Virus record (IMG/VR): IMGVR_UViG_3300029985_000036
Coordinates: 22,570 to 86,569 of that record
Strand: one strand, 5' to 3'
DNA: 64,000 bases
Source: a virus
The translations under genes and the position numbers were made by a program. The notes below the pieces were generated by a model, which searched no databases, was not told the origin of the DNA, and was given only the letters and a program-made list of their open reading frames with translations. Position 1 is the first letter of the stretch. Each line of letters opens with the position of its first letter. Below, one piece after another: positions 1-64,000 of this stretch.

Positions 1-454
1 CATCTGTTTTACCTTCATTGACATAAATGGCAGCTGATGCTTCCGCACAGTGGGTAATGGCTTTGAAGTGACGAGATGTACCGGCAGTTGCTTTACCACC
101 CTGACCAAATAATCCACCACTATGTTCATATGCATTGGTATTGAATTTACCACTGGTATGCATCTTTGTATACGAGTCTAGTAGCTTACCAATTGGCAGT
201 CCACGACCATTATCCGTTACAACAACTTGATAGGTATTTTTCTCAGCATCAAAACACAACATGACAAGAAGTTTACCAACCATCTCAGCCATAAGAGCAA
301 TCTCATCAATACCATTCGTGATGATTTCGATTGCTTGGTGAACAAGTCCTTCGATGCCAGTGGAGGGAAGTAATGCGGTGGGACGCATTCTCACGTACTC
401 TAGTCTCTCAGGACTCCAAATCGAATTTTCGTTGTATTGACCATATTCACTCAT
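1..454 (-). CDS. Type II topoisomerase (GyrB/ParE-like) ATPase subunit, N-terminal part, cut by window edge
   Basis: Translation of the minus strand from an ATG at 454 gives an open frame of about 151 residues that runs off the window. It shows GHKL-ATPase motifs of GyrB-type subunits: a helix with GLVHQAIEIITNGIDEI (the Asn of motif N1 is present), VTDNGRGLPIGK (motif G1) and HTSGKFNTNAYEHSGGLFGQGG (ATP lid, G2). The family uses ATP to drive DNA strand passage; phiKZ-like phages often carry their own topoisomerase subunits for replication. The ribosome site GGAGAAAG lies 7-8 bases before the ATG. Only the start is visible, so whether the transducer and TOPRIM domains are on the same chain cannot be told. 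Confidence 0.85.
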   Translation of the reverse strand, partial: MSEYGQYNENSIWSPERLEYVRMRPTALLPSTGIEGLVHQAIEIITNGIDEIALMAEMVGKLLVMLCFDAEKNTYQVVVTDNGRGLPIGKLLDSYTKMHTSGKFNTNAYEHSGGLFGQGGKATAGTSRHFKAITHCAEASAAIYVNEGKTD

Positions 455-786
455 GGTAGTCTTTCTCCAACTGGTAGTGCATGGGGGTTTATTAAATAAG
501 AATTATTCTCAGAGACTCACTCCACAACAGGATGCGTTGTGTAGCGGTGCTGTTAGATTATACATAGAATGACTCCACGAAATAAAGGATTATTTGTCTG
601 TATTTAGCTGCATTCTATATCAGATGTATAGTGGTGCGTCAGGTGTTATTCAATCTAATAATATATATCTAAAATACAGGTGAATTGTCTCATCAAATTC
701 ATGATCCTTGTGTGACAAGCATTATGATATAATATAGAAGGAACCACACGGATTCTTAAATTTTAACACCGAAAGGCGCGAAGATT
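455..786. other. Divergent intergenic region
   Basis: A 332-base gap between divergent genes. On the minus strand, around 655-685, there is a weak version of the early promoter seen elsewhere in the window (AGATATATATTATTAG). On the plus strand a TATAAT hexamer lies at 728-733 upstream of the gene at 787, but no convincing -35 box is at the right distance. I see no gene in it. Confidence 0.4.
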
Positions 787-1254
787 ATGAGTGATACAAC
801 TTCTGAAATGGTCGCGCCAACAGGTGTGACTGCTGATCTTGTCCAACTGGATCAAATTTTTGATGATGCCCGTGCAAAACGGAATGCTGTCGTCGACTTG
901 CTAACGCCCATTATCCATAAACTGACGATTAATACAACAGAAGCTCGACAGACTGAAGTACAGATGCAATTGATCAATACGTATCTGTCAACAATCAGTG
1001 CCAATGAAGCAGCTGCCAGTCGTCGTGTTGGTAGTAAACTGAAACAGGTTGAAGCAAACACTGCCAATAAACATAGTGCAGCAGTTGCCGAATTGTTGGC
1101 AAAGATTACAGTTGGATCTATTCAAATTGGAACAGCTTCTGTTCAGCCGAGTCCAGAACAATCAGAAGCTGATTTGGAACGAGCATTTTTAGAAAATGAG
1201 CTTGATCCTATTTCTGAGACTGAACTCAAAACAGATCATCGAGATATTGAATAA
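787..1254 (+). CDS. Small helical protein of unknown function
   Basis: 155 residues, start supported by GAAAGGCG upstream. The first 90 residues are predicted by eye to be mostly helical (alternating hydrophobic and charged residues, for instance a long run around residues 25-100), and the C-terminal 40 residues are acidic. No recognisable family. It lies alone on the plus strand, between the divergent topoisomerase gene and a terminator shared with the fibre gene that comes from the other side. A packaging or scaffolding role would be a guess. Confidence 0.7.
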   Translation: MSDTTSEMVAPTGVTADLVQLDQIFDDARAKRNAVVDLLTPIIHKLTINTTEARQTEVQMQLINTYLSTISANEAAASRRVGSKLKQVEANTANKHSAAVAELLAKITVGSIQIGTASVQPSPEQSEADLERAFLENELDPISETELKTDHRDIE

Positions 1255-1265
1255 TACGACAGAAT

Positions 1266-1297
1266 AGTTAGCTTCAGCCCTGGGGCTGAAGCTAACT
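1266..1297. terminator. Bidirectional hairpin terminator
   Basis: Two perfect 15-base arms with a two-base loop between two convergent genes (ends at 1254 and 1303). Probably stops transcription from both sides. Confidence 0.7.
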
Positions 1298-1302
1298 ACA
1301 TG

Positions 1303-2553
1303 TTAAATTTTAGTTGAAAGAATAGTAATACCAATATCCGAAAGAGTTGCATCTTGTGACGCCGGTGCTACAAGTTGAAAGACATCTCCTGCAGCAAATG
1401 TTACTGCAGTAGTGCAAAAAAGAGTATTGGCCGTATGACTGCTGGCAGATAACAATATCCCAGCAATCGCAGTAGTTGTTCCACCTGAAATTTTATTAAT
1501 AACAAAAAGTGAAGATCCTGCTGAAACCACTCCTGCATATGAGAAAGTTCCGGTTAAACCAATAGGAATCGTTATTGCCATTCCCATAACAAGGTTATAT
1601 GTCTGAGCGGCATTAGGTTTTCCTTGAATAATAAACGATAGAGGAAAATCTAAAACCTCTGTAGGTAGCTCAGCATAAGTTAAAGTTTTATTAACCCAGT
1701 CAGTTCCGTTGTAAACCAATGCCTGATGATTGGTAGGTGAAGTAATAGCAGCATCTGTTGCACCGGAAATTGTGCTAGTGCCTGATGGTCCTTGAGGACC
1801 AACAACGTTACCAACATCGAAAATACCTGTAACAACTCCATTAACAGTTGCACTTAAAAGAAGATGTCCAGATACATTGATAGTAGCTCCAGTATAACCG
1901 TTACCGGTCAACCCAATTGAGCCATTCGTTCCATTAATACCATTTGTGCCATTGGTACCAACAACATTGCCCAAATCAATGGGACCAAGTGTAGAACCGC
2001 CAGCCGAGGTTGCTGTCAGTATCAGATGTCCTGATGAGTTGATCGTCGCACCACTGAACCCAGGTCCGATTAATCCGGTCTCACCGTTTGTTCCGTTGGT
2101 ACCGACAACTGCACCCAGATCAAGTGCTCCGACAACCGATCCAGCAATTGTCTGGGTTAAAAGAAGATGCCCTGATGAATTGATAGAGGCATCACTAAAT
2201 CCTGAACCACCGATTCCTGGGGACCCTGGCTCACCAATAACACTTCCGAGATCGTGGGTTCCCGCTGTACTAGTACCATCAACTCCAGTTAATACCAAGT
2301 GACCAGATGAGTTAATAACTGCGGCACTATAGCCAGGACCCGTGTCGCCAGTAATGGTTCCTGTAATAGAAACGGTGGTGTCATTGCTTAGATTAAAACT
2401 AAGTATTCCACCTGTTGAAATGCTTCCACCAACAATCGTTACCTGGGGTGGAATACCTAGATTGGAAATTGCGGCTGCTTGTGCCAAAGGACCAACGGCT
2501 GCAATTTCAGAAAAACAATTTTCAATAAGTAGGGGTTCATATCGTGCTGTCAT
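1303..2553 (-). CDS. Fibre-like adhesin with collagen-like linkers (paralog 1)
   Basis: 416 residues. Residues ~1-35 are closely similar to the start of the next gene to the right (both carry a YEPLL/FEPLL...EIAA.GP.AQ...NLGI pattern), so the two share an attachment domain. Residues ~80-265 contain four copies of a ~45-residue unit with core pattern G.GF/Y..A.INSSGHL.L...GG..G..DLG.VVG, separated by short Gly-x-y runs (GTNGTNGETG, GPQGPSG) like those in trimeric phage fibres. The C-terminal ~140 residues form a different, probably globular, domain. Likely a trimeric tail or head fibre or a receptor-binding protein. Ribosome site AGGATG precedes the ATG. Confidence 0.75.
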   Translation of the reverse strand: MTARYEPLLIENCFSEIAAVGPLAQAAAISNLGIPPQVTIVGGSISTGGILSFNLSNDTTVSITGTITGDTGPGYSAAVINSSGHLVLTGVDGTSTAGTHDLGSVIGEPGSPGIGGSGFSDASINSSGHLLLTQTIAGSVVGALDLGAVVGTNGTNGETGLIGPGFSGATINSSGHLILTATSAGGSTLGPIDLGNVVGTNGTNGINGTNGSIGLTGNGYTGATINVSGHLLLSATVNGVVTGIFDVGNVVGPQGPSGTSTISGATDAAITSPTNHQALVYNGTDWVNKTLTYAELPTEVLDFPLSFIIQGKPNAAQTYNLVMGMAITIPIGLTGTFSYAGVVSAGSSLFVINKISGGTTTAIAGILLSASSHTANTLFCTTAVTFAAGDVFQLVAPASQDATLSDIGITILSTKI

Positions 2554-2602
2554 GATGTTGCATCCTAGTTCTTATTATTCAATTACAGGTGCATACTACA
2601 CT

Positions 2603-4816
2603 TTATGCTGGGACAAAATTGACTGTCGGAACACTGGTGTATGTAATAGATACCTGATCTCCAGAAACGACATTAATCCCACCTGATGTCTGTCCAGTTG
2701 GTACAGCAGTTGTCCCACGTTTAATTGTGATTGATGTTACCGCGCCACCGTTTACAAAGAGGACACCACGCGCCAAGGCCGTATTAACATAAGGTGAACC
2801 TGAAGGCACAATGGTTACAATCGCGCCACCGGCTGTAGCTGCACCAGATGTGAGTACTGCATTACTGCCTACCGTGAGACTACCAACGATCGTAGCGTTA
2901 CCTGCGCCATCATCAAGTAAGTTTTCTGCACCCGATAGAATGTGGCCTTTGAGGCTAACCGAGAACGTGGTGGCCTGATTGAGCACTGGAATTTGTCCCC
3001 AGGTCACACCTGCGCTACCGACACTGGTGTTGAGGTAAAGTTGTGGGATAGATGGAATGCCCTGATTGGTGTTGATGTAAACTGAACCTGGATTGGCCGA
3101 TGAGGTCGGTATACCAACACCAGTCGTGATCGTAGGACCCCCAGTTCCTCCTACAATTATAGATGGTATCATAAAAATACCAGTGTTATCTATATACCAT
3201 TTTGCAGTTAATGCTGTAGCTGCAGAATAAATATCATAGGCAGCAGTTGCACTATCTTTAATAAAGATACCAGATTGAAAACGACCAGTGCCACCTGAAA
3301 TTTGTAACCCATATGTTACTTTATTTGATCCCGTGCTAACGGCAAGAAAAGATCCTTTTGATGTAGCAGACAGTTGAATACTATCATCTGTTCCCGTATT
3401 GTTAGTGACATCGGATTCAATTGCCACACCGTATCCCTGAGTACCTGACGGATAGATTAAGTTAGGATTAAGTCCATACAGAGTTGAAGTCATACTGTTG
3501 GCTAAACCAACAAAATAACCAGCACTAATACCATACGATGCATTTGTTGCATCGTTGCGTACTTGCACAAATAAAGCTTGGTTGTTGCCACCTATTCCAG
3601 TCGGTGCATTGATCGCTTGAATACCAATAAGAGTGTGGCCGGTTGAATCTGTAAATCGTTGTTGAAAACCAAATCCTACAGTTGTTCCAACGTATTGTGA
3701 TGAAATTCCAGGAAATGTATAAAGACTTGGCATTGAAAATGGGCCAAGTGCCAGAGATGCTACTTGTGATCCTTCATTAAGGACTCCACTAAAATTATAG
3801 CTACCTGGTGGAATGATATATGAAACGCCATATCCCATGGTTGCATTAAACGCCAGATCATCGTGTGCAATCCCATCACCAACCGCACCGTTGTCTTTAA
3901 CTGTTGGTAAGGTAGCAAATCGATCGGCAAGGGTACGAGGTGTTATCCCGTGCGTACTAACCACACTTCCACTTAGTGTCGTAAATGCACCAGATGATGG
4001 GGTAGTAGATCCAATCGGCGTGTTGTCGACAGTACCTCCGGTAATATTACTACTGGATGGTCCTGTTGGACCTTGAGGTCCAACCACACTTCCAAGATCT
4101 ACTGTTCCGGTTACTACTCCAGCTGTCACTTGTCCCAGAATCAAATGACCAAAACTGTTGACAGCAGCTGAAATGTAACCAGATCCCGGTGTCCCATTTG
4201 TTCCATTGGTACCAACAACATTACCCAGATCAGTTGTTCCAGTAACGGTACCACCAACAGCTGTATTGGTTACAATTAAGTGCCCCAATCCGTTGATCGT
4301 AGCACTACTGAACCCGGGTCCAACTTGACCTGTAGTGCCGGATGTACCAACAACATTTCCAAGATCAACAGTTCCACTAGTAATACCACCTACAGAAGTT
4401 GTTGTTACAATTAGGTGGCCTGAACTGTTGATACTAATATCACTAAATCCAGGACCCTGCTGTCCGGCAGATCCATTACTTCCTGGTGCGCCAACAACAT
4501 TACCGAGATCTGTTGTACCAGAAACAACACCAGCTGTCGTCTCAGTCAAAATTAAATGACCAGATGAGTTAATACTGGCTGCACTGAATCCTGGGCCAAT
4601 TTGTCCGGGAGCACCTATAATGTTACCTGTAACTGTAACTGTGGTTCCATTGCTCAACACCAGAGCAAGAGATCCAGTTGGCGTTATATGACTAGATTGA
4701 ATAACAATAGGTGTTCCAATGCCAAGATTGGTTTGTGCGGACAGTTGAGCGGCAGGGCCAGCTGCAGCAATTTCACCAAGACAATTTTCTGCAAGTAAGG
4801 GTTCAAATGTAATCAT
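2603..4816 (-). CDS. Fibre/tailspike-like protein with pectate-lyase-type segment (paralog 2)
   Basis: 737 residues, start with AAGGAAT upstream. It shares the N-terminal attachment block and four copies of the GHL..DLGNVVG repeat with the neighbouring 416-residue protein. After the repeats comes a segment around residues 310-345 with VKDNGAVGDG...IIPPGSYNF, the usual entry of right-handed beta-helix tailspikes of the pectate lyase 3 type. The rest is beta-rich and Gly/Ser/Thr-rich. Such proteins bind, and sometimes cut, surface polysaccharides; no catalytic residues can be assigned by eye. The pair looks like a duplication in which only the C-terminal receptor part diverged. Confidence 0.75.
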   Translation of the reverse strand: MITFEPLLAENCLGEIAAAGPAAQLSAQTNLGIGTPIVIQSSHITPTGSLALVLSNGTTVTVTGNIIGAPGQIGPGFSAASINSSGHLILTETTAGVVSGTTDLGNVVGAPGSNGSAGQQGPGFSDISINSSGHLIVTTTSVGGITSGTVDLGNVVGTSGTTGQVGPGFSSATINGLGHLIVTNTAVGGTVTGTTDLGNVVGTNGTNGTPGSGYISAAVNSFGHLILGQVTAGVVTGTVDLGSVVGPQGPTGPSSSNITGGTVDNTPIGSTTPSSGAFTTLSGSVVSTHGITPRTLADRFATLPTVKDNGAVGDGIAHDDLAFNATMGYGVSYIIPPGSYNFSGVLNEGSQVASLALGPFSMPSLYTFPGISSQYVGTTVGFGFQQRFTDSTGHTLIGIQAINAPTGIGGNNQALFVQVRNDATNASYGISAGYFVGLANSMTSTLYGLNPNLIYPSGTQGYGVAIESDVTNNTGTDDSIQLSATSKGSFLAVSTGSNKVTYGLQISGGTGRFQSGIFIKDSATAAYDIYSAATALTAKWYIDNTGIFMIPSIIVGGTGGPTITTGVGIPTSSANPGSVYINTNQGIPSIPQLYLNTSVGSAGVTWGQIPVLNQATTFSVSLKGHILSGAENLLDDGAGNATIVGSLTVGSNAVLTSGAATAGGAIVTIVPSGSPYVNTALARGVLFVNGGAVTSITIKRGTTAVPTGQTSGGINVVSGDQVSITYTSVPTVNFVPA

Positions 4817-4894
4817 TTTATCAGATTCCTTCTATATCGGATCCTCATAAAATGATAAAGTTAATCATCATGTAAACAAAATTATAGAAGAAGA

Positions 4895-4927
4895 AGAAGG
4901 AGAGGGGACATAGTCCCCTCTCCTTCT
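4895..4927. terminator. Long GC-rich hairpin terminator
   Basis: 15-base perfect arms with a 3-base loop between the Pro/Thr-rich gene (minus) and the fibre gene upstream of it on the same strand. It probably separates the two units. Confidence 0.6.
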
Positions 4928-4944
4928 CTTTCAATGAGTATTTA

Positions 4945-5691
4945 TTAAACAGTTGGCTTCTGAAGATTCACAATCCGTGCCTGTTCCTGCAGGAACATTA
5001 CAAGTGGGGCACACTTCAAACGGGACTGCAAAATATCTGGACGGATCTTTGAAGCATCTCCGATGTCTACACCATTCACGGCATGGCGAAACAGGGTATA
5101 GACAATCTCAGTGCGAAATCGAGATTGCATATCAAGTGCTGCAATCCCCTGAAGTGCAGCACCTTCCTGCATTACATCATTTTTGTGTTTAACAAAGAAG
5201 TCCCAGACTACCTGAAATACTTCAGGCGTTGGTGTTGCCAACAGACGAGCAACGATGTTGCCAAGCGTTTTTGCGGCATCTGAGAAATCTGCTTTTGCTC
5301 CACCACGACTGGTCAGATATCCTCTGTAGTTATCAAGCAACTCAACCAGGATACTCACCGCCTGAGACACAGGAGCTGTCGTAGGAGCCGGTGTTGGTTC
5401 GACAACAGGTGCTTCAGTGGAAACCGGCTCGACCACTGGAGCAGTGGTGGGTGCTGGGGTAGGAGCTGGAGTGGGCGCGAGGGTGGGAACGGGAGTTGTG
5501 GTAGGAGCAGGAGTCTGTATTACTGGAGCATCGGTGGGGGCAGGAGTAGGCGCTAGCGTAGGTGCCGGAGTCGGAGCAGGCGTTACCACAACGGGGGCTA
5601 CCGTAGGTTCCGGAGTTGGTATAACTGTAGGAACTGGAGCATCCGTCAGCACTGGTGTCGGATCGACCGGCGTAGATGGTTGGTCACTCAT
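4945..5691 (-). CDS. Protein with long Pro/Thr/Ala repeat tract and helical C-terminal domain
   Basis: 248 residues from the ATG at 5691, chosen because AAGGAAAA lies just upstream; the open frame extends 12 codons further without a ribosome site. Residues ~5-115 are a low-complexity tract of repeats such as [10 protein letters not shown] and PVVEP, typical of an extended, flexible linker or a surface-exposed stalk. Residues ~118-248 are a compact, mostly helical domain ([21 protein letters not shown] and following). No family recognised. The domain order, linker then globular C-terminus, suggests a tethered virion or scaffold component, which is inference. Confidence 0.7.
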
Positions 5692-5791
5692 TATAGTTTT
5701 CCTTGTACTGTATAGATTAAAACACAAAGATCCCGCAGGGCACGGTCATATCATGGTAGATTGTCGATATTCTTAATTAAAAAATCTACCT

Positions 5792-7147
5792 TTATATTGC
5801 AAATCTATTTAACGAGGTAATCTCAATCGATTTCGCTAAATTGAAATGCTTTGACTTTAATGCTGTTTTGGTGAAAACGCTGGTAACCGCCACCGAGACC
5901 ATCGTAATCATTTCTTGATCAATCGATCTAAACAATTCTCCCATGCAGGTAAAACAGTACCCTGCCTGTGTATGGCAATAGAGAGGCGACCGCATTTGTA
6001 CCGTCTGTCCAATATACTCAGTAATGTTATTAGCATCTAAGGTAATCAGTTTTCCATTAATCAAGATGTTGCGATAATAATAGTTTTTTGCCATATCTTT
6101 TGTCAGATTGACATGAAGATATTTAGTACTGCCACAATCATCACAGATAATCTTAGTATTTTGAAAAACACGAATGATGAATTTGGTTTCTTCACCACCC
6201 TTGGCCGTTTGAACCGCACTGGCAAAAGATCCGCGACGGATTTCATTACAGATGACTGGGAAGTCTTTAACTTTCCACCCTTCTTCAAGAGAGGTACCGA
6301 TGAAGTTAAACCCCTTGCCACCAAACTCTGGAATCATACCACCAGAAATGAGCATCATCTTACGATGAATGGAATAGGATTTATCATCTCTGTCATAAAA
6401 CAAAGTACTGACATCGCCTTTTAAGGAGGCTTTATCCATGGCAGTTAATTCAGTCTCAATTTGATTCATGACAATAGCATTACCAGCAGCAAGTTCTACG
6501 GCATGCTCTTTGAGAAGTTCATTTCGCCGTTTGATAATTTTAGGATCTACTGTAAGAGATCGTTCGGTTAAACTAGGAACAGACAATTCTGTGAAGTGTC
6601 CGATAAAATGAAGATTCCGAGAATAATGTTTAAGATTTTCAACACTGATCTTACCAGTACGAAGATTCTCAAAGATAAAGTTGTCTTCAATGCGCTGAAT
6701 ATCCCAAGTGGTATTGATATATGGAATAAGATCACCAAAGGAATCAGCTAAGATAGCATAGTTAAGAAGAAGTCGACCAATCGTTGTTTCTAGCTCGACA
6801 TCACCAGTATAGTTGATGATATCTTTAGGCTGTAGCATAATTTTACTGTTACGCTGACAGAGCTGTGGTGCAGTCTCAATACCAAGAGGAACCACTGTTA
6901 GCTCACGGTCTCCTTTATTGGAATAAATACCATCAACTCCAGTTACACTGTAGAGCTGATTGTTAATATTTAACAATTTCCCAGTATATATCCAGCACTG
7001 ATCATTGGGAATTGCATGACCCTCTACTGTTAAATGAGCTGTTGTCTTTTCAGTTTCAGTAAACAGATCAAGAAGCTGATCCCGAATAAGAAGAGCTGGG
7101 AGATTGTCCAGTATGTGTCGAAGAATCTGTGGAGCAAGTGTGTTCAT
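5792..7147 (-). CDS. RNA polymerase beta-prime, C-terminal-side segment (bridge helix and second zinc site)
   Basis: 451 residues. Residues ~265-430 follow bacterial beta-prime: a bridge-helix region (SFASAVQTAKGGEETKFIIRVFQN), then Cys335-x2-Cys338 (DDCGST, as EDCGT in E. coli), then MRSPLYCHTQAGYCFTC with Cys391, Cys398 and Cys401 forming the second zinc site, and finally QEMITMVSVAVTSVFTKTALKSKH, equivalent to the stretch ending in the trigger helix. The chain stops soon after, so the trigger loop remainder and jaw/C-terminus must be on another polypeptide outside the window. Split beta-prime chains are known in phiKZ-type polymerases. Residues 1-260 are less conserved. The neighbour upstream overlaps its start (ATGA), so the two are translationally coupled. 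Confidence 0.88.
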   Translation of the reverse strand: MNTLAPQILRHILDNLPALLIRDQLLDLFTETEKTTAHLTVEGHAIPNDQCWIYTGKLLNINNQLYSVTGVDGIYSNKGDRELTVVPLGIETAPQLCQRNSKIMLQPKDIINYTGDVELETTIGRLLLNYAILADSFGDLIPYINTTWDIQRIEDNFIFENLRTGKISVENLKHYSRNLHFIGHFTELSVPSLTERSLTVDPKIIKRRNELLKEHAVELAAGNAIVMNQIETELTAMDKASLKGDVSTLFYDRDDKSYSIHRKMMLISGGMIPEFGGKGFNFIGTSLEEGWKVKDFPVICNEIRRGSFASAVQTAKGGEETKFIIRVFQNTKIICDDCGSTKYLHVNLTKDMAKNYYYRNILINGKLITLDANNITEYIGQTVQMRSPLYCHTQAGYCFTCMGELFRSIDQEMITMVSVAVTSVFTKTALKSKHFNLAKSIEITSLNRFAI

Positions 7148-8187
7148 TTATAAAACTCCCGTGCCAATTCAAGACATCTTCCCGTAATGAATAACTGAAG
7201 AGAAGTGTCATCTGTTGTAAGCAGATCTTTGAGACGCTGAAATGTTGCATCTACATTAGCTGTAAAACTTTCTTTTGTAGAATCTTCTTTCATACATCCC
7301 AGCATCAGAGACAAGATATCTGCCTGAGATAAATATGTTCCACGCAGTCGAAAATACTCTTCATACAGAGGAGTATTTGATTCAAACTCACGGGTAAATC
7401 TAATGACAAGAGCTTGTTCAACCGGATTGATAGATTCGGTCGGGGATTGCTGTTGTTGAAACATCCAAGCATAATTTGCTAATGTATCTGCAGTTGTTGC
7501 ATTGTTTTTATAAATACTAAGTCGATTATATTGCAATTGAATGTCTGCATGCAATCCCGTATAACTTGAATTTGCATATGTATAATCAACTGCTTTCAAT
7601 AACCAACTTGTATGTTTTTGTACATAATCAAGATATGATTGTAACATTTCTGAATCAACGGGGGCTTCAAATGGAATAGTGTCAGTTGCAAGAATTGACA
7701 ATACATAAGCATCAAACACTGGGGTTGATGTCAGTTTGTCGTGTAAAAATACATAGGTATCATAAAACGTATTATTGACATCTGGATAATCTAGTGCAAG
7801 ATACTCCAGTATATTCTGAATAGTAGTATTGTCAGGATCCCCACCTCCATCCTGTACTGTAGCCGTTATCCAGAGTTTAAATCCCTCGGTTTCAGAAATA
7901 CTCCGATACAATGGAGTTGGATATACAGCTTCAAATAACAGCAGTGTCAAATCAAGATGATACATATTGTCACATAAATCAGATCTTGCACAAAAGAACT
8001 CTAAGCCAATTTCATAAGACTCATCGATAAGAACAGAAAAGCATTCAAGAACCAAAGTTTGAGATGATATTTCATCTTCACTAATCTGTTGCTGCCAGAG
8101 TTCACCACCCAAATGAGCTCGTACTCCAGGAGAAACCGAGGCCATGCGTTCAAGAAGTGATGCATGTAGAGTCATGCTAATATCCAT
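7144..8187 (-). CDS. Unknown protein coupled to RNAP beta-prime segment
   Basis: 347 residues, acidic, mostly helical, with no recognised motif. Its stop codon overlaps the start of the beta-prime segment downstream, so it is made from the same message. The start at 8187 has no clear ribosome site; an ATG four codons later has GGAT upstream and is an alternative. By context it could be a polymerase accessory subunit, but nothing in the sequence shows this. Confidence 0.6.
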   Translation of the reverse strand: MDISMTLHASLLERMASVSPGVRAHLGGELWQQQISEDEISSQTLVLECFSVLIDESYEIGLEFFCARSDLCDNMYHLDLTLLLFEAVYPTPLYRSISETEGFKLWITATVQDGGGDPDNTTIQNILEYLALDYPDVNNTFYDTYVFLHDKLTSTPVFDAYVLSILATDTIPFEAPVDSEMLQSYLDYVQKHTSWLLKAVDYTYANSSYTGLHADIQLQYNRLSIYKNNATTADTLANYAWMFQQQQSPTESINPVEQALVIRFTREFESNTPLYEEYFRLRGTYLSQADILSLMLGCMKEDSTKESFTANVDATFQRLKDLLTTDDTSLQLFITGRCLELAREFYK

Positions 8188-8214
8188 TTCATGGGTTATC
8201 TAGGTATCTAGAAG

Positions 8215-8244
8215 ATGGTACTTGTCCGATCGGACAAGTACCAT
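8215..8244. terminator. Perfect 30-base palindrome, probable terminator
   Basis: Self-complementary palindrome between the 347-residue gene and the small membrane gene upstream of it on the minus strand. Confidence 0.6.
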
Positions 8245-8260
8245 CGACTTCGATTTATCG

Positions 8261-8626
8261 TCATTTGGTACTAATCATCAAACAGATCAATTCAACATCC
8301 TCTGTGTATTCAAACACACGGAGGTAATACCCAATTGTTATCAAACATGTACCAATTTTGAGTGATGTTAATATGGTGTTTTGAAAACTATAAGCAATCA
8401 ATACTCCACAAGCTGCAGAAAGTATACTATTCAATATCCCTGTAGCCACCATTAAGACGCGATGGACTCGAAACACAATGGTGCAGTCGGTAGCAGACAA
8501 GACATATTTCAATACCATAACTGTCTGCTTAGAATCAAAATAACTGTAATCTGGTGAGATTTGATAATGCCGAAAGAACCAAATCAATGTGCCAATGCAG
8601 AGTCGATGGCACCGGGCAAGAAACAT
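8261..8626 (-). CDS. Small membrane protein
   Basis: 121 residues with two hydrophobic stretches in the second half (around VATGILNSILSAACGVLIAY and IGTCLITIGYYL), so probably two membrane passes. The open frame overlaps the 3' end of the DNA polymerase gene by 43 bases. An internal ATG at 8518 would remove the overlap and give 85 residues that keep both membrane segments; neither start has a strong ribosome site. Function unknown. Confidence 0.5.
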   Translation of the reverse strand: MFLARCHRLCIGTLIWFFRHYQISPDYSYFDSKQTVMVLKYVLSATDCTIVFRVHRVLMVATGILNSILSAACGVLIAYSFQNTILTSLKIGTCLITIGYYLRVFEYTEDVELICLMISTK

Positions 8627-10743
8627 CCAAACTCGTCCTTTGTGTATATATCACTGAGCAATGTCTGATCCTTACTATCAGTATATGCAATACCAAGTGA
8701 TCTCATCGTGACTATGAAGGGAGTCGAATTCGCATAGGTGATACCACGAATGTCAATGATCGGACGTAGAATTGCAGGAACCTGTTTAAGTGTCATTGGT
8801 ATCACCAATCGGGTAATCGCTCTTGGATTTTTGTCCATAAATCCAACAAGCCGTTCATACAATGGTGAATCGAATGCCTTAACTAATGCTAGATATCTAG
8901 GGTCTTTTAAGACCTTTCCATCTTGCAACAACGGAAGAACATATCCCTTCGATGGAATAACAAATTCACCAAACTTCGATCTAAAGACTTCTTCCCACAA
9001 CCTCCAATAATAGTGACTTGAAACTGCTGCATCCTTGTAGTCAGTCTCATTGCGAATGGGTGTTGTAGTCAGAAAAAGACGTTCCCCCGCTTCGAGTGAT
9101 TTGATTACTTTGTTTTCATGATCCAGAACACGTGTTAAACAATCTGCAACTTCAATTGTACCTTTTTCCATAACGGTATCAAAGATCCAATTTACAAAAT
9201 CCTTTCCAGCTTTCACTGTTTCTTTACACATTGCGCTAGATCGATAAGACAGTCCTTTAATATCTTCCTTTGATTTTGGAAGAACAAATCCTTCTTGGAC
9301 TGCAACACGTCCAGCATATTGTTTAGGAAGTGGAGTGCGAAGCATGAGAGGATAGAGGAACTCATTCTTCATTGCAATCCGATATCGATCTTCTCCTTCT
9401 GCTCCAAAGTTAGTACTCAATCGAGCAAATACTTGTTCTAGTGTCATTGTAATCAAAAATACTACAAATCCATTAATAGCATATGCATCTGGACCAAAGG
9501 ATACATGTCCAACATACCATTCAATCCAAGATTGTGTAGAAAAAATCACACTATCTGTATCTGAGATGATAACAGCTTTACGAATCATATTTGGATGTGA
9601 CATTGCATCTGCCACATCACAATCGACACGCAAGAATGTTGAAATCAGAGGTCCAATACCATTCAGTTTATTTTGCATGTGATTGCCAATAGCAATCAAA
9701 TGTCTGACCCCATCTGGTTCTTCTATCAGTGCATCAGATACTGGTTTTCGACCAATCAGATCTGCATTTAACCCAGATACCATGGCCAAGAGATCGCCAT
9801 TACAATTGAAGATATCTGTTGGCTTTGCAGTAGGATCAATTGTTACATCAGTTCTAAAGAATTCTTTTAAGTATGGACGAAATACATGTTCATTTCGAAT
9901 AAGAAGAGTCTTTAAACAATATGCATAATAAACAAATGTGCGTTCGTTCATAGAAAGAGATGCAATAAATTTAGTGAGAGCATTTCGAAGTTTTTCTGTA
10001 ATACGTTGATATAAACACAGACTGTGAATAAAGTGTTCAACTACATCACTGATGGTTGGAATAATAATTCCATATTGGGCTACAACAGATGCTAAGTCTA
10101 GAGGACATATCCGTACCAGTTGCATGCAATAATTAATACAGTGATCTGGTGTTGGAAAGTAGAAATTTCCTTCAAGCATCTTTTCAACATGAGCATAACC
10201 ACACATAATGCTATGCCGTGCTAGACTTGTAACAGCATTATATCCAGGTTTGTCATATAGAGGATTGTGGGCTGAACCAAAAGCTCCAGGAATGGAGTTA
10301 TTTTCAATCTTAGTTGAAGCTTGTAGATAGTTATATCGTTGTTCTAAACCACGGTCTCCGACAGAAGCCGCTTTTAACATTTTCTTCTTTAGAACTTTAC
10401 GAGTACCTATGTTATCTAGAATTTTTCGTTTAAGAAAACTTTCTTTGACTGAGGGTGGCATATAAATTACACCAGCTGGTGTAATGATGTTCTTTCGCAA
10501 GGTATCTGTATAAGTTAAAAGATCTGTTGTTTCAATTTTACCATTGCCGTATGATGGATAATTGATCATCTTTAGAGTCGGACGTCTTAACGATTTGGTT
10601 ACTTCATTGTTGATGAATGTTTGAATTTGAGCGACTGGAACATGAGGATATTGTCTACATAGAAATGCAGACATATTCTCACCATATGCCCGCAATAAGG
10701 AAACGGGATCTCTCTCATACGAATTGAATTTAAAGTAATCCAT
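8584..10743 (-). CDS. Family B DNA polymerase, palm/thumb half of a split enzyme
   Basis: 719 residues. Motif B is visible as K145...N149-S150...G (QASTKIENNSIPGAFG), preceded by ITPAGVIY and a basic RKVLKKKML stretch as in the fingers of this family. Motif C is ISDTDS at residues 393-398, with the metal-binding Asp395 and Asp397. Further on, MKNEFLYPLML and KQYAGR match the KxY region, and KGLSYRSS the thumb entry. There is no 3'-5' exonuclease and no motif A (DxxSLYPS) before motif B, so the N-terminal half with motif A has to be encoded elsewhere. Replicates phage DNA. The ATG at 10743 follows an in-frame stop; the ribosome site is weak (GGGATTG). Confidence 0.85.
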   Translation of the reverse strand: MDYFKFNSYERDPVSLLRAYGENMSAFLCRQYPHVPVAQIQTFINNEVTKSLRRPTLKMINYPSYGNGKIETTDLLTYTDTLRKNIITPAGVIYMPPSVKESFLKRKILDNIGTRKVLKKKMLKAASVGDRGLEQRYNYLQASTKIENNSIPGAFGSAHNPLYDKPGYNAVTSLARHSIMCGYAHVEKMLEGNFYFPTPDHCINYCMQLVRICPLDLASVVAQYGIIIPTISDVVEHFIHSLCLYQRITEKLRNALTKFIASLSMNERTFVYYAYCLKTLLIRNEHVFRPYLKEFFRTDVTIDPTAKPTDIFNCNGDLLAMVSGLNADLIGRKPVSDALIEEPDGVRHLIAIGNHMQNKLNGIGPLISTFLRVDCDVADAMSHPNMIRKAVIISDTDSVIFSTQSWIEWYVGHVSFGPDAYAINGFVVFLITMTLEQVFARLSTNFGAEGEDRYRIAMKNEFLYPLMLRTPLPKQYAGRVAVQEGFVLPKSKEDIKGLSYRSSAMCKETVKAGKDFVNWIFDTVMEKGTIEVADCLTRVLDHENKVIKSLEAGERLFLTTTPIRNETDYKDAAVSSHYYWRLWEEVFRSKFGEFVIPSKGYVLPLLQDGKVLKDPRYLALVKAFDSPLYERLVGFMDKNPRAITRLVIPMTLKQVPAILRPIIDIRGITYANSTPFIVTMRSLGIAYTDSKDQTLLSDIYTKDEFGCFLPGAIDSALAH

Positions 10744-10897
10744 GGATCAATCCCATCAAAGTGTGTTGTGGATTCTATTAGATGTCCATCCCAAGTATGA
10801 AATAACGGTTCTTTAAATATATGTAATTTTGAATTTGGGTAAACCATTGCATGAGGCGAATAACCTTTTTTATTCATAGTTATACAGGAGCAATTTT

Positions 10898-11182
10898 ATG
10901 TCAGATGATATCCGCCAAGAATTGGATGAACACAAGAAAAATCTTCTTGAATTGAGGAAGCAGATTGTTATTTATCGTGAACAAAAAAGTGGTGATCGTC
11001 AATATACATCTCAAGATGGTGTATTGGTTGTTGCTATTGATGGGTTACTAACAACCCTCGGTACAACAGATCCAACTAAGATTACACTTGAATCTATTGT
11101 CAAGTTAGATGATGACATTCAAGAAGTGGTTCGGTCATCAGAAGTATTTCTCCAGAGGCATGCCCCGAATCCTGTTGTGTAA
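10898..11182 (+). CDS. Small coiled-coil protein
   Basis: 94 residues; AGGAGC precedes the ATG. The first 30 residues have a heptad-like pattern (LDEHKKNLLELRKQI), followed by a globular-looking acidic part. It is the first gene of a plus-strand run that goes on to the frameshifted protein and the chaperonin. Function unknown. Confidence 0.7.
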   Translation: MSDDIRQELDEHKKNLLELRKQIVIYREQKSGDRQYTSQDGVLVVAIDGLLTTLGTTDPTKITLESIVKLDDDIQEVVRSSEVFLQRHAPNPVV

Positions 11183-11243
11183 TATTCTTCTTCCGGTGTC
11201 TAGGTTTAATATACTGGAAGAACTTACAGAAAGATAATCAATA

Positions 11244-12068
11244 ATGTCAGTTCTTCCAGAGGTCATGAACATAGAGATACTCTCTGATAAATTTGTTGGT
11301 AATTATTGTAGAGATATATTTTATCGTCCCTATTTACGTAAGCTTCGCTACTTATATTTTGGTCTTGAACACAGTAACGATTTCTTTGTGTTCAGTGATA
11401 CAGAAGACCTTAAATTTAAGTATTGTGAAGCACTCCAAACAACAGGTATTGTTAAAATAACCAATGATCTACATCTTAGAGCAATCAACAATTGGTTTGC
11501 ACGTCGTGGGATCGATCGTTCTGTTCCGATGTTGGTATATTTTGGCACTTTAATGACATTGTTAAGTAAAATATCCTGGGAATCTCCAGACATTAAAGTT
11601 AGACAAACCCCAGAAGGAGTTGTTCTATTTTCAGTAGGAGAAGAAATTGATGTTATGATTGCTAGACCCTGTGATACATATTTCACGTTAACCAAATTAC
11701 AAGCTTATGTAGACAAATATAATACCATATTTTTCAATCCTACTCAACCAAGTCATCGGATATCTGTACCAGAAACAACAACTCCCAACAAACTGCAGCG
11801 TTTGTCGGTATCGTGTCAAGAGCTTTATGACAACGGTTTTCTTGATAAAGATTGTTTTGATGTTAATCTTATGCTTCTTGCAGGACGAGATGTATTGTTA
11901 ATCAAATCGCTATTACAAAAAAATACATCATACTCAAGTGGAATTCGTATCTGGTCAGATACCAGTCAACGATGTTTAAATTATGGCGGATACTATACGG
12001 ATGCGAATGTTTCACTATGTGGTATTCGCGATAATGTTTTCCTTTTTCCCAGAATCAAACCGGAGTAA
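11244..12068 (+). CDS. Unknown protein, probable tail or assembly gene
   Basis: 274 residues with no motif I recognise. It lies five bases before the next gene, so is surely in the same operon. Composition is that of a soluble mixed alpha/beta protein with an aromatic-rich N-terminal part. Position beside a probable frameshifted tail-assembly protein and the chaperonin suggests a role in virion assembly, as inference only. Confidence 0.65.
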   Translation: MSVLPEVMNIEILSDKFVGNYCRDIFYRPYLRKLRYLYFGLEHSNDFFVFSDTEDLKFKYCEALQTTGIVKITNDLHLRAINNWFARRGIDRSVPMLVYFGTLMTLLSKISWESPDIKVRQTPEGVVLFSVGEEIDVMIARPCDTYFTLTKLQAYVDKYNTIFFNPTQPSHRISVPETTTPNKLQRLSVSCQELYDNGFLDKDCFDVNLMLLAGRDVLLIKSLLQKNTSYSSGIRIWSDTSQRCLNYGGYYTDANVSLCGIRDNVFLFPRIKPE

Positions 12069-12073
12069 AATAT

Positions 12074-13516
12074 ATGTCAATCGATGATGATAATGAAGTT
12101 GTCCCAGTTGAAGATACAATTGTTCCACCAGAAGTGACTATCGTTCCAGTAGAAGATGAAGATTCGGAAGTAACTGAAGAGACGTCTGAAGAAGTAACAC
12201 CGGCACCTGTTATTGCCAAGATTCGTTTATTTCTAGAATCCCTAGACACCGAAGAATTATCTGCTTTGGTAGAGGCACGCCGTCGTCGTCTAGGAGATGA
12301 TGCTTTTATTGTTTCCGCAACATCTCCGGGTAATTATGACTATTTATTGTCTGAACTCAGTGGTGCTCATAGCATCGAAGCAGATCGGTCACGTGCTTCT
12401 ATTTCTTCTATCAAAGACTCTTCTTTGTTCAATACCAAATTGGTTCGGGGCGGAAAGACCATTCTTGGTACCATGAAGCCACATCGTGCGGCTGGAAATG
12501 GTGCGATGTTGACAGGTGCCGACGCATTGGCAGCACTTGCAATTCGTGATAAATGGATGAAACGTGTTCCACTTTATAACAGTGGATTTTCTGTTGATAT
12601 CATTGCACCAACATTGTCTGCGTTGAATACTTTCTTTAATAAAGCCCATGATGTTACCAATTCGTATGGTCGACAGTTTGGTGGATTGTTCTTCTATTTC
12701 CACGACTTGATGATTAAAGAAGCCATTGTAGAATTGGTACTTCCATTGATCATCAATTCTACTCTACGCAATGCAAAACGTGGTGACACCCTAGTTCGCA
12801 ATATCAAACTTGTTGATCTCAAACTGATTCTGAATGCCATTGGCGCATTGATGTTTCCTGATGGTTTTAATTTTACGCATGTATGTTCGAACCCAGATGG
12901 TTCCTGTACCCATCATGAAGAGGTGTTGATTGACATCAACAAACTTGCACGATATGATTTTAGCAAGTTGACTGATGACTGTATTCATCACATGACTCGT
13001 CTGACAGATATTACACCAACCCAATTGAACATCTATCAGGCACAGTTGGGCTTCAATGAAGTTGAGATTCGATACAAGCAGTATGGGTTCACCATGCAAA
13101 TGCCAAGTCTGAATGACTATTTAGACTACGGTCGTAGCTACAATAGTGAACTTCTTAGTAATGTATTTGTTTCAAATCCAGATGCTGTTGTTCGGGCTGT
13201 TATGTTCTCGTATTATCAGATCTATACTCCCTTTATAGCAAAACTTACCTTGTATAATGAGGATGATTCTGTTGATTTTTGGACACTAGACAAAGATACT
13301 ATCACTCATATGCTCCTGCGTCTCCAATCAGAAGACACAGAAGGCACATTGATCAAAAACTTCGATGACTTCATTGCCAATTCTGAAATCGGTCGTATCT
13401 GTTATCCTGCAGTTGCATGTCCTGCTTGTAACTATGTACCAGGGAGTGGCTATTATACAGTCGATCCGACCTTGGCTTTTTTTATTCAATCGCTAATGAA
13501 ATTAGACCAGACCTGA
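12074..13516 (+). CDS. Cys-rich protein with two possible zinc sites; zero-frame product of a -1 frameshift gene
   Basis: 480 residues in the zero frame. Residues 1-45 are an acidic, Pro/Val/Thr-rich tail. A Cys/His cluster (CSNPDGSCTHH) sits near residue 278 and a second one (CYPAVACPAC) near 453, each able to bind zinc. Thirteen codons before the stop, codons 468-470 read GCT TTT TTT and contain a T TTT TTT heptamer. Slipping back one base there opens a further 131 codons without a stop. The unshifted product ends in MKLDQT. Phage tail-assembly chaperones and some baseplate proteins use this kind of shift, but the family of this protein is not recognised. Ribosome site CGGAGTAA. Confidence 0.8.
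   Translation: MSIDDDNEVVPVEDTIVPPEVTIVPVEDEDSEVTEETSEEVTPAPVIAKIRLFLESLDTEELSALVEARRRRLGDDAFIVSATSPGNYDYLLSELSGAHSIEADRSRASISSIKDSSLFNTKLVRGGKTILGTMKPHRAAGNGAMLTGADALAALAIRDKWMKRVPLYNSGFSVDIIAPTLSALNTFFNKAHDVTNSYGRQFGGLFFYFHDLMIKEAIVELVLPLIINSTLRNAKRGDTLVRNIKLVDLKLILNAIGALMFPDGFNFTHVCSNPDGSCTHHEEVLIDINKLARYDFSKLTDDCIHHMTRLTDITPTQLNIYQAQLGFNEVEIRYKQYGFTMQMPSLNDYLDYGRSYNSELLSNVFVSNPDAVVRAVMFSYYQIYTPFIAKLTLYNEDDSVDFWTLDKDTITHMLLRLQSEDTEGTLIKNFDDFIANSEIGRICYPAVACPACNYVPGSGYYTVDPTLAFFIQSLMKLDQT
13477..13483 (+). promoter_or_regulatory. Candidate programmed -1 ribosomal frameshift site (T_TTT_TTT)
   Basis: Seven T residues positioned in the zero frame as xxT TTT TTT, the ideal slippery heptamer in which both P- and A-site tRNAs re-pair after moving back one base. 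The -1 frame is open from here to 13878. Sequence and frame arithmetic are direct observation; that the ribosome uses the site is inference. Confidence 0.7.
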
Positions 13517-13878
13517 TTTCAGATGTAAAATATCAAGACTATATCACACGGCTACGATATATTCAAGATACCGTTTTATCTGGAGTTAAAAATGGTATCG
13601 ATCGGTTCTCTGCAATCATTGCTTTCAATGAATCATTTTATCAACTGCGCACAACTGCACCTTCAATGTTAAATGATGTTGCATATGTTTCAAGAACTGG
13701 ATATCACAATACCATTTGTGAAATTGATCCACTTGCAAAACTAGTTGCACAATATCTCGTTACCACAGATTGGGTAGAACGATATGGTCTTTCCTATGAG
13801 GCCACTCTGCAGTTAACTTATGCAGAGTGGATTCGTATGCAAAATGCTCTCAATTCTCGATCAACCGTACCAAGTTAA
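13483..13878 (+). CDS. C-terminal extension reached by -1 frameshift
   Basis: About 131 codons in the -1 frame, starting YSIANEIRPDLISDV and ending in NSRSTVPS. The first in-frame ATG is only at 13666 and has no ribosome site, so the reading frame makes sense only as a continuation of the 480-residue protein, giving a fused product of about 601 residues. The extension is soluble-looking and helical. It overlaps nothing downstream: the chaperonin begins 30 bases after its stop. Confidence 0.72.
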   Translation, partial: YSIANEIRPDLISDVKYQDYITRLRYIQDTVLSGVKNGIDRFSAIIAFNESFYQLRTTAPSMLNDVAYVSRTGYHNTICEIDPLAKLVAQYLVTTDWVERYGLSYEATLQLTYAEWIRMQNALNSRSTVPS

Positions 13879-13907
13879 ATCTTATTAAAAGTATAGGGAT
13901 AAAATAT

Positions 13908-15788
13908 ATGCTCGACGGCCAACAAACGATTACTGGAAATCACAACGTTACCAACACCTTGAGTGGTACAGAGTTCTACACTCACGTGATTTCAACATGT
14001 CAACAGATTTATGATGTGTTGGTAGCACATTGTGGTCCCCATGCGACAGATGCACTTATCATTCAACCGAATGATGGACGAAATCTCAAAGATCCAATCT
14101 ATGCCATCTTCACCAAAGATGGCATTAACATTGTTCGATCTATCGAATTTGTAAGTCCCATTCAAAAACACATCCAAAACTTGGTTGCTTATGTTGGTAG
14201 TCGCGTTGATGCAAAAAGTCATGACGGCACAACAACTGCTATGTTGTTCTTTACCTCGTTGGTTATGGAGTATTACACCAACATTAACGATTGTTTGGTA
14301 GCAGGACAATTACCAGACTATCGGCTGATGAAAAAAGAGTTACATACCACCTTTCAGTTGCTGATTGATGGGTTAGAAGAGGCAGTTGTCACTGTTGATA
14401 GTTTTGCTAAAGACAAACAGCTTACACGAAAAGAAGCTGTTCGTTATGTCGCATATCATCAAGCCATGCTGTCTAGCAAAGGTGATACCGAACTATCTGA
14501 TGCTATTGTAGAGGTGGTTGAAACTCTACCTGTCGAGTTGTATGGATTGTTTTCTGTTTCTCAATCAAAGATTGAAACGGATCATCGATTCACAGTAACT
14601 CATGATGATTTTGATTTCACGATGAATGTCATCAGCAATCTTGATGATATGAATCATCGAATGGGAACTGAGTATCTGGCCGAGTCGTGTGATCTGATTG
14701 TCTCTGAAGATGATCTGGTCCGTGGCAACCCAGCACTTACGTTGATCGAAGATCATCTTACAAATGCACATGCAGGAAATCGTACTTGTGATTTAGTTAT
14801 TGTCACTAAATCCATGGATGCAACTCTCATCGGTATGATTTCAACGTATAATCGTAGCAACAAATACAAAATCATTGTATTTCCTTTCAGCACACACAAA
14901 CCCTATAGTAGTCGTGTTACTTTGTTAAGTGCCGTTGCTGCAGTAGCAAGTGTCTCTTCCTTGGTAGAACACGTCATTGATCCAACCCTTCCCTACCTCA
15001 TTCAGAATGCCAAAGTGCATTATCACAATCGTCGATTGTTCCTAAGCAATCTCTATCAGAAAGATGGTTCTCCTTATCATCCCTCATTTCAGGATAAACA
15101 TCGTTTTCTACCATATACCCTAATGGTAGCAGATATTCGAACTGAACTTGAAGGATTCACATCTGGTCGTCGTCGTATTGAAACTGCGGCCGATAGTGCC
15201 ATGTATGAAGACTATGTTGACATCTATCGTCGAATGATTAGTTCGGATATTCGCAATCTTCAGATTTCTGGAATGCGTCATGATACCCTTGCAGATCATG
15301 ATGTTCTGCAAGATGCATTTGGTGCTGTGTTATCTTCGCTTGAACATGGTTTTGTATTCGATGGATATCTCAAACTTCAGATTGCACTCGATCTAGAAGG
15401 GATTAGTAGTGATTCCGAGATGATCGTTAGTCGAACTGTTTGGAATGTTTTGAAAACTGTGCATAAGCGGGATGCACAAACCATAATTAAAATTGGACTT
15501 CAGCCAGTCCAGGAGCTTTCACAATTTGCTGACCGAATGGATATGGTTGCTTATCAAGTCAAAGCTAATCATAACTCATATCTTTACTATCCAGTGGATA
15601 GTGATCCTACTAAGCGACTTGATGAAACACAACCAGTTGGTAATGGGTTGATTCCAGAAGTAACGCCTGTTCTTCAACCAGCCGATAGCTATCGTGAATT
15701 GTTCAAGCGCGTAGAAGATCTACTGCCAAAGTTGATCAACACAAGCCGTGCTATTATTCCGAATACGGTTAATGCAACAACGACCTGA
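13908..15788 (+). CDS. Phage GroEL-like chaperonin
   Basis: 626 residues from the ATG at 13908; the open frame extends further upstream but that part overlaps the previous gene. The equatorial ATPase signature is clear: TKDGINIVRSIEF (residues 69-81) and the phosphate-binding SHDGTTTAM at 104-112 with Asp106, matching DGTTT of GroEL. Near the C-terminus LQDAFGAVLSSLEHG matches the region around the catalytic Asp398 of GroEL (here QDAF). The family folds substrate proteins in an ATP-driven chamber; phages EL and OBP carry related single-protein chaperonins that work without GroES. The chain is longer than GroEL (about 548) and the apical part between is divergent. No GroES-like gene is visible nearby. 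Confidence 0.88.
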   Translation: MLDGQQTITGNHNVTNTLSGTEFYTHVISTCQQIYDVLVAHCGPHATDALIIQPNDGRNLKDPIYAIFTKDGINIVRSIEFVSPIQKHIQNLVAYVGSRVDAKSHDGTTTAMLFFTSLVMEYYTNINDCLVAGQLPDYRLMKKELHTTFQLLIDGLEEAVVTVDSFAKDKQLTRKEAVRYVAYHQAMLSSKGDTELSDAIVEVVETLPVELYGLFSVSQSKIETDHRFTVTHDDFDFTMNVISNLDDMNHRMGTEYLAESCDLIVSEDDLVRGNPALTLIEDHLTNAHAGNRTCDLVIVTKSMDATLIGMISTYNRSNKYKIIVFPFSTHKPYSSRVTLLSAVAAVASVSSLVEHVIDPTLPYLIQNAKVHYHNRRLFLSNLYQKDGSPYHPSFQDKHRFLPYTLMVADIRTELEGFTSGRRRIETAADSAMYEDYVDIYRRMISSDIRNLQISGMRHDTLADHDVLQDAFGAVLSSLEHGFVFDGYLKLQIALDLEGISSDSEMIVSRTVWNVLKTVHKRDAQTIIKIGLQPVQELSQFADRMDMVAYQVKANHNSYLYYPVDSDPTKRLDETQPVGNGLIPEVTPVLQPADSYRELFKRVEDLLPKLINTSRAIIPNTVNATTT

Positions 15789-15821
15789 TTGTGATACTAT
15801 GAGTTTTATGAGGAGTAGGTT

Positions 15822-16283
15822 ATGAGTGGTTCGACATTATTGGTAAATCAAGCTGTCATCGGAGAGACAGTTACATTTACGTCTAAAAATCCAGTCGATC
15901 CGACTGTGTATAAAGGCATTATCACAGGTATCATTACACCTGCTCTTGCCACCACCTTCGGTTTCGATTCTGTTTCTTACAATGCTGGAGTACAGCGAGC
16001 GGATCCTACCGTAGGTTCTATTTCTGTACTCAACTATTTTGTTATTACACTCACCAACAACCAGCCTGCTCCAGCTAATCGTTTGTTTGCAAATGAATGG
16101 ATCGCAGCTGGTTCTTTCTCAGTCATCCAGAGCGCCACTGTTTACAATATCAATGTGTATGATATTCCAGCAACTGGTCTCAATGCGATTATAACTGTTC
16201 TTCGTTCCGCTGGATTTAATGCGGTTCCTGTAACCGCCCCATCGGGAGCAGCCTTGAGTCAGGGTTCTACCACTACTCCGTAA
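15822..16283 (+). CDS. Small beta-rich protein, probable virion component
   Basis: 153 residues; GAGGAG lies upstream of the ATG. Rich in Thr, Ala, Val and Asn with few charges and a regular alternation typical of beta-sheet virion proteins. It follows the chaperonin by 33 bases and closes the plus-strand operon before a terminator. It may be a chaperonin client or decoration/tail protein, which is a guess. Confidence 0.6.
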   Translation: MSGSTLLVNQAVIGETVTFTSKNPVDPTVYKGIITGIITPALATTFGFDSVSYNAGVQRADPTVGSISVLNYFVITLTNNQPAPANRLFANEWIAAGSFSVIQSATVYNINVYDIPATGLNAIITVLRSAGFNAVPVTAPSGAALSQGSTTTP

Positions 16284-16380
16284 CATGGCACAGTGCATTT
16301 ATATCACCACAAACAACAACCGGTAATAAGCTGTTGTGGTTGATATATTTGTGTTGTTAATAAAAAAAGAAGAAGAAGAA

Positions 16381-16412
16381 GAGTAGGATGTGGCATATGC
16401 CACATCCTACTC
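16381..16412. terminator. Perfect 32-base palindrome flanked by A/T runs
   Basis: Self-complementary palindrome between convergent genes, with an A-rich run on its left (T-run for minus-strand transcripts) and TTTCTCTC on its right, so it can act on both strands. Confidence 0.75.
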
Positions 16413-16418
16413 TTTCTC

Positions 16419-16772
16419 TCATTGTACTGAACGACCGGTCCATCCCTCGATCTTCATTGCTTCAGCCACATGTGGATCGAGAGTTGCATATGGTGCGCAA
16501 CAATACCAATCGAAGTAATCCCCACGCCCAATAATCGCGGCAATCAAATCCCCAGCAGAACGAAAGCTATAACCCGCAGTATCACCGTTGGTGTGTGTCC
16601 ACTCCATATTGGCGAGAGATCCCCACACGGCTTTGCAGAGATCATCATCATTCAGCATGTGCTCACCAAGAGCGCGATTGACAGCGACTTCAAACGTATC
16701 CTGTAGATCTAAAGCTCGACCTCCAGGAACACCACCAACACCACCAAAGCTCTTTGGTACATAATCTGACAT
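16419..16772 (-). CDS. Conserved-looking hypothetical protein
   Basis: 117 residues from the ATG at 16772, chosen because AGAAGGACG precedes it; a longer frame starts 9 codons earlier without such a site. The middle has a Trp/Cys-rich stretch (SAGDLIAAIIGRGDYFDWYC) that looks like a compact conserved domain; I have a memory of similar short hypothetical proteins in other genomes but no function. First of three small minus-strand genes. Confidence 0.65.
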   Translation of the reverse strand: MSDYVPKSFGGVGGVPGGRALDLQDTFEVAVNRALGEHMLNDDDLCKAVWGSLANMEWTHTNGDTAGYSFRSAGDLIAAIIGRGDYFDWYCCAPYATLDPHVAEAMKIEGWTGRSVQ

Positions 16773-16811
16773 ATTCAACGTCCTTCTGTTTAGAGACAAC
16801 CAAACGTGGGT

Positions 16812-16841
16812 TTACATTCCCAGTAGAATCGCGATCAACAT
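16812..16841 (-). CDS. Possible nine-residue hydrophobic peptide
   Basis: A very strong ribosome site (TAGGAGGTAATT) is followed by an ATG and nine codons, MLIAILLGM, before a stop. It lies between two small genes. Either a tiny membrane peptide or a translated leader; evidence is the ribosome site alone. Confidence 0.25.
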   Translation of the reverse strand: MLIAILLGM

Positions 16842-16879
16842 AATTACCTCCTAAAATACCGGTATCCTAAAAGTCGATA

Positions 16880-17386
16880 TTAGCCTTGAATGACTACAGT
16901 TTCAAGTGCCAACCTAATACGTTTGCCGAATCTTGGTGTTTTACAAACATTGGCAACCTCACCAAAGGATTCCCAGAAACGAGGAGCCACTTCTTTGATC
17001 AGAATGTCATATTCAATGTCTTCAGCTACCGGTTTATTCAAGACGGCATATTGGGCGGTTACCATGGCTCCCATATGCCGAATGGTAATAACACCAGACC
17101 CATTATCAAAACGATCCATAACTGTTACAATTTCAGATGGATCAATTTCACCGTGTTCATGTAGAAGAAATTTCTGTTGTGCCTCATTCAGATTCGATTC
17201 GAGCTCCAGTGTATATACAACTGGTGCATAGATCGAACTGAATACCGGAGGTTCCACTGGAAGTTCTTCTGCTTCCTTTTTGATCGAAGCTGATTTTGTT
17301 TTTGAAGAACAGGAAGCAACAATTCCGATTCCACCAAGAACCAGCAGAGCAGTAGCAGAGATTCCAGCAACGAGTAGTTTTGACAT
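16880..17386 (-). CDS. Membrane-anchored or lipoprotein-like small protein
   Basis: 168 residues. The N-terminus has a lysine, then a hydrophobic stretch (residues ~4-24, LLVAGISATALLVLGGIGIV) followed by ASCSS, which resembles a signal sequence with a lipobox-like Cys26. The remainder is soluble and acidic. Likely exported or membrane-tethered; function unknown. AAAGGTG lies upstream of the ATG. Confidence 0.65.
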   Translation of the reverse strand: MSKLLVAGISATALLVLGGIGIVASCSSKTKSASIKKEAEELPVEPPVFSSIYAPVVYTLELESNLNEAQQKFLLHEHGEIDPSEIVTVMDRFDNGSGVITIRHMGAMVTAQYAVLNKPVAEDIEYDILIKEVAPRFWESFGEVANVCKTPRFGKRIRLALETVVIQG

Positions 17387-17428
17387 GATGCACCTTTTGT
17401 GTTGAGTTTGGGTATAGCAGAAAGATCA

Positions 17429-17614
17429 TTACGCCATTGGGTATCGAGTGGATCTCCATACTGTCTTATTACAAATATCACCAAGATGCCATAATTGCAT
17501 ATCGGTGATATCATCACAAGAAGATTTGTGAATCTGAGGATATAGTTCATCCTCAAGAATCTGCACTGGGGAATACAGAAGGGGAGGATTATTGATCGGA
17601 ATCTCAATGGGCAT
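17429..17614 (-). CDS. Small hypothetical protein
   Basis: 61 residues with two Cys near the middle and end (SSCDD, GDICN). The ribosome site AAAGGAGT is strong. It is the first gene after the promoter-like motif at 17655-17690. Two other overlapping frames here lack such a site. Confidence 0.6.
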   Translation of the reverse strand: MPIEIPINNPPLLYSPVQILEDELYPQIHKSSCDDITDMQLWHLGDICNKTVWRSTRYPMA

Positions 17615-17654
17615 GAGAAAACTCCTTTGAGTAAATACAGAGTTGTATTACTTC

Positions 17655-17690
17655 AAATAAGTAATATATATTTCAATGAGAATGAACTCC
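17655..17690 (-). promoter_or_regulatory. Early-type promoter motif
   Basis: Reading on the minus strand: GTTCATTCTCATTG, then AAATATATATTACTTATTTG. Matches the two-block consensus (TTCATYC, ~7 bases, ..AGATATATAYTAC) shared by about ten sites in the window and lies 40 bases before the gene ending at 17429. Confidence 0.65.
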
Positions 17691-17692
17691 AG

Positions 17693-17724
17693 GTAGAACA
17701 GGATCCTAATGGATCCTGTTCTAC
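17693..17724 (-). terminator. Hairpin terminator
   Basis: 14-base perfect arms with a TAAT loop, directly downstream of the metalloprotease gene on the minus strand and just before the next promoter. Confidence 0.6.
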
Positions 17725-17734
17725 TTATGGGATC

Positions 17735-19213
17735 TCAGAGATTTTTAAGTCGAGCGGCATGGTAGAACAGTGGGTTCTTAATTAGGTTATTAGATAGTTG
17801 TTGTAAGATGTCATAATCTGAAGAAAGGGAGGCTGTGCGCAGTCCATCGAGAACCGATCCTCGAGACAATATACGCATGATTGTTCCCCAGAATAGCTGG
17901 CGTATTTTAAATCCATTTGTCTTTTTTATGTCACTGATAGTTTTTAAAAGATCTTTTGTATCATTGACAAAATATACTCGAAGTTCATCACTCAAGGAAT
18001 CATCTTTGAAAACAACCATATTGTTATGAAGAATATGTTCGAGGCGTAGTAATATTGGATCATATACATTGTTGTTAATGTAGAAAAGCATGCCAAATGT
18101 AGATATAAGGAATCCAAGTGATCCAAGAATAACTTTAATTGTAGTATGGGCATTAATCGCATCTGTTATAACAGACCGTGCTGCACCAATTGTATCTAAT
18201 TTTTTTAAAGCAGAGGCTAAAGCTGCACCAAGACCATGTCTAGAAACAAACTCATCTGCAATACGTTCATTATAACCAGCATTGGATTCTGTTATTACGA
18301 GATCTGAAGACTTATGAGAACTGCTATTAATAGTTCCAAATCGACCAGCTTCCATCAATCGGGAAACAAATGCTGAGGCCAATGATCCTAAAAAGTTTAA
18401 GGCAATACTAAATATAACTGGATTCAGACTCTTATTTTGTGCAGGAGTATTTTTTATATCAACAATGATCGTATCGAATGCTTTAGACCATTCGGTATTT
18501 GGGTGTTGTTTGACTGCAGTTTCTAATGTTGAAAGAGTAGTTATAGCTGTGGTATCATCAGCATTTTCACTAAGATATCGAATACTATTACCTGCTATAT
18601 CTGCTCGATGATATACATCAGCCATGTGTTCATATATACTAATAGCATGACCACATTCATGTAGAATGACAGCAGCATGTTCTTCTGCTGTCCATGGAAC
18701 AATAGTAATATTAGTTTCGTTTCCAAGATACGTGCATACAAATAAATGTAATTGCATCAAATAGTTTGATGGTTTTGCAGTAAATGCACCTTTAGTTAAA
18801 TCGATTGTTGTATCGAGAGAATCAAATAATGTTGGATTAAATTCTGTATTGCTATACGAAGAAGTTCCAGAAAAGAAATCTTGTCCGATTTCTGATTCCA
18901 TCCAATCTGCATTTTTAAACATAGGAACCATCATACAATTAAATATCCTGGCATCATGGCACATCACCATAGTGTTCATATTTAATTCTGTGGTTAAAAG
19001 TTGTTGTACTTTTGGACCAAATACATCATTGCCATATTTTTTGGCTGCTTTTAATCGTGCACTCGTTGCAATTGGAATCTTACCATCTGGTAATATAATT
19101 CTTGTTGTTTCTATCCAAGTAAGAAATTCATTACAAATGCTCACTAATTTCTTAGCAAGTGAACTTTCTGTCTGAAAAGCAATTCGTTCAAAAGAAGCAA
19201 TGGATTCAAACAT
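17735..19213 (-). CDS. Membrane-associated zinc metalloprotease (HExxH)
   Basis: 492 residues from the ATG at 19213, which has GGGGAT upstream (the longer frame would need a TTG start). The zinc motif is H185-E-C-G-H189 (AAVILHECGHAIS), and a downstream NERIADEF provides the third ligand Glu in the E-x-x-A-D pattern of M48-like gluzincins. Two hydrophobic segments follow (around SIALNFLGSLASAF and IKVILGSLGFLISTFGMLF), so the protein is probably membrane-anchored. Substrate unknown: virion maturation or cleavage of host proteins are both possible. It is the largest of three HExxH proteins in this window. Confidence 0.75.
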   Translation of the reverse strand: MFESIASFERIAFQTESSLAKKLVSICNEFLTWIETTRIILPDGKIPIATSARLKAAKKYGNDVFGPKVQQLLTTELNMNTMVMCHDARIFNCMMVPMFKNADWMESEIGQDFFSGTSSYSNTEFNPTLFDSLDTTIDLTKGAFTAKPSNYLMQLHLFVCTYLGNETNITIVPWTAEEHAAVILHECGHAISIYEHMADVYHRADIAGNSIRYLSENADDTTAITTLSTLETAVKQHPNTEWSKAFDTIIVDIKNTPAQNKSLNPVIFSIALNFLGSLASAFVSRLMEAGRFGTINSSSHKSSDLVITESNAGYNERIADEFVSRHGLGAALASALKKLDTIGAARSVITDAINAHTTIKVILGSLGFLISTFGMLFYINNNVYDPILLRLEHILHNNMVVFKDDSLSDELRVYFVNDTKDLLKTISDIKKTNGFKIRQLFWGTIMRILSRGSVLDGLRTASLSSDYDILQQLSNNLIKNPLFYHAARLKNL

Positions 19214-19303
19214 AACACCAATCCCCAAAACCTACTATGTTGTATGCGACGGTCGGCTATAATAAGACCACTGCATACAACACAGTGGGGAAACTTATCA
19301 AAT

Positions 19304-19705
19304 TCAACTATGGGCCATTGGCTTGTGGCGAGAAGCAGCTGTTCTAAGAGGAAGTTGTGGCATAATCTGACGAATACGATCCGTTGCATATGCAACCATA
19401 CGTGCAGTATGACGATAGAGTAGTATTCCAACTGTAAGGTAAAGTAATTGTGCTATAATGGTAGTAAACATATCCCAGGATACCGGAACTGTAGGTATGC
19501 TTGTATAAAAGTTATACACAAGTAATATCACAGAAATCAAAATGGTTACATACGGAGACTGAATCTCTACATCATACCAAGCAACGGTTCGTTTGACCCG
19601 TTGAAGATAATGAATATTATCAGCAATTATGCAAGTAAAGAGTGCCAGTGTAACGAGCATCAATCCTACATTTGTCATTGAAATAATTACTGCGAGCATA
19701 CTCAT
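19304..19705 (-). CDS. Three-pass membrane protein, possible holin
   Basis: 133 residues with hydrophobic segments near residues 4-27, 51-68 and 78-97, and a positively charged C-terminal tail. This is the layout of many class I holins, but the family is not recognisable. Its ATG overlaps the stop of the preceding coiled-coil membrane gene, so the two are co-translated. Confidence 0.55.
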   Translation of the reverse strand: MSMLAVIISMTNVGLMLVTLALFTCIIADNIHYLQRVKRTVAWYDVEIQSPYVTILISVILLVYNFYTSIPTVPVSWDMFTTIIAQLLYLTVGILLYRHTARMVAYATDRIRQIMPQLPLRTAASRHKPMAHS

Positions 19706-20088
19706 TATTCCTTACAATCGGTTAGTGTTCCCAAGGATATCGTATCTGTTTGTAGCCCATCTAAAGCAGCAAGTCGCTGTTGTAGATGCTCGATAATGTG
19801 GTGTAAGGCATCTATCGTTTGCTGTAATTCTATATTGTTTACAGTAAGAATATTCTTCTCATTGACATGAACATTAACTGTTTCATGTGCAAGGTCTTTA
19901 AGCCGATTGGCTTCAGCAAGATCTTCAGTAAGTCGGATAATATAATCATTCTTCTGTAATTCCCGACGATCGTCGCGTTGGTCTGCAATAAACCGTCGAT
20001 AATAGGAATATACAAAACCGATCACAACAGCAGCATACCGAATAACGTCGAGATGTTGCTGTACCCACTGAATGAGAAGGGCTTCCAT
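19705..20088 (-). CDS. N-terminal membrane anchor plus coiled coil, possible spanin-like protein
   Basis: 127 residues: a membrane segment around residues 15-32 (IRYAAVVIGFVYSYY) followed by an RR-rich basic patch and a long heptad region to residue ~110. The build resembles inner-membrane spanins (Rz type), which span the periplasm during lysis. No partner outer-membrane lipoprotein is obvious next to it, so this is a suggestion from layout only. Confidence 0.5.
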   Translation of the reverse strand: MEALLIQWVQQHLDVIRYAAVVIGFVYSYYRRFIADQRDDRRELQKNDYIIRLTEDLAEANRLKDLAHETVNVHVNEKNILTVNNIELQQTIDALHHIIEHLQQRLAALDGLQTDTISLGTLTDCKE

Positions 20089-20144
20089 TCATTCATACTC
20101 CTATCCTTATGTCATATTAAACCCTCGGTATCATAATAACAAGC

Positions 20145-20183
20145 ATCAGATAGAACACGTCATAGCAACGTGTTCTATCTGAT
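20145..20183. terminator. Long hairpin terminator
   Basis: 16-base perfect arms and a 7-base loop, downstream of the gene ending at 20211 on the minus strand and upstream of the membrane cassette. Confidence 0.6.
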
Positions 20184-20210
20184 GGCCTTAAATATCAAGT
20201 AACAAGAAGA

Positions 20211-21365
20211 TCAAGCAGCTTCTGGTTCTGGACCAGTTGAATCTCCACCGATGCATCCCATAACAGTCAATGTATTATGAACTGCATTGAGAGACATGTT
20301 CAAAGCAGCCGACATACAACAGAGGTTCGAGGATACTTGACAATGGACCATATCGGCCTGTGTCGTCATACCACAAGAAAGTGCTTCTTCAGCATCGACC
20401 ACATCGTCAGCAATCGCATCATCAATTGCTGGTGGAACATCGTTGTCGATTGATGTGACAAAAATAGCGGCATCCCGCAACTTAGAAACGATATCGTCCT
20501 TGCGAGCGAGCAAGTCCTTGACAGCTCCGATAAGAGATTTGGTAGTTTCCAACAGATCTCCAAGATTCTCACTGGTATAACCATGACCAGTAAGAGAATT
20601 CTCTGTTGGTTCCATCTGAGATGGAACATCACTCAACTGAAGCTGATGTGGATTGGTCGGATTGATGAACAATCCAGTGTGGTTACCAAGTTGCTCGACG
20701 ATTGCTTCCAACTTCTCTTTGTAAACATCCATCGCATCCCGATCGGTCGGATCAGAAACAACAATGTCAATTTCTGGCAATGCTGCAATCAATGCTTCAA
20801 TGCAGTTGTTGACATCAGAATAATGTACTGCTTCTGCAGATCCTGCCAACACAGAATCATCTGTGAATCCGTTGGAGAACACAGCAAGATAATGCCCAAC
20901 TTCAGCATCGAGATCTTCAATCTGTTCAGAGGTGGTATCAAACAGAGTGTCAACCGTATCTGCACTACTGTTGATCCAATTTCCAATCACACCAGGTTCC
21001 GTATCCAGAGCCTCATCAAGGCCACCGAGTGCATTCTGGGTCCGGGGATCTGTCTGTCCTGTCGCAATCATATCGAGAGTTTCGGTGCTTGGAAGATTTG
21101 AGATAATATTGCTGATCCGATTTTTCGGATTAACAAATTCCATCAACGCACGATTGATCCCAAATGCCCGAACAACAGCTCGAAATTGTCGCATGTCGGT
21201 GTAATCATGAATACGATGATTCATGGATTCAATACCAACAGTAAGTGCCGTTGCTATTTTGGTATAACGTACACCAGCCAGAAGCTTCTGTCGTGCACCT
21301 TGAATCTGCATGATGTCATCCCGTGGCTGGGGGATGGTAGTGATGAGTGAAAGACCGTTAAACAT
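20211..21365 (-). CDS. Unknown acidic protein of a four-gene block
   Basis: 384 residues from the ATG at 21365 (AAAGGAG upstream). Asp/Glu-rich, mostly helical, with several Cys clustered near the C-terminus (HCQVSSNLCCMSAAL). It overlaps the end of the next gene upstream by 8 bases, so belongs to the same message. No family recognised. The block (20.2-24.7 kb) has the look of structural or internal virion proteins, which is inference. Confidence 0.65.
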   Translation of the reverse strand: MFNGLSLITTIPQPRDDIMQIQGARQKLLAGVRYTKIATALTVGIESMNHRIHDYTDMRQFRAVVRAFGINRALMEFVNPKNRISNIISNLPSTETLDMIATGQTDPRTQNALGGLDEALDTEPGVIGNWINSSADTVDTLFDTTSEQIEDLDAEVGHYLAVFSNGFTDDSVLAGSAEAVHYSDVNNCIEALIAALPEIDIVVSDPTDRDAMDVYKEKLEAIVEQLGNHTGLFINPTNPHQLQLSDVPSQMEPTENSLTGHGYTSENLGDLLETTKSLIGAVKDLLARKDDIVSKLRDAAIFVTSIDNDVPPAIDDAIADDVVDAEEALSCGMTTQADMVHCQVSSNLCCMSAALNMSLNAVHNTLTVMGCIGGDSTGPEPEAA

Positions 21366-22254
21366 TATCGACTCCTTTATTTCCATTCGCTTCGACGGTA
21401 AACGTAGCGGCATATCGAACGCCACCAAAGTAGAGAAGAACGGCATCGAGACTTTGAACGTACTCGATACCCCATCGTGAGATGGCCATAGTTTCATCAG
21501 AACAAGCCTGAATTAACATGGGATCAAATGGTATCGCTGCGAGTGTGAAATCAGTAATGTTCAATGTCCGATCATAAGACCGGTTAATGATTTCGTCACT
21601 GAACCGCAAAAGATTGAGATGATAATACCGACATCCGATATAAAAGACAATCTTCAAAGCATTAAGCAGACGCTTGCGTTCTGGTAATCGGAACATCTCA
21701 TCGAGTACTGCAATAGTACGAATGATAGCTTCTGATGATGACACACCACCACGCGGATATGTGGCATTATAATGACACGTCTCAACTACAGCTTCCATAC
21801 TGTCATGCCGCTGAACGCGTGAGTTGTCAGTACGGTTTTGCATTTTTGCAAAATGGTTGAGAGCGTGTACCACTTCACTCGTAAGACATTTGTCATCTCC
21901 AAATGCCTTAACAAGATCACGGGACATCGTGTCTGTGATCAATTTGTAAAGCACTTGAATGTTATACACAATTGAACTATTGGCAAAAGTCTGCAACTGG
22001 TTCTGTTGAAGACGACTGGTGGAAAGAGTTGCACCATATGCCTGTTCCAACACTGAAGTATCAAGATCCAGAGTGCCCATACGATGGCTGTAGAGCTTTA
22101 CCAGACCTGGACTGGGAAATGCAGATTCAGGGACATGACTGAGAAGTTGAATATAGGCATGAACCAGATGAAAAACATCATGGAAATAGCCAGGTTTCGG
22201 AGGATTAATATCCTCTGGCAATTCAAGATATGGAGCCGTAGTTCCCGTTGTCAT
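21358..22254 (-). CDS. Unknown protein of the four-gene block
   Basis: 298 residues, mixed composition, with helical middle. Starts eight bases after the next gene ends. No motif recognised. Its start has only a weak ribosome site (GTGAGAAC), as expected if translation is coupled to the gene upstream. Confidence 0.65.
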   Translation of the reverse strand: MTTGTTAPYLELPEDINPPKPGYFHDVFHLVHAYIQLLSHVPESAFPSPGLVKLYSHRMGTLDLDTSVLEQAYGATLSTSRLQQNQLQTFANSSIVYNIQVLYKLITDTMSRDLVKAFGDDKCLTSEVVHALNHFAKMQNRTDNSRVQRHDSMEAVVETCHYNATYPRGGVSSSEAIIRTIAVLDEMFRLPERKRLLNALKIVFYIGCRYYHLNLLRFSDEIINRSYDRTLNITDFTLAAIPFDPMLIQACSDETMAISRWGIEYVQSLDAVLLYFGGVRYAATFTVEANGNKGVDNV

Positions 22255-22261
22255 GGTGTTC

Positions 22262-23239
22262 TCACATCTGCTCGTAGCGGTCGATCAGTGCATCCAGTTT
22301 GGACAACTCGTCACTGTACTTCTGCAAAATCTCTTGTTTGCGAAGATATTCAGTAGACTGAGGATCCATCCGATCTGCATCCATCTGCAATACAACCAGT
22401 TTTGCCTGTACCCATTCACGCATTGCAATATTGCGCTTATACTTGGCACGAGAAAAATATCCAAAGGCTTCTCGTAAAAAGAGGATGGGCTGAAAAGCAG
22501 AGAATCCCTGCATGAGGTAACGGACACCAGGATAGTCATTAATATTGGCATAACTATCCAAGGTAGCGGCATCTGTATAAATTGAAACATCTCCGGTCTT
22601 GCGTACATTTTGCACGAGATACACAATCCCTCGAGTCGCACCACGGGAGAGAACATCTGTAACAAAATCAGCAACCGTCTTGCTTGAATTTTGAATAACA
22701 GCCATGCGATATGCAGGAGTTCGAATTGGATTATCTGGATTGTTATCCATCTGACCCAAGAAGAAACAGAACCAATCTGCTAGCAGACTTGAAAGATTAA
22801 TAAATCCAAAGATAGCAGCATGCGACAATTTCATCTGATCAAGTGCAATTTCACCATCATCCGTGCCGCCCTTGAATAACAAATCGAAATTGCTACGCAT
22901 GGTTTCATGATCTGCTAACACGATCTTTGTTGCAGCATAAATGCTACTGAAGAATTTAGAAGTTTCCTGTTGACGAGCACTTGAACTGAGTGATTTCACA
23001 TAGAGATCATAGCATTCTCGAGCCACAGTATTGCTTGTAGCACCACGTGTGGATAAAAGTTCTTTCTTGATATATTCAAACAATGCAGGATTGTGCTCAT
23101 ACGAGGAGATCACCAATCGCAAAGTGATGAGATTGTTATCAATCAGATCCAGAACATTGTTCTTATTGACGGGGTCGGCATCCTTGTGACGTTTAAACAT
23201 ATCAGCAAACATAGTGCTGATACTGCGAAAAATATCCAT
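22262..23239 (-). CDS. Unknown helical protein of the four-gene block
   Basis: 325 residues from the ATG at 23239 (AGAAGGAC upstream; the alternative TTG two codons earlier is less well spaced). Mostly helical, with a C-terminal charged helix (residues ~275-325). No motif recognised. Confidence 0.65.
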   Translation of the reverse strand: MDIFRSISTMFADMFKRHKDADPVNKNNVLDLIDNNLITLRLVISSYEHNPALFEYIKKELLSTRGATSNTVARECYDLYVKSLSSSARQQETSKFFSSIYAATKIVLADHETMRSNFDLLFKGGTDDGEIALDQMKLSHAAIFGFINLSSLLADWFCFFLGQMDNNPDNPIRTPAYRMAVIQNSSKTVADFVTDVLSRGATRGIVYLVQNVRKTGDVSIYTDAATLDSYANINDYPGVRYLMQGFSAFQPILFLREAFGYFSRAKYKRNIAMREWVQAKLVVLQMDADRMDPQSTEYLRKQEILQKYSDELSKLDALIDRYEQM

Positions 23240-23253
23240 TGACAATGTCCTTC

Positions 23254-24699
23254 TTAGAATTTAGGCGACCGGCCCTGGCCGAGGGCATTCATGACGGCCA
23301 CAAGGTCGAGACCGCTATCGCCCTTGTTCTTCAGTTTCATCTGATCGAAGGAAAAAGTCGCTTCGTCATCAAGACCGTTGTAATAAAAAGTAACCCGATC
23401 ATAGAGAGTGTCAACAACAACCAAGATCATTGCAAATGAGGTATTGAAAAAACTCTGACGAGATTGTGGGTTGGTAATATCAATACCACTTTCGACTTTT
23501 GCTCGCTGAACTGTTTCACGACTAAAGATCAATACCGAGTTGGCAATGTTGCGTGAACGAGCTGCCTGATCTTTCGTCAAGTTCATAAGAGCACGTCCGC
23601 GACTTGATGTCTGCTTATTAATAGCAGCATCAAGCACTCCCGTTGGATCCATGCGACGAAGCCGTTCCCGCCGAGTGGTAATGTCGCTGAGAGCAACAAG
23701 ATCTTTCCAAAATGAAATCTCACCGGTACGCCACTGCATTACACGTTGAGAAAAAGAAGGAATAATATCTTTACTGATAAAATGAACAGCCAATGCAGAT
23801 GGAATTAGGTATGGCGCTAGTTGAATGAGTAAATTCATTGTTACATTTGATAGAGGATTGTCAGGATTGGTAAGGGTGACTTCAATTACCTTACCTGCAG
23901 GAACATGATTATTACCATCAAGTTCAACTACTTTACCAGTGGCACTTGCTGAAGAAATAGTTCCTGCTGCAATCCCGACATTACGTTTTGCCAGTTTATC
24001 AGCGATTTCCTTTTCAATATCTGCTTTAGCAGCTTCTCGCTTATCTTTAGCAGCTTCTCGTACCGCACGCGCTTCATCAAATTTTGTACGAATGGCATCG
24101 CGGTCGGCCTCTCGGGTTGCACGAGCCAAATCAGCTGCTTCTCGAATCTCATCTCGTTTTTCGTCAGCTAACTTTTTAGCCTCTTCACGAGCGTTCTCAC
24201 GGGTAATACGATCGAGATCTGCTTGTCTTTTTTCCTGATCCTTGATAATATCACGGGCAGTTTTATCTATATCCCGTTGTTCACGATTGCGTTCACGCGT
24301 TTCCCGATCATGACTAGCGATTTGTCGTTCAAATTCATCATCCGCTGCACTGAATGTAGCAGCCACCGACTCGTGGGGTAGCATAGATTCAGTTGCTACC
24401 ACTCGCAACATCGACTGAACGTCACGATCTTTTGTAACAAATCGATTCATCTGCAATGCGGTTAATACAAATGCAGCATATTGAGTATGAACTGTCTTGA
24501 TGACATCAGTAACAATGGGATCTGCATACACAGCTTCGTCAATATAAACTCGACTGGTTATGCACAAAGGTTTAACGTATGACGTCAAACTGACTTGACC
24601 GGCATCCGCGATATCTTTACCACTATCCATTAGAGTATTTACTGTATTGTAGATCGTGGCAACGGAGGCGGCCGTTGCAGCAACTGAAATGGGATCCAT
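23254..24699 (-). CDS. Protein with a long charged helix, first gene of the block
   Basis: 481 residues. Residues ~125-240 are almost entirely Glu, Lys, Arg, Asp and Ala (for example RETRERNREQRDIDKTARD), typical of a single long alpha helix or coiled coil, flanked by two globular parts. Residues 1-30 are Ala/Ser-rich and weakly hydrophobic. Likely a rod-shaped virion or scaffold protein; function unknown. Confidence 0.65.
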   Translation of the reverse strand: MDPISVAATAASVATIYNTVNTLMDSGKDIADAGQVSLTSYVKPLCITSRVYIDEAVYADPIVTDVIKTVHTQYAAFVLTALQMNRFVTKDRDVQSMLRVVATESMLPHESVAATFSAADDEFERQIASHDRETRERNREQRDIDKTARDIIKDQEKRQADLDRITRENAREEAKKLADEKRDEIREAADLARATREADRDAIRTKFDEARAVREAAKDKREAAKADIEKEIADKLAKRNVGIAAGTISSASATGKVVELDGNNHVPAGKVIEVTLTNPDNPLSNVTMNLLIQLAPYLIPSALAVHFISKDIIPSFSQRVMQWRTGEISFWKDLVALSDITTRRERLRRMDPTGVLDAAINKQTSSRGRALMNLTKDQAARSRNIANSVLIFSRETVQRAKVESGIDITNPQSRQSFFNTSFAMILVVVDTLYDRVTFYYNGLDDEATFSFDQMKLKNKGDSGLDLVAVMNALGQGRSPKF

Positions 24700-24721
24700 G
24701 AACTACCACCTTTCTTTTTCT

Positions 24722-24745
24722 ACTAATATATCACTGAAAATAATA
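24722..24745 (-). promoter_or_regulatory. Possible promoter of the four-gene block
   Basis: Minus strand reads TTTTCAGTGATATATTAGTA, close to the core of the early motif (TTCAGATATATAYTAC) but without the upstream TTCAT block. It lies just before the first gene of the block. Confidence 0.35.
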
Positions 24746-24881
24746 CTAACGATAGACCATTATCGATGGAATACTATTTTCTTCATGTGAGTATGCCCAA
24801 AACTAATAGGCATCTAAACCATATTATGATTTGGCGCTAGTCTGCGCACTTATTGTCGATGCCACAAAATGGAATGGTAAT

Positions 24882-26030
24882 ATGGCCAATATCCCAACGG
24901 CGACACCTGCTCCAAGTTTAACCGCAGGTGCGGCTGCAATAACAAATTCTTTGTTGGATGCTCAGAGTGCAGCACTGGAGGAATTGTTTTCTCAGGCCAC
25001 TCAACAAACATTCCGTGCAGCAGGTACAGGAAGTTATCTTCAGCAATATCAAACTCTACTATCTCAATTTGATAGGTTTGGCATTAATGCCATGCTACCA
25101 AATCATGAGGTCGTTGGCTTTACATTTATTACCAGACCCAAATTAAATTTCTCAACAACATCCCTTCGACAAGATCGTATTTTGATGATGTTGGATACTC
25201 CAGATCCTGGAACTTTGCAATTTGCAATGCGTTGTTATTTGGACACGTATTATTCAAGTCGGTCTGATGTTCTACAAGTGGCTGCGAAATGTCCATTCTT
25301 CAATTCACAATCTCCTTTTTTAATTCCACTGTCAAACAATCTACTTTCTGTATCGGGATGGCCAGATCCAGTCATCGAAACTGAAACGACTGATGGTGGA
25401 TTTTTCAGTGAAGATATGACCATGGCTAAAGGTTCAGATCGACTGAATAAAACCTATGATATCACGTTGACATTTCGTGATATTCAAGGTGGATTTATTA
25501 TATCCATGTTGTGGATGTGGATCCATTATATCGAGTTAGTTGTTCGTGGTGATACCACTGCGTATCCTGAAGATATTGCTGCACGTCGGATAAATTATAC
25601 GTGTTCAATCTATCGTTTTGTAATGGATCCATCTCGTCAATTTATTACGAAATGGTCAAAAGCAACTGGTTGTTTTCCACGATCTGTGCCTATCGGTAAT
25701 ATCTTTAATTTCGGTGAACGAGAAAACTTTATCAAAAGTGCTGAACAATATTCAGTTCCATTCACTGTAAATAAAGTTGAAATCATGGATCCCATTATCT
25801 TTCGGGATTTTAACACAATTGTTAAACGATATTATCCGTTTGCTGGTAATCCAACTTCAGTTATAGCAGGAATGCAGGCACAAGACAATTTCATGGGTAT
25901 TCCTTATATCGATACATTAGGCGGTTTTAATAAATTGAATTTCTTGTTGGATCCAGGTACCACAGTAAAGGATCCCTTTATGGAAACACTGAAGCAGCTG
26001 AATGCTGCATATTTGGCAACACAGGCTTAG
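24882..26030 (+). CDS. Virion structural protein, tail/baseplate-like
   Basis: 382 residues from the ATG at 24882 (GGAATGG upstream); the frame extends 17 codons to a TTG that lacks a ribosome site. Beta-rich, with regions such as YDITLTFRDIQGGFIISML that resemble the tube/baseplate-type folds of tail proteins. It is followed 25 bases later by a 987-residue protein that looks like a baseplate component, so the two probably work together. Assignment rests on context and composition. Confidence 0.55.
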   Translation: MANIPTATPAPSLTAGAAAITNSLLDAQSAALEELFSQATQQTFRAAGTGSYLQQYQTLLSQFDRFGINAMLPNHEVVGFTFITRPKLNFSTTSLRQDRILMMLDTPDPGTLQFAMRCYLDTYYSSRSDVLQVAAKCPFFNSQSPFLIPLSNNLLSVSGWPDPVIETETTDGGFFSEDMTMAKGSDRLNKTYDITLTFRDIQGGFIISMLWMWIHYIELVVRGDTTAYPEDIAARRINYTCSIYRFVMDPSRQFITKWSKATGCFPRSVPIGNIFNFGERENFIKSAEQYSVPFTVNKVEIMDPIIFRDFNTIVKRYYPFAGNPTSVIAGMQAQDNFMGIPYIDTLGGFNKLNFLLDPGTTVKDPFMETLKQLNAAYLATQA

Positions 26031-26055
26031 AACTTGATCAGGAGAATAAGTTTCC

Positions 26056-29019
26056 ATGTTTGAAGATACAACACTCGCCTCATCAATTCTAGTAAATCCC
26101 GCTTCTGTGCAGAGTTTAGTGTTAACTGAATTTCAGAATCGCCTTGGTGGCACATATTCAGTTGCAGATCCAAACAATAGTTTCAATCTGTTACTGGAAG
26201 CCAGTTCTTCTATGAATGCACAATCTGTGCGATGGATGGAATCACAGTTTGATGCCCAATATGCAGTTCGTGCCACAACAAGTGCAGAACTTTACAACAA
26301 CATGTCAGATTTTGACTATCTGAGTATGGTAGCAGGACCTTCTATTACAACACTGAATCTTACCTTCAATGTAGATTATTTAATTGCAAATGCTGCAAAT
26401 TATAATACATTCTACAATCGAGTTACTATTCCTGTATGGACACAATTCACAGTTGGTCCGCTAACATTTGGTATCTATTATCCAATCAACATCGATATTA
26501 ACATCATTACCAATAGCATCAATGTTTTATGGGATACAACGACCAATAATCCTCTCAAACCACTAACTACCAATATGGTTCCATTTGTACAGTATAGTAG
26601 TGGCGGACTTAATCTTATTACTTTGACAATTCCAGTGGCTCAGTTTGCCACAGCAACCCAGACGTATCCTGTGGTGGCACAACAAGGATTCATTAAATCC
26701 ATTAGTTATGCCAATCAGTTCTATGCAGCCCGGGTATTTACCAATCTACCTTCTGGTACTTGGACTGAACTGGCATATACCTTATCTGAGACAGTTTATG
26801 ATCCTACAAATCCAACCGCAAAATTTGTTATTCAAAATGATACCAATATTCTTACTGTAAGTATTCCTCAGATTTACTTTACCAATGGTCAAATTGGTAA
26901 CCAAGTTCAAGTGGTTATTTATACTACGATGGGTGCTATTTCTATTGATTTGACAAGTGTCGAAGTATCCAGTTGTAACTGTGACTTTGGTCTAGGTAAT
27001 ATGGGAGTTAGTCCCAATGCTTTGATTCTGTCAAATCTAGCAACTATCGATTTGACACCAGCCGAAGTTACTATCACAGGTGGCTCTAGCGCATTAAGTT
27101 TTGCAGAGTTGCGAAATCTCGTTGTTAATGGGGGTCTGTACACATCAGTTCCTGTGACACCAGCTGAACTTACAGCTTATGCAGCCAAGCAGGGATTTTC
27201 AATTACCAAATATATTGACAATGTGACTGATCGTATTTACTATGCATCCAACACTATCAGTGGTGGACAAAATGGTTACATCATGGTAACGACAGCTACA
27301 ATTTCAGTACAACTTCCTTCAACAAATGGATTGTCTTCAAATTCTACTCTTCCTTCAACGGTCCTCAATTCGACACTACCTTCAACTATTCTTAATTTTT
27401 CATCTGAAAATGCTGTTACAATATTACCCACAACAATCTATTCGTATAATGCTCTGACCAATATCTGTACACCCCTAACAGATACTGCAGTGTCGGTTTT
27501 AACTGGAATGGCAAAACCTGCATTTGCGACAGAAGTCAATACCAATACTTATACACAATGTCCATTTCATATTGTTACTTATACCGGATCACAATATCCA
27601 CTGACCAAAAGTTTTGATTTAATGAATCCTACAGCAAGTACAATTCGGTACATTGCAGACAATGTCAATCTGACACCACAAATGTCAATTGTTTCCGCTG
27701 CTGTAATTCATAATGGTAATGGAACTCTTGGATACACATTACGTCTTGGTGTTACCAAAACAACAACCATGGCAACCATTGCAGAAAGTAACATCACAGT
27801 TTATCTGTCTGCAAATGACATAAATGGTGATACTTTTTATGGCGTAGCCACACTGAGCGGAACGGCTTCAACCAGTAACTTATATGTGTATGAACTTGCC
27901 ATTCCAACTACGTATTATATTTCACAACAAGATACCTTCCGTTCTTCGATGTTGACCTTTACAGGAAATGGGCTGACAACAATCGATATTTCATTGGCCA
28001 CTACATTTACAATCACATGTTTGATTGCACCCACTCTGTATCCAACAGTTCCTCAAAATATGAATTTGATGAATAACATTGCCGCACCTTATAATCAATT
28101 GTTGGGGGTATGTCAACAACAACTTGATGTTGTATTTGGTATGGATCTTTCCTCTCATCTGTACAATACTACAAATGCACTCTGGTCTTCAACGACATAT
28201 GCCGCATGGCCAACAAATGTTTATCAGACATATCCAGAAGATGTCTATGCCAAAGATCCCACAACTGGAGGGTTGGTGTATACTATTTCAGGAACACCAC
28301 CTGCTGTACATCTGACAAAACTACATAGTCAAGGAGATCAGATTCTTGATAGTAGTAACAATCCAATTTTATTATATGCAGCAGGAACACCTAAACTTGA
28401 TTCTTTAGGTAATCCTATTGTTTTAAACAACACAGCTCGTCAGTTAAACTATTATGTTTCTAGCATGATGTTTGACATGCGATTGTTTTACAGCAGTAAC
28501 ACAGCAGATGTTGCATTTGTTAAAAATCTGACCAATCAACTTCTGTCTTATTTTACAACATTAACGACAGTTCAAGGAAATCTCCTGGAACAAACGAGTC
28601 TGTATTATAAACCCAATAACACCATGGGCGTGGCAACATTCAGTTCAGGTAACAATACTCCACTTTCTCTGAATCTTGGATTTAGTTTTTCCTTTGTGGC
28701 TTATGTTTCTCAAGCAACCATAGACAATCCTGCATTGACAGCTGCGATTGTTGCTGACATCACGAGTATCACACAAACAGAAATGACAAAATCTATTATT
28801 TCACTAACAGAAATTGCAGATACCATTCGGTCACAACTGGTTGATACAATTATTAGCATTGACATTGAAGGTATTGATAATACCATGTCTTTACAAACTG
28901 TGATTGTTCCGGCTGGAACAACAAATCCAATTGTTGGTCAACAACTTGTTTATAGTAGTGCGACAGATTCTCTTACTCTAGGATCGAATATAACGATCCG
29001 ATTTGAATTGGCAGCATAA
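26056..29019 (+). CDS. Large virion structural protein, baseplate-wedge-like
   Basis: 987 residues with AGGAGAA before the ATG. Thr/Asn/Ser-rich, beta-dominated, with an N-terminal part (VQSLVLTEFQNRLGG...ASSSMNAQSV) resembling large structural proteins of other jumbo phages, recalled from memory and not verified. No enzyme motif. Contains two near-identical short units, LPSTVLNSTLPSTILNFSS, around residues 434-453. Placed between two other tail-like genes and a terminator. Confidence 0.6.
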   Translation: MFEDTTLASSILVNPASVQSLVLTEFQNRLGGTYSVADPNNSFNLLLEASSSMNAQSVRWMESQFDAQYAVRATTSAELYNNMSDFDYLSMVAGPSITTLNLTFNVDYLIANAANYNTFYNRVTIPVWTQFTVGPLTFGIYYPINIDINIITNSINVLWDTTTNNPLKPLTTNMVPFVQYSSGGLNLITLTIPVAQFATATQTYPVVAQQGFIKSISYANQFYAARVFTNLPSGTWTELAYTLSETVYDPTNPTAKFVIQNDTNILTVSIPQIYFTNGQIGNQVQVVIYTTMGAISIDLTSVEVSSCNCDFGLGNMGVSPNALILSNLATIDLTPAEVTITGGSSALSFAELRNLVVNGGLYTSVPVTPAELTAYAAKQGFSITKYIDNVTDRIYYASNTISGGQNGYIMVTTATISVQLPSTNGLSSNSTLPSTVLNSTLPSTILNFSSENAVTILPTTIYSYNALTNICTPLTDTAVSVLTGMAKPAFATEVNTNTYTQCPFHIVTYTGSQYPLTKSFDLMNPTASTIRYIADNVNLTPQMSIVSAAVIHNGNGTLGYTLRLGVTKTTTMATIAESNITVYLSANDINGDTFYGVATLSGTASTSNLYVYELAIPTTYYISQQDTFRSSMLTFTGNGLTTIDISLATTFTITCLIAPTLYPTVPQNMNLMNNIAAPYNQLLGVCQQQLDVVFGMDLSSHLYNTTNALWSSTTYAAWPTNVYQTYPEDVYAKDPTTGGLVYTISGTPPAVHLTKLHSQGDQILDSSNNPILLYAAGTPKLDSLGNPIVLNNTARQLNYYVSSMMFDMRLFYSSNTADVAFVKNLTNQLLSYFTTLTTVQGNLLEQTSLYYKPNNTMGVATFSSGNNTPLSLNLGFSFSFVAYVSQATIDNPALTAAIVADITSITQTEMTKSIISLTEIADTIRSQLVDTIISIDIEGIDNTMSLQTVIVPAGTTNPIVGQQLVYSSATDSLTLGSNITIRFELAA

Positions 29020-29026
29020 CAATACC

Positions 29027-29060
29027 CTAAGATGCTTCCCTGTGAGGGGAAGCATCTTAG
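29027..29060. terminator. Hairpin terminator between convergent genes
   Basis: 14-base perfect arms with a 6-base loop, between gene ends at 29019 (plus) and 29075 (minus). Confidence 0.7.
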
Positions 29061-29074
29061 TAATATGTCGTTTA

Positions 29075-30625
29075 TCAAGCAGCAAGTTTGGTGGCAAATC
29101 GTTTGGTTAACATAGTCAATACGGTATCTACAACAGCAGCACAAGTTGCCTGCGCCACTTCAACTTTACCGATATCGGTATGTTGTTTTACCGCCACTGT
29201 AAGTTCTGCATTGACTGCTTTGAAGAGAGTTTTGGTCATCGGATTGTCACGCATGGCAACCAGATATTCCAATGCAACATCTTCAAGGGGTTTCTGTGGC
29301 AACAGAACAAGTGAGCGCTGACGTTGCGCTTCGTGAGTATCTGTATTGTATTTTGCAGCATGCTTCCCACTCTTCAGCATCGTCTCATTATACTGATCGA
29401 GATGATGTACAAGTGTGTTCTGCAAGGCAGTTGCACGACTTGCGGCCGCTCGTTCCTGTAAAAGTGCAGATTTCTCACGTACCATTTTTTCAGTTCGAGG
29501 ATGCATACTGCGAATCGTTTCAGCAGACTGTCCTGTTGGTGGAATAGTGATGTGATCATTTAACTGAATATAGGAAAGATAATCATGGATCATATTTTCC
29601 GTCCCACCATCGAGTACGAATTGATCCAAAACAGATTTCTGAACAACACGTGGCGTCAGCAAGAGACGATCTGCCAGAGCTTTGTCTTTTGGCCAAATCA
29701 TGGCCGCCCGCAACAGTTTAATGTTAGCCGAGACAGTTTCAATGTTGTGCAGAATGTTATCAGCAACAGTTGAACTATCGGCCCCAACGTTCGTTAGCAT
29801 CGATGCACTTACCGTCTGCAATAAATTTTCGATTGCATCAATCTGAGTCGTCACGGCAACCACAGAGGTACCAAGATTCTTCTCAGTAAGTGTAGCTCGT
29901 GCAGTAAGTGCCCATTTACGATAGGCAATCGGAGACAGAATGATATCTGCAACTAGAGCATGTTGATTGTTCTCTGGAGACGCTGTTTCCAGAGCAGTTA
30001 CCAACAACGGTCGAATCGTAGCATCATTTGGAATAGCTTTGTTATCTCCAAAGGGCAACGCATGCAGAATCTTATCAGTATCATACGACTGTGTAGTATC
30101 CTTTTTGAAGCAATGTAGGCGATCTTGTGCAAACAACATCGCGGTAGAACGTACTGACTCTGAGTTCAGTTTGCCCCAAGAGAATTGTTGTAGTTCTGCT
30201 GCAGGACTGAAAGCAATTGCTTCTGGTATACGACTGGTGATAGTAGCAGCCATCTCATTGGCTTCTTTTGGAAGTGCTATGCGAAGATCGTACAGCGGAG
30301 TGGTGAGCTGTGCACTAATCCCACTGGCCATCTGATTCATCAGTTCCACCACCATTTCATCATCCTGACATAGAACAGGATACTGATCATGGAGTGCCGT
30401 AGCATCCATCTTTGGAGTATCACAGGCCGAGAGAAGTCGTTCTACACACAAACCCAAATCGTTGTTTGCCATGTAGCGAAATTTCGGATGTTGTGCTAAT
30501 CGTTCTGTGACAAGATCACTGATCTGAGTGGTTGAAAGAGGCTTCGACGCGCTGGACAACAGCGTGACGATCCGGGTTAATAGGTCATGTGTAACATTTA
30601 TCGTCATCGAGTTGCGCAATGTCAT
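29075..30625 (-). CDS. Unknown helical protein
   Basis: 516 residues, predominantly helical, Ala/Thr/Leu-rich, with no Cys-based or catalytic motif I recognise. GAGGTAG lies before the ATG. It stands alone, with hairpins on both sides, among tail genes. Confidence 0.65.
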   Translation of the reverse strand: MTLRNSMTINVTHDLLTRIVTLLSSASKPLSTTQISDLVTERLAQHPKFRYMANNDLGLCVERLLSACDTPKMDATALHDQYPVLCQDDEMVVELMNQMASGISAQLTTPLYDLRIALPKEANEMAATITSRIPEAIAFSPAAELQQFSWGKLNSESVRSTAMLFAQDRLHCFKKDTTQSYDTDKILHALPFGDNKAIPNDATIRPLLVTALETASPENNQHALVADIILSPIAYRKWALTARATLTEKNLGTSVVAVTTQIDAIENLLQTVSASMLTNVGADSSTVADNILHNIETVSANIKLLRAAMIWPKDKALADRLLLTPRVVQKSVLDQFVLDGGTENMIHDYLSYIQLNDHITIPPTGQSAETIRSMHPRTEKMVREKSALLQERAAASRATALQNTLVHHLDQYNETMLKSGKHAAKYNTDTHEAQRQRSLVLLPQKPLEDVALEYLVAMRDNPMTKTLFKAVNAELTVAVKQHTDIGKVEVAQATCAAVVDTVLTMLTKRFATKLAA

Positions 30626-30667
30626 ATCTACCTCGTGTAGGTCATAAAATGGGGTTCCATAGAATGA

Positions 30668-30704
30668 CCACAGGGAACCACTTGTTATCTGAGGTTCCCT
30701 GTGG
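30668..30704 (-). terminator. Hairpin terminator
   Basis: 12-base perfect arms and a 13-base loop just downstream of the gene ending at 30713 on the minus strand. Confidence 0.6.
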
Positions 30705-30712
30705 AATAAAGA

Positions 30713-32722
30713 TCACTTCTTGTTAGGAAGTCTGATACTTGGAACGAATCGTGACAACATTCTTGCAGGAAATGTATTACCCAACTGAGTTCCCCAGTAA
30801 GCACTACTAAACTTAGTTTCCATAAGTTGACCCAGTAGATAATTAGCTTTTCGTTTCAACTGACGATACCCTGTTAAACGATCTGCAATTCCCATACCGG
30901 ATAACGTCAGAAGATATTCTTGAAAATTACTGTTGGCACCAAATGCCTCATTAATTGCCGATTTTGTATCCCCGGTTCCAATTGCAGTATACATAACAGG
31001 AGATAAATCTTTAATCTCAAAACTGATGTCAATACAAGTGGGTAGAAAACCAGACGTCCACCCAAACTGATCAGCACCTCGTTTGACTGATATACTGGTA
31101 ATCATACCAAGTGGAACTGCAAACATACCTTTACAATATGCTCTACATATAAAAGGCGAGGTATATGCAGCAGCGCCAATGCCACGCGGTAACCCACCGG
31201 CGAGTATCAGTGCCAGTGGAATATACTGGCACTGAAGAATCGAATAAGGATCTCCGTATGGAGGTCTGAGGCTCATGTTAAAATGATAACTTTTACTGAA
31301 ACTACTGCTTTTCCAAACTTCTGGAAAATCGAGATTTCCGTTACCGGCTAACACTGTTGCAAGAGAAGCCGTTTCTGTTGAAAAGGCCGTAGCACTTTTA
31401 AGCGCCGCACCAATTGCTCCAATGATGCTATCAATACCAGCAATACCAGTTTGACCATTTGCAGTACCAAATTTTCTATCTTGAGCCGACTGTGCCGTTT
31501 GATTTGCAGCAGATGCAATACTGGATTCACCCGTTTCGTTTGAAAAAGATTCTGATGTATCAACCCCCTTTTCAACACGAAATCCTACAAAAAGTGAAGC
31601 ATCATACAACTGATTTTCAAATTCTGTAATAAAGTTTTTTAGAAACCCACCATTTTCATCGATAACGGTAGCATCTGCAGTTTGTTTAAGGAGTGCATCA
31701 TCGCTACTCTCAGCAGTTTTCGGATCAAAGCCTGTCATATACTGATATTTTTTGAGAAAAATTCGATATATATCAAACCCATATTTTTGAAAAATGTCAG
31801 GTAGTCCCGCGGTACTGGTGCCATTATTTGTCTGGATTGCACGAGCCAGCTGTTCTGCAGGCGTTAAATTCGAAATAGTCCCACCTGCTGACTGTGATGA
31901 ATTTGAATCTAAATAACCGTCTTTGGATAAACCCATATTAATTGTTAAGTGGAGAACAATCGAATTGACACATCTATAATAGAGAGGCATTGTCGATTTG
32001 AATTCATAATATTTGGTAATTTTAGTATCTGTAATTTTATTACCAAGATCAGTAAGAAAAGCCAGTGGAACTGGTGGTATGCTAATAAATGCACCAACCA
32101 CGGATCCTACTAATGATCCGATGGCAGTTGATGAAATTCCACTGTTCATCAGAGTTGCCAAATTTTGTTCAATGGCTGTACCATAAAAAGTAGTAAGATT
32201 ATTATACTTCGGTACTCCGAATGTAAGGTACAGAATTTGCTGTTGGTCATCATACATTTCACTGTATACACGACCCATACCCGAGTGTTCCGTATTACCC
32301 TGGCCATTAACAACTAAAAAAGGATGTTCTGCAACATCATCGGTTTCATTGAATTGGGGATAACAATTAATAGCATCGTTTCCACCAATGGACGTATCAC
32401 GACATTTTCCTTTGGTGTAATAAATAGGAAGTGTTGATTCTGGACTACTAGCGGGTCCGATATTGTTAAGAATGTTTATCATTGCTGGATCAAGGGCGGG
32501 CGCAGCCATAGTTCCAACTGCACTTGCCTTTCCAGTATGATCCCCAGGATCATCGTTTTGAGCCATATATGCCATAATTGCAGCATAACTAACGAAGTCA
32601 CCGTTTATATCAGTGACTCCATTAGCAAGACTTGGTGCCAATGTTACTGTAAAAATGTTCTTAATAAATGTAGCATCATCAAGAACATTTGGTGAATTTC
32701 CAGTGATGGTACCTGTGGTCAT
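30713..32722 (-). CDS. Tail/baseplate structural protein
   Basis: 669 residues; TTGGAGTTG before the ATG. A C-terminal stretch (MITSISVKRGADQFGWTSGFLPTCIDISFEIKDLSP, residues ~555-590) has the pattern of tail tube-initiator and baseplate hub proteins, in which a beta strand with ideal-spacing DxxGW is followed by a sheet of the tube fold. It sits directly downstream of the virion lysozyme gene (22 bases), as hub genes often do. No enzyme motif. The function as a hub/tube protein is inference. Confidence 0.55.
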   Translation of the reverse strand: MTTGTITGNSPNVLDDATFIKNIFTVTLAPSLANGVTDINGDFVSYAAIMAYMAQNDDPGDHTGKASAVGTMAAPALDPAMINILNNIGPASSPESTLPIYYTKGKCRDTSIGGNDAINCYPQFNETDDVAEHPFLVVNGQGNTEHSGMGRVYSEMYDDQQQILYLTFGVPKYNNLTTFYGTAIEQNLATLMNSGISSTAIGSLVGSVVGAFISIPPVPLAFLTDLGNKITDTKITKYYEFKSTMPLYYRCVNSIVLHLTINMGLSKDGYLDSNSSQSAGGTISNLTPAEQLARAIQTNNGTSTAGLPDIFQKYGFDIYRIFLKKYQYMTGFDPKTAESSDDALLKQTADATVIDENGGFLKNFITEFENQLYDASLFVGFRVEKGVDTSESFSNETGESSIASAANQTAQSAQDRKFGTANGQTGIAGIDSIIGAIGAALKSATAFSTETASLATVLAGNGNLDFPEVWKSSSFSKSYHFNMSLRPPYGDPYSILQCQYIPLALILAGGLPRGIGAAAYTSPFICRAYCKGMFAVPLGMITSISVKRGADQFGWTSGFLPTCIDISFEIKDLSPVMYTAIGTGDTKSAINEAFGANSNFQEYLLTLSGMGIADRLTGYRQLKRKANYLLGQLMETKFSSAYWGTQLGNTFPARMLSRFVPSIRLPNKK

Positions 32723-32743
32723 AAAACAACTCCAATGTCAAAA

Positions 32744-35700
32744 TCATGCGGCATAACGAGGTTCCCGTTTCTTACTGACATCGAGTCCGTCATCAGAACC
32801 ATTTTTATTAGAAATCTGATTGGTAAGGTTATTGATAGTTGGTGCAATAACGGTAGGTGTTGCCTTTGATTGATTATTCATTTCAGCAAACACGCCTTTG
32901 TCGCCATATGCATCTTGTGTTGTTTTATGAAGATCCTTTAGAGTCTCATGAATGTTGCCACTCATAGATACCATTTTTTGCATAAGATCAGCCGTAGATC
33001 GGCTACTTGCAACTAGATCAGGATGCGTACTTGAAGTAGCAGCTGGTGTAGTCTGAGAAGGTACGGGTGCTGCTGGTATAGGTTGGCGTTGTGTTTGTGC
33101 TGAAGCCACGGCACTCCGAGTCGGTGCCATCACATTTTGAGAAGGTCCTGCATTACTACTTGCTATGTTAGCAGACGGAGTTGATGCCGCCGCACTAGGT
33201 CCAGCAGAAATACTGGTATTAGCAGAAGGTGGTGGGGTTATAGATGGCGAAGAGGAAGCTGAAGTATCTGCAATTTCAGTAGTGGGTCCTGCTGCAGAAG
33301 GAGAATCTCCACTTCCTGTCATCGTTGCAGATGTAGCTGTCGTATTATCAGCGGGTGCTGCACCTGGTGCTGCAGAGGCTACTGCGGTACCAGCAGTATC
33401 CCCTTGGAAAGCTTTTGCAACTGCACCATCTTTATTCTCAGGTGTAGTAACAATTTTGTAATTATTAGCACTATCACATGCAAGTTTGCTATTCGGACGA
33501 ATGTCTCTTTCATGAGCAGGTTGTCCACTCCATTGATCATAAACCCGAATGCCACCTGGAAATTTCGTGCTTGGTCCTAAGTAAATTGCAGCATGGGAAG
33601 AACCGTCGGTATGGTTGCCATATGCACCACTCTGATCAAATGTTGCAATAGCTGTTCCTGGTTTAAGATTAGGATTACCAACAACCGATTGTCCTGCTGA
33701 CCAGGATGACGTGTGTCCAATTCCAGCAGCACTTTTAACAAGATCCACACATTGACCAGAACCGATGGTACCACTCGGAAGACAAGCTGCTCCGCCTCCA
33801 AGAGTTCCAGAAGCACCGGGTTGTTGTGCAGATGCAGTCATAACTCCAGGAGATCCGGGAGCACCTGCTTTATTTTCATTAGCAGCACCCATAGAAGCAG
33901 CTGCTGCTTGTGGCGAAGATGCAGCAGAGGCAACGGTAGTTCCAGAAGCGGAATTAAACATTGCAATTTCTTGTTTGCGTCTATCTACCAAACCAGGAAG
34001 TTCATTACCTCCAGCATGTGTGAATTGACTTAACAATCCTGGAATTTTAGTAGCATCACCTTGTGCTTGTGAAATAACACTGGATCCACGACCCGTGTTG
34101 TAATCAAAAGAGGTTAAGGCATCTCGTTGATTAGCAGTTAGTGTAATGCCAGATTTTTTAGCAGCAGCATCGATTCGTGTTGCACTTTTAGAGAGTTCAT
34201 CATTAAGTCGTTGTTCAGCTATTTCCGGAGTGATGATTTCGTTTGGACCTGACGCTTTGGTTCCATAACCAGAAGTCCATTGTTTATAATCCCAGAAAGG
34301 TTTTGCAGTAAACTTGCCTTCTAGTTTCTTTACCATTCCAATTAAGGTGGGAGAAGAAGATCCATTATCATTGGAAGATGTAGTAGATGGAGATCCTGGT
34401 GCTTTCAATCCAGAATCAAAATGAAGATTCGAGATAGTAGCTGTATGTGCTGCGCGATTTGCAGCAGGCATCGCTGAATAATGTCCACCTCTTGGTGATG
34501 CTGGTACTGGTACATTTCTATAATCTGCATGCGGCGCAGAATCCATTCGTGGTGAAGGAACTGAATTATATCCAGGAGAGGACTGTGTCTTCGATGGAGT
34601 ATAATCATTGGCAGGGCTTTGTGGTGCTGTATAAGTAACAGGAGAAACCGTAGTTGAACCTGTGAGAGAAGCAGCTGCTGCTTGTGGATTAGCTGCGGGT
34701 GGGTTGGTATCACTTGGAATAGGGCTTACAGAATTAGCATGTTGAATAGCAGTAAGTGCAGCTGCCGCTCCTACCCCTTTGGATGTATCAACCGACGATA
34801 TTTTGGATGCAGAAAGAAATGCTTCTGGTGTGGGAACTTGGTTTTTATATGTGTCAATTAGAATAGAACTAAACTTGTTAAATTCATCTAAAATCATTGT
34901 GACATCAGAAGGTAGGATTTTAGATTCGTCACCCAATTGGTATTTATGATCTTGTAAAGTATTACGAAAGATTTTAAGAGTTGCGATGAACCTTCCCGTG
35001 ACCCATGATTTGAAATAGTCCATTGCAGCTGCATTTTTAGGATCAAACCCAAATAATTTAGCAAACTCTTGCAACTCTTCGGGCTGAAGTCTTGGTTCCG
35101 AGGTGTTGTTAAGAATTTTAATAACTCGGAGTTCGAGTGAAGCAACTGCCAATTGTTGTGAAGAGGTTACCCCATATGTCTTCATACGAGCTTTGAGAAA
35201 GATACCCTTGTTTCCAGTTGTAGCATCAATTAATGCATCTGTTTTTGATCGAGCTCGTTCAGCTAAGTAAATGCCCCCAACCAGTGCAGTGCCTATAGCA
35301 ACAGTTGCTAGAATTCCTGCACCTGCAGCTGCAATTCCTGCACCTGCAGCTGCAGCTTCACCCACTCCTACAATAGCGCTACCGATTCCTCGTATCGCGT
35401 TAACAGCACGTATACCATATCGGACACCGGTAGCAATACCAACTCCAGTAGAAACAACTTTTTTAATGGTACCGCTAAGAGATCCACCACCAGAGTCTTT
35501 ATTATTATCCTGAGGTTCTTTCTGATTCTGATCAGGAGAAGTTTTTGGTTTATCTTTACCCCATCCCAAACGAGGAAGTCCAAATCTAAACCCGCCTCCA
35601 CCGGTACGTCGTGATGCCCCTGCTGCATCTGGGCCAAACTGTTCCCGCTCTCGTTCATTGTGATCATCAAAACCATTTTCACGAACCGGGGCGGAAAGTC

Positions 35701-37003
35701 GTTCATCGAGTAGTTTATAGATTTTTTCTAGTTGTGCAGTAATCCGCTCACAGCATTCATCTTTACCCGTACGTTTGTGTTCTGTTTCCTCCATAGGAGG
35801 AGCTCGAGATCCCTCTGTAGCAGCAGCTGTCTCTTGTTTGTGAATCGGGTCTGTAGCAGGACCGTCTTGCGGTTTGGGTGCATTTTGTCCAGCAATAGAA
35901 CGTAGCAATTTGACAATTATGTTACGTTGAGAAGAACTCTTATCCCACAGTGTATCGGGATTCAGATTTTCCCTCAGATTATTTCGTTCTGCAAACGAAG
36001 CCGCCCCAGTTTTTACTGCGGTAAAGAGAGCATCTCTAACATCAGGTTTAGTACGAGTTGGCCAAATTGATGCAATATTTCCTCGTTCACGAAAGGAGTC
36101 CTTTGCAGATTTAACACCTTCATAAACAGCATTGCCAAATTTTGTTTTACGTACAGCATCGGTTGCATAACTGGCAGCAGCTGCCGCTTTTTCTTTGATT
36201 CCTAGATCCGGACGATGATCATTGCTAAAATAATCAGCGGCTGCTGGTGCCACTTTATTAACAGCAAAATCTTTTGCTTTACTAACAATAGCGGCACCAG
36301 CCTGATTTACTGCAGTATTAACAGCAGCAGTACGAATACGTCTGAGAATACCAACTGGTTTTACTATATCTGGAAGTTTGGTATTAATCTTAATCGCTTC
36401 AAGTTTGTTCTCCACCATATCGGCGAAGGCTTTGGTCAAAGTTACCAGATGATTTGTGGCATATAACTGTCTATAATTAAGCGCCAAACTTTGGCGCATA
36501 TAAGTAGTGCCAATAGTAGTCTGAAATTTAAGTATATTTTTAGAGGTAGTAAGTTGCTCTGCCTGTCCAGTAGTAACAGCTTGAAATCTAGAATTGAGAG
36601 TACGTTCTAGAATCAATGATGTTACTGCGGCACGACGATCTGCTGCTGTTTTAATAGATGGATCTTGTCGACTTAACAACGGCCCGAGCGAACGAGCAAT
36701 CGTCCCTCGTGCAGTTAAATATGGAGTTGCATTCAACATCACATCGTTTCGAAGTTGTGATGTTAGACTCAATACAGCTGGTGGTTTTATTACAATGGGT
36801 TTAAACTTGAGTGCCGCAGCAACTCCAGCATCTATCATCTCGTTGTATTGTGCACTATTGATATTAAGCTGATCAATAGTTCCTAATACAACTCCACCAA
36901 CAACTTCTTTGTCTGATTTAATAGGAGATACATGAACATGAATATGACTTGGGTCTTTATTTGCTTCTGCATTAGGACCAGACAGTTCTGGAATATCAGT
37001 CAT
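32744..37003 (-). CDS. Virion-associated cell wall hydrolase: lysozyme plus second hydrolase domain
   Basis: 1419 residues. Residues ~885-1020 are a T4-type lysozyme (GH24): MVKKLEGKFTAKPFWD with catalytic Glu895, then WTSGYGT and ANQRDALTSFDYNTG. Residues ~1075-1185 look like the BPSL0067 branch of NlpC/P60-type hydrolases: GSGQCVDLVK with nucleophile Cys1085, GTAIATF, SSHAAIYLG with His1137, then YDQWSGQ. The N-terminal 860 residues contain an Ala/Gly-rich hydrophobic stretch (~535-580) and charged linkers; the C-terminus is low-complexity Ala/Pro/Ser. The two domains would cut glycan and peptide during DNA injection. GAGGAAT precedes the ATG. Confidence 0.82.
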   Translation of the reverse strand: MTDIPELSGPNAEANKDPSHIHVHVSPIKSDKEVVGGVVLGTIDQLNINSAQYNEMIDAGVAAALKFKPIVIKPPAVLSLTSQLRNDVMLNATPYLTARGTIARSLGPLLSRQDPSIKTAADRRAAVTSLILERTLNSRFQAVTTGQAEQLTTSKNILKFQTTIGTTYMRQSLALNYRQLYATNHLVTLTKAFADMVENKLEAIKINTKLPDIVKPVGILRRIRTAAVNTAVNQAGAAIVSKAKDFAVNKVAPAAADYFSNDHRPDLGIKEKAAAAASYATDAVRKTKFGNAVYEGVKSAKDSFRERGNIASIWPTRTKPDVRDALFTAVKTGAASFAERNNLRENLNPDTLWDKSSSQRNIIVKLLRSIAGQNAPKPQDGPATDPIHKQETAAATEGSRAPPMEETEHKRTGKDECCERITAQLEKIYKLLDERLSAPVRENGFDDHNEREREQFGPDAAGASRRTGGGGFRFGLPRLGWGKDKPKTSPDQNQKEPQDNNKDSGGGSLSGTIKKVVSTGVGIATGVRYGIRAVNAIRGIGSAIVGVGEAAAAGAGIAAAGAGILATVAIGTALVGGIYLAERARSKTDALIDATTGNKGIFLKARMKTYGVTSSQQLAVASLELRVIKILNNTSEPRLQPEELQEFAKLFGFDPKNAAAMDYFKSWVTGRFIATLKIFRNTLQDHKYQLGDESKILPSDVTMILDEFNKFSSILIDTYKNQVPTPEAFLSASKISSVDTSKGVGAAAALTAIQHANSVSPIPSDTNPPAANPQAAAASLTGSTTVSPVTYTAPQSPANDYTPSKTQSSPGYNSVPSPRMDSAPHADYRNVPVPASPRGGHYSAMPAANRAAHTATISNLHFDSGLKAPGSPSTTSSNDNGSSSPTLIGMVKKLEGKFTAKPFWDYKQWTSGYGTKASGPNEIITPEIAEQRLNDELSKSATRIDAAAKKSGITLTANQRDALTSFDYNTGRGSSVISQAQGDATKIPGLLSQFTHAGGNELPGLVDRRKQEIAMFNSASGTTVASAASSPQAAAASMGAANENKAGAPGSPGVMTASAQQPGASGTLGGGAACLPSGTIGSGQCVDLVKSAAGIGHTSSWSAGQSVVGNPNLKPGTAIATFDQSGAYGNHTDGSSHAAIYLGPSTKFPGGIRVYDQWSGQPAHERDIRPNSKLACDSANNYKIVTTPENKDGAVAKAFQGDTAGTAVASAAPGAAPADNTTATSATMTGSGDSPSAAGPTTEIADTSASSSPSITPPPSANTSISAGPSAAASTPSANIASSNAGPSQNVMAPTRSAVASAQTQRQPIPAAPVPSQTTPAATSSTHPDLVASSRSTADLMQKMVSMSGNIHETLKDLHKTTQDAYGDKGVFAEMNNQSKATPTVIAPTINNLTNQISNKNGSDDGLDVSKKREPRYAA

Positions 37004-37040
37004 CGATAAGATTCCTCTAAATTAAAATATTGTAATAACC

Positions 37041-37919
37041 TTACTTAGCACTTTTAGGGACTCTATCTTGTTCTGGGGATAGAGCAGAACAGAGTTTTGT
37101 TTGGATAAATGTAAATATCGTTAAAATATCACATCGTGTTCTAATAAGGTGTTCTTGTTTTTCTACATGAACACGAGGATCTATCTCATTCCCAAAAATA
37201 GTTGGAGCAAATAGACGTTTACGTAAAAACTTAAGCGTTGTATATCCCTCACGAATATCTTCATGATCAAATAAAAGATTCAAATAATAGGTATAGATTT
37301 CATCATATTTCACAACTGAATCAAATGTCATTTTTGTAAAATCAATATAGTCGACAGTTACAACGACTTTCAATAGTTGTGAAAAATACAATCCTACAAT
37401 ATTTCGATCCATACGATTAAGTTGAAGCGGATATGTATTTATGATAAGTTGAATTGGATCTCGTTTGCTAATAACAGCAGAGTGATTGATATTAACAGCA
37501 ATTTGGGCTTGAAGTGTTACTATAAATTGAGTAACGGGTGAACTATGAAGAATCTTACTTGACCACAATGGATCAGCAATACGTGTCCGAATTTCAGCAT
37601 TGCTTAATTTAAAGGCTGGGAAATAATGAGCAATATCATTGAATTTACGGATTTGATATTCTGGTAATTTATCAATAATCGATCGATATAAAGCAAGATG
37701 TTCTTCTGGGGTTGATGTGTCTTTTCGTTCATCTCGAAAAGTCATCAATGCACCAATGTTGAAATCTTTAACCAATGCAAGATCCACATAAATCTGATCG
37801 GGAGTAATCAGATCCGATATAAGCATCTCTGCATTGAACCGTTTTAATTCCTCTTCATCGATCTGTAATGGTTTTTTATCTTTCTGTTGTGAGGTATCAG
37901 AGAATGAGCTATCACTCAT
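37041..37919 (-). CDS. Unknown protein upstream of the virion hydrolase
   Basis: 292 residues, soluble, helical, rich in Ile, Asp and Leu, without recognised motif. It precedes the hydrolase gene by 37 bases on the same strand; AGGATC lies before the ATG. Context suggests a tail or assembly role. Confidence 0.6.
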   Translation of the reverse strand: MSDSSFSDTSQQKDKKPLQIDEEELKRFNAEMLISDLITPDQIYVDLALVKDFNIGALMTFRDERKDTSTPEEHLALYRSIIDKLPEYQIRKFNDIAHYFPAFKLSNAEIRTRIADPLWSSKILHSSPVTQFIVTLQAQIAVNINHSAVISKRDPIQLIINTYPLQLNRMDRNIVGLYFSQLLKVVVTVDYIDFTKMTFDSVVKYDEIYTYYLNLLFDHEDIREGYTTLKFLRKRLFAPTIFGNEIDPRVHVEKQEHLIRTRCDILTIFTFIQTKLCSALSPEQDRVPKSAK

Positions 37920-37989
37920 ATTAAAGATCCTAAAACAATATCATTGCGAGTCATACTATGACAATCGCGTCTTTGGAGAATAACATATT

Positions 37990-38478
37990 GTGCCTGTAAC
38001 CGTAACAAAAATCTTATCCTCTACAGAGTTTTTAGCTCTTAATAATGACGCAATGGCAAAAGGATATTATAATACAGATCCTCGAATCTTTACGCCGGGT
38101 ATGGCCTGGGAAGAAGATTGGATCTATGATCCTTTTGGTGTTCGTAAGGTAGCTGGTGGACACGTTATGATAAAATCTCCAACTGCCCCCAACAAAGAGT
38201 ATCTATCCATCCACTATTGGAAGGATTGGGCTCACATTAGACCACCCATCACAGTCGTGTGTCCTAACGGTGCCCACTGGGGTTGGGATCACAAATCTAG
38301 TAATGGTGATGGCTGGATTGTTACCAGTACAAACTCAGTGTTTTCATGTCACCCTTCCATTGTGGTTCCAGGATATCATGGATGGTTTAAGAATGGAACC
38401 TTTTCATCTGACCTAGAAGGTCGGGGTCCTACCGGTATTTCTAAACCTCTTCCAGAAGGATTGTTACCATGCAAGTAG
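37990..38478 (+). CDS. Small protein coupled to RNAP beta-prime
   Basis: 162 residues starting at a GTG (GGAG lies about 11 bases before). The second half has a Trp/His/Cys-rich pattern (CPNGAHWGWDH, CHPSIVV, YHGWFKNG) that recalls small DUF6527-type domains; this resemblance is from memory and weak. Its 3' end overlaps the start of the RNAP beta-prime gene by ten bases, so the two are translated together. Confidence 0.55.
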   Translation: MPVTVTKILSSTEFLALNNDAMAKGYYNTDPRIFTPGMAWEEDWIYDPFGVRKVAGGHVMIKSPTAPNKEYLSIHYWKDWAHIRPPITVVCPNGAHWGWDHKSSNGDGWIVTSTNSVFSCHPSIVVPGYHGWFKNGTFSSDLEGRGPTGISKPLPEGLLPCK

Positions 38479-39953
38479 ACGCTCCATTTAATGTAAAGCT
38501 TTTGGATGTTAATGCCTACATTCGATCTTGGTTTGTACATCCTGTTGTCGATCTTTCTTTTTATGCCCCCTCCTCAGGGAATGCCTTCTCTCAAACAGGA
38601 TTATTCTCAGAAACCATCTTTGGCACTCTGGGTTCAACAGAACGCATGGTAACCTTTGGTTATATTGCACTGAATACATCCGTTCTTCAGCCACTGATCT
38701 ACAAGAATCTCATTAAACTTGCAGCGCTTTATGAAGAGATTATAACGGGTAATGCATATGCCCGATTCAATGATGAGACACATGATTTTGTGCGATGTCC
38801 AGATCCTGAAAAGTTTAATGATGCAGGTACTGGATATACCTTCTTTATGAATCGGTTTAATGACATTCAATTTGCACGAAATGATTCAAGAATCAGATCT
38901 GATCGAATTGATATCATTGAGAAATTCCGAGACATTCTATTTTGTGATAAATTCTTGGTACTCCCTGCAGGTCTTCGTGATCTTGCAGAAGATCAAGGTG
39001 CTGTTACAACAGATGATATCAACAAACTTTATCAAACATTGTTGTCCTATAGTTTTGCTCTTCCTCCTCATTCCAATAGTACAATCTATGATGGAGTACG
39101 AACTTCTATTCAAAAGAAAGTCGTAGAAATATATGATTATATTGAAAATATTTTAACAGGTAAAAAGGGCTTTATTCAGGGGGTTTGGGGACACCGACAT
39201 GTAGCTCTTGGTACCCGGAATGTGATCACTGCAGCTTCATATGCGACCATGACGCCCAATGACCCACAGACCCTTCAACCAGATGAAACCAAGCTCGGAT
39301 TGTTTCAGACAGCAAAGGCTTTACAACCCATTGTTGTTCATCATATCAGAACCAGTTTCTTAGCACCAGTATTTGGAGAAGGCTCCAATCTGGTTCCTCT
39401 TACAGATCCAAAAACATATGAACTTGCCTATCGATCTCTCAGTAATAAAGAACTATCAAGATTTGATAATCCAGAGGCCATTGAAGATTGGATCTCTCGA
39501 TTTCAAAATGTTGATATCAGAAATCAACCCGTCACCATTTATGATGTCGAAGGTAAACCTTTTTATCTTTTAATGGTTTATGATGAGGGTGACGAGATCG
39601 CTCTCTTTCGAAGTCTGAATGAATTTCAGAATGTATTTCTTCGTGAAATTGATCATTCTAAAATTCGTCCCTTAACTTGGGCTGAGTTGATCTACATGGC
39701 TGCTTATAATGCATCTAATGGAAAACATGTATTCATCACACGGTATCCCGTTATTCAAGATGAATCTTGTTATCCGACGAAGATTCATCTGAGTTCTACT
39801 CAACCGGCTCGTGTTGTCAGGTTGATGAACACAGTTATTGATCAGGTTGTTTATACCTATCCTGAATATCCAATTCTGGGAAGACCCTTCCTCGATAGTA
39901 TCCAATTGGCGACATCTCGGCTAAGTGGTCTGGATGCAGACTACGATGGAGAT
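38469..39953 (+). CDS. RNA polymerase beta-prime, N-terminal part, exon 1
   Basis: Starts with AGAAGGA upstream of the ATG. Residues ~40-75 (GLFSETIFGTLGSTERMVTFGYI) match the phage beta-prime N-terminus, and the exon ends with DADYDGD, the catalytic NADFDGD motif, with Asp491, Asp493 and Asp495 holding the active-site magnesium. Unspliced translation continues through TTYCFLTENP to a stop at 39989. Joining to 41781 restores DYDGDTVSANAMLSDEAN, the expected continuation, and gives a 547-residue chain. The exact junction could be 39953 or 39959; both keep the frame, but the first gives the usual spacing. The rest of beta-prime is on other genes, one at 5792-7147. Confidence 0.88.
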
Positions 39954-41780
39954 TCAACTACTTATTGTTTTCTGACAGAAAACCCATAGCAATTCCTACA
40001 TAGTCACTTGCTTATGGACTTTTTAATTCTGACACTATATTATAGAATTTAAAAGAGTAACTATAATGTCAGAAGAAGAGTTTGTAAAAATTCCTCATTT
40101 TTCTAGATACTCCATTTCAAAAAATGGAACTGTCATAGAAGATGTAAAACACCAAATTGTTGTACCGACATACAACAGATATGGACTTCCAATCGTTGCC
40201 CTAAAAAATGAACGCAATAATTTGTGCAATATGTCTATTGCCAAACTTGTATTACTTACTTACAACCCACTTGTAAATAATAATTATCCTTATGTAACTA
40301 TTTCATATGTAGATAAAAATATAAAAAATATTGTCTTAGACAATCTTGAATGGAATTTTGTCATATATAAACCTCAATTTATTCCAGGTATTAATATACG
40401 AAATGATGAATTTGTAACTGTTTATGGAACAACAGATTACATGATTAATGCATTTGGTATTCTACTTAATAAAAAAGGTAAACAACTAACGGGACACACT
40501 GATAGCAGTGGGTATATTAAAACAGAAATTGATGGTGCCGGAACTACAAGTATCCATCGATTAGTTGCGCTTACATTTTTAGAACATCCGATTGATACAA
40601 CTGATCTGATTATAAATCACAAAGATGGAAACACCAGTAATAACTATTATAAAAATCTTGAATGGTGTAGTTATACCAATAACATTGATCATGCGTATGA
40701 TAACAAAATGAGAAGTCAAAATATTCCGATTTTAGCTATGGATATTGAAACTCGTGAGATTGTGAGTCATTATAGTTTACGTGATTTTTGTTATAATGTT
40801 GAGATTCCCCACATTGCGATTTGGTGGAGGTTGCGAAATAATAGAAATATAACTCCGTATCATGGATTTTATATCAAATATACTACAGATTTAAGGCCGT
40901 GGCCTAAAAAAGATGGTGTTGTCAATGTGTATGAAAAGAAAAAAATATTAATTAAAAATATGTCAAGTGGAGATGTAACTATTTTCACAAGCTATAATGA
41001 AATAACACGACAATATAAATTTCAAAAGAATTCTATTTTATATCAACTGAATAAACCAGAGCCGGAACCATATCACGGACTTCTTATTAAATTTGAAAAT
41101 GATAAACCTTGGCCACTATACAGCGAACAAGATCTTCATAAATATTCACTTAAAAAAATGCCACAGAGTAAGCCCATTTCAGTCTATAATACACAAACTC
41201 AAGAAACAAAAACCTATGAGGGAATTCGAGAGTTTTGTCGAGACATTAACTATAAAGCTGAGATGTTTATACGAGAAAAAGTCAAATCAAACAAACCCTT
41301 TAAACACTATGAAATAAATTATCTGTAACAATAGCGATTATGTCGGTAATCCTTATTGTAAATTGTTAATATGTTCCTGTCAGAAACAATAGTATACAGT
41401 CCATCTTGATGGTAACATCAAGAATGAATTCCCTTTAATTGTCTGGAATCTCCTGTTAAACTACATCGCTACAACGTGATCCCAAAGGATGTACGTGAAT
41501 GCTTGAAAAGATGTAGGTAGGGACAACCAGCAGCGAAGTTCTTCCGAAGCGTCGTGATGACGGATTGGGTGGAAACCGTTCAACGATCAGAGCCTTTCCA
41601 GCTTGTAGAGCCCCAGTGGGGCAGAAACGGGGGACATCCTATTCTCTGTCAATGAGAGGACAAAAGGTAGGATGAAGATATGATCTGCCCCGTGCGGTAA
41701 CGTACGGCAGGTGTCTGTGCACACCGGGTTGATAGAGAAGTATCTCTTTCGAGAGATACCACGGATCAACTGGACAAGGG
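39954..41780 (+). ncRNA. Group I intron in the RNAP beta-prime catalytic motif
   Basis: The interrupted catalytic motif and the downstream exon show that ~1.83 kb must be removed. The RNA has group I core elements: a P-like AATTGTCTGGAA (41437-41448), an R-like GTTCAACGATCAGAGCC (41578-41594) and an S-like AAGATATGATC (41675-41685), with GATCA and TGATC able to form P7. The bases 39964-39978 pair with 41377-41390 (15/14 bases, one bulge), closing off the endonuclease gene as a peripheral loop. A stem-loop (41741-41760 region) sits where P9 is expected and the intron ends in G. Boundaries are uncertain by about six bases on the left. Confidence 0.88.
40066..41328 (+). CDS. Intron-encoded HNH homing endonuclease
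   Basis: 420 residues; the ATG lies after AAAGAGTAA. NUMOD-like N-terminal repeats (PHFSRYSISKNG) lead to an HNH core near residues 160-215: IHRLVALTFLEHP, INHKDGNTSNNYYKNLEW and the C-terminal NNIDHAYDN, with His and Asn residues of the metal site. A second half has repeats of the type PITVYNTQTQE/YEGIREFCRD often seen in DNA-binding NUMOD domains. More A/T-rich and lysine/asparagine-rich than the neighbouring phage genes, consistent with independent arrival. It would cut an intron-less copy of the RNAP gene. Confidence 0.88.
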   Translation: MSEEEFVKIPHFSRYSISKNGTVIEDVKHQIVVPTYNRYGLPIVALKNERNNLCNMSIAKLVLLTYNPLVNNNYPYVTISYVDKNIKNIVLDNLEWNFVIYKPQFIPGINIRNDEFVTVYGTTDYMINAFGILLNKKGKQLTGHTDSSGYIKTEIDGAGTTSIHRLVALTFLEHPIDTTDLIINHKDGNTSNNYYKNLEWCSYTNNIDHAYDNKMRSQNIPILAMDIETREIVSHYSLRDFCYNVEIPHIAIWWRLRNNRNITPYHGFYIKYTTDLRPWPKKDGVVNVYEKKKILIKNMSSGDVTIFTSYNEITRQYKFQKNSILYQLNKPEPEPYHGLLIKFENDKPWPLYSEQDLHKYSLKKMPQSKPISVYNTQTQETKTYEGIREFCRDINYKAEMFIREKVKSNKPFKHYEINYL

Positions 41781-41939
41781 ACAGTTTCAGCTAATGCTAT
41801 GCTATCGGATGAAGCTAATGCTGAGGTGCATGAATTTCTTGGTAGTATACAATCAGTTGTTAATGCACAGAAAGAAATACTGATAGGAGGTAAAGATCAA
41901 CTTATCAGATACAGCCTCTATGCATTAAGTCAAGAATAA
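41781..41939 (+). CDS. RNA polymerase beta-prime, exon 2
   Basis: 52 codons and a stop, beginning TVSANAMLSDEANAEV, the sequence that follows DFDGD in phage beta-prime chains. There is no start codon or ribosome site of its own. After splicing it extends the beta-prime N-terminal chain to the end of the active-site barrel region. Confidence 0.85.
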   Translation, partial: TVSANAMLSDEANAEVHEFLGSIQSVVNAQKEILIGGKDQLIRYSLYALSQE

Positions 41940-41955
41940 AAAATAAATGAACCTT

Positions 41956-41988
41956 TATCCAGTGTTGTGCATTGCACAACACTGGATA
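41956..41988. terminator. Hairpin terminator between convergent genes
   Basis: 16-base perfect arms between the end of the RNAP exon (plus) and the HTH gene (minus). Confidence 0.7.
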
Positions 41989-41997
41989 TATTCTTCA

Positions 41998-42267
41998 TTA
42001 CTCAAAAGTCAATCGACATTGGGGCTGGAGGTTGTGTACTGGAAGTTGATAACTACTCGGTGTAGTTTGAGATTTGAATATTCCAACATCAACATTCAAC
42101 GCACGGGCCAATAATTGCAAAGATGCTTCTGAAAAGTCGAGGGTTCCTGACTCATATTGTGAAATTTGTTTTGGAGATATATCCATGACATATCCCAGAA
42201 CATTTCTCGTATAACCTCTCTTTTGTCGAGCTTCTTTAATACGAAAGCCGATTTGACACTTATCCAT
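41998..42267 (-). CDS. XRE-type helix-turn-helix regulator
   Basis: 89 residues. Residues ~8-62 form the Cro/CI-type fold: RIKEARQKRGYTRNVLGYVMDISPKQISQYESGTLDFSEASLQLLARAL, including the recognition helix and the conserved QYESG loop. ACGGAGT precedes the ATG. It is transcribed with the metalloprotease gene upstream (24 bases), so may switch early phage genes or host genes. No cognate operator was identified. Confidence 0.85.
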   Translation of the reverse strand: MDKCQIGFRIKEARQKRGYTRNVLGYVMDISPKQISQYESGTLDFSEASLQLLARALNVDVGIFKSQTTPSSYQLPVHNLQPQCRLTFE

Positions 42268-42290
42268 TTTAAACTCCGTACGATGCGAGA

Positions 42291-42884
42291 TTACGATTGA
42301 GTCGCAATCAGCTTATCAAGATTGACAAACCGACTAGCCATAGCTGCATACTCCTGATTTCGTACAGTACTGCTATTTTCCAGAGAGGAAGTGCGCAAAT
42401 CAACTAGCTCTTCAGGTGAAAACACATGTCCAACCTCAAGTATAGTTTGATTAAGCTCGTTTATCCGATTTTGATACTTCCATTCAATCATTTTAATCAG
42501 GGCAGTTTTAAGAGCTTGTGGATTCTTGCTGATTGAAACAGCATAAGTGTCTGCTTCAATTTCAAGTGTTTCATTATTCAATATACCAGCGACTTGCATC
42601 GTTTCAAAATGCTTCAAAACACTATGTCCGATTTCATGAAGCACGACATTGTGTTGTTCAGCTTCTGTCAACACTTCACACAGAGACGACACGATAAAGA
42701 CATATTGACTCTTTTTGGTGACACGCTTCTGAAAGCAAACTTCCGGTAAGTTCTTTTTCCATTCAGAAAACATGGAAGAAGACCCAGAAAATCCCATAAG
42801 ACAAGCACCACCCATCATATTCATACAAGTGAACAGTGCCGGAGAGGTGTTGATTTTGTCGACAACGATGACAGGGATAAACAT
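42291..42884 (-). CDS. Small zinc metalloprotease (HExxH)
   Basis: 197 residues from the ATG at 42884 (TGGAGATT upstream; the longer frame has no site). Zinc motif LHEIGHSVLKH and a downstream EIEADTYAVS carrying the third ligand, the same arrangement as in the protein at 59835-60380 and the larger one at 17735. N-terminal Cys and Gly/Ser-rich segment (GGACLMGFSGSSS). First gene after a promoter motif. Substrate unknown; an early role in host takeover is possible. Confidence 0.75.
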   Translation of the reverse strand: MFIPVIVVDKINTSPALFTCMNMMGGACLMGFSGSSSMFSEWKKNLPEVCFQKRVTKKSQYVFIVSSLCEVLTEAEQHNVVLHEIGHSVLKHFETMQVAGILNNETLEIEADTYAVSISKNPQALKTALIKMIEWKYQNRINELNQTILEVGHVFSPEELVDLRTSSLENSSTVRNQEYAAMASRFVNLDKLIATQS

Positions 42885-42924
42885 AAGAATCTCCATTTGA
42901 TAGATATTGAGTTGAGGGTTCAAT

Positions 42925-42960
42925 AAAGTGATATATGTCTAAAATAGAATGAAGTTCATT
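42925..42960 (-). promoter_or_regulatory. Early-type promoter motif
   Basis: Minus strand: TTCATTCTATTTTAGACATATATCACTTT. Two-block consensus with ATATATCAC core, 40 bases before the metalloprotease start. Confidence 0.65.
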
Positions 42961-42992
42961 ATATGCAAAAAATAAAGAGACAATTGTATCAC

Positions 42993-43026
42993 TGATCTCT
43001 GGGATCCATATGGATCCCAGAGATCA
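42993..43026 (-). terminator. Perfect 34-base palindrome followed by T-run
   Basis: Self-complementary, followed on the minus strand by a T-rich stretch and then by the promoter of the metalloprotease unit. Confidence 0.75.
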
Positions 43027-43046
43027 TCTTCTCATCTATTCAACGT

Positions 43047-43250
43047 TTAACTAAACGTAGCAGTCTCCTCAAGCCAATAATCATAGTTGACCGATCCCAT
43101 AGCCTGCTTAGAAAGATACGATTGATCATGATACGGTTTGAAGTTTATTTTGGCATTCTCGAGGATCCGCATCATCGACTGTAATCCTTTGGGTCCATCT
43201 ATAACCAAAGTGTGACATCTGTGAATATCGAAATACACGATAAAGTACAT
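43047..43250 (-). CDS. Small hypothetical protein
   Basis: 67 residues, AAGGAGT before the ATG. Compact alpha/beta composition, several aromatic residues, no motif. Middle of a small early unit. Confidence 0.65.
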   Translation of the reverse strand: MYFIVYFDIHRCHTLVIDGPKGLQSMMRILENAKINFKPYHDQSYLSKQAMGSVNYDYWLEETATFS

Positions 43251-43295
43251 GGGATTACTCCTTGTTGGTTGAATTATATTCTTCGATTTGTCTGC

Positions 43296-43718
43296 CTATT
43301 CAATTTGACTTGGAACCTCATCGTTCAGTTCACGGATCCATTCAAACTTGCGGATTTTGGTAGCGATGTACGATGGCCAGGTGCCGATGTACCAGGCAGT
43401 ATTCATGACAGAATACATCAGCTGGTGCAGCACTGTTCCAGTCGATAGTGCAACCAGTCGATTGATCTCACGCTCGAGATTTGCAACTGTCCGATCGTCC
43501 CGATATTGCCAATGGTTGAGAGAAAAGTCCACCACGGCGATATCACGAGCTGCCCTGTACGCAAACAACAGAGGGCGACGCTGTTCTTGAAATATGAGTG
43601 AATATACGAAGAACGCCCGATCCCGTTCATCACTGTATTCTTGGGTGTAGCCAACAACATTACTGCGAAGCAATGCTTCAGCCATGTCGAGTTCATCATC
43701 AGTCAGAAACATGTTCAT
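43296..43718 (-). CDS. Small hypothetical protein
   Basis: 140 residues, AAGGAAAA before the ATG. Helical, Arg/Glu/Tyr-rich; a region of ~60 residues around DERDRAFFVYSLIFQEQRR looks like a conserved core. No family recognised. Confidence 0.65.
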   Translation of the reverse strand: MNMFLTDDELDMAEALLRSNVVGYTQEYSDERDRAFFVYSLIFQEQRRPLLFAYRAARDIAVVDFSLNHWQYRDDRTVANLEREINRLVALSTGTVLHQLMYSVMNTAWYIGTWPSYIATKIRKFEWIRELNDEVPSQIE

Positions 43719-43835
43719 GATTGTTTTCCTTGATAACAGTATTTCTGACCATGATGGACAGAATGGGTTGATGTTATAGCATAGAAATTTTAGACAGGAT
43801 GTAGCGTAGTTTCTGGTGCAGGGTAGGGCGGTGGG

Positions 43836-44003
43836 TTAGGCGTAGAACGTGACCATGTTTTTGAAACTTTTGGTGAAACTGCCGTGGTTGGGTGCAAATG
43901 CATTGGTCCGCCCCTGAAAGATGTAGTGCAGTACCGCATGGATTTGTTTCCGAAGAAACCCATACAAAATACCAACTAGAAACCACGTAATAAGAGAGTC
44001 CAT
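43836..44003 (-). CDS. Short membrane protein
   Basis: 55 residues, starting MDSLITWFLVGILYGFLRK at the ATG at 44003 with AAGGAGCT upstream. One N-terminal membrane segment followed by a basic tail. Two longer frames in this region lack ribosome sites and look spurious. It is the first gene of the unit that includes the two genes downstream. Confidence 0.7.
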   Translation of the reverse strand: MDSLITWFLVGILYGFLRKQIHAVLHYIFQGRTNAFAPNHGSFTKSFKNMVTFYA

Positions 44004-44054
44004 AACACAGCTCCTTAATACGATAAAAGATTGAATTATGTTGGTATCTTCACT

Positions 44055-44080
44055 AAAATAATATATATCTGATTATCGAT
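44055..44080 (-). promoter_or_regulatory. Early-type promoter motif (core only)
   Basis: Minus strand: AATCAGATATATATTATTTTAG. The core is present; the upstream TTCAT block is not. Confidence 0.5.
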
Positions 44081-44108
44081 GATATCATACATTCTACTAA
44101 AAAATAAA

Positions 44109-44152
44109 GAGACTATGATCAACTCAGGTATACCTGAGTTGATCATAGTCTC
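44109..44152 (-). terminator. Perfect 44-base palindrome followed by T-run
   Basis: The longest self-complementary element of this set; on the minus strand followed by TCTTTATTTTTTAG. Confidence 0.75.
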
Positions 44153-44159
44153 GGTTTAC

Positions 44160-44528
44160 TCAATCCTTACGAACAACACCGCGGTTGTTTAGAAACGCAA
44201 TCAAATCCATCGCAACATATTTGAATGTCGGATCCGTCTGAAAGAAGATGGGATCGAACTCTACCACGGTATTCTCGACGAGACCCTTGTACACTTCCGC
44301 GGGGGTCTCTTCATCATAATACGCAACATCGTATCGACCAGTAAGTGGCACCAGACTAAAGCATCCCGCAGTACCATCCCGACGTCCGACGAGGACACAC
44401 TCTCTTTTCGGAATGGTTTTCGCACGCCAAGTCTCATTGAATTCTTGCATTGCATCATTCCGACCCGTGGGTCCGAACAGATTTGAAATGCAGAATGTCG
44501 GCGAAACAAACGAATTGACATTAAACAT
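44160..44528 (-). CDS. Small hypothetical protein
   Basis: 122 residues from the ATG at 44528. Mixed composition with a Gly/Pro-rich N-terminal part (FGPTGRND). Sole gene of its unit between the promoter at 44585 and the palindrome at 44109. No family recognised. Confidence 0.65.
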   Translation of the reverse strand: MFNVNSFVSPTFCISNLFGPTGRNDAMQEFNETWRAKTIPKRECVLVGRRDGTAGCFSLVPLTGRYDVAYYDEETPAEVYKGLVENTVVEFDPIFFQTDPTFKYVAMDLIAFLNNRGVVRKD

Positions 44529-44584
44529 GGCACAACTCACTTACGTGTGAATAGATTTAGATACTTTGCTTTGTATCTTCATTG

Positions 44585-44621
44585 TAGTGATATATATCTG
44601 AAATAGAATGAAACGCTGTTT
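44585..44621 (-). promoter_or_regulatory. Early-type promoter motif
   Basis: Minus strand: GCGTTTCATTCTATTTCAGATATATATCAC, a full match of both blocks of the consensus. Confidence 0.75.
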
Positions 44622-44652
44622 AATATTCAAATAAAAAAATAAAGAAACTTCG

Positions 44653-44685
44653 ATCCAGAGTCTTCCTTTGGGGAAGACTCTGGAT
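44653..44685 (-). terminator. Hairpin terminator ending the large RNA region
   Basis: 14-base perfect arms, 5-base loop; on the minus strand followed by TTTCTTTATTTTTTTATTT. It would stop transcripts from the gene-free region to its right. Confidence 0.8.
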
Positions 44686-45979
44686 GTACTATAGTTCCGA
44701 CGCTGTGCTCATGACCGTCCTGCTGACTTACCGTAATCGATACCAGAACGGATCCTAAGATCTCGTACTATTGGTGTATGATTATCGACGTCCTGGACGT
44801 GTGTCACCTTTTGGTATTGTCGGATAGGTGTGGGTGGTGTTGAGACCTCGTGAGGATCCCATCTCTGCTAGCTATTTGTGAAGCACTGGCATCCCATATT
44901 GCTTCTACAGACTCCAATTTATGGCTTCTGTACAGCCAGAGGCTCCTGTAGTCTGCAATTGGGCATTCACAAAACTCCTTTAGACGCTAGTGCGAGCTCC
45001 CCTCGCACGATTTTCGGCCATGTCATTACACTGCTTCCTCTGGTTATTTCTAATACAATGGGACGACAATAGTGGCGTGACTAATACCACTTTATCGACG
45101 GTATCAGACCACATTAAAGGTCCGATAAGTCTCAACAGCTTATGCGCCTACGTGTGTTCGTGCACGGGTGGTTCATCCGCTGTGTAACAAGCATCTCTCA
45201 ATCATGCATTCATGTTCACAACTGGGTGTGAATTATACATGTACACGAAGATCTGAATACTTGGGGTTGAGTTGAGACCAATGTGGTTCACCCGACATAC
45301 AAGCTTGTATGTTTCGCTCTTACCAAGGAGCTCATCAGGGGTGGAAAATCTATGGATGCAGGTGTACGAACAATGCCCGCAAGGCCTGCATCCATAGTTG
45401 CGCGGGTCCACAACTAGCTGTGGCAAAGGTGGCAGCGCCGGTGCCCCACAACCCCACGATCAACAAAGTTAGTTAACTTTGTTGCAGATAGCTATCGTAA
45501 CCCATCTCATGTATTGTGAGATGGGTTACGATAAGTCGCACCTTTCGATCAGTACAAACTAGCAATGTTTGGTTCTGCAGAACCAAACACAGACGCTGGA
45601 CCGATGGGGAGAATACAAGCGACCAAATTGTAGACATCCGACACACGTAGAGTGTGTTTCGACCTATAAGGTCTCATCAGGGATGTTGTAGCAAAGTTGA
45701 CTTAGAGAATCAAACGGAAATATTTGTAGAGACTAGACTACCATATTCTCCAATTTGTTGTGACCCTAGTAAATGAATAGTGCAACCTATCAATAGATAA
45801 AACAAAGGGGCACCAGTGTTCTACTATGTACACGATTCAAACCAGGGACAAATCAGAGACGATCATCTACTCCACCCGAAGAGTCCATCCAGACAATACC
45901 GATGGGGGTCTTTTCCGTGTCACGTGTTCTCGACAGGACTTGCGTCCCTTGATTCTCTAAGTCAACTCTAAAGAAAGCA

Positions 45980-46071
45980 GATCCTTTCTCAACTTTCGGA
46001 TCTATTATCAACCAGCATGCGGTACAATAACAATTAGAGTTTCATTATTGTGCTGAGACATATTGACAGGG
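45980..46071 (-). repeat. Structured RNA module, copy 1
   Basis: Plus-strand view: a five-base-pair stem GATCC/GGATC (45980-45984, 45998-46002) around a 13-base conserved loop TTTCTCAACTTTC, then ATCAACCAGCATGCGG, and a CAGCA/TGCTG helix, closing with GCTGAGACATATTGACAGG. Shares this layout with copies 2 and 3. Confidence 0.75.
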
Positions 46072-46133
46072 TCACTTACCTAATACCAAAGCTCCAACAC
46101 ATCAATAGGTGATAATATTTTTGTTATAGAAGT

Positions 46134-46260
46134 GGCCCTTTCTCAACCTTCGGGTCCTCATCAACCAGCATGCGGTATAACTTACTCAGGGTTACAGTCT
46201 ATCCCAACAGCCAAGAAGGAACAACTGTAATTGATTATGAGGGTTATGCTGAGACATATC
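46134..46260 (-). repeat. Structured RNA module, copy 2
   Basis: Stem GGCCC/GGGTC (46134-46138, 46152-46156) around TTTCTCAACCTTC. Compared with copy 1 the second and third pairs change from A-U to G-U and U-A to C-G, preserving pairing. ATCAACCAGCAT then pairs with ATGCTG at 46246-46251. Ends in GCTGAGACATATC. Confidence 0.75.
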
Positions 46261-46342
46261 ATGCGCGTACAGACTAATTCTGAACGCTCAATGACAGGTT
46301 GCTGTCTAACTAAACTCTTTGTAATTGTTCCTCTAAAGGAAC

Positions 46343-46428
46343 GATCCTTTCTCAACTTTCGGATCTTCGTTAATCAGCATGCGCTACATTACTGCGGGGC
46401 AGAGATTGTGCTGAGACATGTCAACAGG
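46343..46428 (-). repeat. Structured RNA module, copy 3
   Basis: Stem GATCC/GGATC (46343-46347, 46361-46365) around TTTCTCAACTTTC, preceded by a separate GTTCC/GGAAC hairpin (46327-46342). CAGCA at 46375-46379 pairs with TGCTG at 46409-46413. Ends in GCTGAGACATGTCAACAGG. Confidence 0.75.
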
Positions 46429-46551
46429 GGAGAATCCATTGACAGATTAACGATACACTCATTTTCCACATAGAATAATTCTAGTGGGTGATTTGTTACT
46501 CCAACATCTATAAATTACAGATGTCTTTGTATATCTCATAATTGTAATATA

Positions 46552-46577
46552 TATCTGAATATGGATGAACTTTATCC
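46552..46577 (-). promoter_or_regulatory. Early-type promoter motif before the large RNA region
   Basis: Minus strand: AGTTCATCCATATTCAGATATATATTACAA. Both blocks of the consensus are present. The only sequence it can drive is the gene-free region to its left. Confidence 0.7.
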
Positions 46578-46599
46578 ATATAATTATTAAAAGGTTCTT

Positions 46600-46980
46600 T
46601 TATTTTGCAGACCAAAGGATTTCATTAAATTCGTCAGTGGACACATTATGACATTGAACCAACGTGGCTTTTATTTCTGCCAAAGTTACTTTTCCAACAC
46701 CACCATTATCTCGAATACCATCTCGTATGAGATCTCCAACGGTATATCCATCAAAACGTGATGCTGGAATTACCAGTTTAAGTGACCACCGAGTACGATG
46801 TGTAAGTGATCCTGTGCCAATAAAATCCTTTAATAACATACTGCGGATATCGGCTGGAATTATATGTGTATTTTCCAGATACTTTTGGACACGTCGATAT
46901 CTGAGAACAATCGATTTTATCGTAGTCCCTGCTCGATTAAAGTATCGACCTGCTTCTATAGGTATGTCCCGCATCGACAT
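46600..46980 (-). CDS. Small hypothetical protein
   Basis: 126 residues, basic, helical, with Arg-rich N-terminal half (RRVQKYLENTH, TRWSLKLVI). Its start lies inside the gene ending at 46937, in a different frame (44-base overlap), so translation is likely coupled. No family recognised; a nucleic-acid-binding role fits the charge but is not shown. Confidence 0.55.
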   Translation of the reverse strand: MSMRDIPIEAGRYFNRAGTTIKSIVLRYRRVQKYLENTHIIPADIRSMLLKDFIGTGSLTHRTRWSLKLVIPASRFDGYTVGDLIRDGIRDNGGVGKVTLAEIKATLVQCHNVSTDEFNEILWSAK

Positions 46981-47080
46981 AATCGGCTACTTCTTTTTCT
47001 GTAAATCCTCGAGCTTTGATACTTTTAATGGATTGTCTATTCTGATGGTGTTGAACATCGAAATCGGTTACATCAACCAT
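46937..47080 (-). CDS. 47-residue basic protein
   Basis: Begins MVDVTDFDVQHHQNRQSI with AAAGGAAAA upstream of the ATG, and has a short helix-turn-helix-like stretch (IKARGFTEKEVADYVDAG). Overlaps the next gene by 44 bases in another frame. First gene of this unit. Confidence 0.5.
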   Translation of the reverse strand: MVDVTDFDVQHHQNRQSIKSIKARGFTEKEVADYVDAGHTYRSRSIL

Positions 47081-47117
47081 GATGCATTTTCCTTTTGTTG
47101 AATGGCATAGAGTTTAA

Positions 47118-47145
47118 GAGAAGGAACTCTACAGAGTTCCTTCTC
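47118..47145 (-). terminator. Hairpin terminator
   Basis: 13-base perfect arms with a 2-base loop, after the gene ending at 47163 on the minus strand. Confidence 0.65.
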
Positions 47146-47162
47146 CTAAGATTATTTTGTAG

Positions 47163-47423
47163 TTAATCGACAAGCGATGGAGTAATTAATGTTTCAATAT
47201 AAGACAGGGCTGCACGCGTATCAATGAACCAATGCATTATATCAACATCAGGATCAACTTGAAAACGAGTCACCCATTCTTCATAGGGTGCCTCGAGAGA
47301 TGAGAATTTAGGATGTCGCTCATTACGAGATTCAGTTGGGTACTCAATTCCCAGCCTGTATATCCAAAAACACAAGGAACGGTATTGTTCGATGAAATTG
47401 CAAGGAGAATTGACGACACTCAA
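47163..47423 (-). CDS. Hypothetical protein, start uncertain
   Basis: 86 residues if it starts at the TTG at 47423, which has no ribosome site; no ATG is available before residue ~60. The middle and C-terminal part (PYEEWVTRFQVDPDVDIMHWFIDTRAAL) reads like a real protein. It may be a gene with a damaged 5' end. An ATG in a neighbouring frame lies only a few bases upstream, so a single indel could connect the two. Confidence 0.4.
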   Translation of the reverse strand: MSVVNSPCNFIEQYRSLCFWIYRLGIEYPTESRNERHPKFSSLEAPYEEWVTRFQVDPDVDIMHWFIDTRAALSYIETLITPSLVD

Positions 47424-47757
47424 GTTGAAACTGGGTCATAAGAAAACATCATCTGGAGTTATTGGTATCTCATATCATTTAAATAATATATCTATTTATT
47501 GAGATTTCAAAATCTGCGGGACGTAAGATGTTATCTCATCCCATCTTCCATTTATGATTTTTCGGATTCTATAGGATGGTATCTAGTAAACTAATTAATT
47601 ACTTACTTCTTATTTTTCTAATTTCATTTTTTTATTTATAAAAAAATTCCGTCTTTACTTATATAAGTTATTTTTTCTTCTTAAGTAAAAAATAACTTAT
47701 AGTAGATATTTTATACTTTAACACTTACGTCAGATATGAGTTTACCAGATCCCTCTT
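47424..47757. other. AT-rich gene-free stretch
   Basis: A 334-base low-complexity region with long T and A runs. A weak copy of the early promoter core (AGATATATTATTTAAATG, minus) lies at 47481-47505, and AT-rich 12-base arms (47665-47676/47687-47698) can form a hairpin. I see no gene in it. Confidence 0.5.
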
Positions 47758-47804
47758 CTTCTTCTAGAAGGGGTCGGGTGGAGCCCGACCCCTTCTAGAA
47801 GAAG
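47758..47804 (-). terminator. Very long hairpin (21-base arms)
   Basis: Perfect 21-base arms with a 5-base loop. It lies in a gene-poor stretch, about 60 bases left of a second palindrome. It may end a short RNA rather than a gene. Confidence 0.6.
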
Positions 47805-47863
47805 TATATAATCTATCGTCTATATAAGGGCATTGTAAAATAAAAAATAACACAGGAAGATAG

Positions 47864-47897
47864 AGATAGGCACTGGGATTAATCCCAGTGCCTATCT
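47864..47897 (-). terminator. Perfect 34-base palindrome followed by T-run
   Basis: Directly after the gene ending at 47910 on the minus strand, followed there by TTATTTTTTATTTTAC. Confidence 0.7.
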
Positions 47898-47909
47898 ATA
47901 GGTTACTCA

Positions 47910-48200
47910 TCAAGTTCTAATGGTTGGAATGATCTCAAAGGTACCAGGTCGTTGTTCAGCAATAGTCAACTCTGATTGCATGATGGACACAGTCCATACT
48001 GCGGTTGCATATTCACAAAAATGGGTGGTAAACCTATTCACTTGGGTTTGAAAAGAGTCAGTAACTATCTTTTCAGCCAGAGAGTAAAGCATTTCAGTAG
48101 AATGACTACCAATCATTCCCTCTGTAATCTCAACTGCACAAGTGGCAGATACAACTGGGTCATGATTACCCAGCTTACGAGTTAAAACACCAACGTACAT
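47910..48200 (-). CDS. Small hypothetical protein
   Basis: 96 residues; AAGGAATAG before the ATG. Compact mixed fold, no motif. Last gene of a long early unit running from 50.9 to 47.9 kb. Confidence 0.65.
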   Translation of the reverse strand: MYVGVLTRKLGNHDPVVSATCAVEITEGMIGSHSTEMLYSLAEKIVTDSFQTQVNRFTTHFCEYATAVWTVSIMQSELTIAEQRPGTFEIIPTIRT

Positions 48201-48230
48201 GATACTATTCCTTATATTTCTGAAGAAAAG

Positions 48231-48686
48231 TTAATTCTGGATCACAAGTTGGGGATGTTGAAATCCATAGGCAACTAATCCGTTCCTATCATCAAGACTC
48301 AACATATCATTTTTAATCACGGTTTCCCCCATAATTGAATATAAAGTCTCTCCATCTTTCACATAATGCCATACCCACAGAGGGAGTAATAGCAATTGAC
48401 TGGTTTTAGTCCATCGGAAAAACCCCAAGTTGACCAGATCCTCAATTGGTACTGTAGCCAGTTCTTCTATGCTATAGGTTGGGTTTTTCTTGCTCCAAAT
48501 GGAGTCAGTTTGGTTTTTGACCACACTGTCAATTTCTGTGCAGCGGAAAGTGCGTGACCATCCTCCAATGTATTTCCCATTTGTGTCATGGATTGCAGCA
48601 TCAGTGCCGTTGTAGTGTGCTGTTCCACAGGCAGCTGCCTTCGCAATTGTTAAGAGGCGAGTACGCAGTTCAGTTACGATATCCAT
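48231..48686 (-). CDS. Hypothetical protein
   Basis: 151 residues from the ATG at 48686, chosen because the upstream extension to 48791 is not protein-like and has no ribosome site; AAAGATC before 48686 is weak. Trp-rich (GGWSRTF, GFFRWTKTSQ, LWVWHYV). The FFRWTKTS block resembles GWYRWTKDE in the gene at 49131-49694 (two genes to the right), so both may share a small domain. Confidence 0.55.
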   Translation of the reverse strand: MDIVTELRTRLLTIAKAAACGTAHYNGTDAAIHDTNGKYIGGWSRTFRCTEIDSVVKNQTDSIWSKKNPTYSIEELATVPIEDLVNLGFFRWTKTSQLLLLPLWVWHYVKDGETLYSIMGETVIKNDMLSLDDRNGLVAYGFQHPQLVIQN

Positions 48687-48846
48687 GATAGGATCTTTCT
48701 TCAAGGTTGGAATTGTTACAGGGAGAAGTGGTGCGCAGAAAACAACTGAAGAGGAAGTCCAAGAATTTCCACTTGTGGCATAGGTGGGCATTTTCTGTAA
48801 CAGTTAAACCACAGAATTTTATTAATCTTACAGACACCCCAGGGAA

Positions 48847-49077
48847 CTACTCATTGTAGTGCCTCAGTAAAGGTAATACTGTAACGATGTCACCAACACT
48901 GTATGGATGTCTTGGTACGTCTGGTGGATAAAGGATATAAGGAATCCACCGCTGACCAGGAGCAAGATGATATTCCCGAATATCATCGTCAAATTCGATG
49001 GTAGTACCAAGCGCATTTTGTGAAATGACACTATATGGAACCATGGAATATGTCTTTTGACATTTGGCATGTATCAT
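48847..49077 (-). CDS. Small hypothetical protein
   Basis: 76 residues with AAAGGAAT before the ATG. Pro/Tyr-rich beta-type composition (GQRWIPYILYPPDVP, VGDIVTVLPLL). No family recognised. Confidence 0.6.
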   Translation of the reverse strand: MIHAKCQKTYSMVPYSVISQNALGTTIEFDDDIREYHLAPGQRWIPYILYPPDVPRHPYSVGDIVTVLPLLRHYNE

Positions 49078-49130
49078 ATTAAATTCCTTTCATGAAGTTG
49101 TGGTTAAGGCTGACATTGAAGTTAGAAGGG

Positions 49131-49694
49131 TTACTTTTTAAACCCTTCCATTGTTGCTTTTGCTACACGAGTACCCAACTCTTCATTGTTAAATCTCCTG
49201 GCAACGATGTGGGGAGTTCCAAACATGTCACTTATTGTGTAGATATGAATTGATCCAGACTTAATGGCAGCAATTGCTTCATCTTTTGTCCATCGGTACC
49301 ACCCGTTGCTGGGATTACGAATTTCTGTTGTTTCACCGATTCTGATGAAGAAAGACGCTTCTTCTTGAAGATCAACAAACACCATCGGTTCATCATGATA
49401 GTAGTTCCACAGATTACCCCGTTTGACGAGCGAAATAGAATCTTCCGTAACAGAGGTGGTGCCTGCTGGTATATTGATTGTATAGATCGGCCACGGGGAT
49501 CCATCGTAACATGTTTCGTGAATCCGACGATAGTCGACCTCGACGATTGTTGTCAACCCACGTTCTGTGGAAACCAGATCGAACTCCCAGAATTTTGTTT
49601 CCGGCAATAACACCCGTGATCGATATTCCCGACGCTCCGTATCAACAAGAAATGTAACACGATCGCCAATCTGAAGTAAGTTTCTATGTGTCAT
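49131..49694 (-). CDS. Hypothetical protein with Trp motif
   Basis: 187 residues from the ATG at 49694 (AAAGGACT upstream; the longer frame has no site). Residues ~10-30 (LQIGDRVTFLVDTERREYRS) look like an SH3-like start; residues ~140-155 carry NGWYRWTKDEAIAA, similar to FFRWTKTS in the gene at 48231. Function unknown. Confidence 0.6.
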   Translation of the reverse strand: MTHRNLLQIGDRVTFLVDTERREYRSRVLLPETKFWEFDLVSTERGLTTIVEVDYRRIHETCYDGSPWPIYTINIPAGTTSVTEDSISLVKRGNLWNYYHDEPMVFVDLQEEASFFIRIGETTEIRNPSNGWYRWTKDEAIAAIKSGSIHIYTISDMFGTPHIVARRFNNEELGTRVAKATMEGFKK

Positions 49695-49707
49695 TGTTGT
49701 AGTCCTT

Positions 49708-49920
49708 TTATTGGAAGTTATAGAATTCGAGTGGGCCAAACATGACCTTGTGGGTGCCTTTGGGAACATCCAGTTGGTCATCGATTTTTCCACGACCCAA
49801 GATTCGCCCGTTGGTGTTGGTGTATACCACAACATTGGGCACACGGAGTCCATCTGTTATATGAACGGGAATCTTTTCCAATTCAAACAGATTCTTCAGA
49901 ATCGTCGCAGTTTTGCTCAT
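49708..49920 (-). CDS. Small beta-rich protein
   Basis: 70 residues; AAAGGAAAG before the ATG. Beta-type pattern (VPNVVVYTNTNGRILGRGK). No family recognised. Confidence 0.6.
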   Translation of the reverse strand: MSKTATILKNLFELEKIPVHITDGLRVPNVVVYTNTNGRILGRGKIDDQLDVPKGTHKVMFGPLEFYNFQ

Positions 49921-49946
49921 GATACTTTCCTTTCAAGGAATTGAGA

Positions 49947-50138
49947 TTATCTGGGAACACACTCAGCTTTAACCAGCGATTGTCGCAGGTTCCGTTCGAT
50001 CATGACCCGAACATCAGTGCAAGTTTTCATAGAAGTGAACTCTTGCGTCTGCACTTCAGTCTGACCACCAACTGGACGTCCGTCGACAATACCATGTGTG
50101 CCAAGTATGATGATAAGCACAAATGCAAGATGTGGCAT
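49947..50138 (-). CDS. Small exported protein
   Basis: 63 residues from the ATG at 50138 (AGGAGCT upstream). N-terminal hydrophobic stretch (PHLAFVLIIILGTHGIV) with a likely cleavage near residue 20, then a polar mature part with two Cys (TCTDVRV...AECVPR). Probably periplasmic. Confidence 0.6.
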   Translation of the reverse strand: MPHLAFVLIIILGTHGIVDGRPVGGQTEVQTQEFTSMKTCTDVRVMIERNLRQSLVKAECVPR

Positions 50139-50140
50139 GA

Positions 50141-50323
50141 TTAGCTCCTGAGAATTGAAGGTAATCCATAAAGTACCAGTGCCATTACAATGACCCAACC
50201 AAGAATTATACTCCAAAACAGGATTTTTGTAACCCGCTGATGGTGTAGAAATTGCTCTTTAGCCCCGGCATAATGCTCATGTAATCTGCGGAGTAACTCG
50301 GCCAACTGGTCAAGAGACAGCAT
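50141..50323 (-). CDS. Small membrane protein
   Basis: 60 residues: a charged helix, then a single membrane segment (ILFWSIILGWVIVMALVLYG). Its start is just beyond the stop of the tiny frame at 50324, and the ribosome site is weak, so coupling is likely. Confidence 0.5.
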   Translation of the reverse strand: MLSLDQLAELLRRLHEHYAGAKEQFLHHQRVTKILFWSIILGWVIVMALVLYGLPSILRS

Positions 50324-50389
50324 TTACAGTTTCTCTTCATCAGTAAGTGAATCAAGCCAATCTTGATCTTCCTTTGATCTTTTCTGCAT
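50324..50389 (-). CDS. Possible 21-residue peptide
   Basis: MQKRSKEDQDWLDSLTDEEKL, with GGAAAAG before the ATG and tight junctions on both sides (stop of the previous gene one base upstream, next ATG one base after its stop). Highly charged. Could be a real micro-gene or a translated coupling leader. Confidence 0.35.
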   Translation of the reverse strand: MQKRSKEDQDWLDSLTDEEKL

Positions 50390-50390
50390 C

Positions 50391-50648
50391 TTACTTTTCC
50401 ATTGTTGGTAGTAGGTTGGCATCAATTGAAAGTAGTTGTGTTAGAATTTCTGAGGGAATGTCTCTCACATCTAACGATGGATATAATTGTTCATTGTTGT
50501 GCATAATTGTAAAACACATGACAATGAAATTATAGGTCGAGATAATTCGAGTTGCTTGCAAACTGTGTTGGTTATTGATACAGGGAATTCTAAATAATTT
50601 TAAGTGGGTTGCTGCCATGATCAATTGATCATCAGAAAGTTTAATCAT
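50391..50648 (-). CDS. Small hypothetical protein
   Basis: 85 residues, helical, with no recognised motif; weak ribosome site. Part of the same early unit. Confidence 0.55.
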   Translation of the reverse strand: MIKLSDDQLIMAATHLKLFRIPCINNQHSLQATRIISTYNFIVMCFTIMHNNEQLYPSLDVRDIPSEILTQLLSIDANLLPTMEK

Positions 50649-50658
50649 AAGAAGTAAC

Positions 50659-50913
50659 TTATTTCAAACGGTCGGTGTAGTATCCCACAGCGATACCAGT
50701 TCCAACCAAAACAGCTCCCACAACAATGCCCACACACAGGGTTTTAAGCCGTGAGTATGGCTTCTTGTTGGACAAATTCTGTTCCTCGTGTTGATCGAGT
50801 TCATGAAGTTGTTGATCAATCTTCCGAATGACTCGAAGGTCATTTTTATTTCTGGCGATACTGCGTTGTACCAATTCTTCTTTTAGTGCAGCCAGATGTT
50901 TTGCTTGTAACAT
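50659..50913 (-). CDS. Tail-anchored small membrane protein
   Basis: 84 residues from the ATG at 50913 (AGGAGAT upstream). A charged helical N-terminal half (LKEELVQRSIARNKNDLRVIRKIDQQLHEL) and one membrane segment near the C-terminus (TLCVGIVVGAVLVGTGIAVGYY). The layout matches the gene at 51547-52008, which also ends in a membrane segment. First gene of its unit. Confidence 0.6.
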   Translation of the reverse strand: MLQAKHLAALKEELVQRSIARNKNDLRVIRKIDQQLHELDQHEEQNLSNKKPYSRLKTLCVGIVVGAVLVGTGIAVGYYTDRLK

Positions 50914-50953
50914 AACAAATCTCCTAAAGCTATGGATACATGAATGTATCTTC

Positions 50954-50990
50954 AAATAAGTAATATATATCTATGTAATTATGAAATCCT
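50954..50990 (-). promoter_or_regulatory. Early-type promoter motif
   Basis: Minus strand: GGATTTCATAATTACATAGATATATATTACTTATT. Core and upstream ATTTCAT block both present. Confidence 0.65.
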
Positions 50991-51007
50991 GAAATATACA
51001 AAAAATA

Positions 51008-51040
51008 TACAGTAGTCTGGGATCTTCCCAGACTACTGTA
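51008..51040 (-). terminator. Hairpin terminator
   Basis: 15-base arms, 3-base loop, followed on the minus strand by ATTTTTTGTATATTTC. Ends the unit of the gene at 51047. Confidence 0.7.
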
Positions 51041-51046
51041 TACAAC

Positions 51047-51448
51047 TTAGTCACGAACAAGCCATATCGATTGACCAAGAAAACCAATCAACAGGTTTCC
51101 AACAAGTGGAACGGCCTGACCTGCGGGATACTTTGCAATAGCGACCTGCAAATCTTCTGTTGTAACGACTACTCCATGAGTAGTAGCCATTGACATACCT
51201 GCATTGAAGGCATTCAGAATTTTAGATGCGGTGGTATCTAAGACAGTTGCGATGGCCTGAAGAGTAAGAACCGTCAGTTCAGTCTCTCCATACTCGATCC
51301 GTGAAATGGCTGACTGTCTTTTGTTTAGCGCAACAGCAAGGTTGCTCTGACTGAGTTGTTTAGTGTTTCGTGCAGCAGCTACCACCTGCCCAAGAATGGC
51401 CGACGGGGTGGTGATCCAAGTCAGCGATTGTACGGACGTATTTGACAT
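51047..51448 (-). CDS. XRE-type helix-turn-helix regulator
   Basis: 133 residues from the ATG at 51448 (GGAGGCT upstream). Residues ~15-75: GQVVAAARNTKQLSQSNLAVALNKRQSAISRIEYGETELTVLTLQAIATVL, the Cro/CI-type fold with a SRIEYG turn. The C-terminal 50 residues include a hydrophobic stretch (AVPLVGNLLIGFLGQSIWLV), unusual for a free regulator. Second XRE protein in the window. Confidence 0.8.
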   Translation of the reverse strand: MSNTSVQSLTWITTPSAILGQVVAAARNTKQLSQSNLAVALNKRQSAISRIEYGETELTVLTLQAIATVLDTTASKILNAFNAGMSMATTHGVVVTTEDLQVAIAKYPAGQAVPLVGNLLIGFLGQSIWLVRD

Positions 51449-51546
51449 GATAGCCTCCATGATATTAAACCCGATTTTCGATCGTGAGGTTAACCGAGAT
51501 CCGCTCGGATTGTGTTCTAGCTTATCTGATCTCGGATCAGATGGGA

Positions 51547-52008
51547 TCAGTCACGATTTGCAAGAAAGGCGAGGCCACCAGCTACCGCAGCTCCGACTGC
51601 AACACCTTTGCAGATATTTGAGAAGAACTTCCACTTTTTGATAGAAGCATTGGCAGTTGTGACCTTTTCCTCAAGTAGTGTAAGCTCCCGGTCAGACTGG
51701 ATCTTTTGTTCCAGCATATCACACCGCCGACGAAGTTCCTTATCACTCTGACAAACATGTGCCGTGTATTCAGCAGTAACTTTGAAATCGGCGTCAATCA
51801 ATTGACGAAGAATTTCGTCTGAAATGTCGTCGATGATAACAGCATTCGGCACACTGCTGTCCTCTGCATGCAACAAGTGGTATGCGCATATCAGTCGCTC
51901 GGCTTGAGTGATAGTTGAATTTGCACCAATCCAAGAGAACAGCCGAAGCTTCTTTGTAAACAGCTCGAGTTGAACTGCAGTAAGTGAGGTCTGTGATACG
52001 TTTTCCAT
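51547..52008 (-). CDS. Coiled-coil protein with C-terminal membrane segment
   Basis: 153 residues, AGGAGACT before the ATG. A central heptad-rich helix (KELRRRCDMLEQKIQSDRELTLLEEKV) and a weak C-terminal membrane segment (GVAVGAAVAGGLAFLA). Function unknown. Confidence 0.6.
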   Translation of the reverse strand: MENVSQTSLTAVQLELFTKKLRLFSWIGANSTITQAERLICAYHLLHAEDSSVPNAVIIDDISDEILRQLIDADFKVTAEYTAHVCQSDKELRRRCDMLEQKIQSDRELTLLEEKVTTANASIKKWKFFSNICKGVAVGAAVAGGLAFLANRD

Positions 52009-52044
52009 AACAAGTCTCCTGTTTTTCGGGATGGGTGAAGTCGA

Positions 52045-52482
52045 TTAAGCAACTGAGTCCATGGTAATTGTGATAAACCGATCCGGGTTAAACGCCTCAC
52101 GGATGGTAATCGATTCTCCCATCAGTAGTTTTTCCAGCTTGGTAAACTCCACAAGACTGTTTCCCATGAGATCTTGTGGGCTCAGGGGATCCAGATGATC
52201 GATTCCGGCGATGGAGAAGAAGTCGCTGTCGAGACATCGCTGATAGATCCGGATCGTCTGATTTTCGTAGGAATGGTCATGCATTTCTGCATCCCAAACA
52301 AGATTCTCAATCACATCAGCCGACCCGGTTACTTTCAACGAGAGATTGGCAAACATGCCACCCTTGTAAAGACCATAGAAATTGCGACCTCTTTCCAAAC
52401 CATAGCCAGTGGTGTCATCGTTGCGAACGATGTTGTATTTTTCCATCAGAGCGGAGAATTCCGTAATAGATTTGAACGACAT
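52045..52482 (-). CDS. Early protein, paralog of the gene at 59210-59692
   Basis: 145 residues, AAAGGAAG before the ATG. N-terminal EFSALMEKYNIV corresponds to TFNALMRKYNVS in the second protein, and the C-terminal LVEFTKLEKLLMGESITIR corresponds to GDDLTLVEKLLAGETIRF. The two proteins are clearly related although only about half of the chain aligns by eye. Function unknown. First gene after a full promoter motif. Confidence 0.65.
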   Translation of the reverse strand: MSFKSITEFSALMEKYNIVRNDDTTGYGLERGRNFYGLYKGGMFANLSLKVTGSADVIENLVWDAEMHDHSYENQTIRIYQRCLDSDFFSIAGIDHLDPLSPQDLMGNSLVEFTKLEKLLMGESITIREAFNPDRFITITMDSVA

Positions 52483-52544
52483 GAGAGTGCTTCCTTTTGA
52501 TGATAGAGTTTATAAAACTACTATCTTGGTTATAGCTTCAATTT

Positions 52545-52585
52545 GATAGTATATATCTGAATCTGGATGAAACGCAGTGTTAGTT
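52545..52585 (-). promoter_or_regulatory. Early-type promoter motif
   Basis: Minus strand: GCGTTTCATCCAGATTCAGATATATACTATC. Nearly identical to the copies at 52804 and 59791. Confidence 0.75.
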
Positions 52586-52697
52586 GTTCTACCAAATTAT
52601 CAGAGAATACCCCTATGAAAAGGTGAGTCAAACTAACATGAGATAGTAAATTAAACAAACAAAAAATACGAAACTCACTAGATCAAACAAAAATCGA

Positions 52698-52728
52698 ACA
52701 GGGGGTTGGGCTTTCGCCCACCCCCTGT
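52698..52728 (-). terminator. GC-rich hairpin terminator after the tRNA-like RNA
   Basis: 13-base arms with one bulge and a 4-base loop, followed on the minus strand by TCGATTTTTGTTTG. It ends a transcript that starts near 52805. Confidence 0.8.
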
Positions 52729-52798
52729 CGAGTTGTTGGAATCGGACCAACGACGATATGACGCAATGCATATGTTTTACCAACTAAACTAAACTCTG
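52728..52798 (-). tRNA. Solitary tRNA-like RNA
   Basis: Minus strand of 71 bases folds as a tRNA: D-stem GTTT/AAAC with loop AGTTGGTA, anticodon stem ATATG/CATAT, T-stem GTTGG/CCAAC with loop TCCGATT. The acceptor has only five good pairs of seven (GAGTT/AACTC). The anticodon loop has eight bases (CATTGCGT) instead of seven; if one base is extra, the anticodon would read TGC (Ala), but the usual Ala G3-U70 pair is absent. No CCA is encoded. It has its own early promoter and terminator. Either a degenerate tRNA or a tRNA mimic. Confidence 0.65.
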
Positions 52799-52803
52799 AT
52801 TTC

Positions 52804-52846
52804 AAATAAGTAATATATATCTGAATCTGGATGAAACGCAGTGTTA
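52804..52846 (-). promoter_or_regulatory. Early-type promoter motif for the tRNA-like RNA
   Basis: Minus strand: CTGCGTTTCATCCAGATTCAGATATATATTACTTATT. Best match of all copies to the consensus. Confidence 0.8.
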
Positions 52847-52964
52847 GAATATGCCATCGAATCATGCTATGTAATCAAATTATTCTTTTTGAGAGAATGA
52901 AACTTATCGTAACAATAAGCTTTTAAATAATTGTTAGTATGATATCAGTGATGGAGAATGGCTT

Positions 52965-55900
52965 GTGGATGATATACAAAGTGGTCCAGAAATTGCAGTA
53001 GAACGTGGAGTTTATTCTACGTTTCATCAAAACATGGTGTCTTGGCGTCAGGCTAACATAGGAAGCAAACTAGTTCCCTTTGATAATCTCTGTTTGCCTA
53101 ACAATAGTGTTCTCCATGTGGTAGATCAGTTTCTCACACACCCAATTACAACTGTGCTTCCAGATCTCACAAATCCTCTGATAAAAAATGAGACCTATGT
53201 AAAATATCTAGAGACTCTTCAAACCATTCCTGGAGAGGATGCTCCATTACCAATCACTGAGAAATACCGATTCCGAGCCGTCCGATACAATCAAGAGATT
53301 CGTGATTTCTGGATCGCACATCGTGATATCAAACGACCTGCTTCTCGAGATGCCATGATTCATCGGGCAATGACACTTCCCATTATTAACTACAATGAAA
53401 TCTTAACTGCACAGATTATCGGTGGAACATTTCTCTATTATCGTCAATTTGATTTATTGTTTCGTACCATTCTTAATACAATGATGACAATCACTGATAA
53501 ACATCAGTGGTTACAAATTCCATTGTCTCGAACTCTTTATACCAAAATGCAGTTTATGCAAACATTTGAAACGATCAATTACCAGACCGTTCGAATCAAG
53601 AATGATCCATCATTTTTCTTTTTAATTCACTTGATTAATTTTGTTTCAAAAACTGCAACAAATTCTTTGTTTGATCAAATTCCAGTTGCAATGTTAGATA
53701 CTTTTAACATCATCATGACGGCGGGTGATAAAGCAGTTATTTACAATCTGGGTGATCTCAAAAATATCTTTGATGATCGTCCAGATAACAACTTTTATCA
53801 GATGGTTATTCGTCATGTCAATACCTTGAAATTGGCAGGATTTGCCCAACACGATATCACAGGGTTGGATGAAGATGCTTATACAAAACTTATTGAAGAT
53901 GTAGCTCCAGATGATATCCATGCAGTTGATCCAACGGTTGAATCTCCTGTTGTTGAGCCTGAGACACCAAGTCCGTTACTGTCACCCGGTGCCAAAGGGG
54001 TTTCTTTTGTCGCTCCTTCTTCTAGTGTCAAGTTACATTCTGAACCAAAAACACTTGCTCCACCTAAGGTAATTCCTCCATTAGAACCATCAAAAACACC
54101 TGGTGCACACAGTGATTCAGTAAGCAAGAAATTACCAGAATTTCTGACACATACCCCACTGCCAACTGTGGAACCGGCTGAGCCGACTTTACCACCAGTT
54201 ATTACAACACTTCCCCAAGCACCAACCTCATTGATTACCACCATTGATCAAGGTGCATATCATGCAATTCAGACAGCAACCCATCTATCTGAAGATCAAC
54301 GGAATGCTGCAATTAAAGCGGCACAGCTCTATAAAACATTGTTGTTAGATGGGGTTACCATTGAAGCACATTTGTCTCAGACCGCTGAACCGAAGATTGG
54401 TGACAGTCATCTAGGTTTTCTAAAAAACAAAGTTGTTGATCAGTCGATGTTGAGTTCATCGGCTATCGATTTAGACAAACACTATCTTGAACACGTCATG
54501 GCTAAAGATATTGCTTCGGTAGTTTCTTGCATGGCAATTAATGGTATGTTGTTGGTTAAAGTCGAACAACGGGATGAAATTACGCAGCTCAATCGTATTC
54601 GTCATTACAAAACAGTATATCAAGATCTGATGGGTCGGCGACATACAGTCAGCTTCAAGTTCCCAGTTGTATCAACAGATGGTACCATTATGATTAATGG
54701 TATTGAAAGCCGAATGATCAAACAGCAAGTGAACTTACCCATTTGTAAAATTGATAGCAATCGTGTTTCATTGGCCTCTAGTTACAACAAGACACTTGTT
54801 GAACGGGTTGGTACCAAAGCTCATAACTTCAATGCATATATCACTCGATATATTGCTGCAATTTATAAAGCAAAAGTTGGACTTACTATTGGTTATGGTA
54901 GTCTAACGACTTCTGTAAAACTTCCTTATGATTACAGTTCATTAGCGGCTCGTTATAGTACTCTTGATTTTAAAGATACCACTATTGATACCTATCCTGT
55001 ACAATATAGATTCATCTTCGATTATGATAAACGGTTTGGTGACTTTCATGTACCGAACTATACCGAAGCAGAAAGTACCTTTACCCACGAAGGTAATTTG
55101 TTCAATCAAACTGCAATGTATGGTGAGACAAATGCATTACCAGAACACGAGTTCAAGGTAGCAGATCTTAAATGGATCCTGCAATACGCCGATACAGATC
55201 CTGAGAGATTACTTAAGGCGGATACTCTGGCTCCCATTTTGGTAACCAAAGATGCAAAAGGTCGACTGGTCACCATTGATGGATTTCATCGACTGACAAA
55301 AGCAGTTGCTGAAGGATTGCTAACACTTCCTGGCAAGCTCATACCACACGACATGCTGATGCGGTATTCATTGGGTGCAGATTCTGGTCCTGCCGGTGAA
55401 GCACTCAAACCATCCAAACTATCATATCCCATTATTCGGGCGAATGCGTTAAGCGCCTATGAAAAACACTATGGTGTTTACTGCGGAACCTCTCGTCGAA
55501 ATGGTTATACATATCGCATGTTCTTTGGGTATGATAACACGATTCGATTCATTGGTCCTAATAAAGGTATGACACCAGAAGCAACTCAATTTGCAAAGAA
55601 CTTTACAACTATATTGTTTGATACCTTTGATAATCTCGTTCCACCACCCAAACCACTTTCAGAATGGACAGAACTTAAGATCCTCGATAAGGTCTTTCCT
55701 GTTGTATTTATTCTCGGATTTGAATATGGTATTCAGCGGGTTCTGGATCATCTTAAACTGGAGTATCAATTTGTTCCAAATGGTACCCGATTCCCTCGGA
55801 CTCCAACTACGATTGTCATACCCTTTGCTGATGGTAGTTTAGTATTTGACCGATACCCCCTCCTCAACAGTTTTATTGTTGCGGGGCTATTAAAGTTCAA

Positions 55901-58079
55901 TACCAAACCTTATGAATTTTCTCAGTTCAATCATCAGGATGTATATTACACCCTTCTGCGGAATGCAAACATATCACTTAACTATCTCAAAGGCATCTCT
56001 GACTTCTTCAAACTATTTGTTGATCCTATCACACGTGATGTATTGCTTCGTATGCATGAACCAACTGAAGTTGGTAGACTGTTGGTAAGAGCAACAGAAA
56101 TGTTGACGACTGAAGATGCTATTCCTTCAGCAAGTATGCGTAATCATCGACTGCGTGGATATGAACGATTTACGACAACTCTTTACAATGAGATGGCTCG
56201 TTCTTATGCTACCTATAGTCGACAACGTGGTAATCGTAAGTCATATTCTATCAATCCAGAAGCTGTTTTCTTACGGTTAATCCAGGATCAGACACTTCAT
56301 ATTGTTGAAGAAATTAATCCAGTTGAAAACATTAAAGATAAACATGCTGCTACTTACACTGGCAGTGGCGGTCGAACTGCACAAAGCTTTGTTGTGGAAG
56401 ATCGTCAATTCCCTGCGGATGGTATTGGTGTATTGTCAGAAGCCACGCCGTATAGTGGCAAAGTGGCTATTAACACCTATGTCACAGCAGATCCTCTAAT
56501 TGATAATATCCGTGGTATGTTTGCTCTGGATAATGTTGATATTGAAAAGTTGGAACCAAGTCAAATTATCAGTGTTCCTGCTTTATTGATGCCAGGTTCG
56601 ACTAACGATGACGGTAAGCGCGCAGCTTTCCTGTCGATCCAGCTACATCACCATGTCCCATCTGAATATTCAGAAACTATGCGGGTACGAACTGGGTATG
56701 AAGCAGTATTGGCACATCGTACCAGTGAAATATATGCATGTTCTGCAAAACAAGATGGTGTAGTCGAAGAAATCAATAACGATCTTGGGTTAATCAAAGT
56801 TCGTTATGTCCAACATGTATATCCACCATTTAAGTTTGATCGAGTCTCTAGTTCATCTGCTATCCGTAGTAAATTCACTGAAGTTGCAACACGAGAACTT
56901 GCTGCCAATCATCCAGTTTATGTGGCACAAGCTGATGCAAAAACCACTGAATTTCATCTTCATGACATCTACATATTTAACAATATGTTGCTGCAGGTTG
57001 TAGATATTCTTCCATTGGCAGATATTGATACAATGCCAATGAATGAGTATTTAACTTCTTCAGCTAAAGATACACTTCATGGTGAAAAACAATCCGTTGT
57101 TGTGAAGTTTATGCGGATCCTACACGATCCTTCAGATGAAGTGGATATCTTCAAATTTGGTACTAAATTCACCAGTGCTGCTGGATCTTTTGTAAAGCAA
57201 AAAGTTGTTTGTAACGTTACTGTTGGTGAAAAAATTCATCGTGGTGACATTCTTGCTTACAATACAGGATTCTTTGAACTGGATCCATTTGATCCAAAAC
57301 AGGTCACATGGAAACATGGTATCATGGCAAATGTTGCTTTGATAGAAGGCAACGACACCATCGAAGATTCTAATGCCATCACACCTGAATTTAGTAAACG
57401 TCTTGAAACGGCGTCTTCTCATTTGCGTACCTTACAAATTACAGCAAACACTATCATCCGTGATCTCAAGCCAATTGGTACTGTCGTTCAAACCACAGAC
57501 TTACTTTGTACTTTAGAAGATGCAGATATTGCATCTTTGTCAGATGCTGATAATAACTCTATGTTGGAATTGTTAACCAGTTTAAATCGCAAAGCACCAA
57601 GAGCCCGATATCATGGAGAGATAGCTGAAATTGACATGCTCTATTCATGTCCATTATCAGAGATGCATCCATCGCTTGCTGCTCTTGCTAAATTAATCAA
57701 TACTCGTAAATCTCTATTGGCAGAAGCTGCTTCTGGTACCCACAAATCAGTTGATTATGCCGCGCCTGCACAGGTGACTGTTGGTACAAAATTCCATGGA
57801 ATTGAATTCTTGGCAGACACTGTCATGTTGATGTTTTATATCACAGAAGACATTGATCTTGGTGCTGGTGATAAAATTGTTCTGATGAATCAAGCCAAGA
57901 GTGTTACGGCCACAGTCACTGAGAAACCAATGGAAACAGAAAGCCACTATCCGGTGGATATGCTTTTCTCTGCAAAATCTGTTAACAACCGAATCATCAC
58001 AAGTCCAACAACAGTGGGTTTTGCAAATCGAGTTCTTGCTCATCTTGAGACCTGTTCAACAGATCTCTACTTTGACTAA
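52965..58079 (+). CDS. RNA polymerase beta, single chain with N-terminal extension and inserted ParB-like segment
   Basis: 1704 residues from a GTG. Residues 1-~325 are an unknown domain, ~330-425 a Pro/Ser/Thr-rich linker. Then beta: TDGTIMINGIESRM (~570, lobe), TYTGSGGRTAQSF...FPADGIGVLSEAT (~1130, fork), GIMANVALIEGNDTIEDSN (~1452) and PVDMLFSAKSVNNRIITSP (~1662, near the C-terminus). So both halves that are split in phiKZ are fused here. Between residues ~715 and 855 there is an extra segment with LVTIDGFHRLTKAVAEGL (Asp772, His775, Arg776), a pattern of ParB/sulfiredoxin-type folds. The subunit forms the catalytic cleft with beta-prime. Whether it belongs to the virion or the non-virion enzyme cannot be told. 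Confidence 0.9.
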   Translation: MDDIQSGPEIAVERGVYSTFHQNMVSWRQANIGSKLVPFDNLCLPNNSVLHVVDQFLTHPITTVLPDLTNPLIKNETYVKYLETLQTIPGEDAPLPITEKYRFRAVRYNQEIRDFWIAHRDIKRPASRDAMIHRAMTLPIINYNEILTAQIIGGTFLYYRQFDLLFRTILNTMMTITDKHQWLQIPLSRTLYTKMQFMQTFETINYQTVRIKNDPSFFFLIHLINFVSKTATNSLFDQIPVAMLDTFNIIMTAGDKAVIYNLGDLKNIFDDRPDNNFYQMVIRHVNTLKLAGFAQHDITGLDEDAYTKLIEDVAPDDIHAVDPTVESPVVEPETPSPLLSPGAKGVSFVAPSSSVKLHSEPKTLAPPKVIPPLEPSKTPGAHSDSVSKKLPEFLTHTPLPTVEPAEPTLPPVITTLPQAPTSLITTIDQGAYHAIQTATHLSEDQRNAAIKAAQLYKTLLLDGVTIEAHLSQTAEPKIGDSHLGFLKNKVVDQSMLSSSAIDLDKHYLEHVMAKDIASVVSCMAINGMLLVKVEQRDEITQLNRIRHYKTVYQDLMGRRHTVSFKFPVVSTDGTIMINGIESRMIKQQVNLPICKIDSNRVSLASSYNKTLVERVGTKAHNFNAYITRYIAAIYKAKVGLTIGYGSLTTSVKLPYDYSSLAARYSTLDFKDTTIDTYPVQYRFIFDYDKRFGDFHVPNYTEAESTFTHEGNLFNQTAMYGETNALPEHEFKVADLKWILQYADTDPERLLKADTLAPILVTKDAKGRLVTIDGFHRLTKAVAEGLLTLPGKLIPHDMLMRYSLGADSGPAGEALKPSKLSYPIIRANALSAYEKHYGVYCGTSRRNGYTYRMFFGYDNTIRFIGPNKGMTPEATQFAKNFTTILFDTFDNLVPPPKPLSEWTELKILDKVFPVVFILGFEYGIQRVLDHLKLEYQFVPNGTRFPRTPTTIVIPFADGSLVFDRYPLLNSFIVAGLLKFNTKPYEFSQFNHQDVYYTLLRNANISLNYLKGISDFFKLFVDPITRDVLLRMHEPTEVGRLLVRATEMLTTEDAIPSASMRNHRLRGYERFTTTLYNEMARSYATYSRQRGNRKSYSINPEAVFLRLIQDQTLHIVEEINPVENIKDKHAATYTGSGGRTAQSFVVEDRQFPADGIGVLSEATPYSGKVAINTYVTADPLIDNIRGMFALDNVDIEKLEPSQIISVPALLMPGSTNDDGKRAAFLSIQLHHHVPSEYSETMRVRTGYEAVLAHRTSEIYACSAKQDGVVEEINNDLGLIKVRYVQHVYPPFKFDRVSSSSAIRSKFTEVATRELAANHPVYVAQADAKTTEFHLHDIYIFNNMLLQVVDILPLADIDTMPMNEYLTSSAKDTLHGEKQSVVVKFMRILHDPSDEVDIFKFGTKFTSAAGSFVKQKVVCNVTVGEKIHRGDILAYNTGFFELDPFDPKQVTWKHGIMANVALIEGNDTIEDSNAITPEFSKRLETASSHLRTLQITANTIIRDLKPIGTVVQTTDLLCTLEDADIASLSDADNNSMLELLTSLNRKAPRARYHGEIAEIDMLYSCPLSEMHPSLAALAKLINTRKSLLAEAASGTHKSVDYAAPAQVTVGTKFHGIEFLADTVMLMFYITEDIDLGAGDKIVLMNQAKSVTATVTEKPMETESHYPVDMLFSAKSVNNRIITSPTTVGFANRVLAHLETCSTDLYFD

Positions 58080-58099
58080 AAAATAAAGATAGCTAAGAA

Positions 58100-58129
58100 A
58101 AGAGAGGACCGCAGCTGCGGTCCTCTCTT
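58100..58129. terminator. Perfect 30-base palindrome between convergent units
   Basis: Between the end of the beta gene (plus) and the small minus-strand unit; on the minus strand followed by TCTTAGCTATCTTTATTTTTT. Confidence 0.75.
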
Positions 58130-58147
58130 ACTAGTTTTGTTTCCACA

Positions 58148-58321
58148 TCACTTGGGGGTAATATTCATTTTCTTCCAGTAATCTCGAAGAAGGTTATCAT
58201 TCCTAGCTTTGAGACAATCAAAAGATGCGTTAACCCCTTCCATAATCGAATTAACTTTGGGGTCGTTAGCAGTCTTTGCGGAAGTATTTTCCGATACGTC
58301 ACGGATTGTGAATTCACGCAT
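58148..58321 (-). CDS. Small hypothetical protein
   Basis: 57 residues from the ATG at 58321 (AGGAGACT upstream). Charged and helical (DVSENTSAKTANDPKVN). Last gene of a unit of six. Confidence 0.6.
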   Translation of the reverse strand: MREFTIRDVSENTSAKTANDPKVNSIMEGVNASFDCLKARNDNLLRDYWKKMNITPK

Positions 58322-58395
58322 AGAAAGTCTCCTATTAAGAATGAAAGTGGTCGGCGCAGTCAGTGAACAACCTCTTGATTTCATCTCGTGAGAGA

Positions 58396-58593
58396 TTACC
58401 GACGGTTGTCGTGGTGGCGCACCTCACGGAAGGTGACGCAATGACCCGACCGATCCGTCTCTTGCATATACCGAAATGCTTCGTAGCAGCGCCGATGGGA
58501 ATCATAGCGATCCCACCAGCGGCTGTCACCCAGCTTCTTGTTGACGAGGTAGTCCTTGATGGAATCAATTTGGTTCTGGGTGAGACACGCCAT
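58396..58593 (-). CDS. Small hypothetical protein
   Basis: 65 residues with AGGAGT before the ATG. Arg/His/Trp-rich (LGDSRWWDRYDSHRRC, REVRHHDNRR), one Cys pair. Strongly basic, so may bind nucleic acid; no family recognised. Confidence 0.6.
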   Translation of the reverse strand: MACLTQNQIDSIKDYLVNKKLGDSRWWDRYDSHRRCYEAFRYMQETDRSGHCVTFREVRHHDNRR

Positions 58594-58624
58594 GGTAGGT
58601 ACTCCTGATATAGTCGATGGATGA

Positions 58625-58759
58625 TTATGCAGCCAGCTTTTCTGCGAGAGCCAGTGCAGCTTTTGCCTGTTTGTGCTTCTGGTTGATATTCACCGCATCG
58701 GCGATCGAGATACCAACGGTGACACCGAGAAGAAGAAGACTTGCACCGAGACGTAACAT
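58625..58759 (-). CDS. 44-residue membrane protein
   Basis: Starts MLRLGASLLLLGVTVGISIADAV with AAAGGAAT before the ATG. One membrane or signal segment, then an Ala/Lys-rich helix. Too small for a family assignment. Confidence 0.6.
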   Translation of the reverse strand: MLRLGASLLLLGVTVGISIADAVNINQKHKQAKAALALAEKLAA

Positions 58760-58815
58760 GGGATTATTCCTTTTGATGAAGATGGTAGAAAATGATCGCA
58801 GCCAACTGACTGTGA

Positions 58816-58971
58816 TCACACGGCAGGTTTGGGAGGAGTAGCGTCCAGGACCTGGATCTTCTTGATGATCGAGTGGATCTGGAAAAATCGGGTGAGCGTG
58901 AAGACACGGCACGTCAGACCGACTGCAGCAACGCCATACACAAGACCCCTGATGAGTTTTTCTTCAGACAT
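58816..58971 (-). CDS. 51-residue membrane protein
   Basis: Starts MSEEKLIRGLVYGVAAVGLT with TGGAGTAT before the ATG. One weak membrane segment followed by a basic amphipathic helix. Confidence 0.6.
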   Translation of the reverse strand: MSEEKLIRGLVYGVAAVGLTCRVFTLTRFFQIHSIIKKIQVLDATPPKPAV

Positions 58972-59025
58972 GAAACATACTCCAGTTGATGGTTATACGT
59001 GAGATCGCGTGATAGTTCCGAGCAA

Positions 59026-59151
59026 TTACTTCTTGCAGGCTCGGATGAAATAGCCGATCGCACCGATGCAGGCAGCAGTGGCGAGTGCAGCACTGATTGT
59101 CTCATCGAGCGTGAGGTTCTTGATCTTTTGAACGAACGAAGTATCGGACAT
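59026..59151 (-). CDS. 41-residue membrane protein
   Basis: MSDTSFVQKIKNLTLDETI followed by a membrane segment (SAALATAACIGAIGYFIRA) and CKK at the end. AGGAGACT precedes the ATG. Three consecutive tiny membrane proteins in one operon is notable. Confidence 0.6.
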   Translation of the reverse strand: MSDTSFVQKIKNLTLDETISAALATAACIGAIGYFIRACKK

Positions 59152-59173
59152 GATAGTCTCCTGTTAGTTGATA

Positions 59174-59198
59174 GGATCTGGTGATGATCACCAGATCC
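59174..59198 (-). terminator. Hairpin
   Basis: 11-base perfect arms with a 3-base loop just after the gene ending at 59210. Confidence 0.6.
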
Positions 59199-59209
59199 TT
59201 ATTGCAATG

Positions 59210-59692
59210 TTAGTCGTGAGTCTGCAGCAGCTTTACGTCGATCCAGTCGGTCGGACTGGCGATACACGGAGAGTTGCCGTCGACATAGTCGTATTCATGG
59301 AACCGAATGGTCTCACCCGCCAGCAGCTTCTCAACAAGCGTGAGATCATCGCCATACATACCAAGAGGGAAGTTGCCATTCATGATGGCAGTACCGCAGA
59401 GAACAAAGTTAGACGTCTCACCAGGAAACTGTTGGTAAACAGTGATTGCCGACTGTTGGATGTTCGGCAGGCCGTTACGCAACGCATGACGACGATGAAT
59501 CGCGAACCTGCCTTCGGACATGACAATAACGAGCGGCAGATTGACGTACACACGACCATGGGCATCCGTGCTATCAAACAAGTAGTCGATATCCGGCGTT
59601 GCAATTGGATTCTTATCACCCATGCGGTGACTGGAGGTCGAAACATTGTACTTGCGCATGAGGGCATTGAATGTCGTGCGAGTGTGGGCCAT
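59210..59692 (-). CDS. Early protein, paralog of the gene at 52045-52482
   Basis: 160 residues from the ATG at 59692 (CGGAGTAA upstream). TFNALMRKYNVS near the N-terminus and LTLVEKLLAGETIRF near the C-terminus align with the other protein. First gene of its unit, just as its paralog is. Function unknown. Confidence 0.65.
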   Translation of the reverse strand: MAHTRTTFNALMRKYNVSTSSHRMGDKNPIATPDIDYLFDSTDAHGRVYVNLPLVIVMSEGRFAIHRRHALRNGLPNIQQSAITVYQQFPGETSNFVLCGTAIMNGNFPLGMYGDDLTLVEKLLAGETIRFHEYDYVDGNSPCIASPTDWIDVKLLQTHD

Positions 59693-59790
59693 TGATATTA
59701 CTCCGATTATAGACACTCATGTGAGTTATCTATGGGTTGATTGGTAGATAGTTTACAACGATATCAACTATACCGGTTGTATTCTTCAAT

Positions 59791-59827
59791 TCAGTAGTAT
59801 ATATCTGAATCTGGATGAAACGCAGAT
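59791..59827 (-). promoter_or_regulatory. Early-type promoter motif
   Basis: Minus strand: GCGTTTCATCCAGATTCAGATATATACTACTG. It overlaps the end of the metalloprotease gene and serves the unit starting at 59692. Confidence 0.75.
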
Positions 59828-59834
59828 ACATACC

Positions 59835-60380
59835 TTAGTGAATGGTCACACACATAGCTTCGAGACGAGCAATACGTGGTGCAATCCATGCCTCAATTGA
59901 GGCACGAATCGTCTGTGCAATTTCTTCAGGAACGGCTTCTGTTTCACCAACTGATCTTGGAAGAACAAATTCCATGTTAAAGGTTACCATGTTATTCAAG
60001 GCCGAGATCAACACAGCAGGAGAGTTGCCTTTACTCACGGAATACGCATCAGCAGCATATTCAAACTCCTGGTTTACACACACGCCAGCCTCAACATCGT
60101 CTAGATGACCAAGTGCATAATGGCCCTCTTCGTGGCCAAGGACTGCTGCCAATTCTGCAGGTGATAGATAGTCCAGTGCCTCTTCCAACACGATGACATA
60201 GTGATCATCGATTGTGATATTGTGTTCCAAAATCACTGCTGGCTGACTGGCATACCATTCAGTAGAATTGGATTTGTCGCTACACGTCACCAACCCGATT
60301 CCCCCAATGGACAGATAGAACATCCGATTATCGCTCGAGATTTCGGCATTCTTCGGAATGACAACTTGACCAACAAACAT
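59835..60380 (-). CDS. Small zinc metalloprotease (HExxH)
   Basis: 181 residues from the ATG at 60380 (TAGGAGTT upstream). LGHEEGHYALGH gives the zinc site and EYAADAYSVS the third ligand, the same two-part signature as in the gene at 42291. The N-terminal part has a Gly/Ile-rich stretch. Related to that protein by motif layout; overall identity is low by eye. Role unknown. Confidence 0.75.
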   Translation of the reverse strand: MFVGQVVIPKNAEISSDNRMFYLSIGGIGLVTCSDKSNSTEWYASQPAVILEHNITIDDHYVIVLEEALDYLSPAELAAVLGHEEGHYALGHLDDVEAGVCVNQEFEYAADAYSVSKGNSPAVLISALNNMVTFNMEFVLPRSVGETEAVPEEIAQTIRASIEAWIAPRIARLEAMCVTIH

Positions 60381-60435
60381 GACACAACTCCTACATAGAG
60401 TGAATGATTTTAGATACATCTGGTTGTATCTTCAT

Positions 60436-60475
60436 TGTAGTGGTATATATCTGAAATAGAATGAAACTCACTAAA
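60436..60475 (-). promoter_or_regulatory. Early-type promoter motif
   Basis: Minus strand: GAGTTTCATTCTATTTCAGATATATACCACTAC. Confidence 0.75.
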
Positions 60476-60495
60476 TCATATAAAAAAATAGTAGA

Positions 60496-60525
60496 TGACA
60501 TGCTGGGGAATTCCCCAGCATGTCA
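60496..60525 (-). terminator. Perfect 30-base palindrome followed by T-run
   Basis: On the minus strand followed by TACTATTTTTTTATATG. Ends the unit that includes the genes from 61407 to 60556. Confidence 0.75.
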
Positions 60526-60555
60526 GTACCCATTTGCAGCAGTTTCGATTGAAAC

Positions 60556-60765
60556 TCAATGTTGTTTTATTGCACCACTAAGAACCAATCGTCCGAAACA
60601 ATGATAGACGAAGTCTTCTGAAACTTTCTGTGTTTCAACAAGCTTCAAGATGACAGTTCGGATCGAGTCCTTGTCATTCAATAAGATATAGATACGTGCA
60701 ATCATCTCCTCTTCTGTGATTTTCCGAGAATCGGATGTGGAATTTTTATCATCGAGATTTGACAT
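60556..60765 (-). CDS. Small protein, paralog of the ribbon-helix-helix protein's C-terminal module
   Basis: 69 residues with CAGGATA before the ATG. Residues ~15-69 (KITEEEMIARIYILLNDKDSIRTV...FVYHCFGRLVLSGAIKQH) align with the last 55 residues of the 117-residue protein at 61054-61407. This copy lacks the DNA-binding part, so it could act as an antagonist or partner of the other; this is inference. Confidence 0.65.
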   Translation of the reverse strand: MSNLDDKNSTSDSRKITEEEMIARIYILLNDKDSIRTVILKLVETQKVSEDFVYHCFGRLVLSGAIKQH

Positions 60766-60835
60766 GATGGTATCCTGATAGATGATGGGATTGAAGTGTT
60801 CGTGTATCGTTTTATTGGGTTATCTCAAACCGATA

Positions 60836-61004
60836 TTAACACCACTGTTTTTGGGTTCGTGCCATAACGCCTGACAGCAAGATAGCTTCGAACCAGAACT
60901 GTGGATATCCATTACAGGTTCGTTGGACATGGTCACAGTTTGCATTCCACTCTGTTTCATTCTTACTGCTCTGCATCAGAGTCACAACTTCTTGTTCAGT
61001 CATT
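60836..61004 (-). pseudogene. Small gene interrupted by a one-base frameshift
   Basis: The ATG at 61004 has AAAGGAAAA upstream and opens MTEQEVVTLMQSSKK before a TGA. Skipping one base at the AAA TGA (around 60960-60962) opens a second frame that continues ETEWNANCDHVQRTC...FEAILLSGVMART to a stop at 60836, 55 residues in total. The combined product reads as one compact, Trp/Cys-containing protein and resembles small hypothetical proteins I recall from other genomes. Either a sequence error or indel, or a +1 frameshift at the stop codon. Confidence 0.55.
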
Positions 61005-61053
61005 TGTTTTCCTTTGTGTTTGTAGGATACTCTTAATTTTGGATAAACTGCAA

Positions 61054-61407
61054 TTATTTGATAGCTCCGCTTAAAATTAATTTACCATAACAGTGATAGA
61101 AGAACTGAGATGATATGTTGTGAGAAGTGGAAAGTTCAGTAATGATATTTCCAATTGTCATTCCATCGTTTAGCATCAAATAAATGTAGGCAACAATTTC
61201 TTCTTCAGACGGAAGAGGTGAAGTTGGAGGTAGTAAATCTTTTATAGAAGCACCCGCTAAGGTTTCTCCACCAAGATGTGCAACAATCAATTTACGTAGA
61301 AGTTTAGAAATGGATTGATCTGTTGCCTCAAGATAATAATCCAATTGTTGTTTGATATCAGCCGGGATTCGAACACTCATAATAATTGAGGGCATAGACT
61401 TTTTCAT
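61054..61407 (-). CDS. Ribbon-helix-helix regulator with extra C-terminal module
   Basis: 117 residues; GGGAGTCT before the ATG. Residues ~8-50 have the Arc/CopG pattern (IIMSVRIPADIKQQLDYYLEATDQSISKLLRKLIVAHL): a beta strand then two helices. Residues ~62-117 are the module shared with the 69-residue protein downstream. DNA-binding regulator of early genes or host genes; operator unknown. Confidence 0.7.
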   Translation of the reverse strand: MKKSMPSIIMSVRIPADIKQQLDYYLEATDQSISKLLRKLIVAHLGGETLAGASIKDLLPPTSPLPSEEEIVAYIYLMLNDGMTIGNIITELSTSHNISSQFFYHCYGKLILSGAIK

Positions 61408-61435
61408 GGTAGACTCCCTTCAGTGTATTATCAAA

Positions 61436-61470
61436 ATTGTAATATATATCTAAAATCTAATGATTTTTAA
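61436..61470 (-). promoter_or_regulatory. Early-type promoter motif
   Basis: Minus strand: AATCATTAGATTTTAGATATATATTACAATTTTG, before the ribbon-helix-helix gene. Confidence 0.6.
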
Positions 61471-61518
61471 ATCATATAAAAATCGCATGGCCTCACGCCA
61501 TATAACTGTTATTTCAAA

Positions 61519-61552
61519 GTAGTAGTATGTATTTGAAATTAGGATGAACTTA
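61519..61552 (-). promoter_or_regulatory. Early-type promoter motif, second copy in tandem
   Basis: Minus strand: AGTTCATCCTAATTTCAAATACATACTACTAC. More divergent core; about 80 bases upstream of the first copy. Confidence 0.55.
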
Positions 61553-61565
61553 AAAATAAATACAT

Positions 61566-61599
61566 GTAACGATCTTCCCAGTTTAGGGAAGATCGTTAC
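61566..61599 (-). terminator. Hairpin terminator
   Basis: 14-base perfect arms, 6-base loop, after the gene ending at 61612; on the minus strand followed by ATGTATTTATTTTTAAG. Confidence 0.7.
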
Positions 61600-61611
61600 T
61601 GTCGTGTTATA

Positions 61612-61902
61612 TCAGGTTGTGTGATTATCCATATACGTTGGTGGTAATAGAGTCGGAGTTTCACAAAGTCTATCATTAATAATAGAGAAGAGACGATCAC
61701 TACATGTACCATCTTGATTGTTCAATCTCACCCAAATGGAATCGGAACTTGTCACAGGAAGAAGTGTAATGGATTCTACAAGATTTGTATTGAAAACAAT
61801 CGTAGTGCCATGAATCGCAAAAAACGTTTCAACCTCAATGGTAGAATCATCTTCAAATCGGCTCATACTCGTTGTGAAGGGAAAACTCGGCGAACTCTTC
61901 AT
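61612..61902 (-). CDS. Small hypothetical protein
   Basis: 96 residues, AAGGAATTT before the ATG. Ser/Thr-rich, beta-type; one Cys. First gene of the early minus-strand block seen from the right. No family recognised. Confidence 0.6.
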   Translation of the reverse strand: MKSSPSFPFTTSMSRFEDDSTIEVETFFAIHGTTIVFNTNLVESITLLPVTSSDSIWVRLNNQDGTCSDRLFSIINDRLCETPTLLPPTYMDNHTT

Positions 61903-62129
61903 GTAGCAAAATTCCTTCGTTTAAATGACAAATGACTTTAGGATACAAAGTTTTAGAAAAGGGGTAACAAGAATTACAGTATCCCTTCATAATATCTATA
62001 CTACTTTAAAAATAGACATTACTCAAAAGGTTCTTCATGTTATGGTCATAACCTGTACTAAAATATGACTGTGGCTGCACGAATCATCTTATAGAGTTTG
62101 ACCATACTCTCCAATTAAGGATTGCCAGT

Positions 62130-63539
62130 ATGAGTATTGTCCATGGATTCCTATACGATTCGGCCTTCTTGAATGTGGGTAGTGGAATCGATCCAGTTCG
62201 TAAAAATGGTGGAATGTGCGTGCTGTCTTCTCAGGCATTATCATATTTTGTTAATCCTCAAGAATTCACAGATCCACGCACAGCCCGTGCCACCAACCTC
62301 AATGCTTTGTTTTCAACTAAGTCACGATTGATTGTTGACCAAAGTGAATTCAGTTCTTTTCTAAGTGATACACAAACCATTTGGACAACAACAGAACGAG
62401 ACAATCTGTTTGCTATTATTGATCAATTATGTTTTGCATATAATTCAAGTGCAACTTCTGCTCAAATCGAATTGGCACTGGCAACCTGGCCCCAATATCT
62501 GACATCAAGTTTTGTTTACAGCACAACACATACATTATCGACGGTTTATGATACCACACCAGCAACAGCAATTACGTGTCCTGACTATGTGACATTCTTC
62601 TTTGTAATTGCAAATGGAACCCAATACCAACTGCGAATCTGGTTGAACAATGCATTGTTTTATGCAGACTATCCGTTGTCAACCATTTCTGTTGTTGTAC
62701 CCCCATTGCCATTGTCTGAGCTGTATACACTGAGTATTACATCAGCTACTGACAATGTGTTTAATACTGCACGAATCTCTAGCAGCACGAGTCAACAAAG
62801 TTTGCAGAGTTATATTCAATCTGGACAATATAGTGGATATTATGCACAGAATGTGGTATTTGTAGATGGTTCTGGAAATTCAGCAGCAGTAGAATTTAAT
62901 CTTCTGTATAATGGATGTGTTCCTGGAGCAATTGCAGTACGAACAGCGATTCGTAATTTGATCATTGCTACCATTGCAGGTACCGATACTGTTGCTGGAG
63001 TTGGAACATTGGCAGGATGGAAAGCGTTAATTCCATCTATGTTTGTGACAGAAGTTTTCTATTTGGTACCGATGTGGGATGCTACGACATCACTTATTAA
63101 TGTCATCATCTATCCCAACATTGTTTCAATTGCAAAAGTATTTACGGATATTGAAAAAGCTCTTTATGATTTGCAAGTTGGTTACATTACAGCTAATTTG
63201 GATATCATGACAGCCTACTACAATTCCATGACAGTACTTGCAGTACCAGATACGGCCAATGATCCAACTCGACTCTCTTTGATAGGTGAACATTCAACAT
63301 ATCAAGAAGTCGCTACGACCAATCCAGCATTTGCTTCTATGACCATTTCAACACAGCAGTTTTCATCTCTGTTGGGATCAGCCCTCTCTGCTGCCTTTGG
63401 AAACGCAGTTGTTAATTCGTTGTTGTCCACATATACCCCTCCGAATGATACAAGAAGCTATATCACATTCACAGTAGCTGATGTGATTTACTATGTCATG
63501 ACCAAAGCTTCCTATCTTAGTTTGGTGAACACGCCATGA
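62130..63539 (+). CDS. Virion structural protein
   Basis: 469 residues; AAGGATTG before the ATG. Thr/Ser/Ala/Tyr-rich beta-type composition similar to the 987-residue protein at 26056, without enzyme motif. The stop overlaps the start of the next gene (ATGA), so translation is coupled. Probably tail or baseplate. Confidence 0.55.
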   Translation: MSIVHGFLYDSAFLNVGSGIDPVRKNGGMCVLSSQALSYFVNPQEFTDPRTARATNLNALFSTKSRLIVDQSEFSSFLSDTQTIWTTTERDNLFAIIDQLCFAYNSSATSAQIELALATWPQYLTSSFVYSTTHTLSTVYDTTPATAITCPDYVTFFFVIANGTQYQLRIWLNNALFYADYPLSTISVVVPPLPLSELYTLSITSATDNVFNTARISSSTSQQSLQSYIQSGQYSGYYAQNVVFVDGSGNSAAVEFNLLYNGCVPGAIAVRTAIRNLIIATIAGTDTVAGVGTLAGWKALIPSMFVTEVFYLVPMWDATTSLINVIIYPNIVSIAKVFTDIEKALYDLQVGYITANLDIMTAYYNSMTVLAVPDTANDPTRLSLIGEHSTYQEVATTNPAFASMTISTQQFSSLLGSALSAAFGNAVVNSLLSTYTPPNDTRSYITFTVADVIYYVMTKASYLSLVNTP

Positions 63540-64000
63540 TTCCATTACCAGCAATACAGTCTACCTGTTCTTATACATTCACCACAGGATTTACCTCCCT
63601 GAATGGTATTTATACTGTTGATGAATTGCTTTCATTTAAGGAGGCCATCACAACAGGTATTGATTTTGTTATCAATCTTTACACTCCAGCAGGACTTCCT
63701 TCTAGTCAGTATACCACAGATGCCAGTTCTTATCAAACTGATATTGTGTTATATCTGGTTCCTGCAAATGGTGGTACCCCAATCTATGCACCGGCTTCTA
63801 TATTGGCAACAGTACCGGATCCTATGATTGGGTGTTACAATAATTTAGCTATTGGTGTATCTCTGGGATTATTTGCTGATCAGACAACTCTTGCCTGGAT
63901 TATCTCAGAACTCAATTCTATTATTGGGGGAGTGGTTGGTGTATCCAGTCCTGTTAAACTTTATAGTCTTGGTACAACATATATGTCGGTTGCAGATTAT
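63536..64000 (+). CDS. Virion structural protein, N-terminal part, cut by window edge
   Basis: 155 codons visible from the ATG at 63536, which overlaps the previous stop. Starts MIPLPAIQSTCSYTFTTGF and is Thr/Ser/Leu/Ile-rich with beta-type pattern, like its neighbour. Longer product expected beyond the window. Confidence 0.55.
   Translation, partial: MIPLPAIQSTCSYTFTTGFTSLNGIYTVDELLSFKEAITTGIDFVINLYTPAGLPSSQYTTDASSYQTDIVLYLVPANGGTPIYAPASILATVPDPMIGCYNNLAIGVSLGLFADQTTLAWIISELNSIIGGVVGVSSPVKLYSLGTTYMSVADY

Follow-up and report, generated by a model that had tools for sequence, protein, structure and literature searches.

A gene-free early transcription unit with two predicted tandem hammerhead ribozymes in a phiKZ-like jumbo phage

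What kind of RNA, if any, does a jumbo phage make from nearly 2 kb of DNA that carries no gene and begins at an early promoter? The region lies on the minus strand of the window analysed here, a 64-kb piece of an 86.6-kb IMG/VR record that is itself partial. An initial annotation had described it as a large, structured, non-coding RNA made early in infection, and the absence of a coding signal, the fold z-scores, and the promoter context support this description, whereas its covariation argument failed and the idea of a single intact RNA is probably wrong. The sequence gives good support to an early transcription unit that is structured, lacks genes, and contains two hammerhead ribozymes (HHRs) in tandem.

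Genome setting and extent of the unit

The record contains a piece of an RNA polymerase (RNAP) beta subunit (phrog_2986) with 32-36% identity to four phiKZ-group phages, and further proteins with matches to PHROGs or to named phages include a DNA polymerase (phrog_2927) and a GroEL-like protein; these protein matches place the source among the phiKZ-like jumbo phages, as a divergent member. The nearest relatives found share about 50% RNAP identity, and searches with the single proteins encoded at 38469-39986 and 46603-46980 found no close relatives. A homing-endonuclease-like gene of the HNH/NUMOD1 type (40066-41328, plus strand) directly follows the RNA polymerase piece, which ends at 39989, and this arrangement suggests an intron within the polymerase gene near 40066-41328. 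Additionally, the closest relative (record G002, locus L113, positions 2000-7000) has a gene-poor island with six tRNAs, a possible place for large non-coding RNAs.

Open reading frames (ORFs) of at least 90 aa are absent over 2,059 nt (44541-46599), with the minus-strand unit inside this interval, and comparison with Pfam and PHROGs returned no match for the ORFs inside the unit in any frame, in agreement with the 1.86 kb originally reported to lack a credible gene. The hexamer coding scores of ORFs inside the unit were mostly near zero, with one antisense 35-aa frame as the sole exception, while the small early genes nearby scored 18-68 bits. The surrounding genome is less tightly packed than had been stated, since three further gaps of 800-960 nt lie nearby.

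At the start of the unit, TATATTAC at 46551-46544 corresponds to a phiKZ-type early promoter. The minus strand of the window has five copies of the motif core, ATATATTAC, and the plus strand none, and the motif agrees with the published predicted promoters of phiKZ (TATATTAC) and 201phi2-1 (PMC7058600), so that both the count and the published match back the early promoter motif noticed at first. Two variants of the motif precede the next units, at 44594 and 42935, and because the next promoter-like motif starts at 44594, the region is probably transcribed alone, as a separate transcription unit. The opposite boundary had been called a strong terminator; its 14-bp hairpin exists, but the U-run begins about 10 nt past the stem (44685-44653) and a consensus terminator scan does not accept the hairpin, which makes the 3' end less certain. 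Elsewhere in the early region, a back-to-back pair of strong hairpins lies between small early genes (47750-47910, minus strand; z of about -6 to -7.6 in 250-nt windows), probably representing terminators, and an early promoter motif at 52817 is followed, after about 20 nt, by a tRNA-like gene (52730-52796, minus strand; 35 bits with Rfam, missed by ARAGORN). The features of the unit are collected in Table 1.

Table 1. Features of the unit, in window coordinates
Feature	Position	Strand	Basis
phiKZ-type early promoter motif TTCAGATATATATTAC	46544..46559	-	Motif count and match to published promoters
Predicted primary transcript, ~1.88 kb, non-coding	44650..46535	-	Start inferred from promoter position; ORF, coding-score, and fold evidence
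Predicted 5' product, ~896 nt; comprises modules 1-3 and closed domain, with HH1 core 3'-terminal	45640..46535	-	Fold z -8.9 (20 shuffles)
Repeat module 1	46341..46421	-	Repeat search, alignment; 92.0 bits, member of covariance model
Repeat module 2, longer insert; A.C mismatch in loop stem	46132..46259	-	Alignment, covariance model
Repeat module 3	45978..46063	-	Alignment, covariance model
273-nt domain closed by 19-bp perfect helix (arms 45967-45949, 45713-45695)	45695..45967	-	z -6.9
HH1, type-I hammerhead; predicted cut after GUC between 45640 and 45639	45634..45686	-	Rfam RF00163, strict finder
346-nt RNA freed by two predicted cuts (5'-OH, 2',3'-cyclic phosphate)	45294..45639	-	z -6.5, 0/100 shuffles as stable
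17-bp perfect hairpin within 346-nt RNA	45493..45533	-	Inverted-repeat list, ensemble folding
13-bp hairpin within 346-nt RNA	45350..45397	-	Inverted-repeat list
HH2, type-I hammerhead; predicted cut after GUC between 45294 and 45293	45289..45343	-	Rfam RF02275, strict finder
Predicted 3' product, ~644 nt	44650..45293	-	Fold z -5.3 (20 shuffles)
GGUCUCAAC, perfect complement of loop heptamer GUUGAGA	45271..45279	-	Motif search
Second GGUCUCAAC	44839..44847	-	Motif search
14-bp hairpin then U-rich tail, likely 3' end	44653..44685	-	Inverted-repeat list; not in consensus terminator scan

Hammerhead cores and predicted cleavage products

At the Rfam gathering score, no family matched within the unit. 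The covariance models of GOLLD, ROOL, OLE, and HEARO, the families against which the initial annotation had proposed to check the region, gave no match even at E<=10, and the same was true of the group I and group II introns, but the permissive scan revealed two HHRs that had been overlooked. These appear only with permissive thresholds and both lie below the curated cut-offs: HH1 scored 29.0 bits against RF00163 (gathering cut-off 34), with an E value of 1.6e-4 over all 4227 Rfam families and of 1.6e-6 when RF00163 alone was compared with the whole record, and HH2 scored 19.4 bits against RF02275 (gathering cut-off 52; E 0.15 over all Rfam families). Such a cut-off is a limit on the score and does not itself define a hammerhead. 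A resemblance of ACGGAAAAGACCCC and AGUACGAGA to 23S rRNA was also considered and rejected, as the best score with E. coli 23S/16S, 21.1 bits, was below the median of 22.6 for shuffled sequence.

Both ribozymes are of type I and are arranged in tandem on the RNA (minus) strand, 342 nt apart. Each carries the full core, CUGAUGA-stem II-GAAA-stem III-GUC-stem I, with the invariant CUGANGA...GAAA and an NUH cleavage triplet, in a three-helix junction whose stems II and III are closed by loops and whose stem I is open; the finder assigned stems of 6/5/6 bp to HH1 and of 5/4/10 bp to HH2. With a strict definition (exact core; stems I, II, and III of at least 4, 3, and 4 bp), HH1 and HH2 were the only cores on either strand of the window. 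A scan of 2.46 Mb, for the most part from related jumbo phages, added a single site, and among 12,000 dinucleotide-shuffled versions of the region 8 contained a core. When the full-length RNA is folded as an ensemble, the formation probability is about 0.7-1 for stems II and III of each HHR and about 0.5-0.77 for stem I. Read by eye, UGGU in loop II of HH2 could base-pair with an ACCA that lies immediately past stem I, and comparable pseudoknots have been described for natural hammerheads (PMC3088659); for HH1, no clear contact between stem I and loop II was seen. On this evidence, HH1 and HH2 should cleave in cis after GUC. Self-cleavage in vitro has been reported for tandem HHRs of bacterial and prophage origin, and the Agrobacterium arrangements were active in E. 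coli as well (PMC3088659).

Since two hammerheads should cut the transcript into three, three pieces are the likely outcome and the picture of a single intact 1.8-kb RNA is probably wrong. The long-range helix between 45695-45713 and 45949-45967 that had been reported was recovered as a perfect inverted repeat with a pairing probability of about 1 in the full-length ensemble, and the domain that it closes ends 9 nt before HH1; the several hairpins noted at the outset were likewise found by the inverted-repeat search. Each of the three predicted products is much more stably folded than shuffled sequence (Table 1). In 250-nt windows, coding stretches elsewhere averaged z-scores of about -1.3 (minus strand) and -1.0 (plus strand), and the lowest values were near -4.6, so that some of the folding excess is general. 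The 346-nt RNA and the 250-nt window 45375-45624 (z -6.8) fold outside the range of the coding stretches.

The best reading of these features is that a giant RNA is processed to yield stable, mature parts. We estimate a probability of roughly two in three that the phage makes an early non-coding RNA of about 1.9 kb that is cut in cis by its two HHRs into functional mature pieces. The RNA would be transcribed from its own early promoter, and cleavage after GUC at 45640/45639 and 45294/45293 would release a 5' RNA of about 896 nt, a compact RNA of 346 nt, and a 3' piece of about 640 nt. The 5'-OH and 2',3'-cyclic phosphate ends may protect the pieces from nucleases, since such ends are expected on general grounds to slow any decay that depends on a 5'-monophosphate or on an unblocked 3'-OH. 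The processed RNAs would probably be what functions early in infection.

The same geometry could serve a small RNA, with the flanks as leader and trailer and the 346-nt segment as payload, which would be released in linear form or closed into a circle by a host ligase. The excision geometry is exact, two ribozymes are precisely what is required to free one segment, and the fold of the segment is compact and very stable; the flanks, however, are strongly folded too and hold repeats, and we consider this arrangement unlikely. For a circle in particular, the duplex left to stem I of HH2, formed with the newly created 5' end of the 346-nt RNA, would be weak (-2.0 vs -8.3 kcal/mol), and self-circularisation looks unlikely. 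No RtcB or RNA_ligase gene was found in the partial 86.6-kb record or in the eight relatives searched; hosts often encode RtcB.

Ribozyme-mediated splicing, in which the 346-nt segment is excised and HH1 re-ligates the flanks, draws on another pairing: after the cuts, the 5' stem-I arm of HH1 (CAUCC) can pair at 5/5 positions with the new end of the 3' piece (GGGUG) at -5.3 kcal/mol, compared with -6.5 kcal/mol for its own partner. Re-joining of the flanks by HH1 is thus conceivable, but the chimeric pairing comprises just 5 bp and the hammerhead equilibrium favours cleavage. Perreault et al. raised splicing or circles as a possibility for such ribozymes, and sought spliced or circular products but detected none (PMC3088659). 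Taken together, we judge splicing very improbable.

Repeat modules and possible contacts between the pieces

The three repeat modules described at the outset were recovered by realignment as a 41-nt repeat family with a 25-nt tail family. The claim that their stems covary failed: among the 13 module pairs, only pair 3 is compensatory (U-A to C-G), one is broken, and eleven are invariant, and 164 of 500 shuffles were as good. The broken pair is pair 2 of copy 2, whose stem reads GACCC/GGGCC on the RNA strand with an A.C mismatch; the G.T pair assumed earlier is invalid because G.T on the plus strand is A.C in the RNA. The CAGCA/TGCTG helix attributed to the modules was weak in energy folding, with probabilities of 0-0.46.

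The modules and the unit were without relatives in the collections searched. Searches of IMG/VR, 50 jumbo-phage records, named phages, and GTDB contigs gave no homologue of either, and the search of related jumbo phages proposed with the initial annotation returned none for the unit. The module pattern matched once in IMG/VR, inside a phage coding gene (L009), which was not accepted as a homologue, and did not occur in GTDB contigs. The covariance model recovered only the three known copies from 2.4 Mb of loci and the 50 phage records; an 18.6-bit match in the same record was discarded as it falls in a coding gene. Whole-unit blastn against 25 relatives gave only matches of 26-29 nt, judged to be chance, and no HHRs were found in the scanned parts of the nearest relatives, those with about 50% RNAP identity.

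On the RNA strand, there are four copies of the loop heptamer GUUGAGA (0.15 expected), two of UCUCAAC (0.15 expected), and three of UCUCAGC (0.08 expected), an excess that is partly the module repetition itself. The sequence GGTCTCAAC is present in the 64 kb only at 45271-45279 and 44847-44839. As a hypothesis, GUUGAGA may form kissing pairs with UCUCAAC or UCUCAGC. Within the processing model, these loops and strands recur in the outer pieces and may keep the pieces together or join copies by kissing. Kissing loops stabilise complexes of giant ornate RNAs (PMC12286853).

A more elaborate scheme would unite these elements in a maturation driven by ribozymes only, with the 346-nt RNA excised, the structured flanks rejoined by HH1 and assembled through GUUGAGA/UCUCAAC kissing. 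A single gene would then give both a spliced giant RNA and a small, stable one, thereby defining a new class of giant early phage RNA; we hold this to be decidedly improbable.

Comparison with phage hammerheads and large RNAs

Pattern scans with two stem-II variants retrieved at least 120 stretches each, and thus HHRs are common in phages. The comparison loci were chosen by core pattern and form a comparison set, not a random sample, in which the sense ORF covered a median of 80% across 69 distinct HHR-to-HHR segments shorter than about 750 nt and at least 60% in 57 of the 69. The IMG/VR segments look like single-gene cassettes, and HHRs flanking individual genes or short gene blocks have been reported by Perreault et al. 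2011 (PMC3088659). The 346-nt segment does not fit this type: its sense ORF covers 47%, a value that a few other segments match, and encodes 54 aa vs 55 aa on the antisense strand, which corresponds to noise level. The exact core, stem II, and loop of HH1 are also present in three other phage contigs, and in the two inspected they lie between ORFs. Arrays of hammerheads were observed as well: for example, the contig IMGVR_UViG_3300030382_001968 (L330) has twelve strict cores on one strand (2297-8544, plus), many of them separating single ORFs, and L146, L147, L196, L304, and L322 resemble it.

The abundance of such cassettes and the occurrence of the exact HH1 core at their sites leave room for ordinary punctuation, in which the pair is the relic of a cassette whose gene has decayed and the surroundings are degenerate spacer. 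We regard this as improbable, given that decay does not yield z-scores of -5 to -9 in three products, a 19-bp helix, and three repeats, and that the sense ORF does not exceed the antisense one in length. The unit shares with the tandem HHRs of phages and prophages a same-strand cluster on a phage transcript, but its ribozymes lie within a 2-kb gene-free folded region rather than flanking genes (PMC3088659). Its gene-free gap was the longest among the 273 HHR sites examined. The solo hammerhead of the related jumbo-phage record G042 (L125:3802, plus strand) is similar in being of type I, in its position in a gap of about 600 nt where no gene is clear, and in the related RNA polymerase of the phage, and differs in having a single ribozyme and no modules; other inverted repeats are present in this gap. 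Additionally, four phage contigs (L145, L163, L184, and L252) have in common a gap of 1,461 nt that contains no ORF of 90 aa and has a hammerhead near one edge, which could be another gene-poor HHR unit.

Two HHRs that bracket a non-coding segment of a few hundred nucleotides, within the size range of viroids, also recall retrozymes and viroid-like circular RNAs, and capture of such an element was considered. In contrast to those elements, the HHRs here are on one strand only, long terminal repeats are absent (the repeat common to HH1 and HH2 is 13 nt), the segment is present in a single copy in the record behind a separate promoter in a DNA phage, and its fold is branched, not rod-like, which together make capture scarcely credible.

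GOLLD and ROOL occur in phages and prophages, often near tRNA genes (PMC12286853), and the tRNA-like gene of our record lies about 6 kb from the unit. Like GOLLD, ROOL, and OLE, the unit would produce a large, highly structured RNA, but it is about twice as long and has no Rfam match to them at E<=10. The text of the giant-RNA paper (PMC12286853) does not mention hammerheads, and in the open-access literature we found no paper linking hammerheads to jumbo phages.

A giant early RNA with built-in ribozymes would connect the giant phage RNAs with the phage hammerheads. To our knowledge, neither GOLLD and ROOL nor phage hammerheads and their single-gene cassettes have a known function or purpose. 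If the processing model is true, some large structured RNAs would be precursors that carry RNA-coded cut sites, and the published lengths of large RNAs may need rechecking for ribozymes below Rfam cut-offs.
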